Source: Biomaibacter acetigenes (GTDB lineage: Bacteria; Bacillota; Thermosediminibacteria; Thermosediminibacterales; Tepidanaerobacteraceae). Taken from it: a stretch of 64,000 nucleotides of DNA. The notes under the pieces were generated by a model, which worked only from the letters and a program-made list of their open reading frames with translations, was not told where the DNA came from and made no database searches. The stretch covers positions 1,054,001 to 1,118,000 of the forward strand of contig NZ_CP033169.1 of the NCBI RefSeq assembly GCF_003691585.1. Direction: 5' to 3'. Of this stretch, positions 1 to 64,000 are shown piece after piece. Position 1 is the first letter of the stretch, and every line of letters begins with the position of its first letter. The position numbers and the translations under genes were made by a program.

Positions 1-542
1 CTGCTGCAGCCGCCGCTGATAAAATGGCGGAGCTCATCGGTGGAAAAGGAGAGGTTGCTGTCATAGTCCATGACCAGACCAGCCGCACCGGTATCGATCG
101 CCGTGATGGTTTTGTAAACCGCATCAAAGAAAAATATCCTGATATAAAAATCGTTGATATTCAATATGGTGGCGGCGACCAGCTGAAATCTACCGACCTT
201 GCAAAAGCCATTATCCAGGCCCATCCAAACCTCAAAGGTTTCTTTGGCGCCAATGAAGGTTCCATTATCGGTGTATTAAACGGCGTAAAAGAAATGAACA
301 AGGAAGGTAAGATTGTGGTAATAGGTTATGATTCCGGTAAACAGCAAATAGATGCCATAAAGAGCGGAGTAGAAGCTGGAGCTATCACCCAGGATCCCAT
401 CGGTATCGGATATAAAGCTGTAGAAGCTGCGGTAAAGGCCATAAAAGGCGAACAGTTGCCTAAAGTAATAGATACCGGGTTCCACTGGTATGACAAGACC
501 AATATAGATTCCGATGAAATAAAGCCACTGTTGTATGAATAA
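1..542 (+). CDS. Sugar ABC transporter substrate-binding protein, ribose type (C-terminal part)
   Basis: The frame is open from the first bases of the window, so the gene starts outside it. About 180 C-terminal residues are seen. They fit the periplasmic-binding-protein type 1 fold of the RbsB/Peripla_BP_4 family: a segment with bound-sugar contacts (DQTSRTGIDRRDGF), a FFGANEGSIIGVLNGVKE helix region and a VVIGYDSG strand followed by the usual ITQDPIGIGYKAVEAAVKAIKGE ending (shortened here in words: QDP then IGY then AAV). It would deliver a sugar or polyol to an ABC permease encoded to the left. The ligand cannot be told. The next gene is an FGGY kinase in the same direction, which would suit the imported sugar. 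An in-frame ATG at 24 is internal, not a start. Confidence 0.88.
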   Translation, partial: AAAAADKMAELIGGKGEVAVIVHDQTSRTGIDRRDGFVNRIKEKYPDIKIVDIQYGGGDQLKSTDLAKAIIQAHPNLKGFFGANEGSIIGVLNGVKEMNKEGKIVVIGYDSGKQQIDAIKSGVEAGAITQDPIGIGYKAVEAAVKAIKGEQLPKVIDTGFHWYDKTNIDSDEIKPLLYE

Positions 543-563
543 TTAGAAGTGATAAAATGATGG

Positions 564-590
564 CGAGCGGATATTTTCGCGGCCGCTTCG
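564..590 (+). other. Hairpin after the binding-protein gene
   Basis: CGAGCGG at 564-570 pairs with CCGCTTCG at 583-590 with one bulged base. No U-tract follows, so it is more like a 3'-end-stabilising intercistronic stem than a terminator. The rest of the 296-base gap to the next gene holds a further small inverted repeat (GAATTTG at 632-638, CAAATTC at 646-652) and no gene that I can see. Confidence 0.4.
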
Positions 591-838
591 ATTAAAAGTT
601 GAATGTGGGAGGTCTGATGTGGGGAAAGAAGGAATTTGCATCTAACAAATTCTGAAACTGATTCCACTTAAGACCTCTCTCTTGTTATCCGGTGCAATTT
701 TTTTGTTTTAAAATAATTTTAACACTCTTACCGGTGTAACGGTTTTCTTGCTTTAGTTTTACTTAAAAGCAACTACGCTTTTTCAGGTTTTTATAAATCA
801 GCAAGACATTTTTAAAAAGAGAGGGAGGTAAAAGTTCT

Positions 839-2371
839 ATGAAAAATTATCTTCTTGGAATAGATGTCGGCACTCAAAGCTTAAGAGTCGGCATCTTTGA
901 CCTTCAAGGAAAATCCCTGGCCTTTTCCTCAAAAAGCTATGAGACCTACTATCCCCACGTGAGCTGGGCTGAACAAAATCCCATGGACTGGTGGGCATGT
1001 GCTAAAGTTTGCACCAGGGAAGTTTTAAAAAAAGCAGATATTTCTCCCGACGACATAGCAGGTATAAGTATTGATACTTTTTCATGTACCGTCCTTCCTG
1101 TCGATGAAAACGGCACACCCCTTCATAATGCCGTCATATGGATGGATATAAGGGCCGTAAAAGAGGCGGAGGAGATCACCGCTACAGGACATCCTTATTT
1201 GAAATATGCCGGAGACTGGGTCTCTCCCGAGTGGATGATTCCAAAGGCTCTATGGTTTAAACGCCACAAACCTGATATATATAAAAAGTCTGCAAAATTC
1301 ATAGAATGCACCGATTGGATGACATATAAGCTTACGGGGAAGTGGACCTTAAGCCTTGATCATATTGCATCAAAGTGGAATTATGTTAAAAGTGAAGGCG
1401 GTTTTCCCCAGGATCTGATGGAAAAGGTTGGGCTAGAGGATCTCATGGAAAAATGGCCCAAAGAAATAAAGGCTCTGGGTGAATATGTGGGAGGCCTCAC
1501 AAAACAGGCTGCCGAAGAGCTGGGCTTAAAAGAGGGGACTCCCGTGGCTCAGGGCGGTATAGATGCACATCTTGGCATGATAGGTCTGGGAGCGGTAGAG
1601 ACCGGAGACATGGCCCTCATCATGGGAAGCTCTACATGCCATATGGCTTTATCCCCCATCCCCGTATTTGGTTCCGGTGTATGGGGCCCCTTCGATGAGG
1701 CTATAATCCCAGGAAACTGGGTGATGGAAGGTGGTCAGACCTCCACCGGTTCCATAGTGAAATGGTTCAAGGATAACTTTGCCTATAAAGAGGAAGAGGA
1801 GGCAAGACAAAAGGGGGTAAGCGTATATACTCTGCTGGATGAAAAAGCCGCTCAGATTCCTGCAGGTTCCGAAGGCCTGGTGCTTCTTGATTACTTTCAA
1901 GGAAATAGAAGTCCCCTCCGCGATCCTAAAGCCAGAGGAGCCATATGGGGACTTGGTTTGAAGCATAGAGGTGAGCATATTTTACGAGCTATCTATGAAG
2001 GCACGGCTTATGGCACAAGGTTCATACTGGAAGCTTTAAAAGAAAAGAACTTCACGGTTGAAAAGATATATGCCGGCGGCGGAGGCGCCCAGAGCAAGCT
2101 GTGGCTAAAGATACATGCAGATGTATGTCAAACACCTATAATACTCACTGAAGATACGGAGTCTATGGCTTTAGGAGCCGCCATGTGTGCCGCAGTGGGG
2201 GCAGGAATATATAAAGACTTTAAAGAAGCGGCAAAGAATATGGTAAAAGTAAAGACAAAGATAATGCCTGATCTAGCTAATAAAGACGCATATGATTTTT
2301 ATTTCGATAAATATAAAAGGACCTATGAACATCTAAAGGATCTAATGCACGAGATGTATGAAAGGGCATAG
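839..2371 (+). CDS. FGGY-family carbohydrate kinase (ribulokinase/xylulokinase-like)
   Basis: A 510-residue ATP-dependent sugar kinase of the FGGY family, cytoplasmic. The N-terminal ATP/sugar domain opens with GIDVGTQSLR (residues 7-16). The catalytic base is probably Asp242 in the QGGIDAHLG motif. The second actin-like domain carries the adenosine motif YAGGGGAQSKLW from residue 411. Length fits the family (about 490-540). The substitution pattern is closer to the ribulose/xylulose kinases than to glycerol kinase, but the substrate is not decided by sequence. The start has a strong ribosome site GGGAGGT at 823-829. It follows a ribose-type binding protein, so it may phosphorylate that transporter's cargo; this is inference. 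A bidirectional terminator closes the gene. Confidence 0.88.
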   Translation: MKNYLLGIDVGTQSLRVGIFDLQGKSLAFSSKSYETYYPHVSWAEQNPMDWWACAKVCTREVLKKADISPDDIAGISIDTFSCTVLPVDENGTPLHNAVIWMDIRAVKEAEEITATGHPYLKYAGDWVSPEWMIPKALWFKRHKPDIYKKSAKFIECTDWMTYKLTGKWTLSLDHIASKWNYVKSEGGFPQDLMEKVGLEDLMEKWPKEIKALGEYVGGLTKQAAEELGLKEGTPVAQGGIDAHLGMIGLGAVETGDMALIMGSSTCHMALSPIPVFGSGVWGPFDEAIIPGNWVMEGGQTSTGSIVKWFKDNFAYKEEEEARQKGVSVYTLLDEKAAQIPAGSEGLVLLDYFQGNRSPLRDPKARGAIWGLGLKHRGEHILRAIYEGTAYGTRFILEALKEKNFTVEKIYAGGGGAQSKLWLKIHADVCQTPIILTEDTESMALGAAMCAAVGAGIYKDFKEAAKNMVKVKTKIMPDLANKDAYDFYFDKYKRTYEHLKDLMHEMYERA

Positions 2372-2372
2372 T

Positions 2373-2407
2373 AAAAAGCCGGGTCATTTAAGTGATCCGG
2401 CTTTTTT
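2373..2407. terminator. Rho-independent terminator, bidirectional
   Basis: A-rich left arm with AAGCCGGGTCA pairs with TGATCCGGCTT, then a run of six T. The A-rich left flank lets it also serve the opposite-strand PIN remnant, whose stop codon lies inside it. Confidence 0.85.
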
Positions 2408-2822
2408 AATAAGGTCTCACAATATCAATTTCTTTCATTGGAAAATGTTTTATATTTAATGTAATTAGAGTCGCATTTTTGTATTTTGCTGATGCTGCTA
2501 TTATGGCATCGGGTATTGTCAGAGCATGACTTTTTCTGTAAAGATTTAGGTATCGCCTGCCATTTGCGCTATATAGTTGGTGACGGGAACTGATTAAATT
2601 GACATTAATAGTTTCTATCTTTCCAGAGTCCTTGAGTCTTTTTAATTGCTTCAATAGCAAATCCAGTTTTGCTGACTTTTTTATCCAATCTGTCCAGCTA
2701 TATTTTTTTATTAGCGGCATGAAATGTGGTATAATATGTTGTAAACCCATGGCAATAACGTGAAAATTATGAAAAGCAATATTACTACAAAACATTCCAC
2801 AAACATGGTACACAAATTGCAT
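2406..2822 (-). pseudogene. PIN-domain (VapC-like) toxin remnant, N-terminus lost
   Basis: The last 45 or so residues are a typical VapC-type PIN ending: YRKSHALTIPDAIIAASA, where the Asp is one of the acidic metal ligands, then ATLITLNIKHFP and a final IVRPY. The first part is not PIN-like. The first acidic residue of the fold (a DTNVLI-type strand at the N-terminus) is missing, and the upstream codons look like random sequence. No antitoxin gene is next to it. A full VapC is about 130 residues with both halves, so this 138-codon frame is a truncated gene read back into unrelated DNA. A nuclease function is unlikely. The control region of the next gene on the other strand lies inside this frame. 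Confidence 0.65.
2727..2735 (+). promoter_or_regulatory. Extended -10 promoter for the LevR-like activator
   Basis: TGG followed by TATAAT (2730-2735) is an extended -10 element. The -35 at about 17 bases upstream is weak (TTTATT). It would give a leader of about 105 bases before the start at 2847. Confidence 0.4.
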
Positions 2823-2846
2823 AAAATGTGAGAAGAGGTGAAGCCT

Positions 2847-5800
2847 ATGAAAGACCGCCTTATCCAGCTAATAAAGTCAGAAGACAAGAAAAATCCCTAC
2901 ACGGATGACCAGCTGGCCGGCATATTGGGTACCCGGCGGGATGAGGTAACCATCTTGCGGGGAGAACTGGGCATCCCGGACTCCAGGGAAAGGAAAAAAC
3001 CCTATCTTGTAAATGCTTTAAAGGAATTGATATCCCAGAATCCTAAAATTTCCGACAGGGAATTGACACGAGTCATCAACCAGAAAGGATTTAATGTATC
3101 CAGATTTATAATTTCCCAGTTGAGAAAAGAAATAGTGGGAAATATGTCTATGCAAAATGTATCTCGCATTGTCGCCGGTGCTGCAGATACCACAAACCAT
3201 GAAAATGTTGAAAAAACAAGCGGTCATGGAAAAACCAATAACGGCATGCCATCCAGAGCTTTTGAAAGAATCATAGGATTTGACGGCAGTCTAAAGCCGC
3301 AGATTCAGCAGGCAAAGGCAGCAATTTTATATCCTCCCCATGGCCTCCATACCCTGATTCTGGGTCCTACCGGTGTCGGCAAAAGCAACCTGGCCGAAGC
3401 CATGTACAATTTTGCTCTTGAAGCAGGCAAACTTCCGCAAGGTGCTCCTTTTATTATCTTTAACTGCGCCGATTATGCCGAAAATCCCCAGCTTCTTTTG
3501 TCACAGCTTTTCGGCCATGCCAAAGGGGCATATACCGGTGCGGATACCGCTAAAGAAGGCCTTGTAGAGAAAGCCAACGGAGGTATACTTTTCTTGGATG
3601 AGGTCCACCGCCTGCCTCCCGAAGGGCAGGAACTGCTTTACTATTTGATGGATAAGGGCAAATTCCGCCGCCTTGGGGAGACGGAAACCATAAGGTCTGC
3701 CAGTGTCATGATCATTGCCGCCACTACGGAAGATATAGAATCTTCGCTTCTTCTAACTTTCCGAAGAAGAATCCCTATGATTATAGAACTTCCGCCATTA
3801 TCTGCACGTCCCCTGTCGGAAAGATTCAATATAATTAAGGAATTTTTCGGCAAAGAAACCGATAGAATAGGCACTTCCATAAAAGTGACCCAGGAAGCGC
3901 TGAGGGCATTGCTGCTTTATGATTGCCCGGGAAATATCGGTCAGCTTCGAAGCGATATACAGGTAGCCTGCGCCAGGGGATTTTTAACTTATGTGGGCGG
4001 CCAGCAGCAAGTGATTGAGATAGATCTAATAGACCTGCCGATACATGCTCGAAGGGGTCTGCTCAAGATACAGAACCGAAACCCCGAAGCGGAAATTTTC
4101 CTAAAGGGCGATTTTATAGTAAGCCCTGGTCAAATGGAAACAAGAGTTATGCCAAAAGAGGATTTATATATATTGCCCCAGGAAATCTATCAATATATAG
4201 AGGAAAAATATCAGGAACTCCAGGAGCAGGGATTGAGCCAGGAAGTCATAAACAGAGTAATCGGAGGAGAACTGGAAATAAGATTCCAGCAGCTGGTCAA
4301 GCAGTTTGAGACAAACCGTCAGTTGTTGGGAAAACAGGAGCTTATAGGAATAGTAGGGAAAAAAGTTGTTGACATGGCAGAGCAGATGGTCAAGATTGCC
4401 GAGAAAAAACTTGGCAAAATGGATAATCACCTGTTTTACTGCCTGGCCATCCATTTGAGCGCAACACTGGAACGATTGCAGCATAACAAGCCTATAATAA
4501 ATCCCCAGCTTGAAAAGGTTAAAAATGAATACAGGCTGGAATATAAAGTGGCAAAAGAAATGGTGGAAGCCGTTGAAAAAACGGCAGATTATAAAATGCC
4601 CGAAGATGAAATCGGATTTGTGGCCATGTATCTTCGCACCATAACCCATCCGGTTGATGTAAAGAAAGGTCGTGTGGGAGTAGTGGTCCTTACCCACGGC
4701 CATGTGGCCCAGGGTATGGCGGAGGTGGCAAACAGGCTTCTGGGCGTAAACCATGCGGTAGGAATAGAAATGTCACTGGATGAAAAGCCGGAGTCTGCCC
4801 TTCAAAAAGCCATGGAAGTAGTGAGAAAGATCGATGAGGGCAAAGGTGTGCTGCTTTTAGTAGACATGGGTTCCCTTATCACATTCGGAGAAATCATTAC
4901 TCAGAAAACCGGTATACAGACCAAAACCGTAGGCCGGGTTGACACCATCATGGTCCTCGAAGCCGTGCGCAGAGCCATCCTTCCAGACACCAATCTGGAC
5001 GAAATTGTGGCAAATATTGATAAAGATAAGGTGGGGCTGGGAAGGTTTATCCCCGTGGAAAACTCAGAAAATGAGGGTAAAAAAGAGCATAAAAAAGCGA
5101 TAGTTACTCTGTGTATTACTGGCGAAGGAACCGCCATAAAATTGAAAAAACTTATTGAAAAAATGATTCCGGACATTTCTGAAAGCGCAGAAGTAATTCC
5201 TGTTGGTATAATTGGTGGGGAAGATATTTCAAAAAGAATAGAAAAAATAAAAACAGAAAAACAAGTGGCAGTTATCGTTGGAACTGTTGACCCGGAACAA
5301 AATGATATTCCTTTTATCTCTGTTGAAGAATTGATAAGTGGAACAGCAGTAAATAAGATCAGAAATATCCTTAAATTAAAAAATCAGATAAAAACAGGTC
5401 AGATTCAAAAACCTATGGTATTGCCGCTAGCAGAAGTTTTATTTGAGGATTTGATTCTTGTTCAACCGGATTTTACTACAAAAAATGACATTATAGATAG
5501 TCTTGCTGAACTATTGGTCAAGAAAGATTATGTTAACGATAAATATTTACTGGATGTATATAAGCGAGAAGTGATGGGCCCTACGCTTATAAAAAATCAT
5601 ATTGCTATACCCCATGGCAATTCGGAAAACGTTTTAAAACCTGCCATTGCTATGGCATTTTTGAAAGAACCGGTCGCATGGTCGGCAGATAAAGGGTCAG
5701 ATATTGTTTTTATGCTGGCATTAAAAGAGGATTCAAAAGAAATATTGAATGAATTATTTAATGTGATAAATGATGAGGATTTCATTTATAAATTAATGAG

Positions 5801-5861
5801 GTTAAAGAACGGCAATGAAATCAAAAAGGCTTTATTAGAATATATTTTAAGCCGAAACTAA
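2847..5861 (+). CDS. LevR/MtlR-type sigma-54 activator with PTS regulatory domains
   Basis: A 1004-residue activator of sigma-54 RNA polymerase whose activity is set by PTS phosphorylation. In order: an N-terminal helix-turn-helix region (about 1-110), an AAA+ domain with Walker [10 protein letters not shown] (173-181), GAYTGAD (227-233, Tyr in place of Phe in the GAFTGA loop) and Walker B ending in Asp251-Glu252, a PTS regulation domain (about 430-600), an EIIA-mannose-like domain with His617 in the THG motif, an EIIB-galactitol-like segment with Cys756, and a C-terminal EIIA-fructose-like domain with His923. In classic LevR the last part is a second PRD; here an EIIA takes that place. The start is ATG 2847: AGAGGTG at 2834-2840 is its ribosome site, and the in-frame GTG at 2838 lies inside that site. 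The gene is followed by a sigma-54 promoter and PTS genes. Confidence 0.92.
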
Positions 5862-5875
5862 ACCTGCCATTTATA

Positions 5876-5892
5876 TTGGTACGATAATTGCT
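5876..5892 (+). promoter_or_regulatory. Sigma-54 (-24/-12) promoter of the PTS operon
   Basis: TTGGTACG, four bases, TTGCT. The GG pair (5878-5879) and GC pair (5890-5891) are ten bases apart, the fixed sigma-54 spacing. One mismatch to YTGGCACGRNNNTTGCW (T for C). The predicted transcript starts near 5903 and has a leader of about 125 bases. Its activator should be the LevR-like protein just upstream. A 12-base palindrome GGAAAATTTTCC lies in the leader at 5998-6009. Confidence 0.85.
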
Positions 5893-6031
5893 TGATAATT
5901 AATAGTGAAATAAAAATTATACGCCAAATCTGTATTTTTCTATATTTACTTTTACACCAATTCTCCAAGTCAAGTTCAGTGTTCAAGATAATATAGCGGA
6001 AAATTTTCCACAATTTGAAGGAGGCTGAATG

Positions 6032-6532
6032 ATGCCAGAATTAAACTTTTTAAATCCGGAACTAATACAAATCGATGCAGAAGCTGATGATAAAGAGGGA
6101 ATAATTAAGAAGCTGGCAAATTTATTAATTTCAAAAGGATATGCAAAAGAGAGTTATTTGGAAGCTATTTTAGAGAGAGAAAAAGTTTTTCCTACCGGCC
6201 TTCCAACAGAAGGCGTTGGTGTGGCTATTCCTCATGCGGACATCAAACATGTTATAAAACCCGCAATAGCGGTGGCAATACTCAAACATCCGGTGCAATT
6301 CAATGTAATGGGGAACCCTGAGGAAAAAGTAAGCGTTAAAATCATTTTTATGCTGGCTATAACAGATCCGAATATCCAATTAAAACTGCTACAGGATTTG
6401 ATGGAAATATTTCAGAATAAACAGCTCTTATTAAAGCTTGCTGTTTCGAGAGATGTTGATACCGTTTTAAAGCTGATGACGTTGAAAGAAAATTATAATA
6501 CCGAACAAATAGATGTGGCTGGAAACTATTAA
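6032..6532 (+). CDS. PTS galactitol/fructose-type EIIA component
   Basis: A cytoplasmic phosphocarrier of about 166 residues in the EIIA-fructose/galactitol/Ntr family. It takes phosphate from HPr on His68 (motif VAIPHAD) and passes it to the IIB encoded two genes on. The fold marks are LLISKGYAKESYLEAILERE in the N-half and a hydrophobic VKIIFMLAI strand. Two ATGs lie side by side at 6029 and 6032; the ribosome site GAAGGAGG at 6017-6024 is 4 and 7 bases from them, which favours 6032. First gene after the sigma-54 promoter. The same kind of domain ends the activator upstream, so both may compete for or report on the same phosphate flow (inference). Confidence 0.9.
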   Translation: MPELNFLNPELIQIDAEADDKEGIIKKLANLLISKGYAKESYLEAILEREKVFPTGLPTEGVGVAIPHADIKHVIKPAIAVAILKHPVQFNVMGNPEEKVSVKIIFMLAITDPNIQLKLLQDLMEIFQNKQLLLKLAVSRDVDTVLKLMTLKENYNTEQIDVAGNY

Positions 6533-6629
6533 AATATATTTGACGTTTTAGGGGGTGATGAATAAAAGATAGTATCGAGCATTTCTAGTACTTCACAAAG
6601 TATAATTTAAAAAAATAAGGAGGGTTTTC

Positions 6630-8000
6630 ATGAGTATTAAAGCGGCGGTTGATTTTGTTTTAGGTTTAGGTCCCTCGGTCATGCTACCAATTATTTTAAC
6701 GATTTTTGGTATGGTTCTGGGACAGGGATTTAAAAAATCTTTCAGAGCAGGTCTTACCATCGGTGTAGGTTTTGTAGGAATTAATCTGGTAATCGGTTTG
6801 CTTATGAACGCTTTAGGCCCCGCAGCTCAAGCTTTGGTTAAATCTCTGGGTTTAAATCTTGATGTTCTTGATGTGGGTTGGCCTATTGGCGCCGCTATTT
6901 CTTTTGGAACACCTGTTGCGCCGTTGTTGATACCAATCGTCCTCGTATTAAATGTTATACTGTTAGCTGTTAATTTTACAAAAACAATGGATGTAGATTT
7001 GTGGAATTACTGGCATTTTATATTCGCCGGATCAATTGCATACTATGCTTCCCACAACATGTTTTTTGGCATATTAGTGGGTTGTTTGACGGCAATAGTC
7101 ATTTTCAAACTGGCGGACTGGACCGCACCGGTTCTGGAGCATCACTTCGGCCTGCCCGGTGTGTCATTACCTCATACTGAAACTGTAGGTTGGGCTCCGC
7201 TGATGTATGTATTGGAAAAAATAGAAAGTAAAATACCGGGATTGAATAATATTCATGCCAGCCCGGAGGATGTACAGAAGAGATTTGGTCTTTTCGGCGA
7301 ACCACTTGTAATGGGTCTTATCCTTGGTTTAATTATGGGTGTATTAGGGAAATATGACCTCAAAGGTATATTGACTTTGGGTGTTCAGATGGCATCGGTG
7401 TTGGTTCTGATGCCAAAGATGGTGGCTATCTTGATGGAAGGGCTCATACCTCTGTCTGAAGGCGCCCGCGAATTTATCCAGAAGAGATTCCCGGGGAAAG
7501 AAGTATATATTGGATTGGATGCGGCCATTGTTATAGGACATCCTGCCGGTATGGCGGTTGCATTGATAATGGTTCCGATAACGATCTTCATGGCGGTCAT
7601 ACTGCCATATAACCGGATGCTTCCGTTTGCCGATCTTGCTGTTTTACCGTTCATAGTAATCTGGGCTACTGCCGTATCCAGAGGTAACATCGTAAAAGGT
7701 ATTCTAAATTCGATCATTTGCATGGCTGTGATATTCTTCATTGCCACAAACTTTGCGGAACTTGCGACCACCATGGGCAAAGCGGTCGGTTTTCAATTCC
7801 CCGAAGGAGCCAATATGATAAGCGGTATCGATCTAGGTTCCCATGTTGTGCCGTGGATTATTATCAGAATACTGCAGCCTGACAATCCTGCAATCTTTGT
7901 TGCAGCCATAGCTTGTGCCATCGGCTACGCCGCCTTGTGGTGGTGGGTAAGAAACGACATCAAGAAACAATACGCCGAAGAAATTAATGCAAGTAAATAA
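6630..8000 (+). CDS. PTS galactitol-type EIIC permease
   Basis: A 456-residue integral membrane protein of the GatC family, with about ten to twelve hydrophobic segments. It carries the sugar or polyol across the membrane while IIB phosphorylates it. Family marks: an N-terminal GPSVMLPIILTIFGMVLG segment, the loop GWPIGAAISFGTP and the motif SHNMFFG, plus GLDAAIVIGHPAGMA in the C-half. Length equals E. coli GatC (about 450). Ribosome site AAGGAGGG precedes the ATG. It lies between IIA and IIB, the usual order being A-B-C or A-C-B. GatC-type permeases serve galactitol, arabitol, tetritols and others, so the name does not fix the substrate. Confidence 0.92.
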   Translation: MSIKAAVDFVLGLGPSVMLPIILTIFGMVLGQGFKKSFRAGLTIGVGFVGINLVIGLLMNALGPAAQALVKSLGLNLDVLDVGWPIGAAISFGTPVAPLLIPIVLVLNVILLAVNFTKTMDVDLWNYWHFIFAGSIAYYASHNMFFGILVGCLTAIVIFKLADWTAPVLEHHFGLPGVSLPHTETVGWAPLMYVLEKIESKIPGLNNIHASPEDVQKRFGLFGEPLVMGLILGLIMGVLGKYDLKGILTLGVQMASVLVLMPKMVAILMEGLIPLSEGAREFIQKRFPGKEVYIGLDAAIVIGHPAGMAVALIMVPITIFMAVILPYNRMLPFADLAVLPFIVIWATAVSRGNIVKGILNSIICMAVIFFIATNFAELATTMGKAVGFQFPEGANMISGIDLGSHVVPWIIIRILQPDNPAIFVAAIACAIGYAALWWWVRNDIKKQYAEEINASK

Positions 8001-8037
8001 TAAAAACCATTAAAAATTCTTTTTGGAGGTCCTTATC

Positions 8038-8325
8038 ATGGCTAAAAAGAGGATTTTAGTTGCATGCGGAACAGGAATCGCAACTTCGACTATGGTCGCG
8101 AAAAAAGTAGAGGAGGCATTAAAATCAAGAGGTTTTGATGTTGTCGTAGAACAGTGCAAAGCTGCTGAAGCCCCCTCAAAAGCTTCAAATTATGACCTTA
8201 TAGTCAGCACGACTACTTTGCAAAATTGCGGTTCCACGCCTGTAATCAGAAGTATAGCATTTCTATCCGGTGTCGGTGTCGATAAAGATATCGAAAAAAT
8301 TGTGGCGGCTTTAGGAGATAAGTGA
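8038..8325 (+). CDS. PTS galactitol-type EIIB component
   Basis: A 95-residue IIB of the GatB family. The phosphocysteine is Cys10 in the loop ILVACGTGIATST, followed by the usual Rossmann-like fold and the C-terminal FLSGVGVDKDIEKIV. Start is ATG 8038, seven bases after GGAGGT (8025-8030); an in-frame TTG at 8023 overlaps that ribosome site and is rejected. It receives phosphate from IIA His68 and hands it to the sugar in IIC. A Cys-less relative lies at 15038, in the same gene run. The gene is followed by a very strong perfect hairpin. Confidence 0.92.
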   Translation: MAKKRILVACGTGIATSTMVAKKVEEALKSRGFDVVVEQCKAAEAPSKASNYDLIVSTTTLQNCGSTPVIRSIAFLSGVGVDKDIEKIVAALGDK

Positions 8326-8332
8326 TTTTAAG

Positions 8333-8376
8333 AAGCAAATTCACTCTAGCGACAATAAGCTAGAGTGAATTTGCTT
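8333..8376 (+). repeat. Perfect 18-bp inverted repeat after the PTS genes
   Basis: Arms at 8333-8350 and 8359-8376 are exact complements (AAGCAAATTCACTCTAGC) around an 8-base loop. No run of T follows, so an intrinsic terminator is doubtful. It would protect or process the 3' end of the IIA-IIC-IIB message and so set PTS genes apart from the enzyme genes. Confidence 0.85.
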
Positions 8377-8418
8377 AGTTTCATTGTTTATGAAAAAACT
8401 CCACTGAGGAGGGTGCCT

Positions 8419-8885
8419 TTGAAGGTTTATAAGTATAAATACTCCTACTATCTGGTGTCACAGTTGATTCCGGCAATATTGATAATCGGCGTTTTTATAT
8501 GGTCTATCTATCAGCGAATATATTTTCCGGAAAATATATTGTACAGATTACTGGTCATAGTAATGCCCGTAGTTATAATATCTACTTTCGTCAGTTTAAA
8601 TACTCCTCACAAGGTGATAATAGATGGTAATATAATACATTTTTACAGTTTTGGAATGAAACATTCGTATGACCTGAAGAAGGTAAAAAAATCGATGTTA
8701 AGGAATTTATTTTTAGCGACAAATATCTGGTCAGGATAGGAGAACCCAGCGTTCTAAGCGGACGTTATTGGATAAGCAGCAACATTATTGGTCATGAAGA
8801 ACTTTTAAATTTTTTCAAAGAAAAAGAAAAAAGTGTTGATATAAAAAATTATTACATTGCAAAAAAAACAAGGAACAAAAAATAA
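8419..8885 (+). pseudogene. Membrane protein with PH-like domain, split by a frameshift at A7
   Basis: A TTG start at 8419 follows GAGGAGGG (8406-8413). The first frame encodes two hydrophobic segments (around YYLVSQLIPAILIIGVFIW and LLVIVMPVVIIS) and the start of a bacterial PH-like domain, then stops at 8739. In the -1 frame the same domain carries on smoothly from the codons after a run of seven A at 8685-8691 (IDVKEFIFSDKYLVRIGEP, then GRYWISS) to a stop at 8883-8885, giving about 155 residues. The zero-frame reading at the run is gtA AAA AAA, a classic -1 slippery heptamer. It may be a true frameshift mutation, a programmed slip, or a sequencing error. Function is unknown. It sits between PTS and dehydrogenase genes. 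Confidence 0.6.
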
Positions 8886-8907
8886 AACAACTGCAGGAGT
8901 GGTCATT

Positions 8908-9936
8908 ATGAAAGCCAGTGTTTTTTATGATGTTGGAGATTTTCGATATGAAGAACTACCTGTTCCGAAAATAAATGATGATGAAGTTTTAATAAAAATG
9001 AGGGCATGTGGATTATGCGGAACCGATGTCCACAAGGCTGTAGCAAAAACTGTAAAAACTCCTATTGTGTTGGGTCATGAGGTTTCTGGAGATATTGTCG
9101 AAGTGGGGAAAAATGTGATTGATTTTAAGGTTGGTGATAGGATATTTGTTGCGCATCATGTTCCCTGTTTTACATGCCATTACTGCTTACATGGTCACCA
9201 TACTTTATGCCGTCAATTTAAAGCGACAAATATAGATCCGGGCGGATTTTCAGAATATATTAGAATACCGGCCTTGAATGTTAAACATTCTATGCATAAA
9301 ATTCCCGAGGATATGACTTATGAGGAAGCAGCAATGGCTGAACCTGTAGCGTGCTGCCTCCATGGTCAAAAGTATGTGAATATAATGCCTGAAGATACTG
9401 TATTAATCATGGGAGCAGGCCAAATCGGCATAATTCACGGTCAATTGGCAAAGGCAAAAGGAGCCGGCAAAGTATTTATAAGCGATATATCGGATTTTAG
9501 ACTGCAAAAGGCTCTGGAATTTGGCATGGATTTTGCTATTAATATAACTAAAGAAGATTTGGCGGAAAAAGTAGAAGAACTTACTGGGGGATTGGGTGTA
9601 GATGTAGTTATAATAGCGGCAGGAATTTCGACTTTGCTTCCCCAGGCAATTAAAATTGCCAGGAGAGGCGGTAGTATCATAGTGTTTTCACCTTTTGACA
9701 AGAATCCTCTAGTTAATATTGATTCAAGCAGATTCTTTGAAGATGAAATATCTATTGTTGGAACATATTCATCCACACCTTTTGAGTATATTGAAGCATT
9801 GAAAATAATCCATGATAAAAAAATAAAAGCCGGAGAAATGATCACTCATACTTTTGAATTAAAAGATTTAGGAAAAGCTATTGAACTTGCATCAAATCCT
9901 AATGAGAAGTATCTGAAGGTAATGATTCAAATATAA
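8908..9936 (+). CDS. Zinc-dependent medium-chain alcohol/polyol dehydrogenase
   Basis: A 342-residue MDR-family oxidoreductase of the sorbitol/threonine/galactitol-1-phosphate dehydrogenase branch. Catalytic zinc ligands are Cys37 (GLCGTD), His57 and Glu58 (GHEVSG); the structural zinc site is the Cys cluster PCFTCHYCLHG..LC. NAD(P) is bound by VLIMGAGQIG. The start ATG 8908 is seven bases after AGGAGT; codons further upstream belong to the tail of the preceding gene. Next to a GatABC-type PTS the likely task is oxidation of an imported polyol phosphate to a ketose phosphate, by analogy with GatD; the substrate is inferred. Confidence 0.85.
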   Translation: MKASVFYDVGDFRYEELPVPKINDDEVLIKMRACGLCGTDVHKAVAKTVKTPIVLGHEVSGDIVEVGKNVIDFKVGDRIFVAHHVPCFTCHYCLHGHHTLCRQFKATNIDPGGFSEYIRIPALNVKHSMHKIPEDMTYEEAAMAEPVACCLHGQKYVNIMPEDTVLIMGAGQIGIIHGQLAKAKGAGKVFISDISDFRLQKALEFGMDFAINITKEDLAEKVEELTGGLGVDVVIIAAGISTLLPQAIKIARRGGSIIVFSPFDKNPLVNIDSSRFFEDEISIVGTYSSTPFEYIEALKIIHDKKIKAGEMITHTFELKDLGKAIELASNPNEKYLKVMIQI

Positions 9937-9988
9937 TAATAATTTAAAAGATAACTTTCTTAAAAAAGCAGCAAGGAGATATCAGGAT

Positions 9989-10735
9989 ATGAATTTTACC
10001 GGCAAAATAGCTGTGGTGACCGGAGCCAGCAGCGGCATAGGAAAAGAAGTGGCTCTTTCTCTTGCGTCAAAAGGCTGTGAAATATTTTGCATGGATATTA
10101 ATAACGAAGGCCTGAGAGTTGTAGAGCAGATTAATTCAGGAGGAATTAAAGCATATTTTTACAATGTGGATTTAACAATGGAAAATGATGTAAATTCAAT
10201 AATAGAAGATATATTAATTAAAAAAAAGAAAATAGATATTCTTGTACACAGTGCGGGAATTTCTACTAAGTACAGTTTAAAAGATGTAACTTTGGATATA
10301 TGGAATAAAACCATAAATATAAATTTGACCAGTACCTTCCTCGTTACAAAAGCAGTAAGCAAGGCTATGATTAAACAAAACTATGGGAAAATCATAATAA
10401 TTTCTTCCGGTTCCGCTATAACGGGAACCGGAGGAGGACCTCACTATGCCGCCTCCAAGGCTGGTCAAATAGGCCTTACCCGTAGTTTGGCCAACGAACT
10501 GGCTGAACATAATATAACGGTAAATGCAATTGGCCCCAGAAGTATAGATACTCCTCTGCTGGATAAGTTGTATGGTGAGGATTATAAAAAAGAGGTAATC
10601 AAAAGAATTCCACTAGGAAGATTGGGGACAGCGAAAGATGTATCAGAACTTGCATTATTCCTGGCATCAGATGCAAGCGGATTTATCACAGGTCAATTTA
10701 TTCTAGTGGATGGAGGCCGAACTTTTTCAAATTAA
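9989..10735 (+). CDS. Short-chain dehydrogenase/reductase
   Basis: A 248-residue classical SDR. The cofactor loop is TGASSGIGKE near residue 12, an acidic residue (MDIN) after the second strand points to NAD, the NAG-like motif reads HSAG, the catalytic Ser is in IISSGSA and the catalytic pair is Tyr and Lys in HYAASKAG. It ends with the ITGQFILVDGG tail. Such enzymes in PTS clusters act on sorbitol 6-phosphate, on ketose reduction, or on sugar acids; here no more can be said. Ribosome site AAGGAG precedes the ATG. It sits in the run dehydrogenase-SDR-isomerase. Confidence 0.85.
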   Translation: MNFTGKIAVVTGASSGIGKEVALSLASKGCEIFCMDINNEGLRVVEQINSGGIKAYFYNVDLTMENDVNSIIEDILIKKKKIDILVHSAGISTKYSLKDVTLDIWNKTININLTSTFLVTKAVSKAMIKQNYGKIIIISSGSAITGTGGGPHYAASKAGQIGLTRSLANELAEHNITVNAIGPRSIDTPLLDKLYGEDYKKEVIKRIPLGRLGTAKDVSELALFLASDASGFITGQFILVDGGRTFSN

Positions 10736-10768
10736 ATTCATTAAGTTTAAAAAATATAGGAGAGTGAG

Positions 10769-11239
10769 ATGAAAATGAAATTAGCGATTGGCTGTGATGA
10801 AGCCGGATTTGACCTCAAACAGATAATAATGGAATTTTTAAGGGGAAAGGGCGTGGATTTTGATGATATGGGGTGCTATTCAAAAGATCCGGTGCTCTAT
10901 CCTGATGTGGCAGAGAAAGTAGCAGTGGCAATAGCTGAAGGTAAATATGATAGAGGAATATTGATCTGCGGGACAGGCATAGGAATGGCAATTACGGCAA
11001 ATAAAATTCCCGGTGTTCGCGCTGCCTGCTGTCATGATGTATATTCTGCAGAAAGAGCCAGAAAAAGCAATAATGCACAGATAATGACAATGGGCTCAAG
11101 AGTTATCGGACCTGAACTTGCCAAGTCGCTGGTAGCAATATGGCTTGAAAGTAATTTCGATGGAGGCAGGTCAATACCAAAGGTTGAAAGAATGAATGAA
11201 ATAGATGCAAAGTACAGGGCAGTTAAGAAGGTGGGATAG
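10769..11239 (+). CDS. RpiB/LacAB-family sugar-phosphate isomerase with altered active site
   Basis: A 156-residue isomerase of the RpiB/LacAB family. The catalytic Cys67 in ICGTGIG is kept, as is the C-terminal phosphate-binding GGR. Compared with E. coli RpiB, His10 is Glu11 (GCDEAG), the His of YPH is Asp46 (YPD), and His99, which opens the ribose ring, is Ser100 (RKSNNAQ). A true ribose-5-phosphate isomerase is therefore less likely. Loss of the ring-opening His fits open-chain substrates such as tetrulose phosphates, or a LacAB-like role; this is inference. The ribosome site is AGGAGAG, and the next gene starts two bases after the stop. Confidence 0.85.
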   Translation: MKMKLAIGCDEAGFDLKQIIMEFLRGKGVDFDDMGCYSKDPVLYPDVAEKVAVAIAEGKYDRGILICGTGIGMAITANKIPGVRAACCHDVYSAERARKSNNAQIMTMGSRVIGPELAKSLVAIWLESNFDGGRSIPKVERMNEIDAKYRAVKKVG

Positions 11240-11241
11240 AT

Positions 11242-12255
11242 ATGCAGAAAGTAACTGTATTGGGAGCCGGTGTGATGGGGACAGCCCTGGCAATCCATCT
11301 GGCGAAACAAAAAAATGAAGTTAAATTATGGGGTACCAGGTGGGATAACGTTACTATTGAAAATTATAAGGCTACTGGAAAATGCGAAAAATTGAATACC
11401 GACATTCCTTCCGGTGTAGAATTTTTTCTGGTAGACGAACTGGAAAAAGCGCTGCAGGACAGTAGTATTGTTATACTGGCGGTAACCTCGGATGGAATCC
11501 GGGATATTACTGAATCCATTTCACATTATATAAATAAAGATATAATAATAGCAAACATAGCTAAAGGGATTGAAGAGAAATCGTTGATGACGATGTCGGA
11601 AATCATAGAAGACAGCCTTTCCGGGCAATTGAAAAATATACCGGTAGTAAAAATTGGAGGGCCGCTAAGGGCAATAGAAGTTGCAAATGAAGTTTTCTCC
11701 GAAGCAATTTTTGCATCAAAAAATATAGAAGCCGCCAGAATCCTTCAAAGAACCTTTAAAGCGCCATATTTCAAATCGGATGTTACTACGGATATTATAG
11801 GAGTCGAAATTTGTGCCGCTCTGAAGAATTCGTATGCCATCACTATCGGCATCTGTGAAGGAATGTATGAAAATATGGATAATCCAAAGGCGGCCATGAT
11901 TGCCAGAGGATGTATGGAACTTGCCGCATTGGTAAAGGCAAAGGGCGGAAACATGGAAACGACTTTGGGCCTTGCGGGCATTGGCGACCTTTATGTTACA
12001 GCCCAGGGCGGTAGAAACAGGGCCCTTGGCAAATTGCTGGGGCAGGGTAAAAGTATGAAAGACGCTCTCGAAGAAATGAAAAATCAGACCATTGAGGGGT
12101 ACTCAGCGGCGAAAGTGGGTTACAAGCTGGCAAAAACTCTGGAGGAAGAGGGCAAGTTAAAATTAAGCGATATTTCTTTACTTGCTGAACTGTACAGAGT
12201 GTTGTTTGAAGATAAACCTGCCGTTGAAGCTTTAAAAGATTACTGGAGCAATTAA
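11242..12255 (+). CDS. GpsA-like NAD(P)-dependent glycerol-3-phosphate dehydrogenase family protein
   Basis: A 337-residue protein with the GpsA layout: N-terminal GAGVMGTALAIHLA dinucleotide loop, a central VKIGGPLRAIEVA segment replacing the usual GPS-FA motif, and the C-terminal catalytic region with the Lys in EICAALKNSYAI and the GLAGIGDL motif. True GpsA feeds phospholipid synthesis. This copy is embedded in a sugar/polyol operon and its substrate loop is altered, so it may oxidise or reduce another polyol phosphate. It is the last gene before a strong terminator. Translation is probably coupled to the isomerase gene two bases upstream. Confidence 0.8.
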   Translation: MQKVTVLGAGVMGTALAIHLAKQKNEVKLWGTRWDNVTIENYKATGKCEKLNTDIPSGVEFFLVDELEKALQDSSIVILAVTSDGIRDITESISHYINKDIIIANIAKGIEEKSLMTMSEIIEDSLSGQLKNIPVVKIGGPLRAIEVANEVFSEAIFASKNIEAARILQRTFKAPYFKSDVTTDIIGVEICAALKNSYAITIGICEGMYENMDNPKAAMIARGCMELAALVKAKGGNMETTLGLAGIGDLYVTAQGGRNRALGKLLGQGKSMKDALEEMKNQTIEGYSAAKVGYKLAKTLEEEGKLKLSDISLLAELYRVLFEDKPAVEALKDYWSN

Positions 12256-12283
12256 AAGTCCTGAGATTGGAAAAGCAAATCAG

Positions 12284-12316
12284 ATCCCCGTTATTTCAAA
12301 AATAACGGGGATTTTT
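12284..12316 (+). terminator. Rho-independent terminator
   Basis: ATCCCCGTTATTT, loop CAAA, AATAACGGGGAT, then TTTT. It ends the first PTS-operon unit after the GpsA-like gene; the next ribosome site follows closely, so it may be an attenuator rather than a full stop. Confidence 0.85.
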
Positions 12317-12332
12317 AGAGAGGGGTGGTTTA

Positions 12333-13142
12333 ATGGCCATCAAACTTGTAACTATTGATATTGACGGAACTCTGATACGGGATGATCTTACTGTATCAAA
12401 AAAGACTGTTGAGAAAATAAAAAAAGTAATGGAAAATAATATTATGATAACTCTTTGTACAGGGCGGCCGCATGTAGCGGCAAAATATTTTGCTGAAATG
12501 CTGGGTATTAAGGGATATCAAATATCACAAAATGGTGCTTATATAAAACACAATATAAGTCAAGAAGTAATATTACATGATACTCTACCACGAGAAATTG
12601 CAGAAAATATCAATACACTTTGCAGGCAATACAGAAGATTTTCTTTATCACTATTATATGAAGATATATGTTATTATGAAAAACAAGATGAACTGGCTAT
12701 GTATGTAAATTTAAATATTAATCTTGTAAAACCAATTAGAGTTAATGATATTAACGAATTGATTATTGAAGAACAAAAGGCCCCGACGAAGATATTAATT
12801 ACTGGCGAGCCACAAGACCTTGATTTTTTTATGAATTGTTTAGTGGACTTATATGAAGGTCAGGTAAATATATTAAGATCGGGAGCTCACTTCTTGGATA
12901 TTATTAGCATAAAAGCCTCTAAAGGCAGGGCATTGAAAATACTATCTAAACAATTGAGAATTAATCGAGAAGAAATTATGGCAATAGGGGATAATTTCAA
13001 TGATATTGATATGATAGAATTTGCTGGAATAGGTGTTGCGATGGGTAATGCTCCGGAAGAAGTTAAAAATGTTGCCGATTTTGTTGCAGCGTCAAATAAT
13101 GATGACGGGGTAGCCAATGCCTTGGAAAAATTTCTTTTGTAA
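12333..13142 (+). CDS. HAD-IIB (Cof-type) sugar phosphatase
   Basis: A 269-residue hydrolase of the HAD superfamily, subclass IIB (Cof/YidA-like). Motif I is IDIDGTLI with the nucleophile Asp, motif II is LCTGRP, a Lys lies in the SKGRALKIL stretch and motif IV is AIGDNFNDIDMIEFAG. The C2 cap between them is of the alpha/beta IIB type. These enzymes remove phosphate from sugar phosphates; here it may relieve a build-up of an imported sugar phosphate. Ribosome site GAGGGGTGG. The third codons are rather AT-rich compared with the neighbours on the right. Confidence 0.88.
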   Translation: MAIKLVTIDIDGTLIRDDLTVSKKTVEKIKKVMENNIMITLCTGRPHVAAKYFAEMLGIKGYQISQNGAYIKHNISQEVILHDTLPREIAENINTLCRQYRRFSLSLLYEDICYYEKQDELAMYVNLNINLVKPIRVNDINELIIEEQKAPTKILITGEPQDLDFFMNCLVDLYEGQVNILRSGAHFLDIISIKASKGRALKILSKQLRINREEIMAIGDNFNDIDMIEFAGIGVAMGNAPEEVKNVADFVAASNNDDGVANALEKFLL

Positions 13143-13225
13143 AATAATTGGGTTATAATAAGTGAGGAACTCAACAATATAAAAGACAACTTGATTTATT
13201 AAATATTTTTATGGGGTGATATAAT

Positions 13226-14047
13226 TTGAGTTCGCTAAAAGAAAAAAATAATGAACTTTCGACCACAGCCCGCACCATCCGGCGGCACATCGTCGAGATG
13301 ACTGCCGAAGCGGGTTCCGGCCATCCGGGAGGGTCCCTCTCGTGTTCCGATATCCTGACAGCCCTGTATTTTAATGTACTCCGAGTGGACCCAAAACGTC
13401 CCGCATGGTCGGAAAGAGACCGTTTCATACTATCAAAAGGGCATGCTGCCCCTGCTCTTTATGCGGTGCTGGCAGAAAAAGGATATTTTCCCAAAGAAGA
13501 ACTCATGAAACTCAGAAAGACCGGTGCCATGCTCCAGGGACATCCCGACATGAAAGGAACGCCGGGCCTTGACATGACCACCGGTTCCCTGGGCCAGGGG
13601 TTATCCGCCGCCAATGGAATGGCCCTGGCAGGGAAGCTGGACAAAAAGGACTACAGAGTATATGTACTGCTGGGAGATGGAGAAACAGAAGAAGGCCAGG
13701 TATGGGAAGCAGCCATGGCATCGGCCCACTATAAACTGGACAACCTCACGGCCTTTGTAGACCACAACGGCCTGCAGATAGACGGCCCCATCACCCAGGT
13801 CATGTCACCGGAGAAAATACAGGACAAATTCAAAGCCTTCGGCTGGCACGTAATCGACATAGACGGCCATGACTTTAATCAAATACTTGAGGCCGTAGAA
13901 GAAGCCAAAAACACCAAAGATAAGCCCACAGTAATCGTTGCCAAAACGGTAAAGGGCAAAGGCGTGCCCTTTATGGAAAACATAGTGGACTGGCACGGAA
14001 AAGCACCTTCTAAAGAGCAAGCTGAAGAAGCATTAAAAGCACTTTAG
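13226..14047 (+). CDS. Transketolase, N-terminal subunit
   Basis: 273 residues forming the thiamine-diphosphate-binding half of a split transketolase. Seen are the [13 protein letters not shown] phosphate-side motif, [17 protein letters not shown], and the TPP/Mg motif [17 protein letters not shown]. It works only with the next gene's product. The pair moves two-carbon units between ketose and aldose phosphates, joining pentose, tetrose and triose phosphates. The start is TTG 13226 after GGGGTGAT. GC at third positions rises sharply here against the AT-rich HAD gene just before, a possible sign that this block has a different history. Stop to next start is 44 bases. Confidence 0.95.
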
Positions 14048-14091
14048 TTGTATCTTATGAATAGAAGAAAAAATAGTATGGAGGGATATCA

Positions 14092-15033
14092 ATGCCGAAA
14101 GTTGCCACTCGTGAAGCCTACGGCCAGGCTCTGGCGGAGCTTGGCGAAGAGATAAAGGATATAGTGGTCCTGGATGCAGACCTTTCAAAATCCACCAAGA
14201 CCAGCGTATTTGCCAAGAAATTTCCCGAGAGATTTTTCAACATGGGTATAGCCGAACAGAATCTAATGGGCACCGCAGCAGGTCTTGCCACCTGCGGCAA
14301 GATACCCTTTGCCAGCACATTTGCCATATTTGCCGCCGGCAGAGCCTTTGAACAGGTAAGAAACTCCATATGCTATCCGCAGTTGAACGTAAAAATAGCC
14401 GCCACCCATGCGGGCATAACCGTGGGTGAAGACGGAGCCACCCACCAATCGATAGAAGATATAGCCCTTATGAGAGCAATTCCCCACATGACAGTCATAA
14501 ACCCCGCCGATGCCGAAGAAGCAAAACAGGCCGTGAGAGCCGCAGCCCTTCATAAGGGGCCAGTATACCTCAGATTTGGCCGCCATCCGGTAGAAACCAT
14601 CTTTGATGAAAATTATAAATTTGAAATAGGGAAAGGAGTAATCCTGAAAGAAGGAAAAGATGTAGCTATCATCGCTACAGGAGTCATGGTAGGCGAAGCT
14701 TTAAAGGCCGCAAAAATCCTGGCCGGAGAAGGTATAAACGCCATGGTGGTGAACATATCCACCATAAAACCCATTGATAAAGAAGTAATTCTAAAAGCTG
14801 CAGGGTGCGGCGCCATAGTCACCGCCGAAGAACACAACATCATTGGAGGTCTGGGCAGCGCTGTGGCCGAAGTGCTGGCAGAAGAAAAGCCCACCCCCAT
14901 AAAGAGGATAGGCATAGCCGACGAGTTCGGCCAGTCGGGAAACCCCGATGAACTCCTCAAGATATACCATCTGACTGCGGAGGATATAGCAAAAGCGGCC
15001 AAAAAAATAATAAAAATAAAAACAAGGAGCTGA
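14092..15033 (+). CDS. Transketolase, C-terminal subunit
   Basis: 313 residues covering the pyrimidine-binding and C-terminal domains of a split transketolase. Marks are ADLSKSTKT, the NMGIAEQNLMGTAAGLA motif with the Glu that activates the cofactor, and GEDGATHQSIEDIALMR with a catalytic His. It pairs with the N-terminal subunit upstream. Within this polyol operon it could consume erythrose 4-phosphate or a pentulose phosphate. Ribosome site GGAGGG precedes the ATG. The following small IIB-like gene starts four bases after its stop. Confidence 0.95.
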   Translation: MPKVATREAYGQALAELGEEIKDIVVLDADLSKSTKTSVFAKKFPERFFNMGIAEQNLMGTAAGLATCGKIPFASTFAIFAAGRAFEQVRNSICYPQLNVKIAATHAGITVGEDGATHQSIEDIALMRAIPHMTVINPADAEEAKQAVRAAALHKGPVYLRFGRHPVETIFDENYKFEIGKGVILKEGKDVAIIATGVMVGEALKAAKILAGEGINAMVVNISTIKPIDKEVILKAAGCGAIVTAEEHNIIGGLGSAVAEVLAEEKPTPIKRIGIADEFGQSGNPDELLKIYHLTAEDIAKAAKKIIKIKTRS

Positions 15034-15037
15034 AAAA

Positions 15038-15325
15038 ATGAAAATTCTTATATTGGGTGGAACATCGAATACTAAAGCAGATAAACTTTCCAAACAATTA
15101 ATCGATGGTTGCAGGAAAAAAGGAGTGGAAGTAGAAATAATAACAGCAAACATCTTTACAAGTGATTTGAAAGCAATTGAACAAAAAGAAAAACCTGATG
15201 TGATTGTGCTGGTAGGTACAAAAAAGCTGGACACGACACTTCCAGTCATCAATGGGCTTCCTCTGGTATATCCATGGATGGGGGCTGACAAAGTCATTGA
15301 TGAAGTAGTAAAATATAACAAATGA
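15038..15325 (+). CDS. GatB-like EIIB-fold protein without the phosphocysteine
   Basis: A 95-residue protein that aligns over its whole length with the galactitol-type IIB at 8038: ILILGGTSNT against ILVACGTGIA, a middle DVIVLVGTKK against DLIVSTTTLQ, and LPLVYPWMGADKVIDEVV against the IIB tail. At the catalytic Cys position there is Gly, so it cannot carry the phosphate. It may have become a regulatory or scaffold subunit, perhaps sensing the IIA or the activator's EIIA-like domain (inference). It sits between transketolase and an FGGY kinase, with the kinase start close behind. Confidence 0.6.
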   Translation: MKILILGGTSNTKADKLSKQLIDGCRKKGVEVEIITANIFTSDLKAIEQKEKPDVIVLVGTKKLDTTLPVINGLPLVYPWMGADKVIDEVVKYNK

Positions 15326-15345
15326 ACTTTTTAGGAGAGTTTTAT

Positions 15346-16797
15346 ATGATCGTCATCGGCATTGATGTCGGCACCCAGGGAATAAGGACTATAGCTGTGA
15401 ATGAAAATGGGAAAAAGATTTGCATAGCCCATGAAGAGCTGCAGCCTTCCATGAGCAGTAACAGCGGATGGAAGGAGCAGAACCCCGGCGATTGGAAGAG
15501 GGTATTTAGAACTTGTTTTAAAAAGCTGGTGGAGGGAATAAAAAGCCAGGGTCATTCGTTATCCGAAGTTATGGCCATTTCCGTTGATGGGACTTCGGGT
15601 ACCATTTTGCCCGTTGATAAAGAGAAAAAACCTCTCATGAATGCTATCATGTACAATGATTCCCGAGCCGGGCAAGAAACCGGTAAGATAAAGGCGATAG
15701 CTGCCGGTTTTTCGGATAAAGTGGGTTACAGCTTCAACTCGTCCTTTGCGCTGCCCAAAATACTATGGATTAAGGAAAACTTGCCGGAAGTTTACCAAAA
15801 TACGTGGAAATTCATTCATCAGACCGATTTTATTATAGGGCTTTTGACAGGAATTTATGATATAACTGACCATTCTAATGCCCTGAAGACCGGATTTGAC
15901 CTGGTGGACTATAAATGGCCGGAATCTATAATCGAAAAATTGGATCTTGATATGGGAAAATTTTCGCAGGTTGTCAGGCCGGGGGATAAGATTTCGAATA
16001 TAAGCAGAGATTTTGCGGGAGAATCCGGGCTTTCCGCCGATACAATAGTGGTGGCCGGAATGACCGACGGGTGTGCAGGCCAGGTAGCATCTGGGGCTGT
16101 TAAGGAAGGAACATGGAATTCCATTCTGGGGACGACGCTGGTGGTAAAGGGCATTACCAAAAATTTAATCAAGGACAGGCAGGGCAGGATTTATTCCCAC
16201 CTTCATCCCGAGGGCTTCTGGATGCCCGGCGGGGCCAGCAACACGGGTGGAGAGTGTTTGGAAAAGGTGTTCCCGGATATAGACTATAAGGAGTGGGATC
16301 TGAAGGCCGAGAGGTATTTTCCCACAAATCTAATAGTATACCCTCTAGTGAAGAAAGGAGAAAGATTTCCTTTCATAAGACCTGAAGCCGAAGGGTTTAT
16401 CGATGGGAAACCCAAAGATGAAGTTGAACTTTATGCGGGATATATTGAAGGCGTGGGTCTTTTCGAAAGGTTATGCTACGACACGCTATCTGATTTAGGG
16501 GCAACTGTATCCGATGAAATTTATGTCACCGGTGGCGGCACAAAGAGCAGGATATGGATGAAGCTTAGAGCCAGCATTCTAAATAAAACCCTCCTGATGC
16601 CGGAAATTAGCGACCCATGTATGGGAAGTGCCGTAATGGCCGCATCTAAGACCATTTACAACAATGTGATGGAAGCAGCAGCAAATATGGTAAAGCCGGG
16701 AGAAATCATTGCTCCGGTCCCGGAATTTGTGAAAATTTATGAGCAAAAGTATGGTGACTTTAGAAACTTGATGAGGAGAAAAGGGTATATAGATTAA
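15346..16797 (+). CDS. FGGY-family carbohydrate kinase (D-ribulokinase-like)
   Basis: 483 residues. IGIDVGTQGIRT begins domain 1; the sugar/catalytic motif is GMTDGCAGQ with the catalytic Asp; domain 2 shows the adenosine loop YVTGGGTKSRIWM. The motif LGTTLVVKG and the YSHLHPEG / PGGASNTGG pair are those I associate with the D-ribulose kinase (SePSK/AtXK-1-like) branch. Start is ATG 15346, six bases after AGGAGAG (15333-15339); an ATG at 15322 overlaps the previous gene and has no ribosome site. It could feed a pentulose phosphate into the transketolase encoded two genes upstream. The FGGY kinase at 839 is a separate subfamily. Confidence 0.85.
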   Translation: MIVIGIDVGTQGIRTIAVNENGKKICIAHEELQPSMSSNSGWKEQNPGDWKRVFRTCFKKLVEGIKSQGHSLSEVMAISVDGTSGTILPVDKEKKPLMNAIMYNDSRAGQETGKIKAIAAGFSDKVGYSFNSSFALPKILWIKENLPEVYQNTWKFIHQTDFIIGLLTGIYDITDHSNALKTGFDLVDYKWPESIIEKLDLDMGKFSQVVRPGDKISNISRDFAGESGLSADTIVVAGMTDGCAGQVASGAVKEGTWNSILGTTLVVKGITKNLIKDRQGRIYSHLHPEGFWMPGGASNTGGECLEKVFPDIDYKEWDLKAERYFPTNLIVYPLVKKGERFPFIRPEAEGFIDGKPKDEVELYAGYIEGVGLFERLCYDTLSDLGATVSDEIYVTGGGTKSRIWMKLRASILNKTLLMPEISDPCMGSAVMAASKTIYNNVMEAAANMVKPGEIIAPVPEFVKIYEQKYGDFRNLMRRKGYID

Positions 16798-16829
16798 AAA
16801 GACTTAAAATCAAGTTGCAGGAGGTCTTT

Positions 16830-18167
16830 ATGAGCATATTTAAAGCCTGTGATATCAGGGGAACCTATGGTAAAGATTTAACCGCAGAAGATGCCTTCAA
16901 TATAGGTCGTGCTTTTGGTACAATAATTGAAGGCAGGAGTGTGGTGGTGGGAGGGGATGTAAGGCTGAGCACACCGGCTTTGAAACAGGAGCTGATAAGG
17001 GGACTTTTCCTGACCGGCTGTAAGGTTACTGATATAGGAACTTTACCTACTCCGGCATTTTATTACTCCAAGCGCCATCTCGGTACCTATGCCGGAGTCA
17101 TGGTTACCGCATCCCACAATCCGGCCCGGTATAACGGTTTTAAGTTCACCTTCGGAGAATTGCCGGTGCAGGAAAAAGATATAGAGTATATTGAGAAGTT
17201 GACCAAAAGCAATGATTACAGGTCAGGGAACGGTTACATCGAAAATCATCCCATGCTTGAGGAGTACCAAAAATATATTCGCAGCCTTTTTAAACCTATC
17301 TCGGGGAAAATTAAAGTAGTTATCGATGCCGGCAACGGTGTTTGTGGTCCTGTAGCTATTAAACTCTTTGAAAGTCTTGGATATGAGGTGGTAACTCTTT
17401 TCTGCGAGCCCGACGGAAATTTCCCTAACCGTGAGCCAAACCCCGCCGTAGCGGAAAATTTGCGGCATTTACAGGAGAAAGTAATTGAAACAAATGCGGA
17501 TCTTGGCATCGCATTCGATGGCGATGGAGACCGGGTGGCTTTTGTGGATGAGAAGGGGGAGATTCTTTCCAGCGAAAGAGGCATAATAATCTTTGCACGA
17601 TATCTTTTTGAAAAATATGGACCCGGGAAAGTAGTGTATGATCACAAGTGCTCTACTATAGTAGAAAAAGAGATTTCTAAAGCCGGCGGTGAGGCTATTC
17701 GGGAAAAATCAGGACATGCCTTCATAAAGAGAAATTTTCTTTTGCAGGATGCCGTAATGGCCGGCGAAATCAGCGGCCACTATTTTTTTAAAGAACTGGG
17801 TGGTGATGACGGTATCTATGCGGCCCTGCTCATGGGGGAATTGCTGGATGAAAAGAAAGTAAAACTGTCGCAGCTTTCATCCCAGATACCCGATTATTAT
17901 ATAACCCCCGATATTCGGGTGCCCTATCCTTATGATGATAAAGAAGAACTTTTAAAAAGCGTCAAGGAAAAGTTTAAGGAATATCCCATCGATACGATGG
18001 ATGGAGTGAGGGCCATTTTCCCCAACGGCTGGGGCCTCATCAGGATTTCCGTCACAGAGCCGGTGATTACTATGAGGTTTGAAGGAGACACACCGGAGAA
18101 CCTTGCTGCCATAAAAGAACACTTTTTGGAGGCCGTACCCAAAATTAAAACACTCATCAAAGATTGA
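16830..18167 (+). CDS. Phosphomannomutase/phosphoglucomutase
   Basis: 445 residues of the alpha-D-phosphohexomutase family. It starts with FKACDIRGTYG, carries the phosphoserine loop VTASHNPARYNGFK, the metal loop FDGDGDRVAF, the sugar loop GEISGHYFF and the phosphate-binding C-terminal segment RFEGDT. It interconverts hexose 1- and 6-phosphates. ATG 16830 is chosen because AGGAGGT lies just before it; an upstream in-frame TTG at 16815 overlaps that site. A paralog lies on the other strand at 41839-43194. Its role in this operon is unclear, perhaps entry of a hexose 1-phosphate. Confidence 0.9.
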   Translation: MSIFKACDIRGTYGKDLTAEDAFNIGRAFGTIIEGRSVVVGGDVRLSTPALKQELIRGLFLTGCKVTDIGTLPTPAFYYSKRHLGTYAGVMVTASHNPARYNGFKFTFGELPVQEKDIEYIEKLTKSNDYRSGNGYIENHPMLEEYQKYIRSLFKPISGKIKVVIDAGNGVCGPVAIKLFESLGYEVVTLFCEPDGNFPNREPNPAVAENLRHLQEKVIETNADLGIAFDGDGDRVAFVDEKGEILSSERGIIIFARYLFEKYGPGKVVYDHKCSTIVEKEISKAGGEAIREKSGHAFIKRNFLLQDAVMAGEISGHYFFKELGGDDGIYAALLMGELLDEKKVKLSQLSSQIPDYYITPDIRVPYPYDDKEELLKSVKEKFKEYPIDTMDGVRAIFPNGWGLIRISVTEPVITMRFEGDTPENLAAIKEHFLEAVPKIKTLIKD

Positions 18168-18261
18168 TTTCAGGCTGTGTTCTAAGGCGCCGGAAGCAGG
18201 GTCGTACCGAAACAGTTTGCATTAAAACCGGGAAAAATTAAAATTTAGAGGAGGCAATTGC

Positions 18262-18885
18262 ATGACAAAGTTTGAAATAAAGCAGGAAGTAGTAAAGATA
18301 GCCAAAAAAGCCGATGAGATGGAACTTTGCCGGCATAAGTCCGGGAACTTCAGCATGATAGACAGGAAAGAAGGTCTGATATACATAACTCCTTCAGGTA
18401 TATCAAGAGAAGACCTCACACCTGAAAAGATAATCGTAGTGGACCTTGATGGCAATATAGTCGAAGGAACCCTTCACCCATCCATAGAAACTTCCATGCA
18501 CATAACCGCATATAAAATAAAGCCAGAGGCCAGGGGCGTGGCCCATACCCATTCCAGATATTCCACCATTTTTGCCTGTATGGGAAAGGAAATCCTTCCG
18601 GTCAGTGCCGAAGCAATTTTATACGGAGGAAAACCTGTAAAGGTGGCCGAGTTTGCACCTCCCGGAAGTAAGGAACTGGCCCGGACCATAATTGAACCGA
18701 TGAAGGATTCTGATGTATGTCTTTTAAAATACCATGGAGTAATTGCCGTCGGCGAAGACCTGGAAAAGGCGCTCATAAAGCTAATATATGTGGAAGAAGT
18801 GGCATTTTTGTATTATCATATGCTGACTCTGGGGCAGAAAGAATTCATGCCTTTAGAAATTTTTAATGCGATGTTAAATGGCTGA
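18262..18885 (+). CDS. Class II aldolase (L-fuculose/L-ribulose-phosphate type)
   Basis: 207 residues of the class II aldolase/adducin family (FucA/AraD). Zinc ligands are His pair in VAHTHSRYS and a third His in LKYHGVIAVG; the catalytic Glu is in the ETSMHITAY stretch, and the phosphate-binding SGNFS and TPSG loops lie in the N-half. The reaction is either retro-aldol cleavage of a ketose 1-phosphate to DHAP plus an aldehyde, or 4-epimerisation. It closes the catabolic run started by the PTS, after a 94-base gap with ribosome site GAGGAGG. Which ketose phosphate is used cannot be told. Confidence 0.88.
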   Translation: MTKFEIKQEVVKIAKKADEMELCRHKSGNFSMIDRKEGLIYITPSGISREDLTPEKIIVVDLDGNIVEGTLHPSIETSMHITAYKIKPEARGVAHTHSRYSTIFACMGKEILPVSAEAILYGGKPVKVAEFAPPGSKELARTIIEPMKDSDVCLLKYHGVIAVGEDLEKALIKLIYVEEVAFLYYHMLTLGQKEFMPLEIFNAMLNG

Positions 18886-18927
18886 TATTATATATTTTAA
18901 CATGGATAGCAAAACCATGATCTTTCA

Positions 18928-19869
18928 TTATACAACTGCCCCCATCACATCTTCTATATATTTTTTGATTATTTCAGCGGATTTTTTAAGGTCCGCTTTT
19001 TCGTTGTTGGAAAGCTGTGGAATCAGAACCCTGTCGGCTCCATGTTTGTTTACGATGCACGGGAGGCTGAGGTACACATCCCCGACTCCGTCCAGGTCCT
19101 CGACATATGTGGATACGGTGAGGATGGAGTTTTCATTCCGCAGGATGCTCTTTACGATCTTAGCAATGGCTAGGGCCACTGCATAGTTGGTGGCTCCTTT
19201 TTTTGCAATGACTTTATATGCCGAAGTCCTGACTTGTTTTTCAATTTCTTCTTTTATGTTGGTGCCGCAGTTGCCCGCATATTTAGCGCAGAATTCATCA
19301 AAATTTATTCCCATAATATTGGTAAGACTCCAGGCAGCCACCTGGGAATCGCCGTGTTCCCCCAGGATGTAACCGTGGATATTTCGCGCATCCACCCCAA
19401 GCTTTGCGGCAAGGGCTGCTCTGAACCTGGAGCTGTCGAGAACCGTTCCGGAACCGATGACCCTGTTTTTGGGAAAGCCCGACAGCCTCAAGGCGGCATA
19501 GGATAGAACATCCACCGGGTTTGTGACAATGAGCAATATACAGCTATCATTATGTCTTGTTATCCGGGGTATTATATTTTTAAATATTTCATAATTCTTA
19601 CCGGCCAGATCAAGCCTTGTTTCATTTTTTCCGATGCTAGGCCCGGCGGATATTATAACGATTTCGGCACCTGCCAGGTCGCTATAATCCCCGGCATAGA
19701 TTTCCACAGGATGGACAAAAGAGGTGGAATGTATCAGGTCCAATGCTTCACCTTCAGCCCTATCTTTATTGACATCGATCAATACCAGTTCCGAAGCGAT
19801 CCCCTGAAGCATCAATGCATAAGCCGTGGTGGCACCCACATAACCTGCCCCCACAAGTCCGATTTTCAT
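18928..19869 (-). CDS. L-lactate dehydrogenase-family 2-hydroxyacid dehydrogenase
   Basis: 313 residues of the LDH/MDH family. The NAD loop is GLVGAGYVGATTAYAL, an acidic LIDVNK follows, the active His is in GEHGDSQ and the substrate-binding Arg in DSSRFR. In lactate dehydrogenases the mobile loop reads like NQKPGETR with Gln setting the pyruvate preference; here it is SIGKNETR and Ile79 takes the Gln place. Malate enzymes have Arg there. The enzyme may therefore use bulkier 2-oxoacids, for example those from branched-chain amino acids. Start ATG has AAAGGATGA in front. It is convergent with the aldolase gene, with about 40 bases between. Confidence 0.85.
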   Translation of the reverse strand: MKIGLVGAGYVGATTAYALMLQGIASELVLIDVNKDRAEGEALDLIHSTSFVHPVEIYAGDYSDLAGAEIVIISAGPSIGKNETRLDLAGKNYEIFKNIIPRITRHNDSCILLIVTNPVDVLSYAALRLSGFPKNRVIGSGTVLDSSRFRAALAAKLGVDARNIHGYILGEHGDSQVAAWSLTNIMGINFDEFCAKYAGNCGTNIKEEIEKQVRTSAYKVIAKKGATNYAVALAIAKIVKSILRNENSILTVSTYVEDLDGVGDVYLSLPCIVNKHGADRVLIPQLSNNEKADLKKSAEIIKKYIEDVMGAVV

Positions 19870-19973
19870 GTTGAATCATCCTTTCTATGTGTTTATATAG
19901 AACAACTTCAATTATAATATTCCAAAAATGAGGCGTTTTAATTAAAGATTTTTAGTAAAAATGAATGAATAAC

Positions 19974-20002
19974 TTGACTTGTGCCGATATATAGTTTATA
20001 TT
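19974..20002 (+). promoter_or_regulatory. Sigma-A promoter of the glyS T-box leader
   Basis: TTGACT (19974-19979), 17 bases, TATATT (19997-20002). It would start the leader at about 20009. Confidence 0.75.
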
Positions 20003-20008
20003 TTTAAT

Positions 20009-20330
20009 AGATTAATTTTTAACGTTCCGTGGAAGTCTTTTTTCCCTGCCTGAAGCGAGCAGAGGATGGTGGAAGCTCTGCGGCATAAAAAAGATATGGC
20101 AGCGGAATTATAATTTCCGTTCCAAAAGGCATTGGAAGATTGACAGGATGCATATTATAAACCCGGGAACGGAAAAAATGCTAAAAATGAAAAAAGAATC
20201 ACTTTAAAAGCGGCAGGCAGTAAATCCCCTTAAACAATTTTTTATTTGCCTGCAACTAGGGTGGAACCGTCCGTGCAAATTGGACCCCTAGGCCGTAAAT
20301 TTGGCCTGGGGGTTTTAATATGTTTCATCA
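20009..20330 (+). promoter_or_regulatory. T-box leader controlling glycyl-tRNA synthetase
   Basis: The T-box consensus AGGGTGGAACCG is at 20258-20269 and is followed by an intrinsic terminator. The distal hairpin of stem I is GCAGAG / CTCTGC around a GATGGTGGAAG loop. A 10-base inverted repeat TTTCCGTTCC / GGAACGGAAA forms a later stem. On the 3' side of stem I a GGC followed by A (20098-20100) is a likely glycine specifier. Uncharged tRNA-Gly would pair with it and with the T-box, forming the antiterminator and switching on glyS. Confidence 0.92.
20284..20318 (+). terminator. T-box-controlled terminator
   Basis: CCCC-T-AGGCC pairs with GGCCT-GGGG and is followed by TTTT. The 5' arm follows the T-box sequence directly, as needed for competition with the antiterminator. 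Confidence 0.85.
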
Positions 20331-20404
20331 AATTTTAGAAAAGACGCCGGCCGACATTCGGCCCTTCAGGCGCAATTAAAAAATAATCGGAAAGGGGAAT
20401 TTTT

Positions 20405-21787
20405 GTGGCAGAAAATGGCGAAAAGCTCATGAACAAGATCATTTCTTTATGCAAGCGCCGGGGGTTTGTATTCCAGGGTTCCGAGATATATGGGGGTCTT
20501 GCCAATACCTGGGATTACGGCCCCCTCGGAGCAGAACTCAAGCAAAATGTGAAGCGCATGTGGTGGAAAAAGGTGGTCCATGAGAGGGAAGATGTGGTGG
20601 GTCTTGACAGCGCCATACTGATGCACCCCAGGGTATGGGAGGCTTCCGGCCATGTGGCGGGCTTCAACGATGCGCTTATAGACTGCAAGCAGTGCAAGTC
20701 CCGTTTCAGGGCCGACCACCTCATCGAGGATGCTCTGAATATGCATGTGGAAGGAAAGAGCGTCCAGGAACTGACACAGATCATACACGGCAATAAAATA
20801 AAGTGTCCGGTCTGCGGAGATGTGGCCTGGACCGATGCCCGGGTGTTCAACTTGATGTTCAAGACCCACCAGGGGGTGACGGAGGATTCCAGTTCTGTGG
20901 TGTACCTGCGCCCCGAAACCGCCCAGGGTATCTTCGTAAATTTCAAGAATGTGCTGGATACCAGCAGGGTGAAGCTGCCTTTTGGTATAGCACAGATAGG
21001 AAAGGCTTTCAGGAACGAAATAACACCGGGGAACTTTATTTTCAGGACAAGGGAATTCGAACAGATGGAACTGGAATACTTTGTAAAGCCCGGTGATGAT
21101 ATGAATTGGTTTGAATTCTGGCGGCAGTTCACCATGGATTTCTTTCTGGCTCTCGGGGTGAAAAAAGAAAATCTGCGCCTCCGGGACCATGCTCCCGAAG
21201 AACTTTCCCACTACTCGAAGGCTACCACCGACCTTGAATACAAGTTCCCCTTCGGGTGGGGAGAACTCTGGGGCGTGGCAAACCGCACCGATTTTGACCT
21301 GACAAAGCACATGGAGTACTCAGGGAAAACCCTCACATATTTCGACCAGGCGGAAAACCGGCAGATCACGCCGTATGTCATCGAGCCCTCATTGGGCGTA
21401 GATAGGGCCATGCTGGTGCTACTCTGCGACGCTTACAGGGAAGAAGAGGTAGAAGGGGAAACGAGAGTGGTTCTGGGCTTTCATCCCGAAATGGCTCCCA
21501 TCAAATGTGCCGTCCTGCCGCTGTCAAAGAAGGAACCCCTCGAGGAACTGGCAAGAAAAATCTACCATGACCTCAAAAAATATTACCATATGGAATATGA
21601 CAACACCGGCAGCATAGGCAAGCGTTATCGCCGCCAGGATGAGATTGGAACACCTTATGCCATAACGGTGGATTTCGACAGCCTGGAAGATCATAAAATC
21701 ACAGTCAGGGATAGGGATACCATGCAGCAGGACAGGATAGATATTGCAAATGTAAGAGAATATTTGAGGGATAAATTGGGATTTTAG
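20405..21787 (+). CDS. glyS: Glycyl-tRNA synthetase, alpha-2 single-chain type
   Basis: 460 residues. It attaches glycine to tRNA-Gly. The class II motif 1 region with [16 protein letters not shown], motif 2 with [25 protein letters not shown] (shown in two parts: FRNEITPG and REFEQME) and motif 3 with [14 protein letters not shown] are all present. The C-terminal anticodon-binding domain follows. A zinc-like Cys pair CKQC and CPVC occurs in the insertion. This is the archaeal/eukaryal-like alpha-2 form, not the alpha2-beta2 GlyQ/GlyS of many bacteria. The start is GTG 20405 after AAAGGGG. The T-box leader upstream makes expression depend on uncharged tRNA-Gly. Confidence 0.96.
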
Positions 21788-21809
21788 AGTTAAAGAAAAA
21801 ATATTATGC

Positions 21810-21857
21810 AGCCCTCCGGATTTCAATAATCTAAAGCTGGAGGGCTATAACTTTTTT
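21810..21857 (+). terminator. Rho-independent terminator after glyS
   Basis: AGCCCTCC at 21810-21817 pairs with GGAGGGCT at 21839-21846; a TTTTTT run follows at 21852. Confidence 0.85.
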
Positions 21858-21887
21858 ATGGGAAATTTAAAATTTTTTTTATTCAGA

Positions 21888-21916
21888 GCAGGAATTTTAA
21901 ATTTAATATCGAATTA
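21888..21916 (+). promoter_or_regulatory. Sigma-H-like promoter, copy 1 (phosphate transport genes)
   Basis: GCAGGAATT (-35 type RNAGGAWWW) and ATCGAATTA (-10 type RNNGAATWW) with 12 bases between AGGAATT and TCGAAT. The same pair with the same spacing lies at 31615 and 52061. The leader to the PiT gene is about 150 bases and carries two operator-like sites. Confidence 0.65.
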
Positions 21917-21958
21917 TTAAAACAACAAACAATAAATTATATTTGACGCAAAAAATAA

Positions 21959-21972
21959 TGAAAGCCCTTACA
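21959..21972 (+). promoter_or_regulatory. cre/LacI-type operator-like site
   Basis: TGAAAGCCCTTACA fits TGWAANCGNTNWCA except for the central G. An identical 14-mer is at 31687, at the same place relative to the second sigma-H-like promoter. Confidence 0.5.
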
Positions 21973-22037
21973 AGACTGAAAATTCCGTCCCCAATAAGCA
22001 AGAATCTTCGATTAAAATTTTTTTATTACATAAAAAA

Positions 22038-22051
22038 TGGGAACGTTCCCA
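22038..22051 (+). promoter_or_regulatory. 14-bp perfect palindrome, LacI-type operator
   Basis: TGGGAACGTTCCCA with a central CG, typical of LacI-family operators. It lies just upstream of the PiT ribosome site. A close relative, TGGGAACGATTCCA, is at 23740 before the CUT1 sugar operon. Confidence 0.6.
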
Positions 22052-22073
22052 CCACAGGAGGCTGTTCGAAATT

Positions 22074-23088
22074 ATGACGATGATTATAGTTATTTGCATT
22101 TTAACAACCCTTGTATTTGCATTCATTAATGGATTTCATGACGGCTGTAATGTGATTGCAACTATAATATCGTCGCGTTCCATAGAGCCTAAAAAAGCCA
22201 TTATAACAGCCGTTGCTGTCGAATTCCTGGGTCCACTTTTCATGGGGACCGCTGTGGCTCAGACTCTCGGGAACGGAGTTATTGATCAAAAGTATTTAAC
22301 CGGTGTTGGGAATGCTGCATCTACATTTATGGTTATTTCAGCCCTTTTTGGCTCCATTGTATGGAATCTCATCACATGGAAATACGGTTTACCTTCGAGT
22401 TCATCCCACGCGCTCATAGGCGGATTGCTGGGAGCGGGAATTGCGGCATACGGCCCCGGATCTATTCAGTGGTTTACGGTCACCTGGAAAGTGATATTTA
22501 TTTTACTCGCAACACCTTTGATAGGTTTTGCGGCGGGATATGTATTGCTTAAATTAAATAAAATGGTCTTCAAAAACTTTCCCTCAAGGATCAATGTATT
22601 TTTCAAAAAAATACAAATGCTTAGCATGATATTTCTGGCTTTGAGCCACAGCACCAGTGATTCGCAAAAATCTATGGCAATAATTACTATGTTATTGCTA
22701 ATCAACGGGTTATTGCCGGAGTTTAAAGTGCCGCTGTGGGTGATGATAGTTTGCACCCTGGCATTATCTGCAGGGCTTGCCACGGGCGGGTGGTCCATAA
22801 TAAAAACCGTCGGGACCAGGATTTACAAAGTTAAGCCCATACACTCTTTTAGTTCTCATATCGGCTTCAGCTGTCATAATTACCGCATCACTTCTTGGCA
22901 GCCCGGTCAGCACCACACAGATTGTTTCTTCTTCGATAATGGGGGTTGGGGCGGCGGACAATTTTAAAAATGTGAGATGGGACACCGTGAAAAGTATAAT
23001 GGTTTCATGGATAATTACCATTCCTACGGCAGCCTTAGTGGCATCAGGTATTTTCCGGTTTGTTTCAATTATTGCAAAGTGGGGGTGA
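22074..23088 (+). pseudogene. PiT-family inorganic phosphate permease, frameshifted
   Basis: The first frame encodes about 260 residues of a PiT permease: FAFINGFHDGCNVIATIISSRSI (here cited as FINGFHDG and SSRSI), GLPSSSSHALIGGLLGAG, LSHSTSDSQKSM and GGWSIIKTVGTRIYKVKPIHSFSS. Around 22857 the reading changes frame. From there the +1 frame continues the family sequence (AVIITASLLGSPVSTTQ, then NFKNVRWDTVKSIM) to a stop at 23086-23088. Loss of two bases from an ATATAT stretch explains it. Full length would be about 338 residues with ten or so membrane segments. Either a real lesion or an assembly error; phosphate import would depend on which. The DUF47 gene starts five bases later. Confidence 0.85.
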
Positions 23089-23092
23089 TATT

Positions 23093-23707
23093 ATGAACTT
23101 TTTGGCCGGTCTGTTTCCGAAGGAAAAAGATTTTTACAAGATGTTATATGATCAGTCATTAAAGACGAAAGAAGGGCTGGAGTATTTGGAAAAGTTTATG
23201 AATACCGGCGATAAGCAATACGCAACTAGAGTAAAAGAGATAGAAAAAGAAGCCGATGAACTGCGCAAAATTCTCATTGGCGAACTGGATGATACTTTTA
23301 TAACGCCTTTTGACAGGGATGATTTGTTCATGCTGTCAAGGGTAATAGATGATATTCTCGACTACAGCAAAACCACTATAGATGAGATGGAAATTTACGA
23401 ACTTGAACCATGCGAAGAGTTAAAACAGATAACGGCACTCCTGGTCGAATCTGCGCGGTCGATACATTGTTCTATAGAAAATTTAAAGAAAAACAAGAAA
23501 GCGGCAAACGAATATGCGCTAAAGGTGAAGAAGATAGAAAACGAAGTAGAAAATCTTTACCGGCACAACCTTGCCAGACTGGTAAAAAACAAGGATATAG
23601 GATATGTTCTGAAAATGCGGGAAATCTATCGACATTTGAGCAACCTTGCCGACAAAAGCGATACGGCGGCGGATATTATAGGCCATATCCTTGTAAAATT
23701 GAGCTGA
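23093..23707 (+). CDS. DUF47 (PhoU-like) phosphate transport accessory protein
   Basis: 204 residues, all helical, of the DUF47/TIGR00153 family related to PhoU. Typical parts are the KEKDFYKMLYDQS start, EIEKEADELRKIL, ITPFDRDDLFMLSRVIDDILDY (cited as FDRDDLF and DDILD) and the mirror-image helix set ending in LSNLADKSDTAADII. It is nearly always encoded with PiT permeases and is thought to control them. ATG 23093 after GGGGGTGAT is chosen over an upstream in-frame ATG that overlaps the permease. No terminator follows. Confidence 0.88.
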   Translation: MNFLAGLFPKEKDFYKMLYDQSLKTKEGLEYLEKFMNTGDKQYATRVKEIEKEADELRKILIGELDDTFITPFDRDDLFMLSRVIDDILDYSKTTIDEMEIYELEPCEELKQITALLVESARSIHCSIENLKKNKKAANEYALKVKKIENEVENLYRHNLARLVKNKDIGYVLKMREIYRHLSNLADKSDTAADIIGHILVKLS

Positions 23708-23739
23708 CAAAAAACGTGTTGAAATACGATATATCACAG

Positions 23740-23753
23740 TGGGAACGATTCCA
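23740..23753 (+). promoter_or_regulatory. Second LacI-type operator-like site
   Basis: TGGGAACGATTCCA differs from the palindrome at 22038 by two bases. It lies about 185 bases before the start of the CUT1 sugar-binding protein gene. Confidence 0.45.
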
Positions 23754-23780
23754 TAAAAGTGCAAAAGACAGTTCACTGCT

Positions 23781-23884
23781 GGCAAAATTAAAAAGGAGGG
23801 AGTATAAATAGAAAAGTAAAAGGGTGTATTTTGGCAAGATTAAAAGGGAGGTGGTGTAAATGGTAAAGTAAAAGGACGTATTTT
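23781..23884 (+). repeat. Two diverged 52-bp tandem repeats before a sugar ABC operon
   Basis: Copies at 23781-23832 and 23833-23884 align without gaps and share about 43 of 52 bases. Each begins GGCAAAATTA or GGCAAGATTA and ends GTATTTT, and each contains a strong ribosome site. In copy 2 the site GGGAGGTGG is followed by a three-codon frame ATG GTA AAG TAA; in copy 1 the ATG is ATA. Confidence 0.75.
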
Positions 23885-23936
23885 ACAAAATTACTTATGC
23901 CTTTACAATCCACTAAGTCTGTAAGGGGGTAACAAA

Positions 23937-25361
23937 GTGAAAAAAATTATAGGGATTTTTTTAACGGTTGTGTTGTCAATGAGTTTGATTTTAACCGGAT
24001 GCGGGAAGGTGCAGGAAACTAAAGATGCGGGTCAGAAGTCGGATTCCGGAAAAACGACAGCCATAGAAAACATAGTAATTGAAGTTGAGTCTTATGGTTC
24101 TCCCGCCGATTCAACGAGATCTACCAATTTACAAGAAGCAGCGCAGGAATTAAATAAAATTCTTGAGGAAAAAGGCGATAATAGAAGAGTAGAAGTGAAA
24201 ACCAATCATGTTTCATCGGGTTATGATGAGTACAACAGAAAATTCATGCTGGCCCATAAATCGGGCGGTGGCGCCGACATAAGAGCCATCAGTCATTCAG
24301 ATATAGCCATGATGGCTCAGGGAGGATATATACTACAGTTGGATGACTATGTAAACAATTCAGAATGGAGTAAATATGTACAGGATATTTATCCAAATCT
24401 TTGGGACGCCTCTAAATGGATGGCAAGAATTTACGGCATACCCCAGGATACCGAAGCAAGGCCTCTGTATTTTAGGAAAGACATATTGAAGAAACTGGGT
24501 TGGTCCGATGAACAGATTTCAGCCCTTCCAGAAAAAATTAAAAACGGTGAATTTACATTGGAAGATATGACAAGACTGGCCCGCGAAGCGGTAAAAAAAG
24601 GTGCGGCGAAAATCGGCATATATCACAGGCCAAACAACGGAGCGGATTTTATCACACTGGTTTATGATTTCGGCGGTAGGCTGTTTGATGAAAATACCGG
24701 TAAATTGATTTTTGAAAGGAAACCAATAAAAGACACATTAAATTACTTTTATCAAATTGCTCAGGTGGATAAGGTAATTCCGTCAGGCATGACATCCATG
24801 GAATGGAGACAGATACACAAAGGGTGGGTAGAAGGAGAAGTACTATTCTGGTATGGCGGGACCTGGCACTGGGGCGAGTATCAGAAGGTGGAATACCACA
24901 GTAAATTGGGCAAATTGAGTGAGAATTATATGTTTCAAAATATGGGATACGCCTTGGTGCCTGCACCATCAAAAGGCGGCAAGCCGGTCACTCTCTCTCA
25001 GCCATATATGTACGTAATAAACAGAAATACGAAATATCCCGACCTGGCCTTTGCACTGATCGCAGTTGCTTCTCAGCCTAAATACAATGTTAAACATGCG
25101 GTGGAGTCAGGTCATCTTGTGATAAGTTCCGCAGCGGCGGAAGATACGGCATATAAGCAAAATAGATTTCTTCATGATGTCCAGTACATGTTGAATTATA
25201 CTACGGTCCAGCCCAATCATCCGGAGTTTGGCAAATTTACGAGTGCGTTCTTTAAAGCTATCCAGGCGGTTGAAATGGGAGAATATGACCCTGAACAGGC
25301 TGTTAACTGGCTGGAAGAACAGCTCAAAAATGATGTCAAGGACATGGTATTTGTCGACTAA
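23937..25361 (+). CDS. Sugar ABC transporter substrate-binding lipoprotein (CUT1)
   Basis: 474 residues. The N-terminus is a lipoprotein signal: Lys-Lys, a hydrophobic core and the lipobox LTGC, giving the lipidated Cys at about residue 22. The rest is an extracellular solute-binding protein family 1 fold (MalE-like), with an ADIRAISHSDIAMMAQGGYILQLDD region (cited as HSDIAMMAQGG) near the cleft and a GIPQDTEARPLYFRKD segment. It captures a sugar or oligosaccharide outside the membrane for the two permeases that follow. Start is GTG 23937 after AAGGGGGT. A GC-rich hairpin lies after the gene. The ligand is not recognisable. Confidence 0.9.
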   Translation: MKKIIGIFLTVVLSMSLILTGCGKVQETKDAGQKSDSGKTTAIENIVIEVESYGSPADSTRSTNLQEAAQELNKILEEKGDNRRVEVKTNHVSSGYDEYNRKFMLAHKSGGGADIRAISHSDIAMMAQGGYILQLDDYVNNSEWSKYVQDIYPNLWDASKWMARIYGIPQDTEARPLYFRKDILKKLGWSDEQISALPEKIKNGEFTLEDMTRLAREAVKKGAAKIGIYHRPNNGADFITLVYDFGGRLFDENTGKLIFERKPIKDTLNYFYQIAQVDKVIPSGMTSMEWRQIHKGWVEGEVLFWYGGTWHWGEYQKVEYHSKLGKLSENYMFQNMGYALVPAPSKGGKPVTLSQPYMYVINRNTKYPDLAFALIAVASQPKYNVKHAVESGHLVISSAAAEDTAYKQNRFLHDVQYMLNYTTVQPNHPEFGKFTSAFFKAIQAVEMGEYDPEQAVNWLEEQLKNDVKDMVFVD

Positions 25362-25377
25362 AGCGATTTTATGCCAG

Positions 25378-25416
25378 AAATGGAGGTAGGGGGTCGGGCA
25401 ACCCCCTCTACCATTT
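25378..25416 (+). other. Intercistronic hairpin after the binding-protein gene
   Basis: AAATGG / CCATTT and GGGGGT / ACCCCC arms around a short loop, with a small internal loop. No U-tract. It probably protects the upstream binding-protein message, giving more of it than of the permeases. Confidence 0.65.
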
Positions 25417-25438
25417 AAAAAGAAAGGAGGCAGTATAA

Positions 25439-26389
25439 GTGCAAGAACAGGGTCTTGTCGTAGATAAGAAAAAGGCAAAGAAAAATATTACCGAAAACTA
25501 TCGCTCTTTTTTAACCGCACTGCCTTTTATTGGCCCTTTTTTGCTCCTCATCATTCTGTTTTATTTTACACCGGTAATTTTAACTTTAATAATGTCTTTA
25601 ACCGGCATGGATTTTACACTGGAATGGAAGTTTTCAGGGCTAGAAAATTATATTAAACTTTTTCACGACCAAAATGTAGAGCTTGTAATTATCAATACAA
25701 TAAAGTATGTAGTGTTTACTCTGGTTATTAATGTGGGTTTCGGATTTCTGCTGGCCATAGCGACCGGTTATTTTATAAAAGACGAAAACGTGGGATTGTT
25801 ATTTCAAACAATATGGATGCTCCCACGGATGACGCCTGCGGTAATTTACGCCCTTTTGTGGTTGTGGTTTTTGGATCCCACCGAAGTTGGGATGCTCAAC
25901 ATACTCTCTGGGAAATTATTCGTGCTTCCTCCGCAGAACTGGATTCTAAATCACCCCATGGGAGTGGTAATAATTGCAAACGGGATGATAGGTGCTTCCC
26001 TGGGGATGGTGGTATTTTCTGCAGCGATTAAATCAATCCCCATTGACTATTTCCAGGCAGCCAGTGTAGACGGTGCTTCTGACTGGGATATTATCAGACA
26101 CGTTATAATTCCTTTTTTAAAGTGGCCCATCATGTTTATGACTATATGGCAGACCCTGTCGCTTATAACGTCTTACGAGTATATTTTGCTTTTAACTGAC
26201 GGCGGGCCCCTCAATAAGAGCGAAGTCTGGTCCTTGTTTTCTTACCACAAAGCTTTCAGTAATTATGAGTTCGGCTACGGTGCAGCAATATCCGTGGTCC
26301 TGGTTATAATTGCGATAATAATTGCCCTTATAATGTTAAAACTCTTCGGTTATGAGGCGATGATGAATAGAGGCAAAATTAAAGTTTAG
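25439..26389 (+). CDS. Sugar ABC transporter permease (MalF/UgpA-like)
   Basis: 316 residues with about six membrane segments. The ATPase-docking EAA loop reads EYFQAASVDGASDWDIIRHVIIPFLKWPI in family terms (seen as YFQAASVDGASDW then IIPFLKWPI). It makes a heterodimeric channel with the next gene's product. Start GTG 25439 after AAAGGAGG. The stop is 12 bases before the next start, so the two are translated together. CUT1 context: binding protein before, second permease and ATPase after. Confidence 0.93.
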   Translation: MQEQGLVVDKKKAKKNITENYRSFLTALPFIGPFLLLIILFYFTPVILTLIMSLTGMDFTLEWKFSGLENYIKLFHDQNVELVIINTIKYVVFTLVINVGFGFLLAIATGYFIKDENVGLLFQTIWMLPRMTPAVIYALLWLWFLDPTEVGMLNILSGKLFVLPPQNWILNHPMGVVIIANGMIGASLGMVVFSAAIKSIPIDYFQAASVDGASDWDIIRHVIIPFLKWPIMFMTIWQTLSLITSYEYILLLTDGGPLNKSEVWSLFSYHKAFSNYEFGYGAAISVVLVIIAIIIALIMLKLFGYEAMMNRGKIKV

Positions 26390-26401
26390 GAGGAATTTTT
26401 A

Positions 26402-27250
26402 TTGAGACAGCAAATAAAAGTTTTCTTACCGAGAATATTCATTTATTTACTACTTATTTTTGTGAGCCTTCCTATAGTCATTGCTTATTTATGGCTTTTC
26501 TCAAGTTCCATTTCAAGAGAACTTACATTCGGTGTACTGCCCAGAAGTTTTACACTAGATAACTGGAGATTTCTTTGGAGTGAGATAAAAATAGGTACAA
26601 AAGTGTTTGAGAACATCTGGCCTGTCACTTTTAACAGTATTCTGCTGGCCGGGAGCATTACAGTAGCGGAAGTTATAATAAGTCTTCTGGCTGGTTTTGC
26701 TCTATCAAGGATGAATTTTTTTGGTAAAGATTACATTATGAAAACAGCCATAATACTGCACGCCTTTCCAGGTGTTGCACTTTTGATAGCGCTTTTTTAT
26801 GTTTTAAATTTCATCGGACTGTTAGATAAAATCATAGGAGTGGTGATGGTAAAGGTAGCTTTGGAATTACCAATGGCAACATGGATGATAAAAGGATTTT
26901 TTGATGAGTTTCCATGGGATATTGAATGGGCTGCATATATCGATGGTTGCACCAGGTTCCAGGCATGGTACAGGATCATCCTCCCTCAGATAAAACCCGG
27001 GATTGCTGCGGTAGCAATATTTGCCTTCCTTGCGGGATGGTCTGAATTTATTTACTCCTATACATTTTTATTCAGCAGCGAAAACTATACTCTTGCGGTA
27101 TTTTTAAAAAATTTGATAGGGGACTTCAGATTCCTTGATTACGGGTTGTTGGCGGCCACGGGATTATTTTATCTGATACCTGTAATTGTATTTTTCCTTA
27201 TTTCACAGAAATCTCTAATGAAAATGACCTTTGGAGGTATGAAGGGATAA
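26402..27250 (+). CDS. Sugar ABC transporter permease (MalG/UgpE-like)
   Basis: 282 residues, six membrane segments. The EAA loop is seen as EWAAYIDGCTRFQAWYRIILP followed by PGIAAVAIFAF (the first part runs from residue about 178). It lacks a signal peptide and starts with TTG 26402 after AGGAGG. It pairs with the preceding permease and passes the sugar released by the binding protein. The ATPase gene follows after 23 bases, so the whole importer is encoded in order. Confidence 0.92.
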   Translation: MRQQIKVFLPRIFIYLLLIFVSLPIVIAYLWLFSSSISRELTFGVLPRSFTLDNWRFLWSEIKIGTKVFENIWPVTFNSILLAGSITVAEVIISLLAGFALSRMNFFGKDYIMKTAIILHAFPGVALLIALFYVLNFIGLLDKIIGVVMVKVALELPMATWMIKGFFDEFPWDIEWAAYIDGCTRFQAWYRIILPQIKPGIAAVAIFAFLAGWSEFIYSYTFLFSSENYTLAVFLKNLIGDFRFLDYGLLAATGLFYLIPVIVFFLISQKSLMKMTFGGMKG

Positions 27251-27273
27251 TCCGGCAAAGGAGGTTTTAGGCA

Positions 27274-28368
27274 ATGGAAGTAAAAATGAGAAATGTGACT
27301 AAACAGTTTGGAAATTTTATAGCTGTAGATAACTTGAATTTAAACATCCGAGATGGTGAATTTATAGCCCTGCTCGGACCGTCAGGCTGTGGCAAGACCA
27401 CCACTCTTTTGATGCTGGCCGGGCTTTATAAACCCGATGCAGGAGATATAGCCTTTGACAACAGGATAATGAATAATATATTGCCCAAAGACAGGAATAT
27501 AGGCATGTGTTTTCAGAGTTATGCCCTTTACCCTCACATGACTGTGGTGGAAAACATCGCTTTTCCTCTTAAGTTGAGAAGAACACCTAAAGACGAGATC
27601 GATAAAAAGGTGAAAGAGATTGCAAGTAGATTCCATCTCGACCACTTGCTCCAAAGATTTCCCGGGCAGATTTCCGGGGGCCAGCAACAAAGGGTGGCTC
27701 TGGCTAGAGCGCTTGTGAAAGAGCCGGGTATGCTATTGCTGGACGAGCCTCTTTCCAACCTGGATTCGGGTCTCAGGATATCTATGAGGGCGGAAATAAA
27801 AAAGCTCCAGAAGGAGCTGGGTATAACCACAGTGTTTGTAACTCATGACCAGACCGAAGCACTTTCCATGTGCGACAGAATAGCAGTTATGAATAAAGGC
27901 AAGTTGCAGGACTTTGGTACACCCGAAGACCTTTATATGAGGCCAAAAAATCTGTTCATCGCAGGGTTTATAGGCAATCCTCCAATGAATTTTCTTGAAG
28001 TGTCTTATATAAGGGAAAACAACAAAGTCGTATTAAAAGAGGAATATTTCGAAATATCGCTTCCTCAAAATGTGGAGCGGAATTATGTAAAAAAACAGAG
28101 TGGTGACAAAGTGATCCTCGGTATCAGGCCGGAAAATATGATTCTAGGGGATGAAGAGCCCAACACTATTAAAGGAGAAATATATGTGGTGGAACCCCTG
28201 GGTAGGGACAAACTGGTAGATATAATAATTGGAAAGAACAGGATTAAAATCATCGCTCCACAGAACTACAAGGGGAATATGGGGGATAGGGTAATCGTCC
28301 ACATAGATTTGGAAAACATTCACCTTTTTGACAGCATCGATGGCAAATCAATGAGAATCACGGCTTGA
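27274..28368 (+). CDS. Sugar ABC transporter ATPase (MalK/UgpC/MsmX-like)
   Basis: 364 residues. Walker A GPSGCGKTT near residue 37, Q-loop in CFQSYALYPH, signature SGGQQQRVALARAL, Walker B MLLLDEPLSNLD, and the H-loop His in VTHDQTEAL. After residue 240 comes the MalK-type regulatory OB-fold (TOBE) region with GIRPENM. It powers the two permeases upstream. It has its own operon-borne ATPase rather than relying on a shared MsmX, which hints that the transporter is self-contained. Ribosome site AAAGGAGG. Confidence 0.94.
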   Translation: MEVKMRNVTKQFGNFIAVDNLNLNIRDGEFIALLGPSGCGKTTTLLMLAGLYKPDAGDIAFDNRIMNNILPKDRNIGMCFQSYALYPHMTVVENIAFPLKLRRTPKDEIDKKVKEIASRFHLDHLLQRFPGQISGGQQQRVALARALVKEPGMLLLDEPLSNLDSGLRISMRAEIKKLQKELGITTVFVTHDQTEALSMCDRIAVMNKGKLQDFGTPEDLYMRPKNLFIAGFIGNPPMNFLEVSYIRENNKVVLKEEYFEISLPQNVERNYVKKQSGDKVILGIRPENMILGDEEPNTIKGEIYVVEPLGRDKLVDIIIGKNRIKIIAPQNYKGNMGDRVIVHIDLENIHLFDSIDGKSMRITA

Positions 28369-28395
28369 AAAATTAATGAAAAAGGAGAATAAAAC

Positions 28396-29352
28396 ATGGT
28401 AAAAGGTGTGGGGATAAATGCGGATTCGTCTACAATAGATGGAAACTTAAACGTTTTGGAAGGCATGCTTGCTTTTTTTGAGCAAAAAGGTTTTGATTAT
28501 GTGGAAATTCCGGTACATGGTGTTGATTGCATAGTAAACGGCGAATTGATGACACCTAGACTAGAAAAAGTAAAAAGGATACTAAAATCTTTCGGCCTAA
28601 AATACACCGTTCATGCCCCTGACAATTTGAATCTAGCGGATACGGATAATGAATCGCTTTATATGAAGGCAATGGAATCCACGATAAAATTCGCTTCGGA
28701 AATCGGGGCCGAAATTGTCGTATATCACAGCAGCTACGGCAATACAAATATGGAGTCTTTTATAAAGGCCATGACGAAAAGATATCGTACCGATAAACTT
28801 GATGAAATTAAAAAAAAATTACAACAGGAAGAAACCAAAAAATTGCAGCTATTGGCAGAATATGCGGTAAAGTGCGGTGTCTTGATAGCCGTTGAAAATC
28901 ACTTTCTTGGCAATCCGGCCACTTATTCTTATGGAAATTATCCAGATACTCTTGTAGACATGATAAAAAGTGTCGGTTTCAAAAACGTAGGAATATGTTA
29001 CGATTTCGGACACGGATATATAAGTTCTAAAAAATACGGTTTTGAGTTCGTTAAGGCGGTGGAAATGGTAGAGCCATATATCATACATATACATATACAT
29101 GATAATTTTGGGAAAATGGATGCGAGAGAGAAAAACATTGAGAGAATCTTTACCGGTAAAGGCGATCTTCATTTGCCTGTTGGATGGGGCGACATCCCTT
29201 ATGATGAAATATTTGAAATTGTTGCTAGAAGATACGAGGGCGTTCTCATGCTGGAGTTACAGCCGCGGTTTAAGGACTGCATTGAAGATGTTATTTCCGT
29301 TATGAAAGGTTACATGAAAAAGTACTTCCGGATAGAGAAAAAAATCGATTAA
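28396..29352 (+). CDS. Sugar phosphate isomerase/epimerase (TIM barrel, AP-endonuclease-2 family)
   Basis: 318 residues of the xylose-isomerase-like TIM barrel family. Metal-binding residues are suggested by YTVHAPDNLN, VVYHSSYG, VENHFLG (Glu), YDFGHGY (Asp/His), IHIHIHDNFGK and the final MLELQPR (Glu). Members isomerise or epimerise sugars, polyols or keto-inositols, and the exact reaction cannot be read off. It lies between the ABC importer and a PfkB kinase, so it likely converts the imported sugar before phosphorylation. Ribosome site AAAGGAG. Confidence 0.82.
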   Translation: MVKGVGINADSSTIDGNLNVLEGMLAFFEQKGFDYVEIPVHGVDCIVNGELMTPRLEKVKRILKSFGLKYTVHAPDNLNLADTDNESLYMKAMESTIKFASEIGAEIVVYHSSYGNTNMESFIKAMTKRYRTDKLDEIKKKLQQEETKKLQLLAEYAVKCGVLIAVENHFLGNPATYSYGNYPDTLVDMIKSVGFKNVGICYDFGHGYISSKKYGFEFVKAVEMVEPYIIHIHIHDNFGKMDAREKNIERIFTGKGDLHLPVGWGDIPYDEIFEIVARRYEGVLMLELQPRFKDCIEDVISVMKGYMKKYFRIEKKID

Positions 29353-29385
29353 TCGATATCTAAAGTTTTTACAGGAGGGGAATAC

Positions 29386-30267
29386 ATGCCAGAGAAATGC
29401 TACGATATTTTTATCATAGGGCACGTATCGCTGGATGAAATTATTAATAACGGCGAAGTTGAAAAAAGATTTGGAGGAGCGGTCCTCTACAGTGCTTATG
29501 CGGCGGTGGCTGGAGGATACAAAACCGGCATACTCACAAAGACTTCACCTGAAATTGACGACCTGAGCGGTTTGTTCAATCTTTTAAAAGATGACATTTA
29601 TCATCTCCCGTCAAAAAAAACCACCTCCATTAGAAATAAATACTTGAGTTCTGACCTGGAAAAAAGGGCCTGTACTGCCATTAGCATAGCCGATCCGTTT
29701 AGAATTGAAGACGTACCCCATGTGAAATCCAGGCTCTATCTTTTGGCTGGATTGGTGGCAGGAGATTACGAAAGCGACATGATAACATTTCTTTCAAAGA
29801 AAGGGAAAGTTGCAGTTGACGTTCAGGGTTTTTTAAGGAAAAATGAAGGTGGTACTTTGATATTAAAAGACTGGAGAGAAAAAGACATCTATCTTCCGTA
29901 TATAGATTTTTTAAAAGCCGATGCTACCGAGGCGGAAATAATGACCGGTCATAATGATAGGAGAAAAGCTGCAAAGGAGCTTCATAATCTTGGTGCAAAA
30001 GAGGTGTTGATTACGCACAATACTGAAGTAATAGTATACGACGGTGAAAGGTTTTTCAGCGAGCCATTGAAACCCAGAAAACTTTTAGGAAGAACAGGAA
30101 GGGGTGACACCTGTTTTAGCGCATATATCACGGAGCGTCTTTACAAAAAGCCTCATGATGCACTCCTATATGCAGCTGCTCTGGTTTCGCTAAAGATGGA
30201 GACCCCCGGTCCTTTTAGGGGAACAAAGACCGAAGTACTGGATTATATAAAAAAATTTTACCATTGA
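29386..30267 (+). CDS. PfkB-family carbohydrate kinase
   Basis: 293 residues of the ribokinase/PfkB family. The N-terminal part has the usual FGGAVLYSAYAAVAGG motif; the anion-hole/catalytic motif near the C-terminus is GRTGRGDTCFSAY, with the catalytic Asp in GRGDT. The lid segment is short. It phosphorylates a sugar or nucleoside; with the neighbouring isomerase the substrate should be the converted imported sugar. Members of this fold with a shortened lid are often annotated as adenosine or sugar kinases without proof. Ribosome site AGGAGGGG. Confidence 0.85.
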   Translation: MPEKCYDIFIIGHVSLDEIINNGEVEKRFGGAVLYSAYAAVAGGYKTGILTKTSPEIDDLSGLFNLLKDDIYHLPSKKTTSIRNKYLSSDLEKRACTAISIADPFRIEDVPHVKSRLYLLAGLVAGDYESDMITFLSKKGKVAVDVQGFLRKNEGGTLILKDWREKDIYLPYIDFLKADATEAEIMTGHNDRRKAAKELHNLGAKEVLITHNTEVIVYDGERFFSEPLKPRKLLGRTGRGDTCFSAYITERLYKKPHDALLYAAALVSLKMETPGPFRGTKTEVLDYIKKFYH

Positions 30268-30375
30268 AAAATTCCCGGTTATAATAATGTTAGTCAAAGA
30301 ATAATAAATTAAGTCGCTATTTTTATTTAACAAAGAAATTTTTTGCAAGAAGATTTTTTTGGCGGAGTGATTGAT

Positions 30376-31371
30376 ATGGACATAACAATTAAGGATATTG
30401 CAAAAGCCGCCGGGGTTTCCAAATCCACAGTTTCCAGAGTTATCTCAAACACTGGTAAATGCAGCGATGAAGCCAGAAGAAAGGTTATGGAAGCAGCAGA
30501 AAAGTTGAATTATAAAAAAAATGCCCTGGCCAGGGCTATGATTACAAAAGAAACAAAAAACCTAGGATTGATAATATATCAAAAACATAAGCCGATTCTT
30601 TCTCACCCTTTTTACGCTCCTATCATCGAGGCGATTGTAGATAGTTCTATGAAAAGGGGTTACAGTATAATAATAGCCACCGACCAGGACATAAAAGCTT
30701 CTTCGGCGGAACTGCTGCTTGAAAAAAGGGTCGACGGCATAATATTTGCAAGCTTTATAGACCATAACATTATATTAAAATATAAAAATATGGGTATACC
30801 ATTAGTTTTATTGAACAACTCAGTAGATTTAAAAGATGTAAGTTTCGTTAAGGTGGACAATTATTCCGGGGCATACAAGGCCGTCGTTCATCTCATAAGC
30901 AAGAATCACAAAGATATAGGGTTCCTTTGTGGTCCGCTTCAACATCGCAGTTATATGGAAAGATACCAGGGTTACCTGGCGGCCTTAAAAGATCACGGTA
31001 TACCGGTTCAGGAAAAATTTATGCGTTTCGGAGATTCCACTTTGTACGAAGGTACTAGACTCATGAACAGTATTCTAAATTCAGGGGATATCCCGACGGC
31101 GATTTTTGCCAGTAACGATATGATGGCTATCGGAGCCATTAAAGCTATAAAAAAAGCAGGTTTGAAAATCCCTGATGATGTAGCGATTGTTGGATTTGAT
31201 GATATAGAGCACGACGTTTTGATTGAACCTGCATTATCCACGGTATTTGTCGACAAAAATAAAATGGGAGAGATGGCAGTGGATCTTCTGCTCAATGAAA
31301 TAGTAAGAAATCCCTATTTTAAAAAGGAAAATATACTTCCCACAAAGTTAATTTTACGTGAATCCACTTGA
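30376..31371 (+). CDS. LacI-family transcriptional regulator
   Basis: 331 residues. The DNA-binding head is at the N-terminus: ITIKDIAKAAGVSKSTVSRVIS with the hinge helix KKNALARAM. The rest is the periplasmic-binding-like effector domain with GFDDIEHD and TTVFV-like dimer parts. ATG 30376 matches the family start; further upstream codons lack the family and ribosome site. It ends the CUT1 operon and probably represses it. The palindromic sites at 22038 and 23740 (TGGGAACG core) are candidates for its operator; this is inference from place and form only. Confidence 0.92.
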   Translation: MDITIKDIAKAAGVSKSTVSRVISNTGKCSDEARRKVMEAAEKLNYKKNALARAMITKETKNLGLIIYQKHKPILSHPFYAPIIEAIVDSSMKRGYSIIIATDQDIKASSAELLLEKRVDGIIFASFIDHNIILKYKNMGIPLVLLNNSVDLKDVSFVKVDNYSGAYKAVVHLISKNHKDIGFLCGPLQHRSYMERYQGYLAALKDHGIPVQEKFMRFGDSTLYEGTRLMNSILNSGDIPTAIFASNDMMAIGAIKAIKKAGLKIPDDVAIVGFDDIEHDVLIEPALSTVFVDKNKMGEMAVDLLLNEIVRNPYFKKENILPTKLILREST

Positions 31372-31537
31372 AATTTTTTATTTTTTTATCAATTTCTACA
31401 GGAAAAGGGAATACCATATCTTTCAGTTTTCAAATTGCTCTTTTCCCTTGTTTTCACAGGAAAAAACCATTCAGGACTATAGGAGCACAAAATACAGCTT
31501 TACCATTTGTTAAAGGTGTAGCATAATAGTTTTAATT

Positions 31538-31568
31538 AAAGAGCAGCGGATTCCGTTGCTCTTTTTTT
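31538..31568 (+). terminator. Rho-independent terminator
   Basis: AAAGAGCA-G-CGG pairs with CCG-T-TGCTCTTT, followed by more T. The 495-base stretch 31372-31866 holds this terminator, then a sigma-H-like promoter, and two operator-like sites; I see no gene in it. Confidence 0.85.
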
Positions 31569-31614
31569 CTAAGTTTCTTTCCCAAAAAAAATAATAAAAA
31601 TATTATATTACCTA

Positions 31615-31643
31615 GCAGGAATTTTCAAGTTAATGTAGAATAT
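31615..31643 (+). promoter_or_regulatory. Sigma-H-like promoter, copy 2 (inositol regulator)
   Basis: GCAGGAATT and GTAGAATAT with 12 bases between AGGAATT and TAGAAT. The region downstream matches that after copy 1 for about 100 bases, including TGAAAGCCCTTACA and TGAAAATTC. Confidence 0.7.
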
Positions 31644-31686
31644 TAAATAACATAACAGAATGAATAAATTTTATTGTCTAACAAAG

Positions 31687-31700
31687 TGAAAGCCCTTACA
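31687..31700 (+). promoter_or_regulatory. cre/LacI-type operator-like site
   Basis: TGAAAGCCCTTACA, identical to the site at 21959, about 46 bases after the -10 element. Confidence 0.5.
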
Positions 31701-31778
31701 AAAATGAAAATTCATACAATTAATTATCTGCCCCCGATTAATAAGGCATTTTCTGGAGGCTATTAAAAATTTACAAAT

Positions 31779-31792
31779 TGTAACCGCTTACA
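31779..31792 (+). promoter_or_regulatory. Catabolite-responsive (cre) element
   Basis: TGTAACCGCTTACA fits TGWAANCGNTNWCA at every fixed position. It is part of a longer near-palindrome AATTGTAAC-CG-CTTACAATT. CcpA or the LacI regulator just downstream are the candidate binders. Confidence 0.75.
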
Positions 31793-31866
31793 ATTGTCTT
31801 TCAAATGAAAAAATTACAATAGAATACATGAAAAATCATTTTATAACACATAAAGGAGTGCCATCA

Positions 31867-32886
31867 ATGCCGGTAACCATATATGACATAGCTAAAGAGG
31901 CCAGGGTTTCAATAGCTACGGTATCCAGGGTTTTGAATAACAGCAGTGTTGTATCGGAAAAAACCCGGCTCAGAGTAAAAAAAGTAATGGAACAATTAAA
32001 TTATACCCCCAATGTCATTGCTTCGGCCCTTACCAAAAAATCTACTCTCACTCTGGGGCTTCTCATACCCGATATTGCCAACCCGTTTTTTGCAGAGCTT
32101 GCCCGGGGAGTGGAAGACGCCAGTAGCGACTTTGGATTCAATATAATCATCTGCAACACCGATTACAGTTCAGACAAAGAAGCAACTTATATATCCCTAT
32201 TAAAGCAGAAAAGCATCGACGGTTTTATTATTTCTTCGGCGTATTATAATGACCAGAATGTGGTAAAACTTCTGAAAGCCAATGTTCCACTGGTGCTTTT
32301 GGGTAGAGATATCGATGACTCCGAAGGTCTACCGGTGGATGTGGTGGGATCGGACAACGTAAAAGGCGGATATATAGCTACAAAATATTTGATTGACCTG
32401 GGACATAAGAATATCGCCTGCCTATTGGGCCCTCCCCGGATAAAAGTCAATCTTGAAAGGGAAAAGGGCTATTTAAAAGCCATGGAAGAAGCCGGGTTGA
32501 AGGTTTGTCCTGAAGCCGTGGGATATGGAGATTTTAAAATAGATTTTGGATTTAAAAAGACATTGGAAATATTAAAAGGCCCATGCAAATCTACCGCCAT
32601 CTTTGCAGCCAATGATTTAACCGCTATTGGCGCAATGCGGGCTATAAAATTTTTGGGCCTGCAGGTTCCCAACGATATATCTGTAGTGGGCTATGATAAC
32701 ACCGTGCTGGCGGAGATGGTAGACCCGCCCCTGACCACGGTAAACCAGCAGATGAGAAAGATGGGATACATCGCCACCGAACTTTTGATAAAGAGAATCA
32801 AAGGTGAAAGGGGAGTGGGGGAAAAGATTATTCTCGATACAGAACTTGTTATCAGGAAATCTGCTGGTATATGTAATGGAAAATAG
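31867..32886 (+). CDS. LacI-family regulator of the inositol genes
   Basis: 339 residues. Head domain VTIYDIAKEARVSIATVSRVL, hinge NVIASALTKKST, then the effector domain starting LTLGLLIPDIANPFF and containing FAANDLTAIGAMRA and the TTVNQQ segment. ATG 31867 has AAGGAG eight bases before it; codons upstream are spurious. Divergence from the LacI at 30376 is clear, so they are not a recent duplication. It stands before a ribose-type importer and inositol enzymes and most likely represses them with an inositol intermediate as inducer (inference). A perfect cre sits 75 bases before it and another inside iolM. Confidence 0.9.
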   Translation: MPVTIYDIAKEARVSIATVSRVLNNSSVVSEKTRLRVKKVMEQLNYTPNVIASALTKKSTLTLGLLIPDIANPFFAELARGVEDASSDFGFNIIICNTDYSSDKEATYISLLKQKSIDGFIISSAYYNDQNVVKLLKANVPLVLLGRDIDDSEGLPVDVVGSDNVKGGYIATKYLIDLGHKNIACLLGPPRIKVNLEREKGYLKAMEEAGLKVCPEAVGYGDFKIDFGFKKTLEILKGPCKSTAIFAANDLTAIGAMRAIKFLGLQVPNDISVVGYDNTVLAEMVDPPLTTVNQQMRKMGYIATELLIKRIKGERGVGEKIILDTELVIRKSAGICNGK

Positions 32887-33016
32887 ACTTAATTAAGATA
32901 AAATTAACTTTGATTACTTGTTGATTCTTTAAAGGGGGGGTGGTATTGGGAGAAAGATGTCATCTTAACTTTTCCAGATTTCATGGCAAAAATAAAAATT
33001 CTAGGGAGGTATTGTG

Positions 33017-34024
33017 GTGAAAGCAAAGTGGTTTAAAGTGTTGAGTTTTACAGTGGTGTTTTTGTTAGTAGTGTCACTGTTAGCAGGATGTGGTGGGCAG
33101 AAAGCTTCTCAGCCGAGCGACAACCAACAAAATCAGCAGCAATCCTCCGGAGAACAAAAATCTGTAAAAATAGCGGTGATAGTAAAAGCCTTGAACAGCG
33201 ATTACTGGAAGATTGTTGAAGCTGGTGCCAAAGCTGCAGGAAAGGATTTAGGAGTCGATGTGGAAGTCCTTGGTCCCTCAGCCGAAACGGCAGTTTCTGA
33301 ACAGGTTTCAATGATCGAAGACCAAATCACCAAAAAGGTTTCAGCCCTGGCAGTAGCTCCATCCCAACCGGCATCGGCTATTCCCGCTTTCGACCAGGCG
33401 AAAGCCGCAAAGATCCCTGTAGTATTAATCGATACAGATGCCCAGTGGCCTGACAAGGTCAGTTTTGTGGGGACCGGAAACTATAACGGTGGGAAACTCG
33501 CCGGTGAATTCCTAGCCGAAAAATTGGGAAAAGGCGGTAAAGTGGTAATTTTGAGAGGCGCCATGGGAGATCCTACCCATGATGAAAGGGCCAATGGCGC
33601 CATCGAAGTGATGAAGGCCAAAGGTCTTGAAATAGTAGATATTCAGCCTGCCAACAGCGAGAGAGGCCTTGGCATGACTGTTATGGAAAACATATTACAG
33701 GCTCATCCGGATATCCAGGGAATGTTTGCTACCAATGATGAGATGGCATTGGGAGCCTTAAGAGCCATACAAGCTGCTAAAAAGCAAATTATAACTGTAG
33801 GATTTGACGGTTCCCCTGATGCATTAAAATCCATAGCTGCCGGTGAACTCACAGCATCCATTGCTCAGAGCCCATATAACATCGGATATAAAGGTGTTGA
33901 AGCTGCCGTTAAAGCAGCAAAAGGTGAACAGGTGGATAAGAGAATAGATACTGGAACCAGTGTGATTTCAAAAGACAATGTAGCTGAAGAACAAAAGAAA
34001 TTAAACGAAATTCTTGGCAAATAG
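33017..34024 (+). CDS. Inositol/sugar ABC transporter substrate-binding lipoprotein
   Basis: 335 residues. A lipoprotein signal ends in the lipobox LLAGC (Cys near residue 25), followed by a Gln/Ser-rich linker. The body is RbsB-like (Peripla_BP_4): KIAVIVKALNSDYW, an FVGTGNYNGGKLAGEFL segment, MFATNDEMALGALRA and ITVGFDGSPDAL. Two GTG codons lie at 33014 and 33017; GGGAGGT at 33004-33010 is six bases from the second, which I chose. By operon context it should bind myo-inositol. A hairpin follows the gene. A 13-base palindrome AAGATG-T-CATCTT at 32954-32966 lies in the leader. Confidence 0.88.
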   Translation: MKAKWFKVLSFTVVFLLVVSLLAGCGGQKASQPSDNQQNQQQSSGEQKSVKIAVIVKALNSDYWKIVEAGAKAAGKDLGVDVEVLGPSAETAVSEQVSMIEDQITKKVSALAVAPSQPASAIPAFDQAKAAKIPVVLIDTDAQWPDKVSFVGTGNYNGGKLAGEFLAEKLGKGGKVVILRGAMGDPTHDERANGAIEVMKAKGLEIVDIQPANSERGLGMTVMENILQAHPDIQGMFATNDEMALGALRAIQAAKKQIITVGFDGSPDALKSIAAGELTASIAQSPYNIGYKGVEAAVKAAKGEQVDKRIDTGTSVISKDNVAEEQKKLNEILGK

Positions 34025-34033
34025 CAAAACTCC

Positions 34034-34070
34034 TCCCTTGACAGGGCCCCACGAGGGGCCCGTTAAGGGA
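34034..34070 (+). other. Strong intercistronic hairpin
   Basis: GGGCCCC-ACGA-GGGGCCC in the centre, lengthened by TCCCTT / AAGGGA arms outside a small internal loop. No U-tract. Same place, after the binding-protein gene, as the hairpins at 564 and 25378. Confidence 0.8.
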
Positions 34071-34087
34071 ATATTGGAGGTGGAAAG

Positions 34088-35584
34088 ATGGAGCAGCCAT
34101 ATCTTATAATGAGGGGGATCTCAAAAAGATTTCCAGGAGTTAAGGCTCTGGATTCAGTAGATTTCGAAGTCAAAAAGGGCGAAGTTCACGGCTTGGTAGG
34201 AGAAAATGGTGCGGGTAAATCTACTTTAATAAAAATTTTGACCGGAGCCTATCAAAAAGATAAAGGTGAAATTCTGATAAATGGTACCCGGGTAGATATT
34301 ATGAATCCACAGCATTCCATGAAGCTAGGAATTGCCGCCATATATCAGGAATTGAACTTGAGTCCTTATCTTTCGGCGGCGGAAAACATATTCCTTGGCA
34401 GGGAATTCAAAAGAACCGGAGTTGTCAATATAATTGACTGGAAAAAAACGAGGCAAAAAGCAAGAGAACTTCTGTTAGAGCTGGGTCAGGATATAAATAT
34501 AAGTATTCCTGTTAAAGATCTCGGAATAGGCCAGCAGCAGATGGTGGAAATTGCGAAGGCTATCTCCACCAACGCAAACATAATTATTATGGATGAGCCC
34601 ACTTCCAGTTTGAGCCTTCATGAGACCGAAGAATTGATGAAGGCCATAAAAAAGCTTAAAGACAAAGGCATATCGGTTATTTTTATATCCCACCGGCTGG
34701 ATGAGGTATTTGAAATCTGCGACAGAATAACCGTGATGCGGGATGGCAAAAAAATAATCACGATAAAATCATCCGAAACCAGTAAAGAAGAGCTTATAAG
34801 GTACATGGTGGGTAGGACCCTTGATCAGCAGTATCCTAAGGTTACTATCCCTCGCGGGGAAGAAGCTTTAAGAGTAGAACATTTGAGCAGAAAAGGTGTA
34901 TTTAAAAATATAAGCTTTTCAGCATATAGCGGTGAAATACTCGGTATAGCCGGCCTTGTGGGAGCGGGACGGACCGAAATAGTGAGGAGTATCTTCGGTG
35001 CAGACCCCAGGGATGAAGGAGAGATTTATGTTTTCGGTAAAAAATGTGATATAAAATCTCCTCTTGATGCCATGAATGCAGGAATAGCTCTGCTCACTGA
35101 AGATCGTAAGGGTCAGGGGCTATTTTTGGATAATGATATAGTAAACAATATAACGGTTTGTTCTCTGCAGAGGTTCAAGGGATCATTGCTCTTAAAGACT
35201 AAAGATTTATTTGAAACATCCCGGGAGTTGTGTCACATGTTAAATGTGAAAACACCGTCCTTGCAGAAAATAGTCAGGGAGCTAAGCGGTGGAAATCAGC
35301 AAAAAGTAGTTATCGCAAAATGGCTCTGCTATAACGCAAGGATATTCATTTTTGATGAACCTACCCGGGGCATCGATGTGGGAGCTAAAGTCGAAGTCTA
35401 TAATATAATGAATCAATTAGTTTCCCAGGGAGCCTGCGTTATTATGATATCCTCGGAACTTCCCGAAATTCTGGGTATGAGCGACAGAATCATAGTCGTA
35501 CATGAAGGTAAAATAACGGGAGAGTTCACCATAGATGAGGCCAATCAGGAAGCAATCATGAAGGCCGCAACGGGAGGCGTATAA
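34088..35584 (+). CDS. Inositol/sugar ABC transporter ATPase, two-domain (RbsA-like)
   Basis: 498 residues with two nucleotide-binding domains, as in RbsA/MglA/XylG. First domain: Walker A GENGAGKST (residues about 38-46), signature LGIGQQQMVEIAKAI, Walker B IIIMDEPTSSL. Second domain: a degenerate Walker A GLVGAGRTE, signature LSGGNQQKVVIAKWL and Walker B IFIFDEPTRGID. It powers the ribose-type permease that follows one base later. Ribosome site GGAGGTGG. No regulatory C-terminal domain. Confidence 0.94.
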   Translation: MEQPYLIMRGISKRFPGVKALDSVDFEVKKGEVHGLVGENGAGKSTLIKILTGAYQKDKGEILINGTRVDIMNPQHSMKLGIAAIYQELNLSPYLSAAENIFLGREFKRTGVVNIIDWKKTRQKARELLLELGQDINISIPVKDLGIGQQQMVEIAKAISTNANIIIMDEPTSSLSLHETEELMKAIKKLKDKGISVIFISHRLDEVFEICDRITVMRDGKKIITIKSSETSKEELIRYMVGRTLDQQYPKVTIPRGEEALRVEHLSRKGVFKNISFSAYSGEILGIAGLVGAGRTEIVRSIFGADPRDEGEIYVFGKKCDIKSPLDAMNAGIALLTEDRKGQGLFLDNDIVNNITVCSLQRFKGSLLLKTKDLFETSRELCHMLNVKTPSLQKIVRELSGGNQQKVVIAKWLCYNARIFIFDEPTRGIDVGAKVEVYNIMNQLVSQGACVIMISSELPEILGMSDRIIVVHEGKITGEFTIDEANQEAIMKAATGGV

Positions 35585-35585
35585 A

Positions 35586-36599
35586 ATGGGTGTTGAAATC
35601 AAAGTGAAAAAAGCCGGTCCTGTAAAGACGGAGAGAAATATAAATCTAAAAAAAATAATCTCTACTGCAGGTCCTTTATTTGGCTTGATAATCCTTTGCA
35701 TTGTACTGGCAATTATGTCTCCATATTTTCTGGAGATGACAAATTTAATGAATATAGCACGCCAGTCTGCCATAAATAGCCTCATAGCAGTGGGCATGCT
35801 GCTGGCCATCTTGACCGCCGGCATTGACCTCTCCGTAGGTTCCATTCTTGCTCTTTCTACGGTTATAATGGGTCTTCTGGTCATCAACATGGGATTGAAT
35901 CCTTTTCTGGGCATCATTGTATGTCTGGCCATCGGGGCACTGCTTGGTTTTTTCAATGGAATAATGCTAACAAAGCTTCATTTGCCCCACCCTTTTATTT
36001 CAACACTGGGCATGATGAACATTGCAAGAGGCTTATCATTGATTGTAACCAAGGCTTCGCCGGTTTCGGGATTTCCGCCTTCCATTCAATATCTTGGTGC
36101 AGCGTTCATAGGGCCGGTACCGGTGAGCTTTATTCTGGTGATAATCATATATGTCATATACCACTTTTTCCTTACCAAGACTCCTACAGGGCGCTATATT
36201 TATGCCGTCGGCGGTAATCCCGAAGCAGCGCGCCTGTCAGGTATCAATGTGGAGAAGGTTCTGGTTATAGTGTATACCCTCAGCGGTTTGATGGCAGCTA
36301 TGGGCGGCCTGGTGCTGGCAGGCAGGGTCAATGCGGCCTATCCTCTTGCGGGCCTGGGATATGAACTGGATGCCATTGCGGCGGTCATTATAGGCGGAGC
36401 AAGTTTCATGGGAGGCGTTGGAACAGTTTGGGGCACACTGATAGGTGCCATGATTATGGCGGTCTTAAGAAACGGCTTAAACCTTTTAGGGGTTACTGCA
36501 GAGTGGCAGACAGTAGCCATAGGCACCGTTATTATCGCTGCTGTTTATATTGATGTTGTGAGGAGAAGAGCTCAGGCCAAAAGTCAGGTTACAGAATGA
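35586..36599 (+). CDS. Inositol/sugar ABC transporter permease (RbsC-like)
   Basis: 337 residues with about ten membrane segments, of the BPD_transp_2/RbsC family. Marks are the MLLAILTAGIDLSVGSILALS motif (cited from ILTAGIDLSVG), GFFNGIMLTKLHLPHPFISTLGM (cited FNGIMLT) and GGNPEAARLSGIN near the cytoplasmic coupling loop. It forms a homodimer channel with the RbsA-like ATPase. The start is one base after the ATPase stop, so translation is coupled. The enzymes of inositol breakdown follow directly. Confidence 0.93.
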   Translation: MGVEIKVKKAGPVKTERNINLKKIISTAGPLFGLIILCIVLAIMSPYFLEMTNLMNIARQSAINSLIAVGMLLAILTAGIDLSVGSILALSTVIMGLLVINMGLNPFLGIIVCLAIGALLGFFNGIMLTKLHLPHPFISTLGMMNIARGLSLIVTKASPVSGFPPSIQYLGAAFIGPVPVSFILVIIIYVIYHFFLTKTPTGRYIYAVGGNPEAARLSGINVEKVLVIVYTLSGLMAAMGGLVLAGRVNAAYPLAGLGYELDAIAAVIIGGASFMGGVGTVWGTLIGAMIMAVLRNGLNLLGVTAEWQTVAIGTVIIAAVYIDVVRRRAQAKSQVTE

Positions 36600-36648
36600 A
36601 GGTTGTTTTTAATTCAATATAATCTATAAAATGAAAGGGGTTTTTATT

Positions 36649-37842
36649 ATGTCAAAAATGAAAGCGGTTACACTTGTGGCCGACTGGGATCCAAGACCAG
36701 GGTTTAAGTTGGGAGCCAAGGATATCGAAGGAAAGCAAACTTATCTCGGCAGCAAAGTCTGGAGAAATCCTAAGCTGGAAATCAGGGAATATGATATTCC
36801 AAAGCCGGGCAAAGGTGAAGTATTGATTGAGGTAAAGGCCTGTGGCATCTGTGGCAGCGATGTCCACATGGCTCAGCCCGATGATGACGGTTACATCTTT
36901 TATCCCGGACTTACCGGTTTCCCATGCATCCTGGGGCATGAGCTTTCCGGAGTGGTGGTAGAAGCCGGGCCCGGCGCCATAGACAAAAGAACCAACAAAC
37001 CTTACAAAGGCGGGGAAGCGGTGACCGCCGAAGAGATGCTGTGGTGCGGGGAGTGCCAGCCCTGTGCCGACGGATGGCCCAACCACTGCGAAAGATTAAA
37101 TGAGATAGGATTTAATGTCAACGGCGCCTTTGCAAAATATATTGTGTTGCCGGCAAAATATCTGTGGAGCCTGGATCCTTTAAAAGAGCGGTATAAAGGC
37201 GATGACCTGTTCCTGGCGGGGAGTCTTGTAGAACCCACATCTGTCGCATATAATGCCGTCATCGAAAGAGGAGGCGGCATAAGGCCCGGCGACAACGTAG
37301 TAATTTGCGGCGGCGGACCCATTGGCCTTGCGGCATGCGCTATTTTGAAAAGACATGGAGCTGCGAGAGTTATACTCTCCGAACCTTCAGCAACAAGAGC
37401 GGAATTGGGTAGGAAAATGGGAGCCGATTATGTCATAGACCCAACAAAAGTGGATTTTGCCGAGGAAGTGCTACGGCTCACCGATGGTTATGGCGCCAGC
37501 TTGTACCTTGAAGCCACAGGTTTGCCCACGGTGGTATATCCCGGCATAGAAAAGGCTATATGGGAAGGCAGGACCCTGAACTCCACAGTGGTGGTCGTAG
37601 CCCGGGCCGATGCCAAAATGCCGGTAACGGGAGAAGTGCTGCAGGTAAGGCGTGCCAGAATCATCGGCGCCCAGGGGCATTCCGGACACGGCACATTCCC
37701 CAGGGTGATCGAGTGCATGGCTACCGGTATGGATATGACCCCACTTATCACAAAGAAGATAAAACTGGAAGAAGTTCCGGAAAATATAATTATGCTCAGG
37801 ACCGACAGGAAAGAGTGCAAGATAACCTGTGTGATGGACTGA
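36649..37842 (+). CDS. iolM: Scyllo-inosose 3-dehydrogenase (Thermotoga IolM-like)
   Basis: 397 residues, zinc MDR family with a long N-terminal extension (DWDPRPGFKLGAKDIEGKQT region). Catalytic zinc: Cys in ACGICGSDVH, His-Glu in LGHELSG; structural Cys cluster CGECQPCADG..NHC. NAD loop VVICGGGPIG. In T. maritima the homologous TM0412 oxidises scyllo-inosose (2-keto-myo-inositol) to the diketone. The next three genes are the other known steps, so this assignment rests on cluster match plus family. Start ATG 36649 is eight bases after GAAAGGGG. A perfect cre lies over codons 4-8. Confidence 0.75.
   Translation: MSKMKAVTLVADWDPRPGFKLGAKDIEGKQTYLGSKVWRNPKLEIREYDIPKPGKGEVLIEVKACGICGSDVHMAQPDDDGYIFYPGLTGFPCILGHELSGVVVEAGPGAIDKRTNKPYKGGEAVTAEEMLWCGECQPCADGWPNHCERLNEIGFNVNGAFAKYIVLPAKYLWSLDPLKERYKGDDLFLAGSLVEPTSVAYNAVIERGGGIRPGDNVVICGGGPIGLAACAILKRHGAARVILSEPSATRAELGRKMGADYVIDPTKVDFAEEVLRLTDGYGASLYLEATGLPTVVYPGIEKAIWEGRTLNSTVVVVARADAKMPVTGEVLQVRRARIIGAQGHSGHGTFPRVIECMATGMDMTPLITKKIKLEEVPENIIMLRTDRKECKITCVMD
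36659..36672 (+). promoter_or_regulatory. Intragenic cre element at the start of iolM
   Basis: TGAAAGCGGTTACA fits TGWAANCGNTNWCA at every fixed position. It starts 10 bases into the coding region, so CcpA or a LacI repressor bound there could block elongation between transporter and enzyme genes. Confidence 0.7.
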
Positions 37843-37891
37843 TTCGGTGTAATATTAACAAACAACTACAAAACTTGAGAGGAGATTTACC

Positions 37892-39013
37892 ATGGAAAGA
37901 CCAAAGGACAAGAAATGGATTTTGACAGATTATCCTGCCATAAAATTTGAAGACAATACGGTGGGAAGGTTGAAGAAGCAAATTTGGGATGCTTCCGAAG
38001 AAGAAATCGACGCTATTTTGAAAGAATATGAAATTCCATCCGAGTCCGAATTGGGAAAACCGGGAACATATATTCAGAACACCCCCAGGGTTAAAGTAAT
38101 AGAAAAGCGAAGAAAAAACGACATAGTATTTGTGCCCATCGGATGCACCGAAAATCACGGTTTGCATGCCAACAGCGGGCTTGACACATTTATGGTTACA
38201 CAAATATTGGAAGGTGTGCGCCGTTACACCGCAAAACAGGGAAGGGAAGTAAACCTTGCCTTCCCGCCGCTGAACTACGGCGGACATCCCTATCACCACC
38301 TGGGGATGCCCGGCACGGTGATAATGCCGAAAGAAGTGGTGGAAGAGACCATTATCTATACAATGCTGGGACTCTGGAATGACGGTTTCAGGAAGATAAT
38401 TCTGGTAAACAACCACGGGCATCTGTGGATGCTTGAGTCGGCCATTCAGGAATTCATGAAGAGATTCCAGCTTCCCGGAATCTTCCAGGTGCTTGACTGG
38501 CACAGGGCAGTAAGAGAATTCTTCTATCCGACCGACAGGGAAGACAGCCTAGAAACCCACTTCGTCCATGCTGATGAAAGCGAAACATCCGTAGGATTAC
38601 TGCTGTTTCCCGGCATGATTGATATGAGCGTTGTCCAGGACGCTCAGGGAGAAAGCTTCCTGCCCGAAGGCCATTTCGACACCTCCGTAGACCCCTTCGG
38701 AAGACCTCACCGTTGGTCCGAGGGTGAAGGCCATGCTGCAATAGAGCGGGCTGCCACACCGCAGGGAGTTGTAGGCAAACCGAGCATCGCTACAGTGAAA
38801 AAGGCCAAACGACCCATCGCCGCTATATTGAAATATTTAACGCTGCTGAATGATCAGATTCTGGAAGCCTTCCCGCCGGGGACCGTGCCGCCGGTGGAAA
38901 AAGTCACACTGAGGACCGAGGAGGAAATGAAACCCTTCCTGAAAGAACCTTTCAGTGAGGGATGGAAATCGGTATATGAACTGCCTATGATTGGAGTATT
39001 TCATAAATTATAA
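37892..39013 (+). CDS. iolN: 3-dehydro-scyllo-inosose hydrolase (IolN-like, creatininase family)
   Basis: 373 residues of the creatinine amidohydrolase fold, longer than the usual 250-270 because of an N-terminal extension of about 80 residues. The metal site is seen as GCTENHGLHANSGLD (Glu, His, Asp), a NNHGH loop matching NGHGGN, and HADESETS (Glu). The T. maritima homologue TM0413 cleaves the ring of the inositol diketone to 5-keto-L-gluconate. Context here, between iolM and an inositol dehydrogenase, supports the same task. Ribosome site GAGAGGAG. Confidence 0.75.
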   Translation: MERPKDKKWILTDYPAIKFEDNTVGRLKKQIWDASEEEIDAILKEYEIPSESELGKPGTYIQNTPRVKVIEKRRKNDIVFVPIGCTENHGLHANSGLDTFMVTQILEGVRRYTAKQGREVNLAFPPLNYGGHPYHHLGMPGTVIMPKEVVEETIIYTMLGLWNDGFRKIILVNNHGHLWMLESAIQEFMKRFQLPGIFQVLDWHRAVREFFYPTDREDSLETHFVHADESETSVGLLLFPGMIDMSVVQDAQGESFLPEGHFDTSVDPFGRPHRWSEGEGHAAIERAATPQGVVGKPSIATVKKAKRPIAAILKYLTLLNDQILEAFPPGTVPPVEKVTLRTEEEMKPFLKEPFSEGWKSVYELPMIGVFHKL

Positions 39014-39059
39014 GTGATAGCTTTGAAAAAAATTAGCTTAGGGAGGGGAGCGGTATAAC

Positions 39060-40070
39060 ATGGATAGAAAAATAAAGATAGGCATCATAGGTGCCGGAAG
39101 AATAGGAAAAATGCATGCCGAAAACATAAGGGCAAATTTCAGCAATGTAGAAATAAAATCCGTTGCCGATTTATTTGCAGACAAGATAAAAGATTGGGCC
39201 AACAGTATAGGCATTAATAATATATTTGTAGATCCTGCAATGATTTTAGAGGATGAAGAAATCGATGCAGTCCTTATATGTTCTTCAACGGATACCCATT
39301 CTCGTCTGATTATGGATTCCGCCAGGGCTGGAAAGCATATTTTTTGCGAAAAGCCCATAGACTTTAACCTCGAAAGAATACACCAGGCCCTTGATTCTGT
39401 AGAAAAGGCCGGTGTCAAGTTGCAGATAGGATTTCAGAGGAGGTTTGATCCAAGTTTTAGAAAAGCCTTTGAGATGATAAGGCAAGGCAAGATCGGAGAT
39501 CCTCATATTCTCAAGATAACATCCAGGGATCCACAACCTCCTCCCATCGATTATATCAAGGTTTCAGGTGGAATCTTTCTGGATATGACCATTCATGACT
39601 TTGACATGGCAAGATACCTTTCTGGAAGTGAAGTGACTGAAGTTTATGCATCGGGAGCGGTGCTCGTGGACCCCGCCATTGGAAATGCTGGCGATATCGA
39701 TACGGCTGTGGTAACATTGAAATTTGAAAATGGAGCTATCGGAGTAATTGACAACAGCCGCAGGTCTACCTATGGATATGACCAGAGGGTGGAAGTGTTC
39801 GGCTCCAAAGGATGCGTGTCGGTTTCCAACGATATTCTGACAAATACGGTGCTGAGCGATGAAAATGGGATTACATCAGACAAACCAAAATATTTTTTCA
39901 TTGAAAGATATAAAGATGCTTATATTGAAGAAATAAAAGCATTTTTTGACAGTATATTAAATGATAAACAGCCTCCGGTTACAGGCATAGATGGGCTGGA
40001 GCCGGTAATCATAGGCCTTGCTGCCAAAAAATCCCTGGTAGAAGGCAAACCGGTGAAGATACAAAGATAA
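39060..40070 (+). CDS. iolG: Myo-inositol 2-dehydrogenase (Gfo/Idh/MocA family)
   Basis: 336 residues. N-terminal NAD(P) loop IGIIGAGRIGKMHAENI, the EKP motif in FCEKPID whose Lys is catalytic, and GGIFLDMTIHDFDMARYL where Asp and His complete the IolG-type active site. It oxidises myo-inositol to scyllo-inosose, the first step; the Gfo/Idh/MocA fold is also used by other sugar dehydrogenases, so the cluster decides the name. Ribosome site GGGAGGGG precedes ATG 39060. Two bases separate its stop from the leader frame of the next gene. Confidence 0.82.
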   Translation: MDRKIKIGIIGAGRIGKMHAENIRANFSNVEIKSVADLFADKIKDWANSIGINNIFVDPAMILEDEEIDAVLICSSTDTHSRLIMDSARAGKHIFCEKPIDFNLERIHQALDSVEKAGVKLQIGFQRRFDPSFRKAFEMIRQGKIGDPHILKITSRDPQPPPIDYIKVSGGIFLDMTIHDFDMARYLSGSEVTEVYASGAVLVDPAIGNAGDIDTAVVTLKFENGAIGVIDNSRRSTYGYDQRVEVFGSKGCVSVSNDILTNTVLSDENGITSDKPKYFFIERYKDAYIEEIKAFFDSILNDKQPPVTGIDGLEPVIIGLAAKKSLVEGKPVKIQR

Positions 40071-40098
40071 CATGTCAACAATCTGTGGAGGTCATCAA

Positions 40099-40923
40099 AT
40101 GAAATTAAGTGTCACAATGGCTCTAACGGCAGATGAAATGACTCCCATTGTTTTGAGGGGAGATTATATAGAAAACATTAAAAAAGCTTCTGCTATGGGC
40201 TATGATTCTGTGGAGATCCATGTCAACGATCCTAAGACTTTGGATGTGGAACAAATTTTAAAGGCATGCAGGGAATACAATATCGATGTTTCAACTCTTG
40301 GTACAGGCATGGGATATGTAATAGACAGATTAAGTTTTACCAGCCCCGATGAAGATATCAGGGAAAAAGCCGTAGAGCGGATCCTTGACCATATTGATGT
40401 GGCGGAAAAAATGGGAGCTAAGGTTATAATAGGTTCAATGAAAGGGACCATTCCTGACAGAAGCGAATGTAAAAAGTATCAAGAATATGCCATAGAATGT
40501 ACAAAAAAATGCCTTGAAAAAGCCGAGGCAAAAAAGGTTACTCTTTTGATGGAAGCCATAAACCGGTATGAAACCAATTTTATAAACACAGCAGAAGAAG
40601 GGCTGGAATTTGTTTCAAAATTAAATTCGGAATACATCAAAATTCACTTGGATACTTTTCACATGAATATAGAAGAAGATGACATGACAAAAAGTATAAT
40701 TATGGCGGGAAAACACCTGGGTCATATGCACTTTGCCGACAGTAACCGCTGGTATCCCGGAAAAGGCCACATAAATTTCGAGGAAATAATTACAGCATTA
40801 AAGGAAATAGATTACAATGGAGCCATAGCTTTTGAATGCCTACCGCTGCCGAATCCGGAGGAGGTAGCTATAAAGGCTATAGATAATTTAAAAAAATTAT
40901 ATACCGGCCGTATAGACCAATAA
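40099..40923 (+). CDS. iolO: 5-keto-L-gluconate epimerase (IolO-like) / sugar isomerase
   Basis: 274 residues, AP-endonuclease-2 TIM-barrel family. Candidate metal ligands: the Glu in LLMEAINRYE, Asp and His in HLDTFHMNIEE, His in HMHFADSNR, and the Glu in AFECLP. The Thermotoga TM0416 homologue epimerises 5-keto-L-gluconate to D-tagaturonate, the exit point of the inositol route. Genes for tagaturonate reduction and 2-keto-3-deoxygluconate formation are not in the window. Start ATG 40099 is six bases after GGAGGT; an ATG at 40072 overlaps no ribosome site and lengthens the protein by nine odd residues. Confidence 0.72.
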   Translation: MKLSVTMALTADEMTPIVLRGDYIENIKKASAMGYDSVEIHVNDPKTLDVEQILKACREYNIDVSTLGTGMGYVIDRLSFTSPDEDIREKAVERILDHIDVAEKMGAKVIIGSMKGTIPDRSECKKYQEYAIECTKKCLEKAEAKKVTLLMEAINRYETNFINTAEEGLEFVSKLNSEYIKIHLDTFHMNIEEDDMTKSIIMAGKHLGHMHFADSNRWYPGKGHINFEEIITALKEIDYNGAIAFECLPLPNPEEVAIKAIDNLKKLYTGRIDQ

Positions 40924-40949
40924 AAAACTAATAATGAATATAGTACAAA

Positions 40950-40986
40950 AAACTGCCCATCCTAAATTTTAAGGAGTGGGCAGTTT
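40950..40986 (+). other. Hairpin that holds the next gene's ribosome site
   Basis: AAACTGCCCA (40950-40959) pairs with TGGGCAGTTT (40977-40986). The AAGGAG ribosome site (40971-40976) sits in the loop side and the ATG of the next gene follows at once. No U-tract after it, so translational control or 3'-end protection is more likely than termination. Confidence 0.6.
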
Positions 40987-41397
40987 ATGTATTATTTCCG
41001 ATATGATGGAAGCATACTTGATTTTACAAAGGGGCCGTTGACCGACAGGATTTTAAGAATGGCCGATAACTGTTTTGTCCGTGAGCGGAAAGACAGGGTT
41101 ACTCTTTTCAAACTCAAACTTTCCATGGTATGTCCCGGAAGTTTTGTGGAAAAAAGGCCTATGGATTTTTACATGATAATGAACAGGAAAAAATCCACCC
41201 TGACATGCGATAGGTGCAATTTTGCTCTGCTAGGGGGTGGCAAGCTCTGCACCGTAAATTCTTTTTTGCTGCCGCGACTTTTTCATCATAAGAAGGCTAA
41301 TTTTGAGTCTATAATGGCTCTTTTAAAAGCTAATGGCTATCTGCAGCTCCCGGTGCCGGATCCGCTTACCTGGAGCTATATGACTTTTCGTTATTGA
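40987..41397 (+). CDS. Hypothetical protein, 136 residues
   Basis: I do not recognise a family. The protein has no signal peptide or membrane segment. It holds a CDRC pair with two further Cys (C in FALLGGGKLC and in MVCPGS), which might bind a metal, and many aromatic and basic residues (KKSTLTCDRCNFALL). It is plausible as a real gene: the frame fills its space, the ATG has an AAGGAG ribosome site ten bases before it within a stable hairpin, and it stands alone between the inositol operon and a convergent gene. Function unknown. Confidence 0.55.
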   Translation: MYYFRYDGSILDFTKGPLTDRILRMADNCFVRERKDRVTLFKLKLSMVCPGSFVEKRPMDFYMIMNRKKSTLTCDRCNFALLGGGKLCTVNSFLLPRLFHHKKANFESIMALLKANGYLQLPVPDPLTWSYMTFRY

Positions 41398-41447
41398 TCT
41401 ATTTTACTTTCTCAATATGTTTACTTAACTTTATTATTCGTGTATCG

Positions 41448-41762
41448 TTAATATGCCGTCTTTACAGTTAGATCGTTCACATCGATCTGCAATTTATCTA
41501 TTTTCTCTTCAATGTTATCAAGCTTTTCATGAATGACCTGCCTATCATCAAACAGTGCCCTGATTTTATCTGTAATCTTTTCATCGATGTTTATTTCCAC
41601 TTTTGAAAGTTCGTTTTCAACACTGGATAGTCTTGAATCCACTTTAGTAAGACCATTTTCAACATTGGATAATCTTGACTCTACCGAGTCAAATCTTTTA
41701 CTGAAATCTACATACATCTTTTCCATCAGCTCATACATTTTATCTTCTAAACTATCTGCCAT
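41448..41762 (-). CDS. Small coiled-coil protein
   Basis: 104 residues. Nearly all of it is predicted coiled coil, with a repeating heptad unit about 14 long: SVESRLSNVENGLTKV, then DSRLSSVENELSKV, so leucine/valine positions form a stripe. It ends with DNIEEKIDKLQIDVNDL. Such proteins are common near Firmicute housekeeping genes and are named only by their coils. ATG 41762 is preceded by AAGGGGG; an ATG further up (41810) lacks a ribosome site. No membrane segment. Role unknown. Confidence 0.7.
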   Translation of the reverse strand: MADSLEDKMYELMEKMYVDFSKRFDSVESRLSNVENGLTKVDSRLSSVENELSKVEINIDEKITDKIRALFDDRQVIHEKLDNIEEKIDKLQIDVNDLTVKTAY

Positions 41763-41838
41763 TAGCAATACCCCCTTAATTTCCTTTATTATTATTTTAA
41801 CATAACTCAACTTATGTTAAAATCTTCATTTTAAAAAA

Positions 41839-43194
41839 TCAAAAAAGTTTTAGGGGTTTCAATGCATCCTGTATCTCATCCTTTATTTTCTCCAACCCTT
41901 CTTGAGTTCTGGCCTCGCATCGCACTATGAGCTCCGGCCCTGTATTGGAACTGCGGACAAGACCCCAGCCTTCGGGGAAGAGTACCCGGGCTCCGTCCAC
42001 TTCGATCATGGGATATTTATCCCTGAAATACTCCTTTACTTCTTCAACCTTCTTGAATTTTTCCTCATCGGGGCAGTGCACCCGAAGTTCCGGCGTCGAG
42101 TAATAGCGGGGCACATCGGATAAAAGCTCTGAGAGCTTGCGGGAGGTTTTTGACAGGATCCTGAGCAACCTTGCGGCAGCATACAGCGCGTCATCATAGC
42201 CGTAATACTCATCCGCAAAGAACATATGGCCCGACATCTCACCGGTAAACACTGCACCGATTTGCCTCATCTTGGCCTTTATGAGGGAATGGCCGGTCTT
42301 ATAGAACATTGGCTTTCCGCCCAGCTTTTGTATCTCTTCCGGAAGGGCCTGGGAGCACTTTACTTCCACGATGGCGGTGGCGCCGGGATGCCTCGGCATG
42401 ATCTCACGCCAGAAGAGTATCATCAGCATGTCGCCGAATATGACGTTTCCGCTGTCATCCACCACGCCTATGCGATCACCGTCACCGTCAAAACCTATGC
42501 CAAGGTCCAGCTTTTCTTTCAATACCAGGTCTCTCAAATCCTTGAGATTCTCAGGCTTTACCGGGTCGGGAAAATGATGGGGAAAGCCCGGGTCGGAATC
42601 GCAGTATATGGGATAGACATCAACACCCAGACGTTTGAACAGTTTTTCAGCGAAAAAGGATGCGGTGCCGTTTCCGCAGTCCACACCTACCCGCAGTTTT
42701 CTATCAAGATGTATCTTTTCGCAAATCATATTTATGTAATCTTCGGTGGGGTCCAAATATGATAAATTCCCGTTTCCCGTGACAAACTCGCCCTTTTCCA
42801 TCATCCTGCGAAGTTCCTGGATCTCTTCGCCGTATATGGTACCTGGACCGAAGCCTACCTTGAAACCGTTGAACTCCCCCGGATTGTGGCTGGCAGTGAC
42901 CATGATGCCGGGATTTATATCATAGCGGATCCGGGAGTAATAAAAAATGGGAGTGATGACGGTGCCGATGTCAACCACATCGCAGCCGGTGGATAAAAGG
43001 CCGTCTATGACAGATTTTTTTAAAGAAGGAGAAGAGGAGCGGTTATCGCTGCCTACCAAGACCTTTTTTTCGCCGTTTTTGACGGCAAAAGTTCCAAATG
43101 CCTTGCCCAGGATGTTAGCCAATTCTTCATCCAAATCCTGCCCTACAATGCCTCTTATGTCATACTGTCTGAAGATATTGGGATTTATTTTCAC
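41839..43194 (-). CDS. Phosphomannomutase/phosphoglucomutase
   Basis: 451 residues of the phosphohexomutase family, a second copy besides the one at 16830. FRQYDIRGIVG at the N-terminus, phosphoserine loop VTASHNPGEFNGFK, metal loop FDGDGDRIGV, sugar-binding GEMSGHMFF and C-terminal RSSNTGPELIVRCEA. The RSSNTGP phosphate loop is typical of bacterial ManB/AlgC enzymes with mixed glucose/mannose use. The start is GTG 43194 with GGAGGT six bases before; an ATG 33 bases upstream gives residues foreign to the family. Likely serves cell-envelope or glycogen sugar supply, unlike its operon paralog. Confidence 0.9.
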   Translation of the reverse strand: MKINPNIFRQYDIRGIVGQDLDEELANILGKAFGTFAVKNGEKKVLVGSDNRSSSPSLKKSVIDGLLSTGCDVVDIGTVITPIFYYSRIRYDINPGIMVTASHNPGEFNGFKVGFGPGTIYGEEIQELRRMMEKGEFVTGNGNLSYLDPTEDYINMICEKIHLDRKLRVGVDCGNGTASFFAEKLFKRLGVDVYPIYCDSDPGFPHHFPDPVKPENLKDLRDLVLKEKLDLGIGFDGDGDRIGVVDDSGNVIFGDMLMILFWREIMPRHPGATAIVEVKCSQALPEEIQKLGGKPMFYKTGHSLIKAKMRQIGAVFTGEMSGHMFFADEYYGYDDALYAAARLLRILSKTSRKLSELLSDVPRYYSTPELRVHCPDEEKFKKVEEVKEYFRDKYPMIEVDGARVLFPEGWGLVRSSNTGPELIVRCEARTQEGLEKIKDEIQDALKPLKLF

Positions 43195-43251
43195 AAAGAC
43201 ACCTCCGCAAATTTTATCTTGCAGCATCCATAATTCTATTATTACTAAATA

Positions 43252-44070
43252 TTATTTCCATATATACATAATAATTGATAAGAGAATTTCTGCAAAAATT
43301 AAAATTATGACCATCCATTCCAGACGGGTGCCCCTCTTGGCATGCGCAAGGCTGGTAAAGACATCGGTAATATCCAGAAGCGTTTCTGTCTTGTGACGGA
43401 TCTTCTCATACCGGTCCCTTAGTTCAAACAACTTTTCCAGTTCATTATATAGATTCTGGCTTTCTTCATTTACCCATGTTATATCGGGTTTATCCAGAAG
43501 CATGACATATGAAATGGTATTATATTTGAAACCGAGGATTTTGCCCGATACTCTGGCAAGCCTTTCATCGGAGATGTTTAAATGTCCTTTTTCAAGGAAG
43601 TGTATCATGTCTTCAATGTCATCCAGTAATATGTTGATGCCGACTTCGATCCTGTCAAGGGCAGTAGACTTTGCCAGCACAACTGCTATGATTTCAAAAT
43701 AAAAGTCTTTTAGCTCTGGTATCGACATATAATCATAGCTTACCGTGACGTCTTCATCAGGGTCTAAGATCAGGCTGTAATCATCGAAGTAGTCAATGGA
43801 AGCATTGAACAGCTCTTTTTCGATATTTTTAAGATAATCTACAAGATCCACCATTTCATGATGCTCAAAATTCAGAAAAACTATTGACCCAAAGGAAAAG
43901 ATATAAGCCGATTTATTTTCCGGCAATTTCAGGATGCCCTTCAACTGATTTGAAGATAAAAAGAGAGGTTCATCCCATTGAAATTTTTTTTCAAAACCAA
44001 AGTGTTTTGCCAGTTGATTTAAATTGATTTCGTTACAAAGAGAAGCCGCCTTAAATTTTATGGGATCCAA
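43252..44070 (-). CDS. DUF155/RMD1-family membrane-anchored protein
   Basis: About 272 residues of the DUF155 (RMD1/YagE/SIF2) family, known from fungi, mitochondria and many bacteria with no settled biochemical role. The N-terminal half is a compact alpha/beta domain (FSFGSIVFLNF is a typical strand); the second half is helical with a long coil (NLYNELEKLFELRDRYEKI) and the usual single membrane helix at the very C-terminus (WMVIILIFAEILLSIIMYIW, residues about 250-270). The start is uncertain: TTG 44070 has GGAGGA upstream, while ATG 44106 does not. Transcribed alone, divergent from the TPP riboswitch. Confidence 0.8.
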   Translation of the reverse strand: MDPIKFKAASLCNEINLNQLAKHFGFEKKFQWDEPLFLSSNQLKGILKLPENKSAYIFSFGSIVFLNFEHHEMVDLVDYLKNIEKELFNASIDYFDDYSLILDPDEDVTVSYDYMSIPELKDFYFEIIAVVLAKSTALDRIEVGINILLDDIEDMIHFLEKGHLNISDERLARVSGKILGFKYNTISYVMLLDKPDITWVNEESQNLYNELEKLFELRDRYEKIRHKTETLLDITDVFTSLAHAKRGTRLEWMVIILIFAEILLSIIMYIWK

Positions 44071-44184
44071 AGCAATCAATCCTCCAATATGAAAATTATA
44101 CCACAATTATGTCCTGTTCCTCAAGCAAAGCCTTTTTAATTCATTAAACCTATAAACTGTGAACCACTGATTTCATTAAATGAA

Positions 44185-44213
44185 TTGACACATTAAGGTA
44201 TTTAATGTATAAT
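44185..44213 (+). promoter_or_regulatory. Consensus sigma-A promoter of the thi operon
   Basis: TTGACA (44185-44190), 17 bases, TATAAT (44208-44213): a perfect match in both hexamers and spacing. Confidence 0.9.
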
Positions 44214-44235
44214 GAACCAAAAGTAATATTATTTA

Positions 44236-44321
44236 CCAGGGGTGCTGCTTTAAGCGGCTGAGACGGGAGATTCCCGAACCCTTTGAACCTGTTTGGATAA
44301 TGCCAGCGGAGGGAAGGTAAT
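44236..44321 (+). promoter_or_regulatory. TPP riboswitch (THI box)
   Basis: The conserved parts GGGGTGC, GCTGAGA, ACCCTTTGAACCTG, TGGATAATGCCAGCG and GGGAAG are all present in the right order. It binds thiamine diphosphate. The hairpin at 44341 is the expression platform. It controls thiC, thiM and probably thiN. Confidence 0.96.
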
Positions 44322-44340
44322 CATAATATAAGTCTATATA

Positions 44341-44371
44341 CCGCATCCCTACGGATGCGGATTTTATTTTT
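44341..44371 (+). terminator. Riboswitch terminator
   Basis: CCGCATCC-CTAC-GGATGCGG, then ATTTTATTTTT. With TPP bound it would end transcription before thiC. Confidence 0.85.
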
Positions 44372-44383
44372 GGAGGGATGAAA

Positions 44384-45682
44384 ATGACACAGTTAGAGGC
44401 AGCTAAAAAAGGGATTATTACAGATGAAATGAAAGAAGTAGCAAGGCATGAATGTGTAAGTCCGGAACAAATAAGGGAGGGTATAGCTTCAGGCAAAATA
44501 GTTATTCCCTTTAACCCCAACCACAAGGGATTAAAACCTTGCGGCATTGGAAAAGGACTTTCGACCAAGGTCAATGCCAATATCGGGACATCAGACAAGT
44601 ATCCCGATCTTTCACCGGAGCTTGCCAAGGCGAAAACGGCCATGGAAGCCGGAGCCGATGCCATTATGGATCTTTCTACCGGAGGGAATATTAAATCCAT
44701 CCGCAAGACCATAATTTCCGAAATCAACGTGCCTTTAGGCACGGTTCCCATCTATGAGGCGGGAGTTATGGCCCAGAACAAAAACGGCAGCGTAATAGAA
44801 TTTACCGTAGATGAGCTTTTTGAAATCATAGAGGAGCAGGCAGAGCAGGGAGTGGATTTTATCACCGTTCACTGCGGCCTGACACTGGAAGGTGTTGAAA
44901 GACTCCGGTGTGAAGGCCGCATAACCGACATCGTAAGCAGGGGCGGGGCATTTATCACCGGCTGGATGATCAAAAACGAAAAGCAAAATCCTTTATATGA
45001 ACATTTCGACAGGCTGCTTAAAATAGCAAAAAAATATGATGTAACCTTAAGTTTAGGAGATGGCTTAAGGCCTGGCTGCATCGCCGACGCCACAGACCGG
45101 GCTCAAATCCAGGAACTGATAACACTGGGCGAGTTGGTCCAGGAATCCTGGAAGCAGGGAGTACAGGTGATGGTCGAAGGCCCCGGCCACGTACCGCTGG
45201 ATCAGATCCAGGCCAATGTCCAGCTTCAAAAAAGGATATGCCATGAAGCGCCCTTCTACGTGCTAGGGCCCCTTGTAACCGATATAGCCGCAGGCTATGA
45301 CCACATAGCCGGCGCTATTGGCGGAGCTATCGCTGCTGCGGCCGGGGCTGACTTTTTATGCTATGTGACCCCTGCGGAGCACCTGGGCCTTCCAACCCAG
45401 GAGGATGTAAGAGAAGGAGTTATTGCATCGAAAATCGCCGCCCATGCAGCCGACATAGTTAAAGGAATTCCGGGAGCAAGGGAACGGGATTTAAAAATGG
45501 CCAGAGCCCGGAAAAACCTGGATTGGGAGGCACAGTTAAGTTTTGCCATAGATCCGGAAAGAGCCAGAAGTTACAGGGATTTAAAAAATCCATCGGATGT
45601 AAAGACATGTACCATGTGCGGTAAATTCTGCGCCATGGACATAGTTGCAAAATACCTGGGAAAAAGCAGGAGTGACTGTTAG
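44384..45682 (+). CDS. thiC: Phosphomethylpyrimidine synthase ThiC
   Basis: 432 residues. A radical SAM enzyme that turns aminoimidazole ribotide into the hydroxymethylpyrimidine phosphate of thiamine. The substrate barrel shows [43 protein letters not shown] and [14 protein letters not shown]; the 4Fe-4S site is the C-terminal CTMCGKFC (CX2CX4C). Start ATG 44384 is six bases after GGAGGG; ATG 44378 is too near that site. It is the first gene under the TPP riboswitch and has only 88 bases to thiM. Confidence 0.97.
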
Positions 45683-45769
45683 GAGGAATGGTATCAAGTA
45701 AAAGCATAATCGATGCAGTAGCTTCTTCTTTAAAAAATGGAATGAAAATTTTAGAGAGGTGATAATTAA

Positions 45770-46591
45770 ATGCTTGACAGTGTAATTAAGGTTCTGAATG
45801 ATGTAAGAAAAAAAACACCGTTGATTCATGCGATCACCAACAATGTTGTTATCAATGATAATGCCAATGCTCTGTTAAGTTTCGGCGCATCGCCGGCTAT
45901 GGTCGTATCTCCTGATGAAGCATACGATTTCACCGCAATTTCAAAAGCGCTTTATATAAATATCGGCACGATAAATGATGAAATAAGGCATACCATTATT
46001 AATTCCACGTTGTCAGCGAAAGAGCACAAAGTGCCTGTTGTCGTTGACCCGGTTGGATGTGCGGCAATTAAAAGCAGAGTGGATTTTGTAAAAATGCTTT
46101 TAAAAATAGGTAATATAGACATAATCAAGGGCAACGTCGGTGAAATTAAAGTATTATTAGGAGTAGAGACAAAAGTGAGAGGAGTCGATTCCCTGGACGA
46201 TGGCAATGATGCACCAGATGTCTGCTATGAACTGGCAAATTCAATAAATACAACGATTGTCGCTACAGGTAAGTTCGATTATATCAGCGATAGCAGGCGG
46301 AAGATCATAGTCAAAAACGGCACAGAAATGTTTACAAAAATAACAGGTGCAGGTTGCACCCTTGGAGCCATCATGGCAGCCACCAGGGCAGTATGCGATG
46401 ACAGTGTACTGGCAGCACTGACCGCACTTTTGGCAGTAAATATAGCCGGGGAACTTGCAGCGGAAGAAAGCACTCTTCCCGGAACATTTAGAACTAAATT
46501 TTACGATTATTTATATATTTTAAATGGGGATTTGATTAAAGAAAGGGCAAAATTTGAAGAAATCGGAGGTAAGATTAGTGAAACATTTTGA
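45770..46591 (+). CDS. thiM: Hydroxyethylthiazole kinase ThiM
   Basis: 273 residues. It phosphorylates hydroxyethylthiazole for thiamine salvage. Motifs: HAITNNVVINDNANALL substrate part, VVVDPVGCAA, IKGNVGEIKVLL, and GAGCTLGAIMAA with the catalytic Cys near the ATP site. Ribosome site AGAGAGGTG before ATG. With ThiC made on site and thiazole salvaged, the pathway here lacks thiE (thiamine phosphate synthase) and thiD, which are not in the window. It is an AT-rich gene compared with thiC. Confidence 0.95.
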   Translation: MLDSVIKVLNDVRKKTPLIHAITNNVVINDNANALLSFGASPAMVVSPDEAYDFTAISKALYINIGTINDEIRHTIINSTLSAKEHKVPVVVDPVGCAAIKSRVDFVKMLLKIGNIDIIKGNVGEIKVLLGVETKVRGVDSLDDGNDAPDVCYELANSINTTIVATGKFDYISDSRRKIIVKNGTEMFTKITGAGCTLGAIMAATRAVCDDSVLAALTALLAVNIAGELAAEESTLPGTFRTKFYDYLYILNGDLIKERAKFEEIGGKISETF

Positions 46592-46642
46592 TCAAGAAAA
46601 TAAAAAATATACCTATATATAAAATGAGCAGGGTGAGATTCT

Positions 46643-47281
46643 ATGAAAGCTGTTATTTTTGCCGGTGGTACTGTAGATGATTACCGGTTGCAAAAAAAGT
46701 ATGTAGTTGGAGCGGATATTATAATCTGTGCCGACAGCGGAGTGCGCCACGCCTTTATGATGGGTATAACTCCTGATCTTGTAGTGGGGGACATGGATTC
46801 GGTGGTGCCGGAAGACTTGAACAGAATAAAGGAACTAGGAATAGAACAGGAGACATTTGCTGCCGAAAAAGATTTTACAGATACGGAACTGGCCCTGGAA
46901 AAAGCTTATCAAAGGGGAGCCACAGAGGCCGTCATTCTGGGTGGAATTGGGGACAGGCCCGATCACAGCCTTGCGAATATATTGTTGATGGTAAATTTCA
47001 AGAAAAGGGGCCTGGAAATAAGGCTGGCGGGAGAAAACTGGGAGATGTTCCTGATAGAAGGGCAGGTACAAATATCCGGCAAAAAAGGAGACCTGCTTTC
47101 GTTGATTCCTTTGAGCAGGGAAGTGTCGGGCATTGAAACCCGGGGGCTCTATTACCCCCTGAAAAACGAAACAATCCCTATGGGAACATCCCGGGGGATC
47201 AGCAATGTGTTTCTTGGGGACGAGGTAATGGTAAGGACGAAAAAAGGCTTGCTGCTGGCAGTGAAACTTGCAAGAACATAG
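46643..47281 (+). CDS. thiN: Thiamine pyrophosphokinase
   Basis: 212 residues. It moves a pyrophosphate group from ATP to thiamine, giving thiamine diphosphate. The N-domain shows ICADSGVRHAFMMGITPDLVVGDMDS (cited ADSGVRHA and GDMDS) and EKDFTDTELAL with its Asp/Glu pair, and the nucleotide loop GGIGDRPDH; the C-domain is the small beta-barrel with GISN. It lets the cell convert imported thiamine, fitting the riboswitch that senses the product. Ribosome site AGGGTGAG. Three bases after its stop lies the end of a convergent gene. Confidence 0.92.
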   Translation: MKAVIFAGGTVDDYRLQKKYVVGADIIICADSGVRHAFMMGITPDLVVGDMDSVVPEDLNRIKELGIEQETFAAEKDFTDTELALEKAYQRGATEAVILGGIGDRPDHSLANILLMVNFKKRGLEIRLAGENWEMFLIEGQVQISGKKGDLLSLIPLSREVSGIETRGLYYPLKNETIPMGTSRGISNVFLGDEVMVRTKKGLLLAVKLART

Positions 47282-47285
47282 GGTC

Positions 47286-47819
47286 TTACCACGCCCGGAG
47301 CCTGTTGCCTGCACTGTAAGAAAAACTGCCTGCGGTATATACTTCCCACCGGTCTGTAGAAATAAAAATTCCAGTTTCCCGACCCCCGGCTATCTCAGGG
47401 TAGGTACCGCCCGTAGAAGCGATGACGGAGCCTCCTGTGGCTGCGGAAAGTTTTATGGAGAAATTGCCTGCAAGGTCACATCCAAATAACAATATTTGGG
47501 AACCCCCAGCAAATAGAATATCCCCTTTTTGAATCCGAGCGGCCAGGTCGCTGACATAGGCCGCTCTTTTTGTGTCACTAGGTCCGGGTTCATCATAAAA
47601 TCCACTCCAGTTGGTCATGATGATGCCCCGGGGATAAGAGTGGCTGAAGACTTTAATTATATAAATAGCCCCTCCTTTTTTGCATAATTCTGACAGCATT
47701 TCAAGAAATTCCTGTCCGCTGGAAGGCTTTATCACAGTATGGCCCGTCATTTCGGCCCTGTAATCGAAAGCCGCTTCTGCACCATACCCCTGGGCCGAAA
47801 CGGCGATGGCTAATGCCAT
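47286..47819 (-). CDS. Hypothetical protein, DUF4347-like
   Basis: 177 residues. The centre resembles the DUF4347 domain found at the start of large repeat adhesins: FSHSYPRGII, then LAARIQKGDILFAGGSQILLFGCDLAG and SAATGGSVIASTGG (His, Gly-Cys-Asp and Ala-Ser-Thr marks). Here it is a stand-alone small protein. ATG 47819 has GCGAGGTGA just before it; longer upstream frames have no ribosome site. There may be a weak hydrophobic N-terminus (ALAIAVSAQG) but no clear signal cleavage. The His and Cys motifs recall caspase-like peptidases, which is speculative. Convergent with thiN. Confidence 0.5.
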   Translation of the reverse strand: MALAIAVSAQGYGAEAAFDYRAEMTGHTVIKPSSGQEFLEMLSELCKKGGAIYIIKVFSHSYPRGIIMTNWSGFYDEPGPSDTKRAAYVSDLAARIQKGDILFAGGSQILLFGCDLAGNFSIKLSAATGGSVIASTGGTYPEIAGGRETGIFISTDRWEVYTAGSFSYSAGNRLRAW

Positions 47820-48003
47820 AACACTCACCTCGCCTTTTGGTATATATTTCAATATATTCATACCATCTAAAAAGGGTTAAAAATATTATCGTAATGAATA
47901 TCATATGCAAATGGAATAATAGAATTGATTATGGTATCAGGATTGCTAACCTGGAAATCGACTTTTATACCAAAACAATTATTATTCATGAGGGGTTGTA
48001 AAC

Positions 48004-49047
48004 ATGCATGAGAATAAACCTGCAAATCGTCTTGCGGGCGAAAAATCCCCATATCTTCTTCAACATGCCCATAATCCGGTAGGTTGGTATCCATGGGGTA
48101 ACGAAGCCTTCGAAAAAGCAAGAAAAGAAGATAAACCGATATTCTCAAGTATTGGCTACAGCACCTGTCACTGGTGTCATGTAATGGCTCATGAATCTTT
48201 TGAAGATGAGGAAGTAGCCGATATTTTAAATAAACATTATGTATCCATAAAAGTAGACAGGGAAGAGAGACCGGACATTGACAATATTTACATGAACGTA
48301 TGTCAGGCTATGACAGGTCAGGGGGGATGGCCCCTTACTATCATCATGACCCCGGGTAAAGAGCCCTTCTTTGCGGGGACTTATTTTCCCAAAAAAGACC
48401 GCTGGGGCCGGGCCGGGCTTTTGGACATCCTTGAGCAAATAGCCGGCTTATGGCAAAAGGACCGGGAACATATTTATGACATAAGCCGGAGAGTGACGGA
48501 AGCAGTTAAAAAAATCGGTGAAACACGGCCAGGGGAGCTCACGAAACACGTGCTGGATGAAGCCTTTGAACAATTTTCTGCCAGATTTGATGACGAATTC
48601 GGCGGCTTTGGCTCTGCTCCCAAATTCCCCGCACCCCACAATCTGATTTTCCTGCTGCATTACTGGAAAGACTCCGGCGAGAAGCGGGCCCTTGAAATGG
48701 TGGAAAAGACCCTCGACTGTATGGCGCGGGGAGGCATATATGACCATATCGGCTTTGGGTTTCACCGCTATTCCACAGACCGGCGATGGCTGGTTCCCCA
48801 TTTTGAAAAAATGTTATACGACAACGCCCTTATAGCCATGGTTTTCCTGGAGGGCTACCAGGCTACAGGAAATAAAAAGTATAAAGAAGTGGCAGAAGAA
48901 GTATTCAGTTATATAGAGCGGGATATGACTTCTCCCGAAGGGGGTTTTTATTTCGCCGAGGACGCCGATTCTGAAGGTTTGGAAGGCAAATTTTATATGT
49001 GGACTCCTGAAGAAGTTAAAAATATTTTGGGGAGACCAGAACCTTGA
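48004..49047 (+). pseudogene. DUF255/YyaL-like thioredoxin-domain protein, C-terminal half missing
   Basis: The 347 codons match the N-terminal half of the DUF255 (YyaL, spermatogenesis-associated protein 20) family, whose members have about 670-700 residues. Seen are [19 protein letters not shown], the thioredoxin-like site [19 protein letters not shown] and the start of the six-hairpin glycosidase-like domain ([46 protein letters not shown]). It stops after EEVKNILG. A one-base shift near 49035 would add about 30 codons; beyond that no continuation is seen in any frame. The 411 bases up to proB hold this decayed end, a few weak hairpins and the proB promoter. Confidence 0.82.
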
Positions 49048-49380
49048 GGAGCATGCCTGCAGGATTTTCAACGCTTTTGCGGGCGAGGTAATGCTTCATC
49101 TGACGGTCTTGCCGTGGAATTTTTTATATACTTGACCGACATTTTAACACCTCTCAGCAACTGCTTGATGATTATGCGGATGCGGGCTAAATTTATCTTG
49201 TTAAATCGATAAAATTGTATTATAATGCATAGGAAAGCAAACATATTCCTTATTATAGGGCTTTCCGTAATGCATTTCAAAAAAGCTACCGCTATTTAAT
49301 TGATTTTATAATGAAAGCTTTTTTATAATCATTTTATATTTTTTTTTACACAAAGTTAAAGATAAAATTCCAAAAAACCA

Positions 49381-49409
49381 TTGTTAATTTAAATATAAGG
49401 TGTTATAAT
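49381..49409 (+). promoter_or_regulatory. Sigma-A promoter of proB-proA
   Basis: TTGTTA (49381-49386), 17 bases, TATAAT (49404-49409). The leader is about 43 bases. Confidence 0.7.
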
Positions 49410-49458
49410 TATACATAAAATTGTATAAATATAAATTTTAGCAAGTGAGGCGGAACCG

Positions 49459-50298
49459 ATGGGTGAGGAACATAATAAACAAACAAGGAATGTTTTTGGC
49501 AATTCTACGTATAACAGCATAGTATTTAAAGTTGGAACCACAACATTGGTCCATGATAACGGCAAGCTCAATATAGCCCGAATGGAAAAGCTCGTAAGGG
49601 TTCTGGCAGACCTTAAAAATCAGGGGAAAAATGTGGTTCTGGTGACTTCCGGAGCAATAGGTGTCGGGGCGGGGAAACTGGGGATTAAAAATAAAAAAGA
49701 TGTAAAGATAAAACAGGCACTGGCGGCAGTAGGCCAGGGCATACTTATGCAGTTTTATGAGAAACTTTTTTCAGAATATAACTCGACGGTGGCGCAGATC
49801 TTACTCACCAGAGAAGATATTGAAAAGGGCTCCCGCCGTCAGAATGCCCTCAACACCATAAGAACACTGTTTGATTTTGATATTATTCCTATAATAAATG
49901 AAAACGATACCGTTGCGGTAGAAGAGATCGTATTCGGGGATAACGACACCCTGTCGGCGGTGGTGGCAAGGCTCATAGGAGCTGATCTTCTAATCCTGCT
50001 TTCCGATATAGATGGATTGTATACGGGCACCCCCTTTGAGGAGGGAACCAGTAAAATTCCGGTGGTGGAGCATATAACTCCGGAGATAGAGGCTCTGGCC
50101 GGAGAAAGCTGTACTGAATTCGGCACCGGCGGCATGAAAAGCAAGATTCTCGCCGCCAAAATAGCCACCGGGGCAGGGATTGCTATGGCTATAATAGATG
50201 GAGCAAATCCGGAATTGATTTATGATGTGCTGGAGGGGAAGAACCCGGGCACATTTTTCACACCGCAGAAAAAGTACAACGTTATCGGATTATCATGA
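49459..50298 (+). CDS. proB: Glutamate 5-kinase ProB (no PUA domain)
   Basis: 279 residues of amino-acid kinase fold. It phosphorylates glutamate for proline synthesis. Motifs: VFKVGTTTLV, LVTSGAIGVGAGKLG, AAVGQGILMQFYE, IINENDTVAVEEI and FGDNDTLSAVVA, then GTGGMKSKILAAKIAT. The C-terminal PUA domain of the E. coli enzyme (about 367 residues) is absent, as in many short ProB proteins; such forms often differ in proline feedback inhibition. Ribosome site GTGAGGCGG. Next gene is proA after 59 bases. Confidence 0.95.
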   Translation: MGEEHNKQTRNVFGNSTYNSIVFKVGTTTLVHDNGKLNIARMEKLVRVLADLKNQGKNVVLVTSGAIGVGAGKLGIKNKKDVKIKQALAAVGQGILMQFYEKLFSEYNSTVAQILLTREDIEKGSRRQNALNTIRTLFDFDIIPIINENDTVAVEEIVFGDNDTLSAVVARLIGADLLILLSDIDGLYTGTPFEEGTSKIPVVEHITPEIEALAGESCTEFGTGGMKSKILAAKIATGAGIAMAIIDGANPELIYDVLEGKNPGTFFTPQKKYNVIGLS

Positions 50299-50357
50299 TT
50301 CAAGAGGAAATTTTGCAGCATTGGCACTGTTACTGCATTTGAAAAGGAGGCTAAACT

Positions 50358-51599
50358 ATGGATATACAGGAAATAGGGAAAAAGGCAAAAGAGGCTTCAC
50401 GGGTCCTTGCCAGCCTTTTTGCCGATATAAAAAACAGGGCCCTTTCCGAAATGGCGGCTTCACTGATGCAGGCAAAAGAAAAGATTCTGTTGGCCAATGA
50501 AAGGGACATTAACGCAGCCCGCGAAAAAGGCATGAGCGAAGCTCTGGTGGACCGCCTGAAGTTGAATGAAAGCCGTATCTTTAGCATGGTAAAAGGCTTA
50601 AAAGACCTGTGCGATCTTCCGGACCCGGTAGGCCAGGGGGAGGTAATAAAACGCCCCAACGGCCTTACCATCATGAGGCAGCATGTACCTTTCGGAGTCA
50701 TAGGAATCATATATGAAGCAAGGCCCAATGTAACATCCGATGCAGCGGGCCTTTGCCTCAAGGCGGGAAGCAGCGTCATCCTCCGGGGTGGTTCCGAGGC
50801 CATAAATTCCAATAAGGCCATAGTTTCCGCCCTGGTTTCAGGAGCCGTCAAAGCCGGGATTCCGGAAGGCGCCATCCAGCTAATAGAAGACACTGGCCAT
50901 GAAAGCGCCATAGCTCTCATGAAGATGAGGCAGTATGTGGACCTCTTAATACCCCGGGGAGGTGCGGGCCTCATAAAGACCGTGGTGGAAAACTCTACTG
51001 TGCCGGTGATAGAGACCGGCGTTGGAAATTGCCATGTGTATGTGGATGAAAGTGCGGATCTGGAAATGGCAAAAAATATAATAATAAATGCCAAAACCAG
51101 CAGGCCTTCGGTATGCAATGCCGCGGAAACCCTTCTGGTCCATAAATCTGTAGCCGAAAGGTTCATACCCGACGCCCTGAAAGCCCTGGAGGAAAAAGGA
51201 GTAGAACTCAGGGGATGCATTAAAACGCGTCAAATATTTCCCGGGATAAAACCTGCTTCCGAAGAAGACTGGGCTGCGGAATATCTGGACCTTATACTTG
51301 CAGTTAAAGTGGTGGATGACATCGATGAAGCCATAGAGCACATCAACCGTTACGGCAGTTCTCATTCGGAAGCCATTGTCACCAAAAATTACGACAGTGC
51401 CAATAAGTTTCTTTCCCGGGTGGATGCCGCCTGCGTTTATGTCAATGCTTCCACGAGATTTACAGACGGCGGAGAATTCGGTTTCGGAGCCGAAATAGGC
51501 ATAAGCACCCAGAAACTGCACGCCCGGGGCCCTATGGGTTTAAAAGAGCTTACCACAGTCAAATACCTCATTCTCGGAGACGGGCAGGTTCGTCTTTGA
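50358..51599 (+). CDS. proA: Gamma-glutamyl phosphate reductase ProA
   Basis: 413 residues of the aldehyde dehydrogenase superfamily. It reduces glutamyl phosphate, with NADPH, to glutamate semialdehyde, which cyclises on the way to proline. Motifs: VPFGVIGIIYEARPNVTSDAAGLC, VILRGGSEAINSN, the catalytic Cys in RPSVCNAAETLLVH and the end EFGFGAEIGISTQKLHARGPMGL (cited GFGAEIG). AAAAGGAGG stands before the ATG. It overlaps by 32 bases with the 3' end of a gene on the other strand. Confidence 0.96.
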   Translation: MDIQEIGKKAKEASRVLASLFADIKNRALSEMAASLMQAKEKILLANERDINAAREKGMSEALVDRLKLNESRIFSMVKGLKDLCDLPDPVGQGEVIKRPNGLTIMRQHVPFGVIGIIYEARPNVTSDAAGLCLKAGSSVILRGGSEAINSNKAIVSALVSGAVKAGIPEGAIQLIEDTGHESAIALMKMRQYVDLLIPRGGAGLIKTVVENSTVPVIETGVGNCHVYVDESADLEMAKNIIINAKTSRPSVCNAAETLLVHKSVAERFIPDALKALEEKGVELRGCIKTRQIFPGIKPASEEDWAAEYLDLILAVKVVDDIDEAIEHINRYGSSHSEAIVTKNYDSANKFLSRVDAACVYVNASTRFTDGGEFGFGAEIGISTQKLHARGPMGLKELTTVKYLILGDGQVRL

Positions 51600-51984
51600 G
51601 TATCGCCTCTTTCAAAACCGGTAGCCAGTGGAAAAATTCTTCCACGGCTTTGGTCCCGAGCACGGGTATATGCTTTGGAGCTGCTCCCGGTTCGGGGGCC
51701 AGTTTATAATCTTCAGGAGGAAAGGCGAAATAATGGCAGTGGTCTTCCTCATAGATCCAGTAGGGATAATATCCTTCGGCATCATACCATTTTCCCCATC
51801 CCTGGGAATCCATCTCTTCAGGGTCGTTGGCCACAAAATAACCCCTTTGTTTTAAGATGTCCGTCAGTCTTTTTAAGTCCACGTAAAACGGTAACTTTAT
51901 ATGGATTTTTTCATTTTTTATTTCATAGGGGTAAGCATCCCTTCCTTTTATGATCTCTCCTTTTGTAGTTTCAATTACCCGCAA
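51568..51984 (-). CDS. Hypothetical protein, 138 residues
   Basis: I do not recognise the family. It is acidic, rich in aromatic residues (EGYYPYWIYEEDHCHYFAFPPEDY, cited as YYPYWIYEEDHCHYF), with no membrane segment. It reads as a small cytoplasmic alpha/beta protein, with a KLPFYVDLKRLTDILKQRGYFVAN strand-helix-strand stretch that looks like a small RNA- or ligand-binding fold. TTG 51984 is six bases from GAGGTG; a GTG at 51993 lies inside that site. The frame overlaps the end of proA, tail to tail. It may be lineage-specific. Confidence 0.65.
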   Translation of the reverse strand: MRVIETTKGEIIKGRDAYPYEIKNEKIHIKLPFYVDLKRLTDILKQRGYFVANDPEEMDSQGWGKWYDAEGYYPYWIYEEDHCHYFAFPPEDYKLAPEPGAAPKHIPVLGTKAVEEFFHWLPVLKEAILKDEPARLRE

Positions 51985-52060
51985 CGCGTTCACCTCATTT
52001 TTTTCTTTTGTCTTTTCTATTTTCTGTAATATAATACAAGTTTAAACTGGTATTTTTTAA

Positions 52061-52090
52061 GCAGGGAAATATTATAAAATGTAGAATAGT
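52061..52090 (+). promoter_or_regulatory. Sigma-H-like promoter, copy 3 (sigma-54 activator gene)
   Basis: GCAGGGAAA and GTAGAATAG with 12 bases between AGGGAAA and TAGAAT. The -10 element ends 35 bases before the ATG at 52125, a normal promoter distance. Spacing equals that of copies 1 and 2. Confidence 0.7.
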
Positions 52091-52124
52091 AATATATATC
52101 GAAAAAAATTAAAGGAGAGGCGCC

Positions 52125-53834
52125 ATGCTTTCCATTGAAGAGATAATTTCCATCCTGGATGCCATTAGTGATGGCCTGATTGCCGTTGACAAAAATGGAT
52201 ATATTACGATTCTGAACACTTCGGCCGAAAAGTTACTGAAACTAAAAAGGGATGAGGTGCTGGGTGAAAAAGTTTCGGAAATTGTTCCGAATACCAGGCT
52301 TCATATCATTTTGGAGACCGGGAAACCCGAAGTGAACCAATTTCAACATATAGATGATGTTACCATACTGACAAACCGTATGCCGGTATTTGATAAAAAT
52401 GGCTGTGTGGCTGGAGCGGTTGCAATTTTTAGAGACATGACCGAAGTCAAACATTTGGCCGAAGAAATTACAAACTTGAAGGACATTCAGAGCATGCTGG
52501 AAGCCATAATAAATTCCACCCAGGATGCTATATCGGTGGTGGATGTGGAGGGCAGGGGCATACTCATAAATAAGGCTTACACCAAACTTATAGGTTTAAC
52601 AAAAGAGGACGTTATAGGAAAACCGGCAACAGTAGATATTGCCGAGGGTGAAAGCGTGCATTATAGAGTTTTGAAAACCAGAAAACCTTTGAAGGGTGTT
52701 CCTATGCTGGTAGGGCCCAATAAAAAGGAAGTTATAGTGAATGCCGCGCCCATAATGGTGGGTGAGTGCCTTAGAGGCAGCGTGGCGGTGGTCCATGATG
52801 TGTCGGAAATAAAGAGACTTACCGAAGAACTGGATCTGGTGAAGCGCAGAGTGCGCCATCTAGAAGCCAAGTATTCCTTCGATGATATAGTAGGGCAAAG
52901 CCAGGCCATGAGGGAAGCCATAGAGGCTGCAAAAAACGCAGCGAGTACCAATGCCACCGTACTTTTAAGGGGAGAAAGCGGCACCGGGAAGGAACTCTTT
53001 GCCCATGCAATCCATAATGAGAGCGAAAGATGCCACCACCAGTTTATCAGGGTTAACTGTTCCGCCCTCACTGACAGCCTGTTGGGCAGCGAACTTTTCG
53101 GGTATGCCGACGGAGCATTTACAGGAGCAAGGCGCGGCGGAAGAAAGGGGCTTTTTGAAGAAGCCGATGGGGGTACCATATTTCTGGATGAAATCGGGGA
53201 AATAAATTTAAACCACCAGGCCATGCTGCTGCGGGTATTGAATGAAAAGGAGATAATCCGGGTTGGAGAATCAAGGCCCATACCCGTTGATGTAAGAGTA
53301 ATAGCGGCCACCAATACCGATCTGGAAAAGGCAGTAAGGACAGGAAATTTCAGAAAGGATTTATATTTCAGACTTAATGTAGTTCCCATTTATATACCCG
53401 CCTTACGGGAAAGAAAAGAAGACCTGCCCCTTTTGATTGCTCATCTGATAAAAAAATACAACCAGGAATACGGCAGGGCAGTCGAAGGTATATCCGATGA
53501 AGCTGTGGAATATCTTCAGGAATACGACTGGCCCGGAAATATCCGCGAACTGGAAAATGTCATCGGCAGAGCTATGATCAACATGAAGTTCAGTGACATT
53601 AAGATAGAAAAAAAGCATATTCCACGGCTATATATGGACACGTCAGAAGTAAAGAGAAAGTTAACCGAACAGATAGAGCATTTTAAACCGTTGAAGGAAA
53701 TAATGGAAGAAGCCGAAAGAGAAATTTTGAAAAACACTCTTGAGAAGGTAAATGGAAACAGAAGCGAGGCCGCAAGAGTCCTGGGAATATCGCTGAGGAA
53801 TTTATTTTATAAATTGAAAAAATATAATCTTTAA
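52125..53834 (+). CDS. PAS-domain sigma-54 activator of branched-chain amino-acid operon (BkdR-like)
   Basis: 569 residues. Two PAS sensory domains (about 8-115 and 125-235; both start with an EEIISILDAISDGLIAVD / LEAIINSTQDAISVVD type helix), then the AAA+ activator domain with Walker A GESGTGKE (from residue 283), GAFTGAR (from 330) and Walker B GGTIFLDEIGE, and a C-terminal Fis-type helix-turn-helix (GNRSEAARVLGISLRNLFYKLKK). The order PAS-AAA-Fis is that of RocR/BkdR. It stands directly upstream of a -24/-12 promoter and the ptb-buk genes, as bkdR does in Bacillus. The signal sensed by PAS is not known. Confidence 0.93.
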   Translation: MLSIEEIISILDAISDGLIAVDKNGYITILNTSAEKLLKLKRDEVLGEKVSEIVPNTRLHIILETGKPEVNQFQHIDDVTILTNRMPVFDKNGCVAGAVAIFRDMTEVKHLAEEITNLKDIQSMLEAIINSTQDAISVVDVEGRGILINKAYTKLIGLTKEDVIGKPATVDIAEGESVHYRVLKTRKPLKGVPMLVGPNKKEVIVNAAPIMVGECLRGSVAVVHDVSEIKRLTEELDLVKRRVRHLEAKYSFDDIVGQSQAMREAIEAAKNAASTNATVLLRGESGTGKELFAHAIHNESERCHHQFIRVNCSALTDSLLGSELFGYADGAFTGARRGGRKGLFEEADGGTIFLDEIGEINLNHQAMLLRVLNEKEIIRVGESRPIPVDVRVIAATNTDLEKAVRTGNFRKDLYFRLNVVPIYIPALRERKEDLPLLIAHLIKKYNQEYGRAVEGISDEAVEYLQEYDWPGNIRELENVIGRAMINMKFSDIKIEKKHIPRLYMDTSEVKRKLTEQIEHFKPLKEIMEEAEREILKNTLEKVNGNRSEAARVLGISLRNLFYKLKKYNL

Positions 53835-53841
53835 TGCTTCA

Positions 53842-53943
53842 AAGTCTCTTTTATTTAAATCCCGTGGTATATAGTTCCTCGGCAAGCGAGAAAACCATAT
53901 GCCAATAATTGCGTGCAAAAAATTGCATGGTTTGAAGAGACTT
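53842..53943 (+). promoter_or_regulatory. Nested inverted repeats, likely activator-binding region
   Basis: Outer pair AAGTCTCTT (53842-53850) and AAGAGACTT (53935-53943); inner pair AAACCAT (53892-53898) and ATGGTTT (53927-53933). The region lies about 80 to 185 bases before the predicted start at 54025, the normal place for an upstream activating sequence of a sigma-54 activator. Confidence 0.5.
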
Positions 53944-53958
53944 GCATTTAAGAATTTA

Positions 53959-53987
53959 CAAAAAGCCCTATTTAGGGCCTTTTTTTT
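53959..53987 (+). terminator. Rho-independent terminator
   Basis: GCCCTA-TT-TAGGGC with A-rich left and T8 right flanks. It ends the regulator message before the sigma-54 promoter. Confidence 0.85.
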
Positions 53988-53997
53988 ATTTCACATT

Positions 53998-54014
53998 TAG
54001 GTACGGAATTTGCA
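53998..54014 (+). promoter_or_regulatory. Sigma-54 (-24/-12) promoter of the ptb-buk-VOR operon
   Basis: TAGGTACGGAATTTGCA. GG (54000-54001) and GC (54012-54013) are ten bases apart. Two mismatches to YTGGCACGRNNNTTGCW. The start of transcription should be near 54025, 54 bases before ptb. Confidence 0.85.
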
Positions 54015-54078
54015 AAAATATGTAGATGACGGTCAATGTCATCGGAACCGGCTATTGTTATGAGAGGATGGTGATAGG

Positions 54079-54987
54079 GTGAAACACTTGAGGGAATTGA
54101 TAGAAAATGCCAATTTACTGGAAACAAAAATTGTAGCTGTGGTCAAAGCCGAAGACCCGGATGTGCTCAAAGCTGTAAAACGTACCATGGAAGCAATACC
54201 CTTAAAATCAATACTGATTGGTTCCAGGGATAAGATAGAATCTTTGCTGAGTTCCCTGGATATGGATCACAGGGGCATTGAGATTATTGAAGCCGGGGAT
54301 CCCCGGGAGGCTGTGAACATCGGTGTGGATATGGCCAAACAAGGAAAAGTCCAAATGTTGATGAAGGGGCTCCTTTCCACCAGAGATTTTTTGAAGGGCA
54401 TAGTATCTGAAGACAAAGCTCTGGTGGGGAATAATCTTTTAAGCCATGTAGCGGTTTTTGAATGCCCTGGCCGGGAACATCTTTTTATGGTTACCGATGC
54501 TGCCATGAATATAAACCCGGATGTCGCCCAGAAATATCAAATTCTAAAAAACAGTCTATCTGTGGCAAAAAGCCTCGGTATTACGGGCCCAAAGGTAGCC
54601 ATTCTTTCTGCCGTAGAGACTGTGAACCCCGCCATTTCCTCTACCACTGATGCCGCAGTATTGTGCAAGATGGCCCAGAGGGACAAACTTTCCGCCATAG
54701 TGGACGGCCCTCTTGCCCTGGATATTTCAATATCAAAAGAAGCTTTACAACACAAGGGCATCACCTCTCCGGTGGAGGGGGATGCGGATATTTTACTTGT
54801 GCCGGAGCTAGTCAGCGGCAATATATTATACAAGTCCCTGGTGTATTTTGCAGGAGCCAGAGTGGCCGGGATAGTGGCAGGAGCCAGGGTACCCATAATA
54901 CTCACTTCCAGGGCCGATTCCGATGAGAGCAAGGCTTATTCCATAGTCATGGGCATGATCATGGCTGGTGTCGATTCTAGTGTATAA
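54079..54987 (+). CDS. ptb: Phosphate butyryltransferase-like acyltransferase
   Basis: 302 residues of the phosphate acetyl/butyryltransferase family. It swaps the CoA of butyryl- or branched acyl-CoA for phosphate. Typical parts are the VVAVVKAEDPDVLKAV start, MLMKGLLSTRDFLKGI, VFECPGREHLFMVTDAAMNI (cited DAAMNINPD) and GPLALDISISKEA. Start is GTG 54079. In the Bacillus bkd operon ptb also is the first gene after bkdR, and the product there is isobutyryl/isovaleryl phosphate. The acyl phosphate goes to the kinase two genes on. Confidence 0.93.
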   Translation: MKHLRELIENANLLETKIVAVVKAEDPDVLKAVKRTMEAIPLKSILIGSRDKIESLLSSLDMDHRGIEIIEAGDPREAVNIGVDMAKQGKVQMLMKGLLSTRDFLKGIVSEDKALVGNNLLSHVAVFECPGREHLFMVTDAAMNINPDVAQKYQILKNSLSVAKSLGITGPKVAILSAVETVNPAISSTTDAAVLCKMAQRDKLSAIVDGPLALDISISKEALQHKGITSPVEGDADILLVPELVSGNILYKSLVYFAGARVAGIVAGARVPIILTSRADSDESKAYSIVMGMIMAGVDSSV

Positions 54988-55108
54988 AGTTAGTTTTTTG
55001 ATAAAGAAGCTTATATGCTGTTTGTCTGTCGCATTTATAGGAGGCCGGAAGCCAGAGGGTTTTATACAGTGACTATCAATCTTTAGTAAATAAAGAGGGG
55101 GAGATCTT

Positions 55109-56152
55109 ATGGAAATTTTTAAGGAGACTTTTGAAAAGGGACATGAACAGGTAGTGTTTTGCAGCGACCCGGCGGCAGGCCTGAAAGCCATCATAGCTAT
55201 CCATAGCACGGTGCTGGGGCCGGCTCTGGGAGGTTTGAGAATGTGGAACTACAAAAGTGAAGAAGAAGCGCTTACCGATGTGCTTCGCCTTTCCAGGAGT
55301 ATGACTTACAAAAATGCAGCTATGGGTTTAGGTCTGGGAGGGGGCAAGGCTGTAATTATTGGCGACCCGCACAGGGACAAGACGCCGGAGCTCTTCAGAG
55401 CTTTTGGCAGGTTTGTGGAAAGCCTGGGTGGGAGGTACATCACGGCAGAAGATGTAGGGACCTGTGAAGAAGACATGAATTACATTGCCCAGGAAACCTA
55501 CCATGTAGTGGGCCTTACCGGAAAAAGCGGCAATCCCTCGCCGGTGACTGCTTACGGTGTGTTCCTGGGGATAAAGGCCGCTGTGGAGTGGGTTTTTGGA
55601 AGCGATGACCTCAAGGGCAAGAAAGTGGCGCTTCAGGGCCTGGGGCATGTGGGAATGGAAGTAGCCCGTTTGCTCACCGAATCAGGAGCCGAAGTGACTG
55701 CTGCGGATATTTACCCTGACAGGGTAAAGGAAGCCCAGGAAATACTGGGAGCTAAAATAGTGGAGCCGGAAAAGATTTATGAGGTGCCCTGCGACATTTT
55801 CTCTCCATGCGCTCTGGGAGCCATTATAAATGAAAACACCATAGACCGGCTAGCATGTAAGATAGTGGCGGGTGCTGCCAACAATCAATTAAAAGATGAG
55901 AATTTTGCCAGGAGATTAATGGACCGGGGAATCCTGTATGCCCCAGACTATATCATTAACGGCGGTGGAGTGATAAACGTAGCGGAAGAGCTGTCAGGCA
56001 TGCCATACAGTATCGAAAGAGTATTCAGGAAGCTTTCCGTGATACCGGCCCGGTTGAAAGAGGTTTTTGCATTATCCAGATCAGAAGGTATAACCACTGC
56101 AGAAGCAGCCGATAGGGTAACAGAAAAGCGGTTTGAAAAAGTGGTGGCTTGA
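55109..56152 (+). CDS. Leucine dehydrogenase (branched-chain amino-acid dehydrogenase)
   Basis: 347 residues, Glu/Leu/Phe/Val dehydrogenase family. It deaminates leucine, valine or isoleucine with NAD to the 2-oxoacid. Seen are the N-terminal LGGLRMWNY, LSRSMTYKNAAMGLGLGGGKAVI (catalytic Lys in MTYKNA, Lys in GGGK), TAEDVGTCEEDM with the active Asp, GLGHVGMEVARLL for NAD, and AGAANNQL. It is about the length of Bacillus LeuDH (364), slightly shorter. It supplies the 2-oxoacids for the ferredoxin oxidoreductase genes downstream. AGAGGGGGAG is the ribosome site. Confidence 0.94.
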   Translation: MEIFKETFEKGHEQVVFCSDPAAGLKAIIAIHSTVLGPALGGLRMWNYKSEEEALTDVLRLSRSMTYKNAAMGLGLGGGKAVIIGDPHRDKTPELFRAFGRFVESLGGRYITAEDVGTCEEDMNYIAQETYHVVGLTGKSGNPSPVTAYGVFLGIKAAVEWVFGSDDLKGKKVALQGLGHVGMEVARLLTESGAEVTAADIYPDRVKEAQEILGAKIVEPEKIYEVPCDIFSPCALGAIINENTIDRLACKIVAGAANNQLKDENFARRLMDRGILYAPDYIINGGGVINVAEELSGMPYSIERVFRKLSVIPARLKEVFALSRSEGITTAEAADRVTEKRFEKVVA

Positions 56153-56185
56153 AGATTTTTTCACAATAAAGGAGAGGAGGGTTTT

Positions 56186-57307
56186 ATGGAGAATACTTCA
56201 TATATAATTCTCGCTATTAACCCTGGGTCTACATCTACAAAAATTGCGGTTTTTGAAGACGAAACACCTTTTATTACCGAAAAGGTGAGTCATTCCGCCG
56301 AGGAATTAAAACCCTTTGATAGAATAACGGACCAGTTTATGTTTAGAAAGGACCTGATACTTAATACTCTTCGAACAAAAAATTTTAATATGAAAAGGTT
56401 AAATGCCGTGGTAGGCAGGGGAGGTCTCATAAGACCGGTGGAGAGTGGAACCTATGTGATAGACGAATATATGCTGGAAGACCTCAAAAGCGGATATTAC
56501 GGTGAGCATGCGTCAAACCTGGGCGGGCTGCTGGCCTATGAAATCGGAAAAGAATTAGGGATTCCATCCTTTATAGTTGACCCGGTAGTGGTGGATGAAC
56601 TGGAGTCCCTTGCGCGTATCACGGGGCTCCCTGAGATTGAGCGGCGCTCTATATTTCACGCCCTCAATCAAAAAGCTGTGGCTCGGAAAGTGGCCAGTAT
56701 AATCGGGAAAAATTACAATGAATTAAATATTATTGTAGCGCATCTTGGAGGCGGAATAACCGTGGGGGCCCATAAAAAAGGAAGAGTGGTGGATGTAAAC
56801 AACGGCCTCGACGGCGAGGGCCCCTTTTCTCCCGAGAGGTCCGGCAGGCTCCCTGTCCTGGATCTGGTCAGAATGTTTGTCGACAGGGGAATGACATACG
56901 CGGATGTCAAGAAAAAAATTGCCGGCAGCGGAGGCCTGGTAGCCCATCTGGGAACCAATGATGCCAGAACCGTCAGGGCTATGATAGAACAGGGCGATGA
57001 AAGAGCCAGGCTGGTTTTCGAGGCCATGGCCTATCAGGTTGCCAGAGAAATTGGAGCCTGTGCCGCCATCCTAGAAGGTCAGGTGGACGCCATAGTTCTT
57101 ACCGGTGGTCTGGCTTATGATGAAGGCTTCGTGAACTGGATAAAACAGCGGGTGGCCTTCATAGCCAGGATTTACGTATTCCCAGGAGAGGATGAACTGG
57201 AAGCCCTGGCGCAGGGCGCATTGAGGGTGTTGAAAGGGATGGAGGAAGCAAAGAGGTATGCTCAATTCCGGGAGAGAAAGGAGGCATTGACTGCTCTTAC
57301 ATCTTGA
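56186..57307 (+). CDS. buk: Butyrate kinase (branched-chain acyl kinase)
   Basis: 373 residues of the acetokinase family. It makes ATP from acyl phosphate, releasing butyrate or a branched fatty acid. AINPGSTSTKIAVFE holds the first phosphate loop, VVGRGGLI the substrate part, VAHLGGGITVGAHKKGRVVDVNN the second loop, and LTGGLAYDE the adenosine motif. It closes the phosphotransferase route begun by ptb: this is the ATP-yielding step. GGAGAGGAGGG precedes the start. Next gene is the ferredoxin-like subunit after 28 bases. Confidence 0.95.
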   Translation: MENTSYIILAINPGSTSTKIAVFEDETPFITEKVSHSAEELKPFDRITDQFMFRKDLILNTLRTKNFNMKRLNAVVGRGGLIRPVESGTYVIDEYMLEDLKSGYYGEHASNLGGLLAYEIGKELGIPSFIVDPVVVDELESLARITGLPEIERRSIFHALNQKAVARKVASIIGKNYNELNIIVAHLGGGITVGAHKKGRVVDVNNGLDGEGPFSPERSGRLPVLDLVRMFVDRGMTYADVKKKIAGSGGLVAHLGTNDARTVRAMIEQGDERARLVFEAMAYQVAREIGACAAILEGQVDAIVLTGGLAYDEGFVNWIKQRVAFIARIYVFPGEDELEALAQGALRVLKGMEEAKRYAQFRERKEALTALTS

Positions 57308-57335
57308 TTTTAATTCAGACAAGGGGGCATCTTAT

Positions 57336-57581
57336 TTGAATAAGCTGGTCATAGACAAAGACAGGTGTAAAGGATGCGGTCTCTGTGTAGAGGTATGTCC
57401 CAAAAAAATATTGCATTTTGACAATTCTATTGTAAATGTTCTAGGTTATCACCCTGTGGCCGCCTGTGAGGGGTGCATCGCCTGCGGTTTTTGTTCCACC
57501 ATATGTCCCGATATAGTTTTCAGTGTATATAAAGATGTAAGGGAGGGAGAAGCGGTTGGAAAAGCTGTTGATGAAGGGTAA
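57336..57581 (+). CDS. 2-oxoacid:ferredoxin oxidoreductase, 4Fe-4S (delta) subunit
   Basis: 81 residues with two 4Fe-4S motifs: [14 protein letters not shown] and [16 protein letters not shown]. It is the small electron-carrier subunit (VorD/KorD type) of the complex encoded by the next three genes, and passes electrons from the TPP centre to free ferredoxin. Start is TTG 57336. Its end overlaps the start of the alpha subunit by 26 bases, so the two are translated together. A free ferredoxin role cannot be ruled out, but the gene order speaks for the subunit. Confidence 0.9.
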
Positions 57582-58614
57582 TGAAGCGCTGGCGGAAGCG
57601 GCCATACGGGCAGGATGCCAGTGCTTTTTCGGATATCCCATAACTCCCCAGAGTGAACTTCCGGCTTACCTTGCCAGGGAAATGCCCAAAAGAGGCCGAG
57701 TCTTCCTGCAGGCCGAGAGCGAGATAGCGGCCATAAACATGGTATACGGCGCTGCAGGGGCCGGAGCCCGGGTTATGACATCTTCTTCCAGCCCGGGTAT
57801 AAGTTTAAAGCAGGAAGGTATTTCATACCTTTGCGGAGCCGAACTTCCCTGCCTGATTGTGAACATTGTCAGGGGCGGGCCGGGGCTCGGCGATATACAG
57901 CCTGCCCAATCCGACTACTTCCAGGCCACCCGGGGAGGGGGCCATGGAGATTATAGGACTATAGTCTTTTCTCCGTCTTCGGTACAGGAACTGGTGGATA
58001 TGGTGTATGATGCCTTCGATCTGGCTGATATTTACAGAAACCCGGTCATGATCCTGGGAGACGGTATCCTGGGGCAGATGATGGAACCCGTTGTTTTCAG
58101 GGAAAAATCCCATAGAGAATTGCCGCCAAAGACCTGGGCCACCACGGGAAAGAAAGACCGTAAGCAAAATATTATTAACTCCCTCTACCTTGATCCTGTA
58201 AAATTGGAGCAGCACAACTGGAAACTGGATAGAAAATACAGGGAAATAATGGCCAAAGAGTGCAGGTGGGAAGTGATAAACGGAGATGATGCTGAGTATT
58301 TTGTGGTAGCTTACGGTATATGTGCCAGAATCGCCTTCTCAGCGGTGGAAATGGCGAGAAACGAAGGAATAAAAGCCGGGCTTATAAGGCCCATAACACT
58401 GTGGCCTTATCCACAGAAGGCCTTCGATGATGTTATGGATAGGGCAAAGGCTTTCTTGACCGTGGAACTTTCATTGGGGCAGATGATAGATGATGTAAAA
58501 CTTTCCGTCAACGGGCGGGCGCCGGTATACTTTTACGGCAGGCCCGGGGGCATGGTGCCCACGGCAGAAGATATTTTCAATGAGATCCTCAAGATGAAGG
58601 GGGCATCCAGATGA
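57556..58614 (+). CDS. 2-oxoacid:ferredoxin oxidoreductase, alpha subunit (VOR type)
   Basis: 352 residues of the alpha subunit (KorA/VorB/PorA family), domains I and [31 protein letters not shown] is the classic opening (cited [14 protein letters not shown]), then [18 protein letters not shown] and [14 protein letters not shown]. It binds the pyrimidine part of TPP with the beta subunit. With leucine dehydrogenase upstream the substrate is probably a branched-chain 2-oxoacid, giving acyl-CoA, CO2 and reduced ferredoxin. Start TTG 57556 lies inside the ferredoxin subunit gene; GGGAGGGAG is before it. Confidence 0.92.
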
Positions 58615-59360
58615 AGGTGGTTTTTGAAAGGCCCAAATCACTGCAGCTTACAAAAACCCATTATTGCCCCGGCTGCGGTCATGGTATCGTACACAGGATG
58701 GTGGCCGAGGTTATCGATGAATTTGACATTCAGGAAAAAACCATAGGCATTGCCCCGGTGGGATGTTCGGTGCTGGCATACAACTATTTCGACATTGACA
58801 TGCAGCAGGCGGCCCACGGCCGGGCTCCAGCGGTGGCCACGGGAATAAAAAGGGTTCTGCCTGACAGGATTGTTTTTGCTTACCAGGGCGACGGCGACCT
58901 GGCATCCATCGGTACCGCAGAGATAGTCCATGCGGCAGGCCGGGGTGAAAATATAACCGTCATATTCATAAACAACGCCATATACGGCATGACCGGCGGC
59001 CAGATGGCTCCCACCACTCTGGTAGGTCAGAAAACCGAGACCTCACCCTACGGAAGGGATCCCAGAATGGCAGGATACCCTATAAAAGTATGCGAGATGC
59101 TCTCGGTGCTGGATGGTCCTGCATTTATTGCCAGGGTGGCCCTCACTGATGTAAAAAACATTTTGAAGGCAAAAACTCTAATAAAAAAGGCTTTCCAGAT
59201 GCAGATGGAAAATCGGGGGTTTTCCCTGGTGGAAGTTCTTTCTCCATGTCCCACTAACTGGGGAATGACCCCAAATGATGCCATGAAATGGGTAAATGAC
59301 GAGATGACAAAGGTATTTCCGCCGGGTGTATATAAAGAATCCAGGGAGGTGCTGGAATGA
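58611..59360 (+). CDS. 2-oxoacid:ferredoxin oxidoreductase, beta subunit (VOR type)
   Basis: 249 residues. [19 protein letters not shown] is the family start with Cys pair, and [39 protein letters not shown] the TPP/Mg motif (cited GDGDLAS and [11 protein letters not shown]). A CPTNWG element lies near the end. It binds the diphosphate part of TPP. It overlaps the alpha gene by four bases (ATGA type) and the gamma gene likewise. The SCPTNWG-type tail and GQMAPTT motif also occur in ketoglutarate enzymes (Kor), so the branched-chain preference is from context. Confidence 0.93.
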
Positions 59361-59908
59361 AACTGGAAGTAATAATGGCCGGATTTGGCGGGCAGGGCAT
59401 CATGCTCATGGGCGAGATCCTGGCTCACAGCGCCATGATGGAGGGTAAAGAGGTTTCCTGGATACCATCCTACGGGCCCGAAATGAGGGGCGGCACCGCT
59501 AACTGTATGGTGGTGATATCGGATAAAAGAATACCATCTCCTATTATTTCCTCTCCGGATGTGCTGGTGGCCATGAATAAACCCTCTATGGAAAAATTTT
59601 CGCCGATGGTTAAACCGGGAGGGTTGATAATCCTCAACAAGGCCATGATCGATGTTAAATCCACCCGCCGGGATGTTGAGGTCCTGGAAGTCGATGCCGG
59701 CGGAATAGCCGATGAACTGGGCAACATGAAGGTTGCAAACATGGTTGCTCTGGGCGCCGTGGTGGGCAAGACCGGTATAGTAGACAGAAAAACGGTTTTA
59801 AGCTCCATAGATTATTTCCTGCCTCCCCATAGAAAGTCCATGTATGAGATAAATGAGAAGGCTTTCATGAAGGGGATGGAAATTATGGTGGAGGCAACCC
59901 CAAATTGA
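59357..59908 (+). CDS. 2-oxoacid:ferredoxin oxidoreductase, gamma subunit
   Basis: 183 residues of the gamma (CoA-binding) subunit. EVIMAGFGGQGIMLMGEILAHSAM is the standard opening (cited AGFGGQGIMLMG), then YGPEMRGGTANCMVVIS with the family Arg-Gly-Gly, and the C-terminal NMVALGAVVGKTG. It overlaps the beta gene by four bases. The complex alpha-beta-gamma-delta is therefore complete in this operon. A terminator follows after 28 bases, ending the sigma-54 transcript of about 5.9 kb. Confidence 0.93.
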   Translation: MKLEVIMAGFGGQGIMLMGEILAHSAMMEGKEVSWIPSYGPEMRGGTANCMVVISDKRIPSPIISSPDVLVAMNKPSMEKFSPMVKPGGLIILNKAMIDVKSTRRDVEVLEVDAGGIADELGNMKVANMVALGAVVGKTGIVDRKTVLSSIDYFLPPHRKSMYEINEKAFMKGMEIMVEATPN

Positions 59909-59935
59909 GAAGTCATAGAATTAAATAGTTACGTG

Positions 59936-59963
59936 GAAACCCTGGATATTTCCGGGGTTTTTT
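59936..59963 (+). terminator. Rho-independent terminator of the ptb-VOR operon
   Basis: AAACCC-T-GGA pairs with TCC-G-GGGTTT around a short loop, followed by TTTTTT. Confidence 0.85.
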
Positions 59964-60027
59964 GTTGACTATGGTCGGGTACGGTGATAAGATTTTTCAT
60001 AGAAACTTTAAAAAGTGGTGTTCTTTT

Positions 60028-60372
60028 ATGAAGTTAAGATATAAAATCTGGCTCGAAGAAGAAGGGAAAGTGTTCGGAGATGGTCCCCTCGATATATTGC
60101 GGCGGGTGGAAAAGAGCGGTTCCCTACGTCAGGCATCGGCCGAAATAAATATGTCCTATTCCCAGGCGTGGAATCTCGTAAAAAGCCTGGAAAAAAGACT
60201 GGGTTTTGCGCTTTTAAAGCGAAAGGTGGGGGGAGAGAGCGGTGGTGGTTCAGAACTTACCGCCGAAGCCAGGGATTTAATGGATAGGTTCGAGAGGTTC
60301 AGGGAAAAAGCCGATCAGGCACTGGCATCCATATATAAAGAGATCTTTGAAAAAATTTCTGACAATGATTGA
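60028..60372 (+). CDS. ModE-type LysR-like winged-helix regulator
   Basis: 114 residues holding only the ModE N-terminal DNA-binding domain: LRYKIWLEEEGKVFGDGPLDILRRVEKSGSLRQASAEINMSYSQAW (cited FGDGPLDILRRV and MSYSQAW), then LVKSLEKRLGFALLKRKVGG. The molybdate-binding MOP part is missing. Such short proteins are often linked to molybdenum or tungsten enzymes, but none is seen nearby. Start ATG 60028 has a weak GTGGTG upstream; longer forms would run into the terminator. The next gene, a radical SAM protein, starts 30 bases after the stop. Confidence 0.85.
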   Translation: MKLRYKIWLEEEGKVFGDGPLDILRRVEKSGSLRQASAEINMSYSQAWNLVKSLEKRLGFALLKRKVGGESGGGSELTAEARDLMDRFERFREKADQALASIYKEIFEKISDND

Positions 60373-60402
60373 TTTATGCCATGGAGAGTGGATAAATAAT
60401 AT

Positions 60403-61302
60403 ATGAAAGATTTGCTGGAAAAATGCAATTTATGTCCCCGCCAATGCGGGGTTAACCGCCTGGCGGGTCAAACAGGGGTATGCAGAGCCGCCGGAGAGGT
60501 AATGGTGGCAAAAGCCTTTGCCCATAAATGGGAGGAGCCGTGCATAAGCGGGGAAAAAGGTTCGGGTACGGTGTTTTTTACCCACTGCAACATTAGGTGT
60601 ATCTTTTGCCAGAACTTCAGGATAAGCCAGGAGGGGTTCGGCAAGGCCGTTACGATAGATGAGCTGGCAGGTATTTTTTTAAAATTACAGCAAAAGGGTG
60701 TCCACAACATAAACCTGGTGACTCCCACCATCTATACCCCACAGATAATCGAGACCATAAAATTGGCAAAATCGCTGGGCCTTTCGCTCCCTATAGTCTG
60801 GAACTCCAATGCCTATGAAAACGTTGAGACGTTAAAAACTCTAACTGGCCTGGTGGATGTTTACCTGCCGGATTTGAAATACTTTGATGACAGTACAGCT
60901 ATAAAGTATTCCGGAGCTCCGAATTATTTCGATACCGCCACCCGGGCGATCATGGAAATGTTTTCCCAGATAGGGGAGCCAATATTTGATGATAATGGCA
61001 TAATAAAAAAAGGCCTTATAATAAGACATCTAGTTTTGCCGGGACATAAAGAGGACTCTAAAAAGATATTAAAATGGATAAGCGAAAATCTGCCCAAAGG
61101 TGTCTATATAAGCCTCATGTCCCAGTATATGCCATATTATAAGGCGGAAAGCCGTCCCGAGATAAACAGGAGACTCTCCGCAGCAGAATATGACGAGGTC
61201 ATAGAATATTTTTTTAATCTGGGCCTTGAAAACGGCTTCATGCAGGAAGAAGGCGCTGCTTCCGAGGAATATGTTCCAAATTTCGACCTGGGAGGTGTCT
61301 AG
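60403..61302 (+). CDS. Radical SAM protein, pyruvate-formate-lyase-activase-related
   Basis: 299 residues of the COG1313 group. The SAM-binding cluster is CNIRCIFCQN (CX3CX2C) at about residues 64-73. An N-terminal cluster CNLCPRQCGVNRLAGQTGVC could bind a second iron-sulfur site. The TIM-barrel part shows HNINLVTPTIYTP and LPDLKYFD. Members are sometimes called uncharacterised Fe-S proteins or PflA homologues; the target is unknown. It ends four bases into the convergent dehydrogenase gene. Confidence 0.85.
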   Translation: MKDLLEKCNLCPRQCGVNRLAGQTGVCRAAGEVMVAKAFAHKWEEPCISGEKGSGTVFFTHCNIRCIFCQNFRISQEGFGKAVTIDELAGIFLKLQQKGVHNINLVTPTIYTPQIIETIKLAKSLGLSLPIVWNSNAYENVETLKTLTGLVDVYLPDLKYFDDSTAIKYSGAPNYFDTATRAIMEMFSQIGEPIFDDNGIIKKGLIIRHLVLPGHKEDSKKILKWISENLPKGVYISLMSQYMPYYKAESRPEINRRLSAAEYDEVIEYFFNLGLENGFMQEEGAASEEYVPNFDLGGV

Positions 61303-62345
61303 GGATTTATTATAACCTTCAGGGCTCTTCCGCTCGAAGCCAGGTCAAAGGCTTCTTTGTATTGAGTGATAGGGAAAGTTCTTGTTATTAGAAGGCCTGT
61401 ATCTATTTTTTTGTTTTCAATCAGGCTCAAAACTTTTTTCATATGGACTACGGTGGAGTCCGATGTGCCGTGGACGAACAATTCCTTATAATGGATAATG
61501 TTGCTGTCGATGGTGATGGTGGAGCGGTCTTTGGGAAGGCCGCCAAAGAAATTCACCCTGCCCCGCTTCCTTACGGCGGAAAGGGCCTGGACCTGGGCTT
61601 CACCCGAAGGGGCTGCCACTATAACCACATCGGCGCCATGGCCACGGGTTTCCTCCATGACCGCTTTCACAAAATCCTCTTTTCCCGAGTTTACCACTCT
61701 GTCAACAACCTTTATTTTACCGGCCATTTCAAGGCGCTCCTGGGAGATTTCAGCCATTATGATTTTCGAAGCACCGAGGACCCTGGCAATCATGGCATGG
61801 GCGATGCCGACGGGTCCAGCTCCCACGATGGCCACCACATCATTTAAACCTGTATTTGAAAGCTCCTGGCCATTTAAAACACAGGACAGAGGCTCCACAA
61901 TGGAAGCCTGCTCAAAACTTACACTTTCCGGAATGGGGATGACACCGCCGGTCCTGACCAACTGTTCCGGTACGGCTACATATTCGGCAAAGCTCCCGTC
62001 ATACTGGTATGAAAGAGCAGTCTTATGATCGCAAAGATTTGTTAAACCCCGAAGGCAATAATAGCACTTGCCGCAGGGTACCGTCACCGAGAGCAGCACC
62101 CGGTCTCCCATGTTAAATCCCTCAACCCCGTCACTGACTTCCACTATTTCACCGGCAGCTTCATGGCCCAGAACCCTTGGAAGCGTCATGCCGTGGGATG
62201 AACCTCCTGCCTTTATGTTTCTCAAGTCACTGCCGCAAATGGCGCAGGCGCGGACTTTTACCAGGAGACCGCCTTTTGGAGCAGAAGGACTGGGGATATC
62301 CTCCAATCTCAAGTCGCTTTTACCGTGAAGCCTCAAAGCAAGCAT
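61299..62345 (-). CDS. Zinc-dependent alcohol/polyol dehydrogenase
   Basis: 348 residues, MDR family. Catalytic zinc: Cys in ACAICGSD and His-Glu in LGHEAAGE; structural zinc: PCGKCYYCLRGLTNLC. NAD loop VAIVGAGPVGIAHAMIA with an acidic residue (AEIS) after it. It resembles sorbitol/galactitol-1-phosphate and threonine dehydrogenases. ATG 62345 lies after AAGAGGTGA; the GTG at 62354 is inside that site. Encoded just downstream of a class II aldolase in the same direction (76 bases between), so the two form a small operon that could act on a polyol-phosphate. Confidence 0.85.
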   Translation of the reverse strand: MLALRLHGKSDLRLEDIPSPSAPKGGLLVKVRACAICGSDLRNIKAGGSSHGMTLPRVLGHEAAGEIVEVSDGVEGFNMGDRVLLSVTVPCGKCYYCLRGLTNLCDHKTALSYQYDGSFAEYVAVPEQLVRTGGVIPIPESVSFEQASIVEPLSCVLNGQELSNTGLNDVVAIVGAGPVGIAHAMIARVLGASKIIMAEISQERLEMAGKIKVVDRVVNSGKEDFVKAVMEETRGHGADVVIVAAPSGEAQVQALSAVRKRGRVNFFGGLPKDRSTITIDSNIIHYKELFVHGTSDSTVVHMKKVLSLIENKKIDTGLLITRTFPITQYKEAFDLASSGRALKVIINP

Positions 62346-62421
62346 CAAAATCACCTCTTAAAAAAATGCCGCCGCTGTTAGTTTTACTATGATGATAAAA
62401 GCAGCGGAAAATATATTCAGG

Positions 62422-63270
62422 CTATGCTCTATTATAGCTGCCGCAAAGATGTATTTTTTCTCTGACCAATTGCTTCATCATTTCCATGGGCTTTTCATAT
62501 ATTTCATGGAGCGATGCATGCTCCGGCAGCTCCGATATCGTCGCTTTTAGTCCTTTAAATAAGGCCATGCGAAGTTCAGTGGCAATATTCAGCTTGGAGA
62601 TACCGGCGGCTATGGCCTCTTTTACCTGGTCATCGGGTGTTAGTGAACCGCCGTGGAGCACGAGGGGAGTGTCAGTTATTTTAACTATGTCTTTTAAACG
62701 GTCGATATCAAGCCGGGGTTGTCCCCTGTATGGTCCGTGGGCGGTGCCGATGGCCACAGCCAGAGCATCCACACCGGTTTTCTCCACAAATTCCTCAACT
62801 TCGGAAGGGACTGTAAAAAAGCCCTTTATATCTTCTGCCGAGTCCGAAAGCCCGACTCCCACATGGCCCAGTTCTGCCTCTACGCTGATACCGGCAGCAT
62901 GGGCGAATTCTACTACCTGGGATGTGACCCGAATGTTCTCTGAAAGCGACAGGGTAGAAGCGTCCAGCATGACCGAATTAAATCCCAGGGAAATGTATCT
63001 TGCCACGGTTTGGATGTCGGCGCCGTGATCTAGGTGAATACACACAGGTATCCTGGAGCTTGCGGCCACTTCTTTCATCATGGGGACCAGGTAGCGCAAA
63101 GTACAGCTTTTCATATCCGGATCCAGAACCATGGCTATGACAGGGGATTTTTCCTCTTCGGCAATATCCACTACGGCCTTAAATGTCTCCAGATTATTGA
63201 CATCAAAGGCTGGGACAGCGTACTTATTTTTTCGAGTTTCTGAAAGAATTTCTTTTAAAGTTGCCAGCAT
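62422..63270 (-). CDS. Class II ketose-bisphosphate aldolase (Fba/GatY/KbaY type)
   Basis: 282 residues of the class II fructose/tagatose-bisphosphate aldolase family. Marks are AVPAFDVNNLETFKAVVD, the zinc His pair in IHLDHGAD, EAELGHVG with its Glu, GTAHGPY with a zinc His, LVLHGGS with the third zinc His, and GISKLNIATELRMAL for the phosphate. The length suits the short GatY/KbaY or FbaA form. Cleaves a ketose 1,6-bisphosphate to DHAP plus glyceraldehyde 3-phosphate or an analogue; next to a polyol dehydrogenase it may belong to a galactitol-like route. Start ATG with AGGAGGG. Confidence 0.9.
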   Translation of the reverse strand: MLATLKEILSETRKNKYAVPAFDVNNLETFKAVVDIAEEEKSPVIAMVLDPDMKSCTLRYLVPMMKEVAASSRIPVCIHLDHGADIQTVARYISLGFNSVMLDASTLSLSENIRVTSQVVEFAHAAGISVEAELGHVGVGLSDSAEDIKGFFTVPSEVEEFVEKTGVDALAVAIGTAHGPYRGQPRLDIDRLKDIVKITDTPLVLHGGSLTPDDQVKEAIAAGISKLNIATELRMALFKGLKATISELPEHASLHEIYEKPMEMMKQLVREKIHLCGSYNRA

Positions 63271-63505
63271 ATAAACCCTCCTAAAAATTGAACAAATGTT
63301 AAATAGAAGAAAAAAAGTGCAAAAACATATATAAAGTAATTCGACAAATTATTTTAAAATCCTTCCCGACAGCATCATTTCAAAGGAGAAAACACTTTTA
63401 AAATCTTTATTTTATGTTAAATTTATGTTAAAATTTTATAGTGCTGCCGGAAGATTAAACAGTATAATTATTTTAATATAAAAGTAATATTCGGGAGAGA
63501 ATAGG

Positions 63506-64000
63506 ATGCAAAACGGTATAAGAAGATGGATTGCCCTGCATTTTCCTGCTTTGACCCACAGGAATTTCAGGCTCTTCTGGTTCGGTCAATGCGTATCCCT
63601 TATAGGCACATGGATGCAAAATATAGGCCAGGCCTGGCTGGTGCTAAAAATAACGGATTCATCCTTTAAGCTGGGGCTTGTGAGCGCCCTGCAGTTTACA
63701 CCGGTGCTCCTGCTGTCACTTTTTGCAGGGGTAATTGTCGACAGGCTTCCCAAAAGGAGAATACTGATTTTTACTCAGACAGTCCTCATGATACTCGCCC
63801 TTATTCTGGCCACCCTAACCGCAACCGGGAAGGTGAGATACTGGCACATACTGGTACTGGCCGCCATTCTCGGGTTTGTAAACAACATAGACATGCCCGC
63901 CAGGCAGTCCTTTATAGTTGAATTGGTGGGAAAAGAGCACCTCATGAACGGCATTACCCTGAATTCCACGATATTCAATGCGGCAAGACTTATAGGTCCG
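63506..64000 (+). CDS. MFS transporter, N-terminal part (runs off the window)
   Basis: The frame starts with ATG 63506 after GGGAGAG and stays open to the last base, 165 residues. Opening RNFRLFWFGQCVSLIGTWMQNIGQAWLVL is that of the MFS_3/DHA3 exporters (EntS-like), with hydrophobic segments and the inter-segment motif VDRLPKRRIL. Near the end DMPARQSFIVELVGKEHLMNGI is a strong family signature (cited PARQSFIVELVG). It is likely an exporter of small molecules; the rest lies outside. The 235 bases before it contain an isolated TATAAT (63463-63468) and no gene. Confidence 0.9.
   Translation, partial: MQNGIRRWIALHFPALTHRNFRLFWFGQCVSLIGTWMQNIGQAWLVLKITDSSFKLGLVSALQFTPVLLLSLFAGVIVDRLPKRRILIFTQTVLMILALILATLTATGKVRYWHILVLAAILGFVNNIDMPARQSFIVELVGKEHLMNGITLNSTIFNAARLIGP

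Follow-up and report, generated by a model that had tools for sequence, protein, structure and literature searches.

A predicted pseudo-IIB in a galactitol-type PTS operon of Biomaibacter acetigenes

The window, the whole 64,000-nucleotide stretch of Biomaibacter acetigenes DNA analysed here, carries a plus-strand gene run in which a LevR-type activator gene is followed by genes for a galactitol (GAT)-type phosphotransferase system (PTS) and for several enzymes (Table 1). Within this run lies the gene for a Cys-less IIB-like protein, which starts 4 bp past the gene for the C-terminal half of a transketolase; the likely start of an FGGY-family kinase lies 20 bp downstream of it. Its reading frame is uninterrupted, in agreement with the sequence-only reading of this DNA, which had described an intact gene of 95 codons inside a gene run. 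Orthologues are encoded in G009, a genome of the same family, and G001, of the same genus (92% and 91% identical, respectively). The IIA and IIC genes share the gene run with the Cys-less gene, as they also do in G009, where the PTS operon likewise stands under a LevR-type sigma-54 activator, and an enzyme I N-terminal domain scores above its family cut-off in the same genome as the window, making a working PTS likely. Between the PTS genes and the enzyme genes, a small membrane-protein-like ORF (from 8365 to 8739, continuing to about 8850) appears frameshifted: its G009 homologue (L017:10692-11159, minus strand) is 155 residues long, and the C-terminal part of that homologue continues in another frame of the window.

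Table 1. Genes and sites of the gene run, in positions of the window
Feature	Position	Strand	Basis
LevR-type sigma-54 activator; candidate docking partner	2838..5861	+	Pfam: AAA, PRD, EIIA-Man, C-terminal EIIA_2 (Mtl-like)
Sigma-54-type promoter-like site ahead of the PTS genes	5877..5892	+	10/11 consensus positions matched
IIA, PTS_EIIA_2 type; candidate docking partner	6029..6532	+	PTS_EIIA_2, 129.2 bits
IIC, GAT family permease	6630..8000	+	EIIC-GAT, 310.8 bits
Active GatB-type IIB with Cys10	8038..8325	+	PTS_IIB, 61.5 bits; PRK10310 (galactitol IIB), 2.5e-16, under the PRK10310 cut-off
Split transketolase pair, upstream of the Cys-less gene	13226..15033	+	ORFs; name from the sequence-only reading, without family search
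Cys-less Gat-type IIB-like protein, 95 aa	15038..15325	+	Intact ORF, ATG to TGA
Remodelled phosphocysteine loop of the Cys-less protein, residues 7-15 (GGTSNTKAD; family CGTGIATST)	15056..15082	+	Alignment A2
FGGY-family carbohydrate kinase, constant 3' neighbour	15322..16797, likely start 15346	+	FGGY_N and FGGY_C (Pfam)
Phosphomannomutase/phosphoglucosamine-mutase-like enzyme	16815..18167	+	TIGR03990, 382.5 bits, under the cut-off of 439
Class II aldolase	18262..18885	+	Aldolase_II, 159.9 bits

The Cys-less protein escapes the standard family models. Pfam and NCBIfam return nothing over any cut-off and no match to a IIB model at E up to 1, and a PF02302 search of its own genome, with ten matches at E up to 10, does not list it. 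PHROGs gives no significant match (nothing below E 0.13), and phmmer against PDB sequences only weak, partial matches, none of them clear. Direct comparison places it in the IIB family. In a single BLASTP comparison, residues 2-91 align with residues 5-89 of the active GatB at 25% identity (E = 3e-4), with Gly7 opposite Cys10, which bears out the earlier description of an end-to-end alignment with glycine in the cysteine position. As a single query, the protein retrieves Cys-bearing IIBs from other genomes with E-values down to 9.6e-7 per genome. A profile was built from 34 rows of alignment A2, leaving out the orthologue group; this alignment holds 37 sequences picked from distinct IIB-like stretches, a few of which are short at the start (L083 begins past the Cys column). 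Against it the Cys-less protein scores 39.8 bits, compared with at most 12.6 bits for 5000 composition-preserving shuffles, which excludes a chance resemblance. This profile is the main reason to regard both the IIB fold and the homology as well supported.

Structure prediction, which had been proposed as a check on the IIB assignment, points the same way. An AlphaFold2 model computed with the family alignment reaches a mean pLDDT of 92.9, and its best VIA-align row is the Staphylococcus GatB 5gqs (Z 11.0, 90 residues, 2.4 A). Also among the top five are 3czc, a IIB, at Z 10.3, and the EIIB domains of two regulators, AtxA (Z 10.0) and MgaSpn (Z 9.6); a response regulator at Z 10.2 falls inside the same band. 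Of the top five Foldseek rows, three are IIBs and the other two are flavodoxins. A model computed from the three orthologues alone has a pLDDT of 80.6 and the main elements in the same order. Its structural matches are less specific: Argonaute MID domains rank first, and receiver domains and IIB-like proteins are mixed among the top VIA-align rows at Z 8-9.5.

Inside this predicted fold the catalytic centre has been rewritten. Glycine occupies the phosphocysteine position (residue 7) in all three orthologues, and cysteine occupies it in each of the 33 family rows with a letter there. Of the nine residues of the family loop, only Gly8 and Thr9 are left. Two further segments on the active-site side have changed together with the Cys loop: at family T59/T60, Thr59 (91% in the family) is replaced by Val, and at family T79-G80 the Thr-Gly pair (85% and 97%) is replaced by Pro-Trp. 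D54, P69, G73 and G82 are retained. The cysteine is also kept in the seven top-ranked PF02302 matches of the same genome and in all 41 other distinct, non-orthologous IIB-like stretches from the fetched loci, a set assembled by similarity searches and thus no census of IIBs at large. Cys-keeping homologues had been named in advance as evidence against the sequence-only reading, and they are indeed the rule outside the orthologue group; the Cys-less form is conserved as well, although only within its three members. Judged by sequence and model, the active site is lost inside a retained IIB fold, and the protein can be called a pseudo-IIB, with the fold of a Gat-type PTS IIB but predicted to be no longer able to carry phosphate on a cysteine.

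Two readings would give the remodelled loop a chemistry of its own. Phosphate transfer might continue through another residue, with Ser10, Thr9, Asp15 and Cys25 as candidates, all four being invariant in the three orthologues. This is very improbable: the residues that hold the phosphate in the IIB loop are mostly replaced, the operon already encodes a Cys-bearing IIB, and Cys25 lies off the catalytic place, at a position in which several Cys-bearing GatBs have a cysteine as well. Alternatively, the GGTSNTKAD loop and a VYPWMG loop may form a new pocket, turning the protein into a sensor of a pathway sugar phosphate or another anion. The joint change of all three segments and the invariance of seven of the nine loop positions among the orthologues favour such a sensor, but three sequences this close cannot demonstrate a conserved pocket, and we regard it as unlikely.

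Genomic neighborhood analysis identifies the FGGY kinase as the constant partner. In all three carriers the Cys-less gene is followed directly by the kinase gene and then by the mutase and the aldolase. Upstream, the transketolase C-terminal half is visible in G001, whose contig ends just upstream of the Cys-less gene (any link to an activator gene would lie beyond it), whereas in G009 the transketolase pair is absent and a HAD gene directly precedes the Cys-less gene. The two transketolase genes have G+C contents of 0.52 and 0.49, compared with 0.36 for the Cys-less gene and 0.33-0.45 for the other measured operon genes. The pair lies outside the conserved unit and resembles either an insertion or a loss confined to one lineage. 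The expectation that the Cys-less form would be conserved beside transketolase genes therefore fails at one of the three orthologous loci.

A related operon occurs in G395, a genome of another family, in the order activator, IIC, aldolase, Cys-bearing IIB, IIA, small ORF, kinase and mutase. Identities to the window proteins are 67% for the mutase, 61% for the kinase, 54% for the activator, 40% for IIC, 38% for IIA and 31% for the aldolase. Kinase homologues 49% and 47% identical to that of the window are encoded in G026 and G163, respectively, where the Cys-less protein finds no match at E up to 10. As read from ORF translations, the FGGY kinase and mutase homologues of these two genomes (loci L040 and L048) lie near ABC-transporter-like genes, not PTS genes; the catabolic module seems to switch transporter type.

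These neighbourhoods bear on the main rival to a role at the activator, namely that the Cys-less protein serves the downstream FGGY kinase as an accessory or allosteric subunit, its IIB fold binding the kinase and coupling kinase activity to the state of the PTS or of a sugar phosphate. The orthologous kinase adjoins the Cys-less gene in three of three carriers, and in G395 one operon holds both the kinase orthologue and the nearest Cys-bearing relative. Since the kinase, and not the activator, is the constant neighbour, it is an equally natural partner. In G395, however, IIA and another ORF separate the IIB from the kinase, and the lack of any match to the Cys-less protein in G026 and G163, which have their own kinase homologues, indicates that kinases of this type can do without it. 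Kinase control is tentative, yet nearly as likely as docking on the activator.

The same G395 operon holds the closest relative of the Cys-less protein beyond its orthologues, a Cys-bearing IIB (pairwise E = 2e-10). The Cys-less group is sister to this protein with bootstrap/SH-aLRT values of 94/93 in a first tree and 80/96 in a second. Of 44 distinct IIB-like stretches, 42 went into the first tree; the two left out scored low and lay within longer frames, of 279 and 294 residues. From the second tree, L081 was also omitted for its very long branch. The Cys-less branch is itself very long, and the sister grouping may be a product of long-branch attraction. A recent duplication of the active GatB was rejected: the clade uniting the Cys-less protein with that GatB and its G009 orthologue fails the AU test (p 0.009), long branches being in play here too. 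The same test allows placement within a wider GatB clade (p 0.22). The suggestion that the protein is a dead paralogue of the GatB encoded at 8038 is accordingly not upheld. Trees and synteny, read with these long branches in mind, make it likely that the protein began as a kinase-linked IIB and lost its phosphosite after a second IIB had displaced it.

Such a history raises the possibility that the gene is a decaying remnant of the displaced IIB. The catalytic residue was lost after the apparent displacement, and the distribution is narrow: 3 of the 26 genomes of the class carry the gene, and a sample of 398 genomes from the phylum has it only in G000 and G001 (G009, 68% complete, lies outside this sample). 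Decay is nonetheless a decidedly unlikely account. The gene is intact in all three genomes, and for the window and G001 copies, the sole pair with unsaturated dS, dN is 0.051 and dS 0.592, a dN/dS of 0.087. The three Cys-less proteins are 88-92% identical to one another, compared with 76-81% for the adjoining kinase; being more conserved than the kinase and having a low dN/dS both speak against decay. The coding-sequence comparison supports the view that purifying selection has kept the gene in this PTS operon, which begins with a LevR-like activator gene. Carriage on plasmids was rejected, 72,556 plasmid records containing no match to the protein at E up to 0.01.

The activator itself offers a candidate target, the EIIA_2 domain that stands at its C-terminus instead of PRD2. 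A sigma-54-like site lies between the activator gene and the first PTS gene in the window (10/11), in G009 (10/11) and in G395 (11/11); the window as a whole contains five such sites against 1.79 expected. Another of these sites is found just upstream of the activator (2806-2821). Between the Cys-less protein and the activator's own EIIB-like region there is no BLASTP similarity, only a weak profile match (E 0.054). For the regulator MtlR, a work cited in PMC6148471 reportedly describes, according to its title, activation in which the EIIB domain of MtlA sequesters MtlR at the membrane. Passages of PMC10864463 describe phosphorylation and inactivation of LevR by P~EIIB, and some clostridial LevR-like regulators with an EIIA-Mtl-like domain in the place of PRD2. 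Contact between transporter and MtlR, in the relevant part of PMC6148471, is made mainly via EIIA- and EIIB-like domains. Taken together, the reported inactivation by P~EIIB and the contacts between EIIA and EIIB domains suggest that a IIB surface unable to hold phosphate could occupy an EIIA-like domain or a free IIA and keep phospho-IIB away.

A regulatory role for the Cys-less protein is plausible, and the reading we place first, at a probability of about 35%, is that the protein acts as a non-phosphorylatable IIB mimic and docks on a partner of the EIIA type, for example the activator's EIIA-Mtl-like domain. The second, Cys-bearing GatB would have taken over phosphoryl transfer, and the older kinase-linked IIB, freed from catalysis, would have been kept for its binding surface. 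Docked on the activator's C-terminal EIIA-Mtl-like domain or on the stand-alone IIA, the pseudo-IIB would compete with phospho-IIB; inhibitory phosphorylation of the activator would be blocked, and the operon would stay on once expressed. In a more speculative form, the stand-alone pseudo-IIB might be a diffusible, permanently ‘unphosphorylated’ IIB signal that shields the EIIA-like domain of the LevR-type activator from phospho-IIB, creating positive feedback in the operon. If this is true, such a signal would be the PTS counterpart of pseudokinase-type regulation.

PTS IIB proteins serve both as transport parts and as signals to regulators, and a free IIB that has the fold but no phosphosite would demonstrate that the loss of catalysis in one gene can separate signalling from transport. 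Such a protein would offer a simple test case with four components: the 95-residue protein itself, the activator, IIA and the kinase. At the level of titles and the opening lines of abstracts, in a literature coverage outside which most subscription journals fall, no description of a stand-alone Cys-less IIB was found.

Among known proteins, the closest model is the galactitol-type PTS IIB (GatB; PDB 1tvm, 5gqs), which the Cys-less protein resembles in fold, length, end-to-end alignment and the placement of its gene in a GAT-type PTS operon. Unlike GatB, it has no phosphorylatable cysteine, has lost most of the phosphate loop and is missed by PF02302 and NCBIfam. The G395 IIB (L047:13127-13450) is its nearest relative and comes from a like operon, in which the kinase, mutase and activator are all orthologous to those of the window; this IIB keeps the cysteine, however, and is the sole IIB found in that operon stretch. 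A different likeness links the Cys-less protein to the EIIB-Gat-like domains of MtlR/LevR, AtxA and Mga, in which, according to sections of PMC8560693 and PMC10864463, a IIB fold serves regulation and not sugar transport. Several of these regulatory EIIBs keep a cysteine for which the same sections report a role (C419 in MtlR, C402 in AtxA, C682 in CelR). Moreover, the EIIBs of MtlR/LevR, AtxA and Mga are domains of large DNA-binding regulators, whereas the Cys-less protein is a free 95-residue ORF product with neither DNA-binding nor PRD domains.
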